NCBI GenBank assembly: GCA_030638335.1
Contig: DAOWET010000131.1
Span: forward strand, 1-33,247
DNA length: 33,247 nt
Direction: 5' to 3'
Source: Nitrospirota bacterium
Lineage (GTDB): Bacteria > Nitrospirota > Thermodesulfovibrionia > Thermodesulfovibrionales > JdFR-86
The translations under genes and the position numbers were made by a program. The notes under the pieces were generated by a model. That model saw nothing but the letters and a program-made list of their open reading frames with translations, was not told the origin of the DNA and did not search any database. Each line of letters starts with the position of its first letter. Position 1 is the first letter of the stretch. Positions 1-33,247 of the stretch are shown piece after piece.

Positions 1-2
1 CG

Positions 3-473
3 ACCCCGCCGAACGTTGAAGCGGCCATCACCGGCGACCAACTGGGCACGGGCGACTATTTTTCTGACGTAACAGTCACTATAACTGCTAGCGACACCTG
101 CGGAAACGTTGCCCAGACGATTTATAACCTAGACGGAGCGTTTACACTGGTAAACGGAGGGTATGCCAGCCTGACAGTCTCAACAACCGGTAGCCATACC
201 GTCCTGTATAGCGCAAAAGACGGTTCAGGCAACCTTAGCCCTGAAGGCTCACTTGGCTTCACGATGTTCGCGGCTGATTCAGAAGGTGTAATCGCGCTGA
301 TCAGGAAACTCGTTGTTGATGGCCTGATAGCTCCGCAAATGGAAACCAGCCTCGTCTCTCAGGTCCAAAACGGAGCCTTGGGCGCATTCATCAACCATGT
401 GAGCGCTCAGGCCGGCAAGAAGATAGACGCGGCCATTGCAGTTGAACTTATCGAAATAGCAAGGGCGCTATAG
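3..473 (+). CDS. C-terminal part of a secreted/surface protein with Ig-like/OmpL47-like repeat and C-terminal FIMAH-type domain (5' truncated by window edge)
   Basis: Frame open from window start (TPPNVEAAITGDQLGTGDYFSDVTVTITASDTCGNVAQTIY...); C-terminal LIRKLVVDGLIAPQMETSLVSQVQNG...INHVSAQAGKKIDAAIAVELIEIA resembles FIMAH domains; stop TAG at 471-473. Confidence 0.7.
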   Translation, partial: TPPNVEAAITGDQLGTGDYFSDVTVTITASDTCGNVAQTIYNLDGAFTLVNGGYASLTVSTTGSHTVLYSAKDGSGNLSPEGSLGFTMFAADSEGVIALIRKLVVDGLIAPQMETSLVSQVQNGALGAFINHVSAQAGKKIDAAIAVELIEIARAL

Positions 474-495
474 CGTAGCATAGAGCCAAGATTTT

Positions 496-538
496 AAAGG
501 GCGGCGGCGAGATGCACCGGCCCTCCCCGCCGCCCTTT
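496..538. terminator. Large GC-rich hairpin, probable terminator of the upstream gene
   Basis: Perfect 12-bp inverted repeat AAAGGGCGGCGG (496-507) / CCGCCGCCCTTT (527-538), 19-nt loop, 23 nt after a stop codon; no long T tract. Confidence 0.55.
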
Positions 539-733
539 CAGATGTAATGCTTATTTAACCTTGAATCCTGGCAGCTATCTCTGCGTCCAGTGCCATAACA
601 AGTAAAGAAGTCTCCCTCGTCTTTCACACTCCTGCAATAATATGGCTGACCTTGTCCGGAATACTAAATACGTGTGTCTAAAACCCCCTAAAAGCTTTTA
701 ATAATCATAGGGTTAAGTGCATAATTATTCAGC

Positions 734-760
734 GAGGTGAATGAGGTGAATGAGGTGAAT
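734..760. repeat. Three perfect tandem copies of the 9-mer GAGGTGAAT
   Basis: gaggtgaatgaggtgaatgaggtgaat read directly. Confidence 0.95.
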
Positions 761-1317
761 AATTAGCAAAAAAATGCCCGAATTGCGGCTCTGGAAAAAC
801 CAGGAAGAAAGGGCTTTTAAAGAGGGGCAGCCGGATCGAATCAGGCAAATCGACTGAGACAGAACTCATCCAGAGGTACTTGGCTGAACAAAGGTGGATA
901 TGTGAATTGTGGCTTAATCAGGCTTAATTCCAAATGGGGGAGGTCTAAGATGAGATTTCACCATTGCCGGCAAGCATGTCCGTTTACAAGTATAGAATAC
1001 ACTGCTATAGTAATAGACATGGAAACGAATATTTCAGGCAGGGAAATTCATGTTTTTTCCGACCTGTCATTACACCTATGAGTATTCAGGTTCATATTAC
1101 TTTACCAATATGTGGACAATGGCATTCTTTTTGCAGTTATATATATGAGAGTAAAGGGTGGAATAGATATATAAACGTAACAAATGATGTGAATCAAGGG
1201 GTTATGAAACGCTGGCGAAATGAAATAGCGTCTTTTACCGCAAATTGCATAGGTGCTATGCGCCATTTCGCTATTAATATACAAATATACCGTGTCGGAA
1301 ATATACAGGAGGCTGCC

Positions 1318-4152
1318 ATGAAACGCGCAATCTTGTTCGCGATAGTATTAATGGCTCTAGGTGTCAACCCGGCTTTTTCCGCGGTTTGCCCGGACATCCA
1401 GTATCTTGGGCAGTTTGGTGTTTCACAGGGTGAGGCCGATATAGCGCGCGCCGCGGCAGGAGAGGACCGCAAGGTCTATGTTGCCGACATATACGGCGGC
1501 ATGCTTAAAGTGTATCATTCCGACGGTACGTATATTCAGGGCAAGAGGTTCAAGGATATCATCAGCGTTGACGTATATGGCGACACGGTGTTCATTGGCA
1601 AGGGCAGAAAGACCAAAGGCGGGTTCAAGGGCGAGGTAGAGGTCTATGATTCCTCCCTCAAGTATCAGTTCAGCCTTGGCTCTGGCTGGGCCGAGTTCAA
1701 GTACCCGGCTGCGATGGCTTCCGACGGCACCAAGATATTCGTTGCTGACAAGCTTGCCGACGGGGTGAAGGTCTATAGCCTGATCAACGGCACCGCTCTT
1801 TTCTCCTTTGGCGGAAGAGGATACGCTGACAGCGATATCCCCAGGCCCTCCGACTTGGCAATCCACCCGGTCAACGGCAACCTCTATGTTTCAGACAGCG
1901 CTCTTTACCCGGATCCAAATCATGTTGCCAGCTGGCCCGATAACCCTGACTGGTGGGCATGGGGCTATGGGGCAGGCGCGCATGTGTTCAGCGCCGCGGA
2001 CGGCTCATTCATAAAGAAGCTCCCGATCACGCACGGTTATAGCGGCGCCCCCGGGCGGATGCAGGTCGCAAGCGGCATAGCCATCGATTCCCAGGGCCGT
2101 GTATACGTAACCGACGCAGGCGCGGGCACGGTAAAGGTATTGGATGATACGGACAACCTGATAATTGTGGAATACGAATTTGATGGAACAACACCAAAAA
2201 AGGACTGTAACGTTGCCACGACCAACGGCACTGTTTACCAGCACACACCTGACTTCACCACCGACGGCAGGTTCATTTACGCCTCAGTGGGAGGGGTTCG
2301 CACTTACAGCACAGAGGATTACGTGGGCATGACCACCTCTCCCTCAACCATGGATTACGCCTCACAGACCTGCGCGGCATCTCCATCAGGCCAGCCCCTT
2401 ACGGTATCCAACAACGGCCCGGGCACGATGAACTGGACAGCCTCCACGGACGCTGCCTGGCTTTCGGTGGGCAGTTCCTCGGGTACGATCGTGGGCACGG
2501 GTTCCGAGGACATCCTGGTAAGCGTTGACGAAAGCGGCCTTGACGTGGATACATACACAGGCAACGTGACCGTATCCTCAGAGGGGGGCACGGCGGTCAT
2601 ACAGGTAACCCTGGGCGTGTACGGTCCTCCTTCACTTGTGGTTACCCAGAACGGCGCTCCTTATGACTTCCTTGTAAACGGCAATAATTCTCCCGCATCC
2701 AAGCCATTGACGGTAAACATAGACGGCGACCAGACCGGGCTGATAGGCTGGAGCGCCTCCGCGGACGAGGCGTGGATCTCGGTGGCCCCGGCCTCCGGGC
2801 CCTCTGGTACTGATACCATTGGTTCTGTAAGCATAGATTCAGCAGCGCTGAGCGGGGTCTCAAGCGGCAACTACGCTGGCAACATTACTGTAAGCGCGGG
2901 TTGCGCCTTTATTGCTGACGTGACCGTGCCGGTGGGACTTGAATACTATGAAGGCGGCACTATAGAGGTTGTAACCAACGTGGCGACCTCGAACTATTCC
3001 ATATCAGGCCCCACGGGCTATTCCGGAAGCGGCCTGCTGAGCACTATATATGATGTATCGCCGGGAGAGTACACGATCACTTTCGACCCGGTCCAGGGCT
3101 ATTTAACGCCAGCCACTTACAGCCTGACCCTGAGCGGACAGGACACCATAACGTTTACCGGCAACTATACGGACCTCCGCGAGGCCAACAATATCATAGT
3201 AACCATGGGCGGGGCCGCGAAGTGGAGCATTAGCGACACCGGCAAGGTCTTCGACGGCGACGGGACCGCTCTTGATTCCTTCATTATAGAGAAGAAGTCG
3301 AGGGGCGAGACCCTTGGAGGCACCGTGGCCGCATCCGGCGACATAGACGGAGACGGTGTGGACGATATAGTTATTGCTGACGCTAACGGGGTTATCAGGG
3401 CTTTTAGAGGCGACGGCACCGCGATACCTGGCATCAGGCACTGGGGCTTCAAGGGCGTGGACAATATCGACATAGCCACTGGCGACCTTGACGGCGACGG
3501 CACGGATGAGATCATCGTTGGCTCAGGCACCGAAAGGGGAGACGAGGCGCTCGTAACGGCCTACAGCTACTCAGGCGGAGTGTTCGATACTACGGGTCTT
3601 TATTTCTTCGCATACACTGACCGCTTCGGCGTAAACGTCTCCACCGGTGACATCGACGGCGACGGGATGGACGAGATCCTGACCACCAGGGCCGGGACCG
3701 GTGGCAGGGAGGTATATATAAGGATATGGGAGATAGCTTCCGGCGCAGGGCCGTGGAGCGTCGTGTCCTCCAGCGAGATAGCCGCGGGCGTGAGCTTCGA
3801 GTCGGCTGATATCACGGCCGGCGATATAGACGCCGACGGGGTTGACGAGATACTGGTCACACGCCTTGAGGACCGCTCTGACAGTGCCTCGAGGATAGTC
3901 GCATTTGAGGCCGATGGCACGCAAGTTCTTGATTTTGAAGGGCCAGCCACCGGGATCATGATAGCCTCGGGCGACATCAACTCTGACGGGGCTGCCGAGG
4001 TGGTGGTCACCGAGGGGCAATCAAGCCTGAGTTCCACTACAATAAGGATATATGGCGCTGACGGCGTCTTCATAAATAAGTTCAAGGCATACACTAATGC
4101 GAACATATACGGCGCAACGGTTACGTTGGGCCAGACCGCGGGCCAGCAGTAA
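1318..4152 (+). CDS. Secreted NHL-type beta-propeller / two BACON-like domains / FG-GAP (VCBS-like) repeat protein
   Basis: ORF track starts at 964, but ATG 1318 has an AGGAGG SD and begins a signal peptide (MKRAILFAIVLMALGVNPAFSA); BACON-like NWTASTDAAWLSVGSSSGT and GWSASADEAWISVAPASGPSG; repeated D(I/L)DGDGxDxI Ca-binding motifs of FG-GAP type. Confidence 0.85.
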   Translation: MKRAILFAIVLMALGVNPAFSAVCPDIQYLGQFGVSQGEADIARAAAGEDRKVYVADIYGGMLKVYHSDGTYIQGKRFKDIISVDVYGDTVFIGKGRKTKGGFKGEVEVYDSSLKYQFSLGSGWAEFKYPAAMASDGTKIFVADKLADGVKVYSLINGTALFSFGGRGYADSDIPRPSDLAIHPVNGNLYVSDSALYPDPNHVASWPDNPDWWAWGYGAGAHVFSAADGSFIKKLPITHGYSGAPGRMQVASGIAIDSQGRVYVTDAGAGTVKVLDDTDNLIIVEYEFDGTTPKKDCNVATTNGTVYQHTPDFTTDGRFIYASVGGVRTYSTEDYVGMTTSPSTMDYASQTCAASPSGQPLTVSNNGPGTMNWTASTDAAWLSVGSSSGTIVGTGSEDILVSVDESGLDVDTYTGNVTVSSEGGTAVIQVTLGVYGPPSLVVTQNGAPYDFLVNGNNSPASKPLTVNIDGDQTGLIGWSASADEAWISVAPASGPSGTDTIGSVSIDSAALSGVSSGNYAGNITVSAGCAFIADVTVPVGLEYYEGGTIEVVTNVATSNYSISGPTGYSGSGLLSTIYDVSPGEYTITFDPVQGYLTPATYSLTLSGQDTITFTGNYTDLREANNIIVTMGGAAKWSISDTGKVFDGDGTALDSFIIEKKSRGETLGGTVAASGDIDGDGVDDIVIADANGVIRAFRGDGTAIPGIRHWGFKGVDNIDIATGDLDGDGTDEIIVGSGTERGDEALVTAYSYSGGVFDTTGLYFFAYTDRFGVNVSTGDIDGDGMDEILTTRAGTGGREVYIRIWEIASGAGPWSVVSSSEIAAGVSFESADITAGDIDADGVDEILVTRLEDRSDSASRIVAFEADGTQVLDFEGPATGIMIASGDINSDGAAEVVVTEGQSSLSSTTIRIYGADGVFINKFKAYTNANIYGATVTLGQTAGQQ

Positions 4153-4167
4153 GGAGGGGGTGATTTG

Positions 4168-7100
4168 ATGAGGCAGGCCAGGACAGGGATAATAGTAGGA
4201 ATTGCGGCGCTCTTTTTGGTGTTGACCGCATCCGCGGCGTTCGCTATTGACGCGCCGCATAACAACCTGACCAGTTGTCGTAACTGTCATGATTTACTTG
4301 CATCGGGTAGTTATACCACCGGTGGCCTAATTGACAACACCCCCGTCAATCAGGCCTGCCAAGAGTGTCACCGCACAGGAGGCGCGGCGGCCGATTTCTC
4401 AAAGGTGACCCACTCCTCCAGAACGACTGGCTCTGAATTATCCTACGGCCCCTGGGCCACGGACTGTATAGACTGCCACGACCCCCACAACCAGGAACAG
4501 ATATGGTTTCAGGAAAACAATGTATATGTGAACATGAAGGCGTATAACGGTACCGCTGACTCTGGCGCCTTATTGGAGACCGCAACCGTGACCGGCGTGG
4601 TGGCCAATGAAGTTTCTGTAACATTTGCAAATGCTGGTGGCTGGCCGACCGACCAGTGGGTCGGCTATACCCTTATAGATACTACGAGACCTCCTTCGTG
4701 GGGACTGTCTTACAAGATAGTCAATTCCACTGCTGGCCAATCTGCTGTTATAAACACTGTGCGCCCGATTTACGATGCCGGTCTCGGCTCTGTCGCCATT
4801 GCCTACGGCAAGATGATGCGTGGCGAGATGCGCACGGGCAGCCAGGTCGTGAACTCCAACGGCACTGTTCCAGGAGGCGACGGCTTTATAAACATCAACG
4901 TCTGGCGGCCAGTCAAGTTCTTCAATTCATCCGGCATATATTCTCCGGCCTGGAGCATAAACGCTCAGGACGCCGTCTGTGTGGTCTGCCACCTCAAGAC
5001 CGCGTCATTCAACATGGGTTACGCACAGTACGGCGAGGATTTTGATGGCATTGTGGAAGACTATGCCAACACCTGGCACAAGGACAATCCATCGGACGGG
5101 GCCACGAACTGCTGGACCACGAGCGGATGCCACGAGCTGCCCAAGGAAGGCTTTGACGCCGACTGCAGCGGCTGCCACGGCCAGCCCCCTTCGGATGCAA
5201 CGGTCGTAAATCAGACCTCATCGAACAACTACCCATGGTATTCGGGCATGGACGCGGGCGCGCACCAGGCACACGTTGCCAAAGGCAAGGGCACCTGCAC
5301 CTACTGCCACGATGGCGGTGGCGCGGAGGACCCTGAGCACAAGTTTGATGACCAGATCACGATGGGCTTCAGCAATGTGCTCAGCGGTGAAGCGACATTT
5401 GTTAACGGTCTCGCGTTTGCCAACTCCTCATGGATCGTTGAGTCTGGTGATGCAGGTACAACGATAGTTGATGATAGCAGTGATGTAAGGACCTGTACCG
5501 GCATCTACTGCCACAGCGACGGGGCGAGCCTTGCGAGCGCTTTCGCGCAGACCCCTGACTGGGACGGCGGCTCACTTAACTGCAACAGCTGTCACGCCTC
5601 GCCGATGATCGTCGACGCGCACGACAAGCACGCCTCGGGCGGTACGAACGACTACCAGTTCGACTGCTATGAGTGTCACGGTGACACCACGGACCAGGGC
5701 GACAACAGCACGGTCCCCGCGATCAAGAACGCCGCGCACGTAAACTTCGTAAAGACCATAGCATGGGGCAACGTATCCTCTGGTAGTGGTGCATACGACC
5801 TTGGGACGGCCAACTGCGACAATGTATACTGCCACGGCCCGACCGCGGCAGCGCTGGAAACGCCAAACTGGGACTCTTCTCTTTCCGACGAGTGCGCCAG
5901 CTGTCACGACAAGGCCGGAGCGACAATATCGAATCTGCCTGATGCACACGACGCGCATACGAACACCACTGGCAACTCCTATAACTGTACGGAATGTCAT
6001 GACACCGTACTGACGGACGATACAACCATTTCGGACTACTCATTACACGTAAACGGCTTGAACACAGTGGACGCCTCAGAGGGCTTTGCCGCAAACGCCT
6101 GCTCCACTACCATTTGTCACGGGCCTGCGGGCTCACCCACATGGGCAACGGACCTATCAGGCATTGACGACTGTACCAAGTGCCACGGTGTCCAGACCGC
6201 GGGCTCGGCCACAGAGATCCAGATGGCGCCGGGCGGCACGGGTCAGGACCTTGACGGTAACATATCCGCTGCTGATGCCAATGTAGGCGCGCACCTGGCA
6301 CACCTGAATGCATCAGCCGGCATATCCAACAACATTGACTGTGTTTCCTGCCACGACGTGCCTGCTACTCCGACCAGCGCAGGACATATTGATGCCTCAC
6401 GCCCTGCGGAAGTGCCTTTCAATAACGCGCTTTCCAATAATTCAGGAGCGCTTTCCCCTGCTTATAATGTGGGAACCAACAGTTGCGCAAACACATACTG
6501 TCATGGCAACAAAATGCCCTTCGGAACTTCACCGGGCGTTGGTAACACCCCGGTATGGGCTAATACGACCTACCTGGACACAGGGCCTGACCTGACCGGA
6601 GACTGTGACAAGTGTCACCTGAGTCCTCCAGACGTGCTCAGCTACCATAACGCAGACCAGTCACTCTCTGATTGCGATACCTGTCACCTGCATCTAGACG
6701 ACGATGGTACCTTCAACGACCCGAGCCTCCATATTGACGGGCTTGTTCAGGGGATAGCCTGTACGGGCTGCCACGGTCAGCCTCCTGAGAACGCTTTAAC
6801 CATGGTCAACACCGTTGCAACGCTTAAGCTGACCCAGAGGACTGAAGGTGATTTCGCTGCAACTGCATGGGGCCAGCACAGCTACCATGCAGTTGGAAAG
6901 GGATATATCTGCCAGACCTGCCACAACGGCGGTGGTTCAACTGGAAACGACCATATAACCTCGCCCTTTGGTAATGTGACCATGGGTTTCAGGATCAATG
7001 CGGTGGATGGCGGTACGTTTAACGCTCCAGCGATCGAAAACTCGACGGTCTACCGGCATTCACAGGGCCCGTCCACTACAGTTAATAACCTTGGGGCCAT

Positions 7101-10100
7101 CAGGGCCTGTTACTCCATCTACTGCCACAGCGACGGTGCGGGCGGCGTGCCCAACGCGCTTGCCAACTGGGATACAGGAGACGGCTCCCTCACGTCAGGC
7201 GACTGCAAAAATTGCCACGGCGATGCCACTGACCTGGTGGTGACCACCATGCACCCGACACACGTGGGTTCTTATGACTTCACCTGTTCGGAGTGCCACG
7301 CAGGTACAGTTGACGCGGATAAGGCCATACCAGCAGGCAAGATAGCAAACCACGTGAACTTCGGCGTGGACGTTATCTTCTCCAATGTAGCCGCAGGCGG
7401 CTCTTGGAGCGGTACTGCCACGAAGCAGTGCTCAAGCCTCTACTGCCACTCCGACGGACTGGGCGGCAACCCGAACACGAACCCGCCCGACTGGGACGCG
7501 GCGTTCCCAACCGACTGTATAGGTTGTCATGACAATGACAAGGACGCGGCCGGCGGCAACGTAATGAACAGCGGAAGCCATACCACACATATAAACAACG
7601 CGGCCTACGTGGGCCGCATACTTGAGTGTTACGACTGTCACGCGGCCACTATGGACATGGGAGACAACCAGGCCATAGGCTCTGGGAAGCTTGCCAAGCA
7701 CGTAGACGGCGCGATAGACAACCTGGTAGCGGTGGACGCCAGTGAGTGCAGCAACATCAGGTGCCACAGCGACGGTAACTACGGGGCCACGGTGAAGTAC
7801 AATGACGCAGGGGCCAACTGGGGCTCTCTGGATTACAAGTGCGGCAACTGTCACGGTGACGGCTCCACGGACCCGGAGCCTGCCTACGCCAACACTGGAG
7901 CGGCTATAGGCAACTACAACAGCCATGATAAGCACGTGGTTGCACTTACAGACTGTGCCAACTGCCACGATGACACCACCAGCGACGGGGAATCTGTGAC
8001 GACCACGGGGATACACGTGGACGGAGTGGTTAACGTGGCCATAGCCGGTGCATATGACGACAACGCCGACAAGTACGACAACTACACTTCGGGCACGAGG
8101 AAATGTACGAACCTGTATTGCCATAACACGGGCACGCCGGTATGGGGCAGCGCTTCGCTTGCCTGTAACGAGTGTCACGATGCTTCAAGCGAACTGCCTG
8201 GCAGCCACGCCAAGCACTACAACACGACGACAGTGGCCGCAGACTACACGGCGGGCAGGGTATCCAATACCACGGCATACGAGTTCAAGTGCGGTGTGTG
8301 CCACGACGACACTGTCCACGCAGGGGGTGAGGTAACGGCAGACAGTACCGCTGAAGTGCTGTTCAACGATACATACGCCGGGGCAAGCGCCTATAACAGC
8401 ATAGGAGGCACGCCAACGGCTGACGGCAACTTCAGCTGGACCAATACGGTATGTTCGTCCACCAAGTGCCACGACGACGGCACGGGTGGTGTCCCGAACA
8501 CGACGCCCATCTGGAACAGTGCGGCAATGGCTTGTGACAGCTGTCACAATGCATTGCCCATCACAAACGCGCACTCCAAGCACATAGCCGGTGGCACGGT
8601 TATGGCCAACGCGCTATGCGACACGTGTCATGAGGATACGGCGTCGGACATAACCAACTCCGCGCTTGAGGACTACGACTGGCACGTAAACGGCGTTATT
8701 AACGTGATAATGAACACCGCCGCGGGCGGCACGTTTGATGATGGTACAAACGTCTGCTCCACCAGCAACTGTCACGACGACGGCCTTGGCGGTGGTCCGA
8801 ACACAACGCCCGACTGGACATCAACGCTTCCTGCGGGCTGTATAGGTTGTCATAATAATGACAAGGACACAGCAAGCCCGATGATAACGGGCAGCCATGC
8901 CACGCACCTGGACAACTCTACGTACGTGGGCAGCGAGCTTGAGTGTTACGACTGTCACGCGGGCACGCTGGACATTGGTAACCGGGTCATAGGTTCAAGC
9001 AAGATCGGCAACCACGTAAACGGTACGATAGACAACCGTGTGGCGATGGACGGCACGGCGTGCAACAACATCAGGTGCCACAGCGACGGTAACTACGACG
9101 GCACGATACAGTACAACGACGCATGGGCCAACTGGGGCTCTCTGGACTACAAGTGCGGCAAATGTCACGGTGACGGCTCTACTGATCCGGAGCCTGGTTA
9201 CGCCAACGCACCGGCCTCCAGTGACGAGAACAGCCACGATGAGCACATGAGCGCGGGTACTGACTGTGCGAATTGCCACAGCGACACCACAGCAGATGGA
9301 TCCACGGTGTTTGCCAACAGCATCCACGTGGACGGTGTGGTGAACGTAGCCATTGCTGGAGCATACGATAGTAATGCCGACAAGTACGACAACTTCACCA
9401 AGGGCACGAATACCTGTACTAACGTGTACTGCCACAGCACGGGCCAGAACGCCTCTGGCGGCACGCCCCCTGTGTACAACTCGCCGGTATGGGGTATTGC
9501 ATCAAGCGCCCAGTGCGGCAAGTGCCACCTTGCAGACGGCGTGCAGGGCGATGCCTCCACGATGCAGACCCAGGCGCATAACGAGCACCTTGCTTACGGC
9601 GGCGTGAACATAGCATGTAACGACTGCCATGACGGTCTTGGCTCAGGCCAGGCAAACCACGCTGATCAGAACGTGAACCATGCCTTCCTTGCTGCCAACG
9701 CGGGCGCGAGCGCCGCATACTCTAATAGCGGTTTCGCAGCAGGAGACAGTTTATACGGAGAATGCTCAAGCGTGTACTGCCACGGTGACTTTACCGGTGG
9801 TAATGTTGTGAGCCCGAGATGGGACGATGCAACAGCAGCGTGTGGCACATGCCACGCCTCCTCGCCCACCTCAAACGCGCACGACGTGCACCTGGCGCTC
9901 ACGGGCGTGACCCTTACTTGTATTGACTGCCACGGGCACGAGGGAAGCAACACACACGTTGGCATGGTGGTCAACGGAATACTGAACTCCTCGGCCTGGT
10001 TCTTCAACAGTTCTTCCACTTATGGTGGTTCGGGCACATGGAGCGACGGCAAGGCAGACTCTGCAACCACGTCTACCTGCGCCACGGTAATGTGTCACAG

Positions 10101-11721
10101 CATGGTTCAGGAGACCACAGGAAACGGTCAGACACTGGACGGCTCTGCCGGCGACTACAAGACGCCGGACTGGGGCGGAAGCATAACCGACTGCGTTTCC
10201 TGCCACAACGACGGCACAGCTGGCACTGCGATCAAAAACGGTGCGCCCGCTTCCGGCACGCACCCGAAGCACGTGACCGACAACAACTACACATGTGATA
10301 AGTGTCATGTAAGCGGCGGAAGCTACGCTGTAGCCAACCACCCGAACAACCAGATAAACGTGGCCAATGCCACGAACATATCAGGTGGATACTCCGACGA
10401 CACCGGAGCGCCTGGAAACTCCACATACGGCACGTGCTCGACCGTTGCATGCCACGGCGACAACGACGCCGACTGGGGCGGGGCAGCACTTACATGCCGC
10501 GACTGCCATTTCAGCGAGTCAGCTGACTATGACGACTATATTTACGGCAACGGCGACTTCGCCCTGATAAAGAACACGGGTGAGTGGCTTGTGGAGGGCC
10601 ACGGAGGCACCGTAGCTTATGCCAGCGGCAACCCTGCGGCTAACTTTGATGTAAGCTCCCAGGACGGCTGCCGCTACTGCCACGACAATAGCGCTGGCGC
10701 TCCCCATGACGATGCGGCCAACCCGTTCAGGCTGTACAACTCCTCGAACGGAGAGGTGCCTGATGTGGACGGATGGAACGACATCTGTCTGGCCTGCCAT
10801 GACAGCAATACGACAGACTCTGCTTTCGATCCCACACCGGGCGATGTACTTGCCGACGTTGACACAACGGGTGTTGTGAAGGTGGACAAGTGGCACCAGA
10901 TGGCAGCACACGGCCTGAGCCCCAACAACGGCGGACGCTTCTGCTGGGATTGCCACGATCCGCACGGTGATAACAACAACATGATGATGATCCACGCCAG
11001 GACCGCCAAGAAGACGGACGGCGTATACGGCAACCCGGGTAATGTATCGAACCTCGTGGGCGCGCCCATCGTGTTCACTGATAACACGAAGGCTACGGCC
11101 GTCGGCGGATTCGCTGTGAATACCACCAGGTACAACGAGGGCGCAGGTGATCCATATGCCGAGGGCGTGTGTAACGCATGCCACACCAACAGCGCGGCCG
11201 ACCCGAAGATGGAGCACTACAACGACACGACCTCTGACGACCACAACCAGGGCGGAATCTGCACGAGCTGCCACAAGCACAGCAAGGACGCTGTCAACGA
11301 CGGTAACGCCTTCCAGGGCGGAAGCTGCAGCGGCTGCCACGGATACCCGCCTGACGCATTGGACGGCAAGGCCTATTTGGACACATCAACCGAGAGCAAG
11401 GGCGCACACGTGGTGCATGTGAACCATCTGCTGACAGTTGGCTCACTGCCTGCGCTTGATCCGGATGCGGACACCTTTGACCATGCGGTTGACAAGTTCG
11501 AGAAAGTCTGCGGCGTGTGCCACTCGACTGCCACGCACGAGACGGGCGATCCTGCTGCTGGCAACAGGACGGTCATCGTGAACACAACATATACGTTCGG
11601 GCCTACGGGTAATGCCACATACACTGGCACCCCAGGCACAGACCATACCGAGGATCTCAAGACCTGCTCGAACGTGGACTGCCACTTCAGGACGTCCCCT
11701 GAATGGCAGAGCTACCCATAG
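4168..11721 (+). CDS. Giant multiheme c-type cytochrome (2517 aa) of the Geobacter-type CX4CH...CX2CH repeat family
   Basis: SD GGAGGGGG then ATG 4168 (TTG at 4165 also possible); signal peptide ...SAAFA; hand count 44 CX2CH, 16 CX4CH, 1 CX5CH; alternation matches the GSu_C4xC__C2xCH family. Confidence 0.95.
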   Translation: MRQARTGIIVGIAALFLVLTASAAFAIDAPHNNLTSCRNCHDLLASGSYTTGGLIDNTPVNQACQECHRTGGAAADFSKVTHSSRTTGSELSYGPWATDCIDCHDPHNQEQIWFQENNVYVNMKAYNGTADSGALLETATVTGVVANEVSVTFANAGGWPTDQWVGYTLIDTTRPPSWGLSYKIVNSTAGQSAVINTVRPIYDAGLGSVAIAYGKMMRGEMRTGSQVVNSNGTVPGGDGFININVWRPVKFFNSSGIYSPAWSINAQDAVCVVCHLKTASFNMGYAQYGEDFDGIVEDYANTWHKDNPSDGATNCWTTSGCHELPKEGFDADCSGCHGQPPSDATVVNQTSSNNYPWYSGMDAGAHQAHVAKGKGTCTYCHDGGGAEDPEHKFDDQITMGFSNVLSGEATFVNGLAFANSSWIVESGDAGTTIVDDSSDVRTCTGIYCHSDGASLASAFAQTPDWDGGSLNCNSCHASPMIVDAHDKHASGGTNDYQFDCYECHGDTTDQGDNSTVPAIKNAAHVNFVKTIAWGNVSSGSGAYDLGTANCDNVYCHGPTAAALETPNWDSSLSDECASCHDKAGATISNLPDAHDAHTNTTGNSYNCTECHDTVLTDDTTISDYSLHVNGLNTVDASEGFAANACSTTICHGPAGSPTWATDLSGIDDCTKCHGVQTAGSATEIQMAPGGTGQDLDGNISAADANVGAHLAHLNASAGISNNIDCVSCHDVPATPTSAGHIDASRPAEVPFNNALSNNSGALSPAYNVGTNSCANTYCHGNKMPFGTSPGVGNTPVWANTTYLDTGPDLTGDCDKCHLSPPDVLSYHNADQSLSDCDTCHLHLDDDGTFNDPSLHIDGLVQGIACTGCHGQPPENALTMVNTVATLKLTQRTEGDFAATAWGQHSYHAVGKGYICQTCHNGGGSTGNDHITSPFGNVTMGFRINAVDGGTFNAPAIENSTVYRHSQGPSTTVNNLGAIRACYSIYCHSDGAGGVPNALANWDTGDGSLTSGDCKNCHGDATDLVVTTMHPTHVGSYDFTCSECHAGTVDADKAIPAGKIANHVNFGVDVIFSNVAAGGSWSGTATKQCSSLYCHSDGLGGNPNTNPPDWDAAFPTDCIGCHDNDKDAAGGNVMNSGSHTTHINNAAYVGRILECYDCHAATMDMGDNQAIGSGKLAKHVDGAIDNLVAVDASECSNIRCHSDGNYGATVKYNDAGANWGSLDYKCGNCHGDGSTDPEPAYANTGAAIGNYNSHDKHVVALTDCANCHDDTTSDGESVTTTGIHVDGVVNVAIAGAYDDNADKYDNYTSGTRKCTNLYCHNTGTPVWGSASLACNECHDASSELPGSHAKHYNTTTVAADYTAGRVSNTTAYEFKCGVCHDDTVHAGGEVTADSTAEVLFNDTYAGASAYNSIGGTPTADGNFSWTNTVCSSTKCHDDGTGGVPNTTPIWNSAAMACDSCHNALPITNAHSKHIAGGTVMANALCDTCHEDTASDITNSALEDYDWHVNGVINVIMNTAAGGTFDDGTNVCSTSNCHDDGLGGGPNTTPDWTSTLPAGCIGCHNNDKDTASPMITGSHATHLDNSTYVGSELECYDCHAGTLDIGNRVIGSSKIGNHVNGTIDNRVAMDGTACNNIRCHSDGNYDGTIQYNDAWANWGSLDYKCGKCHGDGSTDPEPGYANAPASSDENSHDEHMSAGTDCANCHSDTTADGSTVFANSIHVDGVVNVAIAGAYDSNADKYDNFTKGTNTCTNVYCHSTGQNASGGTPPVYNSPVWGIASSAQCGKCHLADGVQGDASTMQTQAHNEHLAYGGVNIACNDCHDGLGSGQANHADQNVNHAFLAANAGASAAYSNSGFAAGDSLYGECSSVYCHGDFTGGNVVSPRWDDATAACGTCHASSPTSNAHDVHLALTGVTLTCIDCHGHEGSNTHVGMVVNGILNSSAWFFNSSSTYGGSGTWSDGKADSATTSTCATVMCHSMVQETTGNGQTLDGSAGDYKTPDWGGSITDCVSCHNDGTAGTAIKNGAPASGTHPKHVTDNNYTCDKCHVSGGSYAVANHPNNQINVANATNISGGYSDDTGAPGNSTYGTCSTVACHGDNDADWGGAALTCRDCHFSESADYDDYIYGNGDFALIKNTGEWLVEGHGGTVAYASGNPAANFDVSSQDGCRYCHDNSAGAPHDDAANPFRLYNSSNGEVPDVDGWNDICLACHDSNTTDSAFDPTPGDVLADVDTTGVVKVDKWHQMAAHGLSPNNGGRFCWDCHDPHGDNNNMMMIHARTAKKTDGVYGNPGNVSNLVGAPIVFTDNTKATAVGGFAVNTTRYNEGAGDPYAEGVCNACHTNSAADPKMEHYNDTTSDDHNQGGICTSCHKHSKDAVNDGNAFQGGSCSGCHGYPPDALDGKAYLDTSTESKGAHVVHVNHLLTVGSLPALDPDADTFDHAVDKFEKVCGVCHSTATHETGDPAAGNRTVIVNTTYTFGPTGNATYTGTPGTDHTEDLKTCSNVDCHFRTSPEWQSYP

Positions 11722-11784
11722 ACATTAGGCCATGGAGGGGTAAGGCTTAAAATAGAATATTGAAGCGCGAGGTGAGGAACAGAG

Positions 11785-12078
11785 ATGGCGGGTTCGAATA
11801 GGATAAATACATTGTCCCGGCGGGGACAAAAAAGCAGGCCAGATGTGCGCATTGCCGTGCAGTTGCTTGTCTTTGCTGCCATGTCGGCCGGGGCGTTCGT
11901 CCCGGATGCCTTTGCTGCAATAACCCACCATGCTGAACAGTACACCGGATTCACGATTGCCACAGGCGTATATACTGATTGGGGCATGTGCGGATTTGTG
12001 GCAGCTGTACTGACCGCGCTTCTCCTTCGGGTTGCGAGTGTATCGAAGATGATATCTTGCCATGGAAAAGGGGAATGA
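11785..12078 (+). CDS. Small membrane protein of unknown function (97 aa)
   Basis: SD-like GAGGTGAGGA; signal-like N-terminus ending GAFVPDAFAA; second TM segment MCGFVAAVLTALLLRV; overlaps the next CDS by 17 nt. Confidence 0.65.
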   Translation: MAGSNRINTLSRRGQKSRPDVRIAVQLLVFAAMSAGAFVPDAFAAITHHAEQYTGFTIATGVYTDWGMCGFVAAVLTALLLRVASVSKMISCHGKGE

Positions 12079-13663
12079 GGATTTGTTAAGAGGCAGTGGG
12101 AGATACTACATATTCATGACGCTTTTCTTCACCGGAGCGGCGATCATGGTGCTTGAGCTTCTGGGCACAAGGATCATAGGGCCGTACTACGGTGTGAGCC
12201 TCTACGTCTGGTCCTCTCTCATCTCGGTGGCCCTTGTGGCACTTGCCATAGGCTACTGGCTTGGAGGAAAGGTGGCCGACAGGGTCGTCCAACTGGACTC
12301 TGGCGACATGCATACCGACGAGATGGACGCAAGGGCGACCCGTGTGCTCTACAGGCTGATCATGGCCTCCGGTGTCGCGGTGCTTCTGATCCCGATCATT
12401 GCGGATACGGTCCTGAGGGCCATGCTTCCGCTTGGCATAAGGGGCGGGGCGCTGGCCAGCGCCTTTGTGTTGTTCACTATACCTCTGGTAGGCCTGGGGA
12501 TGGTCACCCCATACGCGATCAAGATGCTTACGGACAAACTGAAGGTTGTGGGCGCAACCGCAGGCAACCTGTTTGCCATATCCACTGTGGGAAGCTTTGT
12601 AGGGACCGTACTTACGGGCTTTGTGCTGATCCCGAATGTCGGGACCAAGAAGACGATCTACCTGCTTGCGGGAATACTCTTTGTGCTCTGGGCGACCTGG
12701 GAGGTCATGGACAAAAAGTACGCCATTGCGGCGATAGGTATTCCGCTTATTGTTCTTTGTATTGCGGGCTTGATGTCTACCGGTAAGCTTGAGGCTGTTG
12801 AGGGCTTTGAGGTCAGGCACAAGACCGAGAGCTTCTATGGTCAGCTCAAGGTCATAGATAAAGAGAACAAGCGCTGGCTGAGCATTGATGGTGCAGGCCA
12901 TACGGGTATCAACCTCAATACGGGCCTTTCGCTTCATTCTTATGCGTATTACTTTGAGATCACACGTTTCATGCGTCCTGAGGCAAGGGATGTCCTGGTG
13001 GTAGGTCTTGGGGGCGGGAGCGTGACAACGAGATTTGAGCAGCACGGATTCTCTGTTGATTCCATCGAGATAGATCAGAAGGTGGTGGACATAGCGCGTG
13101 AGTTCTTCGGGTTCAGTTCCCCCGTGGACAGGGTCTTTGTCCAGGACGGACGCGCATTCATTCAAAACAGCGAGAAGAAATACGATATCGTGCTGTTCGA
13201 CGCTTTTGTGGGTTCTGACACGCCTCCCTTCCAACTCATGACAAAGGAGATGTTTGCGGAGGTGTCCGGCGTGCTCAAGGATGACGGTGTCCTGGCGATA
13301 AATTCCTTCGGGTTTAAGCAGGGCAAGGGCGTGAGGATACCAGCTTCCATGTATCTGACGCTTAAGGAAGCTTTCCCGCATGTAAAAGCGTTTTCCGTTT
13401 ACGACAAGTCGGAGTTCGGGAACATCGTGTTCCTGGCCTCTGAGGGCGAGCTGGAACTCAGGCGGGAGCTTGAGGGCTGCGACATAGAAGGGGTTTGCAC
13501 GCTCCTGGGCGAGATGCTTTCAAAGGAGCGGACGTTCGCCTCATCACAGGGAGTGGTCTTAACGGACGATTACAACCCTATCGAGGCCTGGGGTGTTATG
13601 ACCAGCGAGAAAATCAGGAAGGGCATACAAGATTTCTACCCTGCGGAGGTGCTTGCGCTATGA
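12062..13663 (+). CDS. Fused integral membrane / spermidine synthase-like (SAM-binding) protein
   Basis: Multiple N-terminal TM helices (GAAIMVLELLGTRIIGPYYGVSLYVWSSLISVALVALAIGYWLGGKVADR), then C-terminal SpeE-like Rossmann domain VLVVGLGGGSVTTRFEQHGFSVDSIEIDQKVVDIAREFFGF...DIVLFDAF. Confidence 0.85.
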   Translation: MEKGNEDLLRGSGRYYIFMTLFFTGAAIMVLELLGTRIIGPYYGVSLYVWSSLISVALVALAIGYWLGGKVADRVVQLDSGDMHTDEMDARATRVLYRLIMASGVAVLLIPIIADTVLRAMLPLGIRGGALASAFVLFTIPLVGLGMVTPYAIKMLTDKLKVVGATAGNLFAISTVGSFVGTVLTGFVLIPNVGTKKTIYLLAGILFVLWATWEVMDKKYAIAAIGIPLIVLCIAGLMSTGKLEAVEGFEVRHKTESFYGQLKVIDKENKRWLSIDGAGHTGINLNTGLSLHSYAYYFEITRFMRPEARDVLVVGLGGGSVTTRFEQHGFSVDSIEIDQKVVDIAREFFGFSSPVDRVFVQDGRAFIQNSEKKYDIVLFDAFVGSDTPPFQLMTKEMFAEVSGVLKDDGVLAINSFGFKQGKGVRIPASMYLTLKEAFPHVKAFSVYDKSEFGNIVFLASEGELELRRELEGCDIEGVCTLLGEMLSKERTFASSQGVVLTDDYNPIEAWGVMTSEKIRKGIQDFYPAEVLAL

Positions 13664-13749
13664 GCACAAATAGTAGCCGCAAGTTCGCGTTCGCGGGGAC
13701 ACAACAGAGCAGGACAAAATCCAATATAGAAGGCGAGGTGAGGAGCAGA

Positions 13750-16700
13750 ATGCCACGAGGATATGGAAGGATAATGACGACGGCCGGGAGGACGGCCAGC
13801 GGCCTTGCTGTGTTCATGGCCGTACTGTTCCTCATGCTTGCGATAGGGATATTCGTTGCACCTCAGGACGCATTTGCCACCGGAGACTATGCAATAGCCG
13901 ACGGTACCGACCCCGGGGAGCTGTTTCCGGCCCCGAACACTAGCGGCAATGTGACGAGCTCGTGGGTAGGAACAGCACCCAGCGGCGCCAAGCTCAATAG
14001 CCTTATCGTGACATTTGGTGGAACCTTTGACTCCGACGACATCACGGGGGTTGAGGCTTGGGATGTAGGAGGAGCAGCGCTAATCTGCACGCTTACCCCT
14101 GTTCCCACGGCTCCTAATGATACAGCAAGCTGTACTGGTCTTACCGCAGGGGCCTTTGTTGATGCTGCGATCCGCGTAAACCTCGCGGCTGGCGCAACTG
14201 TTGGAAATAAGATAAACTCATATATATCCGGCGGCACTGGAACTGCGTCGCTCGTCAACAATGATTCTGTGGATGCTGACCAGACGATTACTGGGGGAGC
14301 TACGCCCACTGTGGCGGTAGTCACCGGGACAGATCCTACAGACACGACTCCATGCCCTGGCTCCAAAGTATATGTGGACCAGTTTGGGGCTACTGAGAGC
14401 ACCGGCGGCGCCACGACAATAACAGACGTGATAGTAGGCCTTACGGACTATACTGATGTGTCAGCAATATTTATAAACAGTTCGGACGACTTGACTAATT
14501 ACCATACGTCCGGGGCTCCGGCCAGCAACACTCAGGCGCTTTCCCTGGGTGCGGCTTTGCCTGTGAGCGCCAGCACCACGACCAATTTCAAGATATGGCT
14601 GACATTGAACGCCGGAGCGACAGGGGCCGCTACGGCCAAAATTAACTCCTTCACGCTATCCTCGGGGACCAATAACGGTTCGACTGACACCAGCAATACG
14701 TTCAACATCGATGCCGCCCCGTCGATCATAACGGCATTCTCCGCCACCAGCGGACAGGACGGACAGGTGCCCATCTCCTGGACCATTCCCGGTGACGGAG
14801 ACCTGGACCAGCTCATAGCCATCAGGAACACGGGTGGTTATGTCACGGACCATACGGCGGCACCTCCAGGGACAAATGTTTACACGAACGACACTCCTTC
14901 TGGCGGTGAGGACGTTACGACCGACACTACGGGGCCGCCTTCGAACGGCACTACTTATTACTATGCAGTGTTTGCGGTGGACAACTGCGGCACATGGAAC
15001 GACACTGTAACGCCTGACTCTAATGCGGGCACAGGCACGCCCTCGGCTGGCGGCGACGTTACCGCTCCAACGGTGAGCGATGTCACGCCTTCGAACGTTT
15101 TCTATGATTCAGGGACCGACTATGTTGACGCTTCATATGACGTGTCCGCCAACATGACCGAGGCAGAGAGCACTGTAACGGATTGTGACTTCTCTACGAA
15201 TAACGGCGGTTCATGGACCGTATCCGGGTCGGTTGGCGGCTCCTCGCCCAACTGGACATGTACGGCTTCGGGCGTTGCGGCAACCGATACAACGACATAT
15301 AATCTGTTGGCAAACGCCACGAGCACCGGAGGTACGGGCCAGAGCAGTGTGGCAAACACAGTGGTCGGTGATACCAGCGCTCCAACAGACGGGACGCTTA
15401 CTGTTAACCCGGGCGACGGCTCAAACGGACTAAGCTGGACCGCGGCTTCGGACTCAGGCTCCAATCTCGATACTACGAACACATACCTGGTGGTGAACTC
15501 GCCTGACTCGGCAATAGGCGCAAACTGTTCCATAGACGGCAACGACACATTGCTCGCCACCCAGAATTCCGTTACTACCACTTATAATGATACCCCGCTT
15601 TCAAACGGCACACAGATCTGGTACATGGTCTGTGCACAGGACAACGTGGGCAACATCTCGTCCGGAACCACAGACACCGGCACGCCCACGGGGGCAACGG
15701 GTGATGTGCTTTCAGGCTCCAACGTTGTAAACGCGACAACAGCAGACCCCAGCGACCTGGGCGTGTTGATGCAGAAGGTAACCCTTACTTGCTCGGTCGT
15801 TGATGACGGTGAATGTGTTATCACGAACGTAGGGGTACAGGACAACTTTGCAGGCGGAGCCACGCACATTGACAAGGCTATAGCCAATATATCTTCAGCC
15901 GCAGACTGCGGAACCGTTGTGGCCACAGGCTCCACTGCCGAAAACTGGGACGCCTCGGACACACCTATAGCCATTGCCTGGTCCCTTACTGGCACTGAAT
16001 ACCTCTGTATCTACTACGACTTTGAGGCTGACGCTGCTTCCCTTGTCCAGTCCAAGGTCACGTCAATAGTCCTTGATACAACCGGCGGCGGAGACCTGAA
16101 TGACAGCGTTACGATGGGCACCTGGCAGTCCAACAGCTTTGCGGTGGGAGTGGCTGAGACCGACCAGTTCAACGTAATAGACTGCAACGACTGCCACGGC
16201 ATACAGAGCGGCACATGGGCGCCAACGGACTCGCCCACTGAAATACGCAACGCCCCCGCGGGCGCGGTTGTGGGCGACCACGCAACGGGCACGACCCACG
16301 TGCCCACCGGAGAGGCCGCAAGCGAGTGCGTTGTCTGCCACGGCTCTGACGTGGACAGCTATGACAACACCCACCGCACGGGCGTCGTAAACATGGCTGC
16401 GGATGGCGACATAGACGGCGGCAAGTACGACCGTGGGATATCCTTTAACCAGAGCAACACTACAGGAGTTACTAGCACATGCACCAGCGTCAGCTGCCAC
16501 GGCGGCGGTACAACGCCCGTGTGGGGTGTCGGGACTATCAACTGCGACAGCTGCCACAAGGTAACCCAGGCTCTGTCGGCCAGGCACGGCGACCACTACA
16601 ACACCACGACGATCCTTGGCACAAGGACACCTACCAACAACTCAACCTCGGCTGACTATATCTTCAACTGCGGGGTCTGCCATGACGTTGCGGGACACGC

Positions 16701-19700
16701 TGACGCGGGCCATGCTAACGGGAGCAACGACGGGATATTCACGTATAACGGCTACACTGTGGACATAGTGTTCAACCTCACGCCCTGGAGCGCAAGCGGC
16801 GGTGCGTATTGGAACAATGGCGCGGCAACGGGTAACGGCAACTTCCCCTACTGGTCCGAAGGCCAGTGCTCGAGCGTGTACTGCCACAGCGACGGCAAGA
16901 GTTCTCCCGTGGTGTACAACACCCCGAAATGGAGCGACACGGGCTATACGTGCGTGAGCTGCCATGACGACGACGGCGGGGAGGCCAACGACACCTGGCT
17001 GAGCGCCAAACACGCCAGCCACATAGAGCAGAACAAGTACAATTATAACTGCGGCGAGTGCCACGCGGAGACCGTTGCGGACAACACGAGCTTTCCGATA
17101 ACGGGCTTTGCCAACCATGTTAACGGTGTAAGGAACGTGGTCTTCGGTTCTGCGGGCAGCATGGACCAGAGTGGCGGCACCATATCGGCTCTCGTATGCA
17201 GCAACACCTACTGCCACGACGACGGCCAGGACACCACGCCTCCATTCACGTCCACTTCTCCCGACTGGGATACCGGGACTACGAGCTGCACGAGCTGCCA
17301 CAGCAACAACGCGAACCCGTCAGGGTTGAGCGCACCGCATGCAGTGCATGTTGACCCCGATCCTGACCAGAACTACACATGCGACAACTGCCACAGCCTG
17401 ACATTGGTAAACAACCAGAACTCAACGCTTAATAGCCCAGACGCCTACACGGTGCATGTGAACGGCATACAGAACGTGGTCTTCTCGGCCACGGCCTTTG
17501 CCTCCAACCACAGGAGCCTTGCTGTGAACAGCGCGGGCTACAACGGCACCCAGTGCACAAACGTGTACTGCCACAGCGACGTGCAGGGATCAAACGGTAC
17601 GGCGCAGCCCGCCTCATATGCAACGCTTAACTGGGCCTCAGGGGCCCAGTCCTGCACCACGGGCGACTGCCACGACGGCAAGACCGGCTCTGTGATGGCA
17701 ACAGGCAGCCACGGCGCGCACCTGACCGCGGGATACGACTGCGTGGACTGCCACAGGGCCGGCGGCGATGGAAACATCGGCAACCATGTTGACGGCTACA
17801 TAACGGTCATATTCAACGCGGCATATGGCGGCAGTGGCGGCAGCTACACCCAGGGCGCGGAGAGCGCGCCAGAAAACGGCTATGGAAGCTGTTCCTCGAA
17901 CTACTGCCACGGCTCAAGCTCTGACGCATGGAACACTGACAACTCGTCCTACTACGAGTGCACGCAGTGCCACGGCAGCAAGAACGCTGCTACGGACATT
18001 GCGAACGCCGCACCGGGTATCAATAATCTCGGCGTTGACACAAACGGCGATACCCTGCCCGCGGACTTCCAGGTGGGTGTGCACAACGCCCATATAACGG
18101 TCCCGAGCAATATCTATAACACAAACGGCATATCGTGCGACGAGTGCCACCCGGTCATCTCCTCTGTAGATGACGCGGACCATATAACCACCGATCTGCC
18201 TGTCGAGGTCCCCATCGACGGCGCAAGGGCCACCAACGGGACCGCAGCCGGGACATACACCCCCGGCAGCCCCGGCACCTGCTCAGCCACCTACTGCCAT
18301 GACACGGCATACTCAACATCGGCCTACGAAGGCGGTGTAGACGTTACCCCCAGATGGACCGACGACAACTATATAAATGGCACTGCCGCGAACTGGTGCG
18401 AAATGTGCCACGGCAACCCGCCCGGAAACGGCCATGACGCTAATCCTACCTGCAGTTCCTGCCATCTGCACGTGAACAGTGCGGATGAGGAATCCTTCAC
18501 TGACCCGAACCTGCACATAGACGGCATTGTCCAGGCTGATGCGGACTGCTACGGATGCCACGGCGCTGACACGGGAGGTGTGCGGCAGGTCACTAAAGCG
18601 GGCGGAGACTTCGTCAGAGGCAGCCGCCACGTGAGCGACGGCACGACCGGAGAGATAGTCACCATGTGGGACTGTATTGTCTGCCACCTGGAGGGCAATG
18701 CCTCCACAACGCAGAACAACGGCGTGACCATTGGAGACCGCGACCCGAACTACCACAACTATGATACTGCTACGAAGTCTTCAACAGGAAAATACCCCGT
18801 CAACCTGCGTAATGTTGACAACCACGCCGAAGAGATGGTTACATGGAACATAAACGGCACCATGGGCACCTCACAACGTGACGGCATGGATTCGTTCTGC
18901 ATGAACTGTCATGACGACTTTGGCTCTGCCGACATAGCGGTCGCCAACGGCGATCCACCTGCCACTCCGTTCATGCTGACTGACGGAGTAGCCAACACGA
19001 CTGCCAGGACAAACGGTGGTGGCAAGAATACTAATCACAGGCCGTTCAACCAGAACGATACACTACACAACGTCAATGACTTATCAACTCTGGGCACATT
19101 CAGGACTTCATACGGCAATGTGCTGGACGTGAAGCGCCAGTTCAACTCCACGAACAGGGGCCCGACCACCACTACCCCAAGGAGCGACTGGGCCTCGCAC
19201 CACAACCTGAACCAGTTCGACCTGAGGTATGCCAACAGGAACTCAACCGCATGGCCCGCCATTGCCTGGACTTCATACACCACCAAGGAGAACGTGCCCA
19301 TTAACGGCGCCACGGGCGGCGAGATAGCCGGGCTGCACTGCTCTGACTGCCACCTGAACGAGACGAACGCCCACGGCTCGGCCAACGCCTGGTACATGCT
19401 GGCCAACGAGGACGAGACCACTGACCCCAGCGGCTCGGCGGATGTTGCGCCTGCCGCTCTCTCTGATTCCGCAGTCGGGCAAACTACCAACTGCTTCAGG
19501 TGCCATGCGGACACCTTCTATGCGGGTGCAGACTCCTCTGATGGAACCGGATGGATCGTCCAGTTTGACCACGGCTCGGAATGCGACGATAACCAGGTAA
19601 ATGAAGCTGATGAGTATTTTGGCAGGATACAGTGTCTTGCCTGCCACGGGGGCTTTAGCGAGTACGGCTCCGGGGGCCTGGGAGCCATACACGGAAACAA

Positions 19701-19977
19701 CGACACCTATATGACTGAGGGCAACGGAACCACGACAAGGCGCTTCCGTTTCATGAGCGGAGCCACAATGAGGTGGTATAACCCGAATGGCGCGACCGAT
19801 TTTACTGGTGACGGTGAATGGACGGACAGTACTCTGGGCGGCTGCTATACGGTCGGCACCGACGCCCCCTCTACCGGCGCACCATGGGCCGGAGGCTGCG
19901 TATCGCACGACACGACGGGGGCGGCTGTGGATATCGATACCGAGGCTATTGCAGTTCAAAGGGGGCTTGATTACTAA
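13750..19977 (+). CDS. Large chimeric multiheme c-type cytochrome: ~800-aa N-terminal Ig/FN3-like region plus C-terminal CX4CH/CX2CH heme region
   Basis: ORF track starts at 13495; best start is ATG 13750 (SD GAGGTGAGGAG) or ATG 13660 (ATGA overlap with preceding stop); signal-like VLFLMLAIGIFVAPQDAFA; hand count 19 CX2CH + 7 CX4CH, all after ~16180. Confidence 0.92.
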   Translation: MPRGYGRIMTTAGRTASGLAVFMAVLFLMLAIGIFVAPQDAFATGDYAIADGTDPGELFPAPNTSGNVTSSWVGTAPSGAKLNSLIVTFGGTFDSDDITGVEAWDVGGAALICTLTPVPTAPNDTASCTGLTAGAFVDAAIRVNLAAGATVGNKINSYISGGTGTASLVNNDSVDADQTITGGATPTVAVVTGTDPTDTTPCPGSKVYVDQFGATESTGGATTITDVIVGLTDYTDVSAIFINSSDDLTNYHTSGAPASNTQALSLGAALPVSASTTTNFKIWLTLNAGATGAATAKINSFTLSSGTNNGSTDTSNTFNIDAAPSIITAFSATSGQDGQVPISWTIPGDGDLDQLIAIRNTGGYVTDHTAAPPGTNVYTNDTPSGGEDVTTDTTGPPSNGTTYYYAVFAVDNCGTWNDTVTPDSNAGTGTPSAGGDVTAPTVSDVTPSNVFYDSGTDYVDASYDVSANMTEAESTVTDCDFSTNNGGSWTVSGSVGGSSPNWTCTASGVAATDTTTYNLLANATSTGGTGQSSVANTVVGDTSAPTDGTLTVNPGDGSNGLSWTAASDSGSNLDTTNTYLVVNSPDSAIGANCSIDGNDTLLATQNSVTTTYNDTPLSNGTQIWYMVCAQDNVGNISSGTTDTGTPTGATGDVLSGSNVVNATTADPSDLGVLMQKVTLTCSVVDDGECVITNVGVQDNFAGGATHIDKAIANISSAADCGTVVATGSTAENWDASDTPIAIAWSLTGTEYLCIYYDFEADAASLVQSKVTSIVLDTTGGGDLNDSVTMGTWQSNSFAVGVAETDQFNVIDCNDCHGIQSGTWAPTDSPTEIRNAPAGAVVGDHATGTTHVPTGEAASECVVCHGSDVDSYDNTHRTGVVNMAADGDIDGGKYDRGISFNQSNTTGVTSTCTSVSCHGGGTTPVWGVGTINCDSCHKVTQALSARHGDHYNTTTILGTRTPTNNSTSADYIFNCGVCHDVAGHADAGHANGSNDGIFTYNGYTVDIVFNLTPWSASGGAYWNNGAATGNGNFPYWSEGQCSSVYCHSDGKSSPVVYNTPKWSDTGYTCVSCHDDDGGEANDTWLSAKHASHIEQNKYNYNCGECHAETVADNTSFPITGFANHVNGVRNVVFGSAGSMDQSGGTISALVCSNTYCHDDGQDTTPPFTSTSPDWDTGTTSCTSCHSNNANPSGLSAPHAVHVDPDPDQNYTCDNCHSLTLVNNQNSTLNSPDAYTVHVNGIQNVVFSATAFASNHRSLAVNSAGYNGTQCTNVYCHSDVQGSNGTAQPASYATLNWASGAQSCTTGDCHDGKTGSVMATGSHGAHLTAGYDCVDCHRAGGDGNIGNHVDGYITVIFNAAYGGSGGSYTQGAESAPENGYGSCSSNYCHGSSSDAWNTDNSSYYECTQCHGSKNAATDIANAAPGINNLGVDTNGDTLPADFQVGVHNAHITVPSNIYNTNGISCDECHPVISSVDDADHITTDLPVEVPIDGARATNGTAAGTYTPGSPGTCSATYCHDTAYSTSAYEGGVDVTPRWTDDNYINGTAANWCEMCHGNPPGNGHDANPTCSSCHLHVNSADEESFTDPNLHIDGIVQADADCYGCHGADTGGVRQVTKAGGDFVRGSRHVSDGTTGEIVTMWDCIVCHLEGNASTTQNNGVTIGDRDPNYHNYDTATKSSTGKYPVNLRNVDNHAEEMVTWNINGTMGTSQRDGMDSFCMNCHDDFGSADIAVANGDPPATPFMLTDGVANTTARTNGGGKNTNHRPFNQNDTLHNVNDLSTLGTFRTSYGNVLDVKRQFNSTNRGPTTTTPRSDWASHHNLNQFDLRYANRNSTAWPAIAWTSYTTKENVPINGATGGEIAGLHCSDCHLNETNAHGSANAWYMLANEDETTDPSGSADVAPAALSDSAVGQTTNCFRCHADTFYAGADSSDGTGWIVQFDHGSECDDNQVNEADEYFGRIQCLACHGGFSEYGSGGLGAIHGNNDTYMTEGNGTTTRRFRFMSGATMRWYNPNGATDFTGDGEWTDSTLGGCYTVGTDAPSTGAPWAGGCVSHDTTGAAVDIDTEAIAVQRGLDY

Positions 19978-19998
19978 GTACCTGTTCAGCTGGAAATG

Positions 19999-20031
19999 AA
20001 AAAGGGGGGCCTGTCCGGCCCCCCTTTTTTT
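19999..20031. terminator. Strong bidirectional rho-independent terminator between convergent genes
   Basis: AAAAAGGGGGGCC-TGTCC-GGCCCCCCTTTTTTT, 22 nt after the + stop and next to the stop of the - strand gene. Confidence 0.93.
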
Positions 20032-20040
20032 ATGGAGCGT

Positions 20041-21174
20041 TCAGGGGGCCCAGCCCTTTGACCTGAGCCATTCAGATATGGCCTCGGCCGCGGCCCTGTG
20101 CCCAAGGGGGGTCCAGTGGTCAGCGTACAGGCGCTTCCCTTCAAGGCCGTATCCGCGGACCACGGGCAGGAGAGAAAGGAGTTCAATCCCGTTATCTTTC
20201 GAGAACTCCGAGAGGTACTTTGCCATCTCGTCGTTTCGCTGGGGTGCGGAGGGTATCTCTTCGGACTCCGGGATAAAGAACAGCAGGAGGCCGGCCCCCT
20301 GCTCGGCGCATACCTGCCTGAATTCCCTGATGAGGGCCTCGAAGAGTTCGGGGACCTTTTCCTCCTTGAGTTTGAACGAAGGTATGCCGGGAAGCGCGAT
20401 GGTGTACTCATCGCCAAGGCCCAGTCTGATGAACAGGCGCCTCAGGCCCGGTACGGAGTTGAGCCGCTCGGTGATGAACTGGTATGTGTGGGTGTTGTGC
20501 CTCAGGAATTTCTTCAGCCTGCCGAAGGCGGAGTCCGGCTTGTCGAATGCCTTTCTGCGGGACTCGCGGGTGTCCGGCACAGGGACGTTCCTGAGGACGA
20601 GGCGGCCGCTGTCAAGGGCGAAGAAGGGTTTTGGATAGCCGTAGCTTATTGACAAGGCGATCTCCTCGAGGTCGTTGGTGGGAAAGAGGCTCAGTATGAC
20701 AATGTCGGGCCGGTATTTGACCCCTTCTTCCAAGAGCCACAGGAGCGCCTGGTCCGTGCCGTAGCCTGCGACGGCGACGTTTATGACCTCCACGGCATCT
20801 CCAAGCTTATTCTGGAGCACCTCGGATACCACCTGCGGGTCGTCCACGTCATAGCCCCAGAAAAAAGAATCCCCCACCATGAGGATGCGCCTGACCCCGG
20901 GGGTCCTTTCATAGGCGAACTCCCTTGAGCTCCTCAGCCCTTTGCTGTTGTGGCTTCTATGGAACAAATTATAGAGCCGGGTCATCACCTCGCCCTCGAC
21001 GTCCGGCTTGTTCGCCCAGCCGAGCACGGGGTGGTACTGCTCGTGAAAGGAACGTAGAATGACCTTATGGGGCCAGAAAAGGGCAAGGGCGGTCTCCAGA
21101 ACGACAAGAGCCAGCAGGGCGGATGAGCAGAGCAGAATGAGGTTGATATATATCTGTTTTTTGCTTTTTCCCAT
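20041..21174 (-). CDS. Membrane-anchored SGNH/GDSL hydrolase-like protein
   Basis: Start trimmed to MGKSKKQIYINLILLCSSALLALVVLETALALF; GDSFFWGYDVDD (block I-like), NVAVAGYGTDQ, C-terminal DHWTPLGHRAAAEAI (DxxH block V). Confidence 0.75.
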   Translation of the reverse strand: MGKSKKQIYINLILLCSSALLALVVLETALALFWPHKVILRSFHEQYHPVLGWANKPDVEGEVMTRLYNLFHRSHNSKGLRSSREFAYERTPGVRRILMVGDSFFWGYDVDDPQVVSEVLQNKLGDAVEVINVAVAGYGTDQALLWLLEEGVKYRPDIVILSLFPTNDLEEIALSISYGYPKPFFALDSGRLVLRNVPVPDTRESRRKAFDKPDSAFGRLKKFLRHNTHTYQFITERLNSVPGLRRLFIRLGLGDEYTIALPGIPSFKLKEEKVPELFEALIREFRQVCAEQGAGLLLFFIPESEEIPSAPQRNDEMAKYLSEFSKDNGIELLSLLPVVRGYGLEGKRLYADHWTPLGHRAAAEAISEWLRSKGWAP

Positions 21175-21340
21175 GACAGAGATTATTTTAACACAGGCGT
21201 CCACGGGCACACCGCGACTGCCCGGGCGGAGCCGGGCGATAATGCGCTCCTGGGCCATTGGCCCCGGAAAGGTGTCAGGCCCCCTCTCCCCCTATGCGCT
21301 GTGTTCATTTTTAGGCAGGGATATTTCCAGATGACCTTCT

Positions 21341-21405
21341 TGCTCCCGGGCTAGTCGTCCAACTTTGCTCCGGGCGTATGCACGGAGCAGTTACTGCCGG
21401 GAGCA
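21341..21405. other. Structured intergenic DNA/RNA: nested and alternative inverted repeats
   Basis: TGCTCCCGG (21341-21349) / CCGGGAGCA (21397-21405) encloses TGCTCC (21366-21371) / GGAGCA (21384-21389). Confidence 0.5.
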
Positions 21406-21563
21406 TGACATTGTTCAGTCGTGTTGACCCGGTACCAGCCTGTAAAATAAGCTTTTTTGAGGCTCCAATGTTAATATATATAATTAACCGTATTAGTAAA
21501 TTGAGTTCTGGGCCCCATTGAGAAAATGCCGATTAAGGCGAAAATAGTACGGGGTTTATATTG

Positions 21564-22274
21564 ATGAGAAACTGGGCAGCATCCCTTGCGGTTTTGATCT
21601 TCTTTGCGGCTTCCCTTTACTGGCTTGGCCATAAGGGCAGCTCTTCGCGCGTTTACGGCCCGGACCACGCAGTGACCGACGCGCCCGTATACGTGTTGGC
21701 CGGCACACCGGATGTGTACCGCTTGTGGAAGGAAAAGGGTTTCAGGGGGAGGGTGGTGCTCCACGTGGGCAGGTATCTGCATTTTGTGCCCGTGGACATG
21801 AAAGACACCTCCGAGGGCCTCAGCCGTTTTCCGGTGGAAACGATAAGTCTGATCAAGGAGTACGAGGGGAAGCTCGACCACAGGAATTTCCTCATGGTGG
21901 CCTTGCTCGGCAACATAGCAAGGGAGGTATATAACGTCTTGCCGCCCTACGTTTTCCGCGGGAAGCTTGAAGCCGCCAGAGGCATGAGCGGCGTGCGCGT
22001 ATCGGGCAAGAGGATCCGGACGCACCATCTCGGTTCAAGAAGGACAATATCTGACAGCATACCGGTCCTTGAGGAGCCTGTGCTCCTGAACATAGACGCA
22101 TCATATTTTGCCCGTCCCGGTGCGGCTGAGAATCTCCTTAAGGGGCTGAAGGCCTCTGGCATCAGAGTTGACATGATCACGCTTTGCCTTTCAGAGGACA
22201 GCCCGGACGTGACCGAGGCGGAGCGGGAGATGCTGAGGGGGTTTGCGTCTCGCCTGGAGGGGGAGGGGATATGA
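21564..22274 (+). CDS. Hypothetical protein with N-terminal signal anchor
   Basis: MRNWAASLAVLIFFAASLYWLG...; ATGA overlap with downstream GT39 gene. Confidence 0.7.
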   Translation: MRNWAASLAVLIFFAASLYWLGHKGSSSRVYGPDHAVTDAPVYVLAGTPDVYRLWKEKGFRGRVVLHVGRYLHFVPVDMKDTSEGLSRFPVETISLIKEYEGKLDHRNFLMVALLGNIAREVYNVLPPYVFRGKLEAARGMSGVRVSGKRIRTHHLGSRRTISDSIPVLEEPVLLNIDASYFARPGAAENLLKGLKASGIRVDMITLCLSEDSPDVTEAEREMLRGFASRLEGEGI

Positions 22275-23539
22275 CGAGGGGGTTTTATTACGCGCTGCTG
22301 GCCGTGACCGCCCTGGGGATTTTCCTGCGCCTTTACGGCATAGGGGGGCAGCCGCCCATCATGGATGAGGTGCATGTGGCTTTCTCCGCGGACAACTACA
22401 TGGAGAGCGGGCATTTCGGCCCCACCATGGAGAATCATCCCAACATGAGGAACATTCTCGTCTATGGCAGTATGAAGGCCCTGGGCACCGGCGTGTGGGG
22501 GCTGAGGGGCTTCAGCCTTTTTTTAGGTATCCTGAGCATCCCCCTGCTCGGCCTGCTGGTATTCAGGATCACGTCGAACACTACGGCTACGGCTCTTGCG
22601 GCGTTTTTCCTTGCGGTTGACCCTGTGCATATAACCTTCAGCCGTCAGGCGATACAGGAGGTGCATACCGCGTTCTTCTTCCTCTTGGGCGTCCTGCTTG
22701 CGGTGGCTGCCACGAGGGGAGACAAGAGAGGCAGGGCGTTCATGCTGCCCCTTTCAGGTCTTTTCTTCGGCCTCGGCCTTGCGTCGAAGGCCCACGCCGC
22801 CTTCCCTCTGCTTGTTTGTCTGCTGTATGTGTTTTACAGGGGTGAAGAGGACCATGACCCGTGGCATGAGAAGGTGTTTGCGGTTCTTTCGCTGAGCGTT
22901 GTCCCCCTTACGGTATACATGCTCACGTACGTGCCGTGGTTCGGGAGGGGCTACGGCCTTTCCGACTGGGTGTTCATGCAGAGGGCGCTTTTTGAGATGA
23001 CAGTCGCAGACAAGGGGTCTTTCATGGACATCATGGTAGACACAGAGGCGTGGCAGTGGTTTGTAAAGCCGCTCATGGGCACCGGGACTTTCACGCACTT
23101 TGAAGGTAAGCCTTTTGTCACGATAGCGATGAGCAACCCGCTGATATGGATGCTGGTGCTTCCCTCGGCGGCGTACGTTTATTACAGGAAGCAGACGGAG
23201 GGCAGGGGGATGCTGCTTACGCTTTTCCTTGTCGCTTACCTGCCCCTTGTCTTTTCGCCAAGACCCATATGGGTGCCTTCCTCCATAGCGGTTACGCCCT
23301 TTGCCTATGGCATAGTAGGGCTGGCGGTCTCACGCGCGGGGCAGAGGCTTGGGAAGAAGGCCATGGCTGCGTATATAGCCGCTGCCATGGTCGTGAGCAT
23401 CCTGCTTTTCCCGCCGGCTATGGGCAAGGCATGGGAGTATGGTTATTTTCGGCCTTTGGCCGAAAGGTTCAATCCTCACGAACACAAGGTATTGCCCGGG
23501 GAAAGGAAATTGCCCCCTGTCCCTTACAGGGCAAGGTGA
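22271..23539 (+). CDS. Polytopic membrane glycosyltransferase, GT39/ArnT-like (dolichyl/undecaprenyl-P-sugar dependent)
   Basis: LRLYGIGGQPPIMDEVH (DE motif in first periplasmic loop), multiple TM helices, FFLAVDPVHITFSRQAIQEVH typical of the family. Confidence 0.82.
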   Translation: MTRGFYYALLAVTALGIFLRLYGIGGQPPIMDEVHVAFSADNYMESGHFGPTMENHPNMRNILVYGSMKALGTGVWGLRGFSLFLGILSIPLLGLLVFRITSNTTATALAAFFLAVDPVHITFSRQAIQEVHTAFFFLLGVLLAVAATRGDKRGRAFMLPLSGLFFGLGLASKAHAAFPLLVCLLYVFYRGEEDHDPWHEKVFAVLSLSVVPLTVYMLTYVPWFGRGYGLSDWVFMQRALFEMTVADKGSFMDIMVDTEAWQWFVKPLMGTGTFTHFEGKPFVTIAMSNPLIWMLVLPSAAYVYYRKQTEGRGMLLTLFLVAYLPLVFSPRPIWVPSSIAVTPFAYGIVGLAVSRAGQRLGKKAMAAYIAAAMVVSILLFPPAMGKAWEYGYFRPLAERFNPHEHKVLPGERKLPPVPYRAR

Positions 23540-23547
23540 GATTAAGC

Positions 23548-24216
23548 ATGCCCGGCAACAGGAAAGTCTCTCTGGTTATTCCCTGTTACAACGAGCAGGA
23601 GGGTCTCGGCGAGATGCTGAAAAATGACCTCTCCTTCATTGATGAAATCCTCGTTGTTGACAACAACAGCACCGACAGTACCGCCGAGGTGGCTTTAAAG
23701 AACGGCTGCAAGCTCATAACCGAGAGACGGCAGGGCTACGGGGCGGCCTATAAGGCGGGGTTCAAATACGCCACGGGGGACATAATCGTCACTATGGACG
23801 GGGACAACTCCTATCCGCTCGATGAAATCCCAGGGCTCCTGCAGGCCCTGACAGAGGGGGGCCTTGATTTCATTTCCGCCTGTCGACTCGGCAGGGGCAG
23901 GCCCGAAAGCATGAGCCTTACAAACTACGCAGGGAACCGGATACTGACACTAATTGCCAGGGTGCTTTTTTCCTGGAAGATAAAGGACTCGCAGTCGGGC
24001 ATGTGGGTGTTCAGGAGGGAGGTGCTGGAGAAGGCGAAACCGAAGAGCAACGGGATGGCCTTTTCAGAGGAGATAAAAATCGAGGCCGTAAGAAAAGGGT
24101 TCAGGTTCGCCGAAGTCGACATACCATACCATGAAAGGGTGGGCAGGACGAAGTTGAACAAGTGGAAAGACGGAGCCCTTAACATGGTCTTCCTCCTTTA
24201 CAAGAGGTTCTGTTAA
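23548..24216 (+). CDS. Family 2 glycosyltransferase, DPM1-like
   Basis: VSLVIPCYNEQEGLGEML, ILVVDNNSTDSTAEVA, GDIIVTMDGDNSYP, KDSQSGMWVFRREVLE; SD AAGGTGAG before ATG 23548. Confidence 0.9.
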   Translation: MPGNRKVSLVIPCYNEQEGLGEMLKNDLSFIDEILVVDNNSTDSTAEVALKNGCKLITERRQGYGAAYKAGFKYATGDIIVTMDGDNSYPLDEIPGLLQALTEGGLDFISACRLGRGRPESMSLTNYAGNRILTLIARVLFSWKIKDSQSGMWVFRREVLEKAKPKSNGMAFSEEIKIEAVRKGFRFAEVDIPYHERVGRTKLNKWKDGALNMVFLLYKRFC

Positions 24217-24340
24217 GCCTGCCTTTTTACTGGTCTAAACCGGAAGCGGATAATATCGAGGCGTCCATTTCCCGGTGCAAAACGATTTGATTGCCAGTTG
24301 TGGCACAGCCGGGTTAATATAGATATATATGGAGGGATGA

Positions 24341-25174
24341 ATGTCGCCGTTAGAGGCAAAGCTGGTTCTGATAACAATAGTAGCGCTTGCCATATCTACA
24401 GCGCTATACCTGTATTCGTTCATATTCAGGAACGAGCGTGTCATGAGGGCTTCCTATTATTTTCCGATGGGCTGTTTTGTGCTGCTGACCGCAGCCATAT
24501 TGGCCCGGTATGAGGCTGTGGGAAACCTTCCCGTGGCAGGCGTATACGAGTCGTCGCTCGGAGGCGGGTGGTTTGTTATTCTGTTTACGATGTATTTTTC
24601 ATACCGCAACAGGGCCCTCTCGGTGGTGGGGCTCGGGACCATACCATTCACACTTATCCTTCTTGGCCTTGGGGTGATGTCGGGACCGGAGTTGAGTCCC
24701 ATGGCCGCATCGATCAAATCCTTCTGGCTCTATATCCACGTGTTCTTTGCATGGCTGGCCTTTGGCGCCTTTGCCATATGTTTTGGACTTGGCATCATCT
24801 ATCTGCTGAAGGAGCGCAACCAGGGCAAGGAGTTCTATGACAGGTTTCCCGCCCTGGAGCAGATGGATGAGATGATGTTCAGGTACCTTGTCTTCGGTTT
24901 CATTACGGACGCGGTGATGATAGCCTCGGGGGCCGTCTGGGCAAAGAACCTCTGGGGCAACTACTGGGGATGGGACCCGGTGGAGACATGGTCTCTGGTG
25001 ACATGGCTCATTTACGGCCTGGCCATCCACCTGCGCGTCACTTTGGGCTGGAGGGGAAGGAAGCTGGCCTGGATCCTTATCTTCGCCCTTGGCGGCATGG
25101 TTATCACCTATTTCGGGATCGACTGGTTTGTTAAGTCCAGCTTCCACGCGTTCGACGTATGGCAGGGGATCTGA
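24341..25174 (+). CDS. ccsA: System II cytochrome c biogenesis protein CcsA/CcsB (ResC-type heme handling protein)
   Basis: WWD-type motif WGNYWGWDPVETWSLVTWLIYGLAIHLR; multi-TM; GGAGGG SD. Confidence 0.92.
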   Translation: MSPLEAKLVLITIVALAISTALYLYSFIFRNERVMRASYYFPMGCFVLLTAAILARYEAVGNLPVAGVYESSLGGGWFVILFTMYFSYRNRALSVVGLGTIPFTLILLGLGVMSGPELSPMAASIKSFWLYIHVFFAWLAFGAFAICFGLGIIYLLKERNQGKEFYDRFPALEQMDEMMFRYLVFGFITDAVMIASGAVWAKNLWGNYWGWDPVETWSLVTWLIYGLAIHLRVTLGWRGRKLAWILIFALGGMVITYFGIDWFVKSSFHAFDVWQGI

Positions 25175-25707
25175 TATTGCTCAAGAGGGTATTGGCATCG
25201 GCTGTGGCATGCGCGGCTCTCTTCGCCCTGCTTGCCTTTCAGGAGACAGCCTCATCCGCGAGGGACGCTGCCTCAGGGGCCGCCCCGGTGGACGCAGGTG
25301 AGATAAGAAACGCCATATCGTTTTTCAACAAGATATATACGGATATACTTGTCTCGGACGGAGTGCCTGCCATGCTTAATAAAATGCCCGCCAGCAAGCA
25401 GATCAGGCACGAGCTTTTCAGGCACATAGGATATCTCAGGGAGCACGGGCTTATCCTTGTCATGGACATGGCGGACATGAAGTTGATCTCAATCAACAGC
25501 CCCGCTGACAATATTGTCGAAGCCGTAACCTTCGAGGAGTGGAACTATCTGTACCAGGAGCTGGGCACGAGGAAGCTTGCACGTGCCATAAAGGGCATGG
25601 GGTATGGATTTCGCTACACTCTCATTAATTCGCCGGAGGGGTGGAAGATCGTGGACTTCCAGCCTGAGGACGTAGAGGCCGAACCGGATGGATCCTTCAA
25701 GTTCTAG
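25159..25707 (+). CDS. Secreted/periplasmic protein of unknown function within the ccs cluster
   Basis: Signal-like N-terminus (LLKRVLASAVACAALFALLAFQETASSA); overlaps ccsA and the next ORF. Confidence 0.7.
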   Translation: MAGDLILLKRVLASAVACAALFALLAFQETASSARDAASGAAPVDAGEIRNAISFFNKIYTDILVSDGVPAMLNKMPASKQIRHELFRHIGYLREHGLILVMDMADMKLISINSPADNIVEAVTFEEWNYLYQELGTRKLARAIKGMGYGFRYTLINSPEGWKIVDFQPEDVEAEPDGSFKF

Positions 25708-26599
25708 GACATTTAAATATATCTTTTCATACGAGCTTTTCCTCGTGATGCTTGCCTGTCTGCTGGCCGGCGGTGCGCTTCTTCTGCGTGCGATGGACAT
25801 GGAGGTGTTGCGTGCGATGGAGCTTCTGCCTGTGAAGGTGTTTTTCATCGCCATAACTGTTAACAGGGTTGGTGGAGTGATCCATGACGGTATTTTCAAC
25901 AGGCCCCGCCTGCTGCTCTCTGTAGGGGTGATCATGGTTATCGCCGGAGCAGGGGTAAATAGCGCCATGTGGTACAGGGGTACCGTAGGGCTTGGCAGCG
26001 GAGAGCCCCTGGAGGGTTTTGAGCAGGTATCCCATGGCATTTTTGCGGGCGAACACGCAGGCGGCGGCATTATCATCAATTCCATCTCAGGTGACGTGCT
26101 TATGAATCCGGAGGATAGCGAGGTGGAGATCTTTGGCGAGGGCGGAGCCCGGTATTCCCTGCACAGTGGAGATAGCCAATGGCAGAGGTACATATACAGG
26201 GTGAGGGTAGAGAGTGTGGAAGCCGCCCCGTTGTTTCAGGTCAGGAGCCCGCAGGGGGCAGAGGTCTTCTCGTCATTTGTGAAGTTGAGGTTGCATCCTG
26301 TTGGGGAAAGGGACTACTTTATGGTCACCCCGCTGCCTCACAGGTTCTATCTTTCCCTGACGGCGGATGAGGACAAGCCTCTGCGCCTGGTTGTGACAAG
26401 GGGAAGGCTTGTGCTTATAGACCAGGGGGTAGCCCTTGGAGAGGTGATAAGTCTTGATGATATTAAAGTGCGCATACCCTCTGTGACAGGGTGGGTCCGC
26501 CTCACCGTGGAGAAGCAGCCGGGGCGTATCGCCATGCTGGCAGGATTATTCATGGTGGCGGCAGGCACAGCCATTGTCCTTTGGAGAAGGTATGGGTGA
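25688..26599 (+). CDS. Membrane protein with ResB-like topology (TM cluster, beta-rich periplasmic domain, C-terminal TM)
   Basis: TMs YELFLVMLACLLAGGALLL and RPRLLLSVGVIMVIAGAGV; C-terminal GRIAMLAGLFMVAAGTAIVLWRR; between ccsA and resB, overlapping both neighbours. Confidence 0.7.
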   Translation: MDPSSSRTFKYIFSYELFLVMLACLLAGGALLLRAMDMEVLRAMELLPVKVFFIAITVNRVGGVIHDGIFNRPRLLLSVGVIMVIAGAGVNSAMWYRGTVGLGSGEPLEGFEQVSHGIFAGEHAGGGIIINSISGDVLMNPEDSEVEIFGEGGARYSLHSGDSQWQRYIYRVRVESVEAAPLFQVRSPQGAEVFSSFVKLRLHPVGERDYFMVTPLPHRFYLSLTADEDKPLRLVVTRGRLVLIDQGVALGEVISLDDIKVRIPSVTGWVRLTVEKQPGRIAMLAGLFMVAAGTAIVLWRRYG

Positions 26600-28040
26600 G
26601 AAGGCAGTGGCCGGCAGGCTTATACGGGTTCTTGGTTCTCTGAGGCTGACCCTTTTCCTCATTGTCACACTTACGGTCATATTCTCCATTGGCCTTGTCG
26701 TCCCCCAGAAGGACCTCCTCAGCAGGGAGATGTACGTGAACTGGAAGGCTGACAGGCCCTTGCTTGTGGAGGCCCTGGAGTTCCTTGGTTTTCTCGATAT
26801 CTATATCTCCCCGCTGGTACTTGTCCTGTGGGCCTTGTTCTTTTTGAACCTTGTTGTGGTCATGTCCAGGAGGGTTTCGCTCATATGGAAGCGCTGCACA
26901 GTATTTAATATACCAAAGACCGCGGAGCAGGTCCTGAAGAGCAGCAACTGCCGGACGGTCCGGGAGAGTGAGGCGGGGGCGTTCTCTGGAATGCTGAAGC
27001 GGAAGGGGTATTCTGTTCGCACCTCAGGCAATGGGTTGCATGCTGTGAGGAACCGCTGGTCCCCTCTTGCCACCCTCATGTTCCATCTCAGCTTTCTCCT
27101 GCTCCTGGCAGCGGGCTTCCTGAGCTTCTATACGAAATTTACCGCTGAAGCATCTGTGGCGGTGGGCGAGGTTTTCAGGGGAGAGTATGAAAACAGCCGT
27201 CCTGCGCGTTTTGGCGGTAGGCCGGACACCCGGTTCATGGTTGACTATGTTCGCCCGTCCTATTTCGATCGAAACGTGCCAACCGACCTGGACATAGGAA
27301 TAATTACTGAAAAAGACGAGAGGAAGACCATAGGGATAAACAGGCCCTACAAGGACGGGCTTGCATATTTCGTGATAAAGAACATAGACGTAGCGCCGCG
27401 CATAGTGCTGACTGACCTTGAGGGCAATGTGCTCGATGACGTATTTGTAAAGATAAAGATGCTGCGCGGCATGAAGGACTTTTTCAGCCTGGAGGGGTAT
27501 GATTTCAGCGCTGTCTTCTTTACTGACGTGAACCTGAGCCAGGACGATCCGGTGATGAGCAGCGGCTCAGGTACCCCACAGGCCCTGAAACAAAACCCCA
27601 ATACTGAAGTCCTCCCCCCGGCACAACCCCGCGAGATAGTGGCTCCCGCCCTCAACCTGACGGCATTCAGGGATGGAGATATCCTTCAAACCCATACTCT
27701 CCTGCCAGGGGAGTACATTGAGTTCAACGACCGCAGGGCGTACTTTCAGGGGTATGTCTATTGGGTGAAGTTCATGGTCTCTCGTGACTTCGGCCAAGTC
27801 CCGGCGTATGCCGGTTTTGTCCTCATGACCGTTGCCCTTGTGTTCAGGTTCGCCTTCTACCGGCGCGACATACGTGCTTATGCACGGGACGGTATTGTGC
27901 ATTTTACTGGCAGGGCTGAGTATTTCCCTATCCTGTTTGCCGGGGAAATGGAGCGTATGAGTTCCGGATTCGAAGGCACTGGCGAGGTAAACATTGAAAG
28001 AGATATAAATGCAAGAGACAATAGCAAAAAGAGTCAATAG
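26592..28040 (+). CDS. resB: Cytochrome c biogenesis protein ResB (Ccs1)
   Basis: LGSLRLTLFLIVTLTVIFSIGLVVPQKD, NRWSPLATLMFHLSFLLLLAAGFLSFYTKF, periplasmic domain, C-terminal TM; ATG 26592 preceded by GGAGAAGG. Confidence 0.9.
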   Translation: MGEKAVAGRLIRVLGSLRLTLFLIVTLTVIFSIGLVVPQKDLLSREMYVNWKADRPLLVEALEFLGFLDIYISPLVLVLWALFFLNLVVVMSRRVSLIWKRCTVFNIPKTAEQVLKSSNCRTVRESEAGAFSGMLKRKGYSVRTSGNGLHAVRNRWSPLATLMFHLSFLLLLAAGFLSFYTKFTAEASVAVGEVFRGEYENSRPARFGGRPDTRFMVDYVRPSYFDRNVPTDLDIGIITEKDERKTIGINRPYKDGLAYFVIKNIDVAPRIVLTDLEGNVLDDVFVKIKMLRGMKDFFSLEGYDFSAVFFTDVNLSQDDPVMSSGSGTPQALKQNPNTEVLPPAQPREIVAPALNLTAFRDGDILQTHTLLPGEYIEFNDRRAYFQGYVYWVKFMVSRDFGQVPAYAGFVLMTVALVFRFAFYRRDIRAYARDGIVHFTGRAEYFPILFAGEMERMSSGFEGTGEVNIERDINARDNSKKSQ

Positions 28041-28070
28041 GCCGCAGACGGTTGCGGGCTAATTCTTTTT
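28039..28070. terminator. Probable terminator between convergent resB and radical SAM gene
   Basis: AGGCCGCA-GACGGT-TGCGGGCT hairpin (one mismatch) followed by TTCTTTTT. Confidence 0.5.
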
Positions 28071-29387
28071 CATTCGTTCTGAGTGCTCCCTGGCGTACTG
28101 GTTGAAGGCCCTTCCCTGGGGGAACTGTATCATCCATGAGGTTATGTGGCTCATGGGGAAGCCTTTTAGAGATACCCTGCTCATGCGCTTCAGGATCTTC
28201 GGTATCGTGAACAGGTCCGCGCGCAAACGGATTATGGCGTCCTCGCGCTCCTCCGGGCTCATGGTGGGGTGTTCGTAGACCGCGCGGTTCCCGTCAAAGC
28301 TGTCCCAGCCGAGGCCGGGGATGAGGTGGGGACGGTACAGTTCGTAGAGCTCGGTGCCGGGAAATGGCGTGGTCATCACAGGGTGGGCCGAGACGTCAAG
28401 CTCATCACAGAGGGCGCGGATGCCGTCAAAGTCCGCCGCTCTGTCCTGCCTCCCTCCCACCATGATAAAGAGCATGACCTCGATGCCAGCGGCGCGTATC
28501 TTCTTTATGGCGTCCCTGCGCGAGCGGCCCTGTTTGGTGACCGCCTTGTACTCCTCCAGGCTTCCGGGGTTGTTGGATTCCCAGCCCACGAGTACGGCCG
28601 TAAGGCCCGCGCCGCGCGCGTACTTCAGTAGCTGCTCCGAGTCGGGATGGTCCATGGACACCAGGTCAGCGGACCCGAACCACCACTTGCCCCTTACGCT
28701 CTTGCTCATCTCCCTGTACAGCTCAACGCTGCGCTTTACGCTCGTGCCCCAGATGTTGTCGTCTATGCCCCAGAAGAGTCTTTTCCTGCTGGCGCATACC
28801 TCGTCCACAACGTCCTGTATCGGCCGGTGGCGCACTCTGCCCCCGAAGAACTTGTGCACAGAGCAGAAGGTGCATCTGTGCGGGCATCCGCGCGAGGTCT
28901 GGAAGTACCCGTACACGTAGGATGTCTTCCAGAGGTCGGTGACAGGGCGGGGGATACCCTCAATAGAGGGGAGGCCGCCTTTGTAGAACTGCTGCAGCGT
29001 GCCCTTTGAGGCATCATCCAGCACCTGCCCCCAGATGTCCTCGGCCTCGCCGATGATTATGGTGTCAGCGTGGGGGGAGGCCTCATCAGGCAGGGCTGTG
29101 ACGTGTATGCCTCCAAGCACTACCTGCTTGCCAGAGGCTCGAAGTCGATCCGCTGTCCTGTAGACCCATGGGGCCTGAGGCGTAAGCACAGTGAAGCCGA
29201 TGAGGTCCGCGTCGCACTTGTCAGGGTCGAAGTTCTCCTTGTTGGCGTCCACGAGGGTCAGCTCAACGTCAGGGCGCTCCCTGCGCGTAAGGCCCGCCAG
29301 GTATTCAAGCACAGGAGGGGCGATGGGCAAGCCCTTTGATTTCTGGCCTTTTTCGCCAAAGGGCGGGGAGACTAAAGTAAGCTTCAT
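28059..29387 (-). CDS. B12-binding-domain radical SAM protein
   Basis: N-terminal cobalamin-binding-like fold (DLIGFTVLTPQAPWVYRTADRLRASGKQVVLGGIHVTALPDEA) plus CPHRCTFC radical SAM cluster. Confidence 0.88.
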   Translation of the reverse strand: MKLTLVSPPFGEKGQKSKGLPIAPPVLEYLAGLTRRERPDVELTLVDANKENFDPDKCDADLIGFTVLTPQAPWVYRTADRLRASGKQVVLGGIHVTALPDEASPHADTIIIGEAEDIWGQVLDDASKGTLQQFYKGGLPSIEGIPRPVTDLWKTSYVYGYFQTSRGCPHRCTFCSVHKFFGGRVRHRPIQDVVDEVCASRKRLFWGIDDNIWGTSVKRSVELYREMSKSVRGKWWFGSADLVSMDHPDSEQLLKYARGAGLTAVLVGWESNNPGSLEEYKAVTKQGRSRRDAIKKIRAAGIEVMLFIMVGGRQDRAADFDGIRALCDELDVSAHPVMTTPFPGTELYELYRPHLIPGLGWDSFDGNRAVYEHPTMSPEEREDAIIRLRADLFTIPKILKRMSRVSLKGFPMSHITSWMIQFPQGRAFNQYAREHSERMKKN

Positions 29388-29423
29388 ATATATAAATATA
29401 TCAGATTTCCAGGAAGGCAGGCA

Positions 29424-29507
29424 ATGGACGTAAGCTATACTATAAAGATGTTACTGGCTGTAATTGAAGGTTTTTATATGGCTACCATGTCTCTGGTGCT
29501 GCCGTGA
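29424..29507 (+). CDS. Putative 27-aa leader/small membrane peptide overlapping the downstream start
   Basis: AGGAAGG SD then ATG: MDVSYTIKMLLAVIEGFYMATMSLVLP*; stop TGA overlaps GTG start at 29504 (GTGA). Confidence 0.4.
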   Translation: MDVSYTIKMLLAVIEGFYMATMSLVLP

Positions 29508-31153
29508 GCCGAAGGCTTGTAAATAATGCACTGAGGCTCCTCGCTCTTGAGACCGGCACTGTGCACAAGGAGCCCGGGGGCAAGGTCCGGGTCTGCCTGG
29601 TCTACCCCAACGAATACCCAATTGCCATGTCGAGTCTTGGGTTCCAGGGGGTCTACGCAATGCTCAACAAGCGCTCTGACGTGTTTTGCGAGCGGGCGTT
29701 CCTTCCCACAGCCCAGGATATGGCTGAACACGAGCGCACCGGTGTGGGGCTTTTCTCGCTTGAGAGCCAGACACCGCTTGCCTCCTTTGACATCATCGCA
29801 TTTAGCGTCTCATTTGAGAACGACTTTCCGAACGTTCTGAGGGTGCTTGGGCTTGCCGGAATTCCATTCAGGTCAGATGCGCGCGACACCGAACATCCTC
29901 TGGTAGTTTTGGGCGGGGTGTGCGCGTTTTCCAACCCCGAGCCCCTGGCAGAGTTCTTTGACGTGGTTTTTGTTGGCGAGGCCGAGGAGATGCTCCAGGA
30001 GTTCATGGATGTGTTTTTAGCTTCCGATGCCCAGCACCATGCCCGTGAAGACCTTCTTGGCAAGGCAAAGGATATCGAGGGCGTTTATGTCCCGGCGTTC
30101 TACGAGCTCGAATATGCCCCGGATGGGCACATATCACAAAGGCGTGCCATAAGAGGAGCGCCCGAGCGCGTAAAGCGCCGTTTTGTCAGCGACATCGCAG
30201 CGCAGCCTCTAGTGCCCCTGATAATAACTCCCGAGGCGGAGTTTTCCTCGATGCTGCTGGCCGAGGCCATGAGGGGATGTCCCTGGAACTGCAACTTCTG
30301 TCTGGCCGGCCATGTGTACAACCCCCCTCGCATCAAGCCGGGCGAGGCCCTGTGCGAAGAGGTCGCCCGGGCTGCTTCAACGGGCTTGAAGGTGGGGCTC
30401 ATTGGCCCGTCCCTTTCCGATTACCCTTACAGGGAGATGGTGCTTGGACAGGAGGGGGTGAGTTTTTCCATAACAAGCCTCAGGGCCTCGCCAAAGAGCG
30501 CCGAGCTTGCGGCCCTTCTAAAGGGCCACAGGAGCATCTCCATAGCGCCCGAGGCGGGCTCGGAGCGCCTCAGGAGGGCCATAAACAAGAAGATAACGCG
30601 GCAGGACATTCTGGAGACCTCCCAGCGGCTTCTGGAGGGTGGGCTTAAGAGCCTGAGGCTGTATTTCATGTTAGGTCTTCCTGGGGAGGAGGCTAAGGAC
30701 GTGGAGGCCATCGTGGAGCTTGTAAGGGAGGTTCGGTCAGCCTCCAAAGCAGGGAAGATCGCCCTGACACTCAGCGTGTTCGTGCCAAAGCCGCACACCC
30801 CGTTTCAGTGGCAGCCCATGCTTGAGGCTAGTGAGGTCCGGAAAAGGATAAAGCTCGTGCAAGATGGGTTGAGGGGACATGGTGGCGTGAGCGTCTCGGC
30901 AGAGTCCCCAAGGCTTGCACTTTTGCAGGGTTTTCTTGCACAGGGAGACAGGCGCGTCTCGCAAGCCCTTGAGCTGATGGTCGCTGGAGGCTCGTGGGAG
31001 CGCGCGGCAAAGGCGGCGGGGCTTGACCCGGCGTGGTATATATCAAGGGAAAAGCCTCTGGAGGAGCCGAGACCCTGGGACTTCATCGACTCAGGCATTG
31101 AGAGCGAAGCGCTGTGGAAGCGGTCAGAGGAATCACTTTCTGCGTTACGCTGA
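29504..31153 (+). CDS. Radical SAM protein with N-terminal B12-binding-like domain (TIGR03960-like)
   Basis: VYPNEYPIAMSSLGFQGVYAMLNKR..., MRGCPWNCNFCLAG cluster motif, SIAPEAGSERLRRAINK; GTG start. Confidence 0.85.
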   Translation: MSRRLVNNALRLLALETGTVHKEPGGKVRVCLVYPNEYPIAMSSLGFQGVYAMLNKRSDVFCERAFLPTAQDMAEHERTGVGLFSLESQTPLASFDIIAFSVSFENDFPNVLRVLGLAGIPFRSDARDTEHPLVVLGGVCAFSNPEPLAEFFDVVFVGEAEEMLQEFMDVFLASDAQHHAREDLLGKAKDIEGVYVPAFYELEYAPDGHISQRRAIRGAPERVKRRFVSDIAAQPLVPLIITPEAEFSSMLLAEAMRGCPWNCNFCLAGHVYNPPRIKPGEALCEEVARAASTGLKVGLIGPSLSDYPYREMVLGQEGVSFSITSLRASPKSAELAALLKGHRSISIAPEAGSERLRRAINKKITRQDILETSQRLLEGGLKSLRLYFMLGLPGEEAKDVEAIVELVREVRSASKAGKIALTLSVFVPKPHTPFQWQPMLEASEVRKRIKLVQDGLRGHGGVSVSAESPRLALLQGFLAQGDRRVSQALELMVAGGSWERAAKAAGLDPAWYISREKPLEEPRPWDFIDSGIESEALWKRSEESLSALR

Positions 31154-31179
31154 CCTTATGAGAGGATTATAATATCAGG

Positions 31180-31479
31180 ATGAACGGGACTGATTTTGAG
31201 AAGACAGCCTTTGAGTACTACCGCCACGCAAAGCGGGTTGTGAAGGTGGTGGTGGGCTTTACTCTTTTGGTTATTGGCATAGCACTTATTGTCCTTCCGG
31301 GGCCGGCCTTTATTGTGATACCTGTTGCCCTTGCCATACTTGCCGGTGAGTTCGTCTGGGCCAGGAGGCTCTTAAGGAGGGTCAGGAAGGAGATACATCG
31401 CTACATGAGCCAGGGTGAAAAGAAAGGGCCTCCCGCTAACGGGGATACATCTGAAACCCCGCCACGGGAGACCCGTTAA
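31180..31479 (+). CDS. Small PGPGW-family transmembrane protein
   Basis: VVGFTLLVIGIALIVLPGPAFIVIPVALAILAGEFVWARRLL. Confidence 0.8.
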   Translation: MNGTDFEKTAFEYYRHAKRVVKVVVGFTLLVIGIALIVLPGPAFIVIPVALAILAGEFVWARRLLRRVRKEIHRYMSQGEKKGPPANGDTSETPPRETR

Positions 31480-31483
31480 GTAA

Positions 31484-32266
31484 CTATTTCTCAGTAGCTT
31501 TTTCAGCCAGTTCGTTTGCTCTGACAGCCCCGCTTAGAACTTTACCGCTCTGGTACACAATGGTTGGTGTTGAATTCACTCCCAGAGACCTTCCCAGCCT
31601 GAGGCTTTCATCTACTGCCTGAGTTTTACAGTCAGGTTTCGGATTAGCTTTTTTCTCGAACACCTTGTCCAGCAACTCAAGTGATTTTTCGTTGTCTTCC
31701 TGGCAAAAAATCGCGGTAGATTTCCCGTAGGCCTCCGGGTGGATGGTGGTCAGAGGGAGAAATTTTATGTAAAAGGCTATGTCATCTCTCATTGCTACTA
31801 CCTGCTTCATCTCCTGATGAAGTTGGGCGCAGGCAGGTCAGTCGGGGTCGTCAAAGACCACCACCTTGAACTCTGCCTCCGGGTCTCCCAGAATGACTGA
31901 GTTCTCAAGAGGGATGGATGAGAAGTCCACCATTCTTAAGGACTCGAACTTCTTCTTGGTGTAGTTTACGCCGGTGGTAAGCCCTATGAGCGAGCCCACA
32001 ACGATGTACTGCTTCGTGGCGTCGAGGTAGACCACGCCCGTGTCGCCCTGGCTTGTGAAGGCCACCTCCATTAGCCCGGGAAGGATGGCAGGCTCAATTG
32101 AAAGCACCCTTATGTCGGGAAGGACTGCCCTCAAGGCGTCCTGTGCCTGCTCTGTGGTGAGGACTGTCTGCGCGGCGTCTGGTTTTGCCTCATGCGCAAG
32201 AGCAACAGTAGCGCAGGTTATGATGATGGCAGCCGTAAGAACTGCAGTTGCGTAACGTTTAAGCAT
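31484..32266 (-). CDS. DsbC-family thiol:disulfide interchange protein with in-frame TGA at the catalytic Cys; candidate selenoprotein (UPAC), 260 aa with readthrough
   Basis: The two ORFs 31838..32479(-) and 31484..31810(-) lie in one frame separated only by TGA 31840..31838. Joined product: signal peptide, DsbC N domain, KVVVFDDPD-U-PACAQLHQEM, FLPLTTIHPEAYGKSTAIFC, LGVNSTPTIVYQSGKVLSG. SD AAGGAGA before ATG 32266. Confidence 0.8.
31801..31840 (-). promoter_or_regulatory. Candidate bacterial SECIS element immediately 3' of the in-frame UGA
   Basis: UGA-CCUGCCUGCGCCCAA-CUUCAUC-AGGA-GAUGAAG-CAGG: perfect 7-bp apical stem (31816-31822 with 31805-31811), loop AGGA 22 nt after UGA, lower CCUG/CAGG pairing. 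Confidence 0.6.
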
Positions 32267-32316
32267 AGTTTCTCTCCTTATATGTATTGTCAGTAGATGC
32301 TTTGTCATGCCGGGTT

Positions 32317-32718
32317 TCATTCCGGTCCAGGCCGGTTCAGGCCGCGGGTGAATTCCACGGGAAGGCGCGTTGGCCGGCCCGTGGGACCCAGCATGGCCAC
32401 AGTGACCTCTGCCTCTGCAAGCAGGGTATCGCCTCGGAGGCATTGCTGCCTGAGCATGGCAGAGGCGTGTTTGCACCATCCCAGCCCGGTCTGAATCTCA
32501 ACAGTGTCACCGAGCCTTGCCGGGCTCCGGTATTTAATGTCAACGCGGGTAACTATGAAGATGCGGTTCTTGTTATGAAGCTGTGCGAGGTCCAGCCCCA
32601 TCTCAAAGATCATCTCCGTGCGGCCCCGTTCCATGTACCTCAAGTAGTTGGCATGGTAGACCACGCCTCCCGCGCCGGTGTCTTCATAATAGATCTTGAT
32701 CTTCATGCTGTGAGACAT
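32317..32718 (-). CDS. ybgC: YbgC/4-hydroxybenzoyl-CoA-type hotdog acyl-CoA thioesterase
   Basis: YYEDTGAGGVVYHANYLRYMERGRTEMI is the classic YbgC active-site region; start may instead be Met at 32706. Confidence 0.88.
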   Translation of the reverse strand: MSHSMKIKIYYEDTGAGGVVYHANYLRYMERGRTEMIFEMGLDLAQLHNKNRIFIVTRVDIKYRSPARLGDTVEIQTGLGWCKHASAMLRQQCLRGDTLLAEAEVTVAMLGPTGRPTRLPVEFTRGLNRPGPE

Positions 32719-32817
32719 ACAATTTATCCTAACCTGTTTTGGCCGCTTAAAGCCAGTTTCACACGCATGTGTCCGTCATGGGCGGTGGAGGCCGGAAAAT
32801 TGATATAATATCTGGAT

Positions 32818-33247
32818 ATGTTTGAGGCCATCATATTAGGCATAGTGCAGGGTATCACGGAGTTCCTGCCCATAAGCTCAACAGCGCACCTGGTGCTGCT
32901 GCCAAAGCTGTTCGGGTGGGAGAACCAGCTGCTGAGCTCCCTGAGTTTCGATGTGGCCCTGCATGTGGGCACGCTCCTGAGCGTGCTTGTCTGCCTGTAT
33001 GAGGACATCATTGATATGATGCGCAACAACCGCAAGCTCATCCTGCTGATAGCAGGGGCGACGGTCCCCGCGGGTGTTGCGGGCGTATTCCTGGACGATT
33101 ATGTAAGCGGCGCTTTCAGGGACCCGGCACTTATCGCGGGCACACTGGTTGTCTTCGGCATAGTGATGTTCCTCTCAGAGCGCTTTCGGCAGCACAGGAC
33201 CATGGATTCCTTCACATGGGGCGACGCGCTTTTTGTGGGGTGCGCAC
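32818..33247 (+). CDS. uppP: Undecaprenyl-diphosphate phosphatase, 5' part (truncated by window end)
   Basis: MFEAIILGIVQGITEFLPISSTAHLVLLPKLFGW...SFDVALHVGTLLSVLVCLYEDI; diagnostic BacA/UppP N-terminus. Confidence 0.93.
   Translation, partial: MFEAIILGIVQGITEFLPISSTAHLVLLPKLFGWENQLLSSLSFDVALHVGTLLSVLVCLYEDIIDMMRNNRKLILLIAGATVPAGVAGVFLDDYVSGAFRDPALIAGTLVVFGIVMFLSERFRQHRTMDSFTWGDALFVGCA

Follow-up and report, generated by a model that had tools for sequence, protein, structure and literature searches.

Does a reading frame that is interrupted by a stop codon at the catalytic centre of its predicted product represent a broken gene, or does it encode a selenoprotein? This question is raised by a dsbC-like gene on the minus strand (31484..32266) of the 33,247-nucleotide stretch of Nitrospirota DNA analysed here, hereafter the window. 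Read from 32266 to 31484, the gene is one continuous frame of 260 codons followed by a TAG stop, and its lone interruption is a TGA at codon 143 (minus strand, 31838..31840, read 31840..31838). The TGA lies in the context DDPD-U-PAC, at the position of the first active-site Cys, and a Shine-Dalgarno sequence recognisable in the DNA, AAGGAGAG (minus strand, 32272..32279), is found a few bases 5′ of the ATG. Under translation table 11 the frame is cut into two open reading frames, 31838..32479 and 31484..31810. The earlier note on this DNA had described a single frame broken only by this TGA, preceded by a Shine-Dalgarno sequence and liable to be reported by automated callers as two truncated proteins; its coordinates proved exact and the other two points hold as well. 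It had also argued against decay. Consistent with this, identity to relatives is 45–53% on the 3′ side of the TGA versus 42–48% on the 5′ side, and the relatives hold either TGA or Cys at this column; because identity is as high after the TGA as before it, the downstream part is not decaying. By itself, the C-terminal piece still matches PF13098 (3e-10).

The architecture of the full-length protein is that of DsbC. A signal peptide assigned by eye, MLKRYATAVLTAAIIITCATVALA (minus strand, 32195..32266; the N-terminus has low pLDDT), is followed by a DsbC_N dimerisation domain at residues 33–103 (31958..32170, minus strand; PF10411, 1.1e-10) and a thioredoxin-fold catalytic domain at residues 133–255 (31502..31870, minus strand; PF13098, 3.2e-19). 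Both matches are above cut-off, and both domains are likewise matched by all 27 members of set A1. Among solved structures, DsbC and a disulfide interchange protein of Neisseria come closest by sequence; the AlphaFold model (pLDDT 89) has DsbC as its top PDB matches, and its catalytic half superposes on 3gv1 with an rmsd of 2.6. The low whole-chain TM-scores of the model are probably due to a differing angle between the two domains. Cys188, Cys213 and the Thr-Pro at 233–234 are invariant alignment columns, and the two cysteines align with Cys residues of 3gv1. From these columns and the DsbC architecture we infer an isomerase function, and we consider it very probable that the gene encodes a periplasmic DsbC-type disulfide isomerase/reductase with selenocysteine (Sec) as its nucleophile (U143-P-A-C146).

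A different role can be envisaged for such an enzyme, namely that it mainly reduces the CXXCH thiols of apocytochrome c, in the manner of CcmG or ResA, rather than acting as a general isomerase. The window itself invites this idea, as it contains open reading frames rich in CXXCH (44 and 19 motifs) together with genes for cytochrome c maturation proteins that resemble CcsA (PF01578) and ResB (PF05140) (4165-11721, 13495-19977, 24341-25174 and 26574-28040), and the only DsbD_TM protein of the genome could supply electrons. However, the two-domain DsbC architecture speaks against this role, as do the relatives, which are without conserved cytochrome neighbours: in the stretches examined, an open reading frame with at least three CXXCH motifs lies near only 1 of 109 homologous loci. 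The suggestion in the earlier note that the enzyme serves the nearby cytochromes is therefore unsupported despite the CcsA- and ResB-like genes, and a dedicated apocytochrome reductase seems unlikely. A link to haem of another sort appears within the family. Between the signal peptide and DsbC_N, 85 of the 110 homologues (47 Sec and 38 Cys copies, in the range L019–L128 and including L049 on G000:C205) carry a CXXCH motif, often as D-C-x-K-C-H-T-L. A CxxC lacking the His was seen in a single copy (L071), which suggests that this motif may be a haem c site. The motif is present in a Cys paralogue in the window's genome but not in the window copy, and none of the 16 rows in the clade of the window protein has it.

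Evidence that the general DsbC-type enzyme uses Sec comes from the catalytic column itself. A homologue search across 121 genomes gave a match in 113, and among the 110 copies extracted, which come from the same order, this column holds TGA in 65, TGT in 23, TGC in 22 and no other codon. Sixty-four homologues besides the window gene therefore share the TGA, always at the same column, which is more than chance would produce. The TGA is thus aligned with the redox Cys of homologues, as is characteristic of bacterial selenoproteins, and the earlier proposal that Sec stands in for the first catalytic Cys is supported. A named collection of 78 scored loci, which overlaps the 110-homologue set and consists, judged by title, nearly entirely of Nitrospirota metagenome-assembled genomes, contains 34 TGA and 44 Cys loci; the sole locus titled Deltaproteobacteria (L207) has Cys. 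The UPAC motif of the window protein is rare, occurring also in L126, and one Sec homologue (L033, G010:C1:2087672-2088403) has UPFS, with the second active-site Cys changed to Ser.

Downstream of the TGA lies a hairpin, CTTCATC-AGGA-GATGAAG (minus strand, 31805..31822), at offset 15–32. All 65 TGA genes have CUUCAUC-NNNN-GAUGAAG or a variant of it at offset 15 after the UGA, with loops that are mostly NGGN. All seven stem pairs are present in 64 of the 65 Sec genes, three of which have one pair altered on both sides from T-A to C-G (CUUCACC/GGUGAAG), versus 3 of the 45 Cys genes (p = 1e-25, Fisher test). When the Sec genes were redrawn with synonymous codons, full stems numbered 0.6 in 65 on average and 5 at most. 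Both figures leave relatedness out of account and thus count more independent cases than there are; the stronger point is the near-absence of the hairpin from the interleaved Cys branches. The Leu codon within the hairpin is CTT in 65 of 65 Sec genes versus 13 of 45 Cys genes, and the Cys genes that keep full stems (L044, L064 and L085) can be read as recent losses of Sec. For the window gene, folding of the 42 bases that follow the UGA gives −17.7 kcal/mol (z = −3.9); in the minimum-energy fold the outer helix is longer and the apical loop is that of the core hairpin. With a loop G and a position shortly after the UGA, as in bacterial selenoprotein genes, this conserved hairpin is a bacterial SECIS element.

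The machinery to use such an element is encoded in the same genome, a 2.78 Mb draft in 300 contigs that is 92% complete. It contains a tRNA-Sec with anticodon UCA (70 bits), SelB (364 bits), SelA (595 bits) and SelD (347 bits), the complete selA, selB, selC and selD set characteristic of a bacterium that makes selenoproteins. SelD itself has an in-frame TGA; its gene (L017, G000:C228:3514-4437) has GTCC-GGA-GGAC after the TGA, with a GGA loop that resembles those of the DsbC hairpins. Searches for selA find it in most relatives. Those without an intact selA include G062, G079 and G111, which carry Cys copies, and G083, whose listed DsbC copy has no in-frame stop. In G079, broken pieces of selA and selB (G079:C105:4711-5259 and G079:C97:8709-9711) lie in a genome where tRNA-Sec survives beside the selA pieces and the DsbC copy is of the Cys type, so that Sec use seems to have been lost there recently. 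A point against the Sec reading is that in G035 and G073, both with TGA copies, neither selA nor a full selB was detected, although tRNA-Sec is kept; gaps in the assemblies are the likely cause.

These observations bear on two readings in which no Sec is made. The fragmented state of the draft, together with the long branch (0.93) on which the window protein sits, could point to a pseudogene or to a sequencing or assembly error in which a TGC or TGT codon was misread or mutated to TGA. This is refuted by the recurrence of TGA in independent genomes, the conservation of the hairpin together with the TGA, the undiminished downstream identity and the presence of the Sec genes, and we assign it a negligible probability. 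That the frame runs on past the UGA would also fit decoding as an ordinary amino acid, through reassignment or plain readthrough, but this is just as remote and is rejected, as several other window open reading frames end at TGA as an ordinary stop, giving no sign of genome-wide reassignment, a UCA-anticodon Sec tRNA coexists with SelA, SelB and SelD, and the recurrent TGA substitutes for Cys only and is accompanied by the hairpin. The catalytic UGA is almost certainly read as selenocysteine. The checks that the earlier note had called for, on homologues, SECIS element, Sec genes and the genetic code, all came out in favour of its selenoprotein DsbC, which frame and domains support as well.

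It is informative to consider how Sec and Cys copies are distributed on the tree (109 rows, midpoint-rooted). Their pattern needs 21 changes, at least 13 of them forced by well-supported branches; with the midpoint root, changes from Sec to Cys alone number 22 versus 27 for changes from Cys to Sec alone. Because a single SECIS sequence is shared, ancestral Sec with many losses would be the simplest reading, with a root that is only a midpoint. By and large, the selA searches fit this picture. One might extend this to a scheme in which Sec is ancestral in the DsbC lineage of this Nitrospirota order and has been lost to Cys some 22 times, most members (the window's clade excepted) carry haem c beside DsbC_N, and the isomerase could swap electrons with periplasmic cytochromes and not with a DsbD-type partner alone; to this whole we give little credence. 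In addition, given its long branch and rare UPAC motif, the window protein may differ in activity from its relatives.

If the DsbC-type selenoprotein works as proposed, SelB would bind the hairpin and bring Sec-tRNA(Sec) to the UGA, and the exported protein would dimerise through DsbC_N. In exported proteins, U143 would then attack incorrect disulfides (or oxidised thiols), with C146 resolving the mixed selenosulfide where a reduction is called for. If selenium were lacking, translation would halt at the UGA and only the N-terminal domain would be made. Dozens of related genomes share this arrangement, which adds a full-length Sec-containing DsbC across many Nitrospirota whose gene would be split by callers that stop at TGA. 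The paired copies with Sec and with Cys, of which some Cys ones retain an intact SECIS remnant, form a natural series that bears on what Sec offers a periplasmic isomerase and on how a SECIS element decays once Sec is lost.

How does this protein compare with those already described? Like E. coli DsbC (1eej), it combines DsbC_N with a thioredoxin fold; the active sites align, and the Thr-Pro loop and another two conserved Cys are shared, although it has Sec in place of the first Cys. Its score against the NCBIfam equivalog NF008129 is 66.7 bits, versus a cut-off of 215, so that it is best described as a DsbC-like distant relative and not as a PRK10877 equivalog. In the literature that was searched, no Sec-containing DsbC was found by name, the DsbC match that was read being about a fusion to a Prx-like selenoprotein. 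Among selenoproteins, a 2026 review counts 119 prokaryotic families or subfamilies (PMC13188914). One of these is a thiol:disulfide interchange protein with PF13098 and UxxC, another is the DsbG-like NF041057, and both kinds have been predicted since 2005–2006 (PMC1794560, PMC1088965). The DsbG-like selenoprotein is likewise of the Dsb type with UxxC (PMC1088965, PMC1794560), but membership in it is rejected: the NF041057 model has no match in the window protein or in the 26 relatives scanned, and the only match in the genome is to another gene, on C182. That gene (L210, G000:C182:2391-2882), with a partial sub-cut-off match and one in-frame TGA, is possibly another selenoprotein of this genome. 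With the PF13098 UxxC selenoprotein WP_011366075.1 (PMC1794560; PMC13188914, Table 1), the window protein shares the catalytic domain, the UxxC motif and the status of predicted selenoprotein, and by domain and motif alone it fits this kind. That family is listed for Deltaproteobacteria (for example Geobacter metallireducens and Syntrophus aciditrophicus), whereas the window protein is from Nitrospirota. We therefore take the protein predicted here to be a real selenoprotein of a general kind that was already known, in a lineage, the Nitrospirota, that is new for it.
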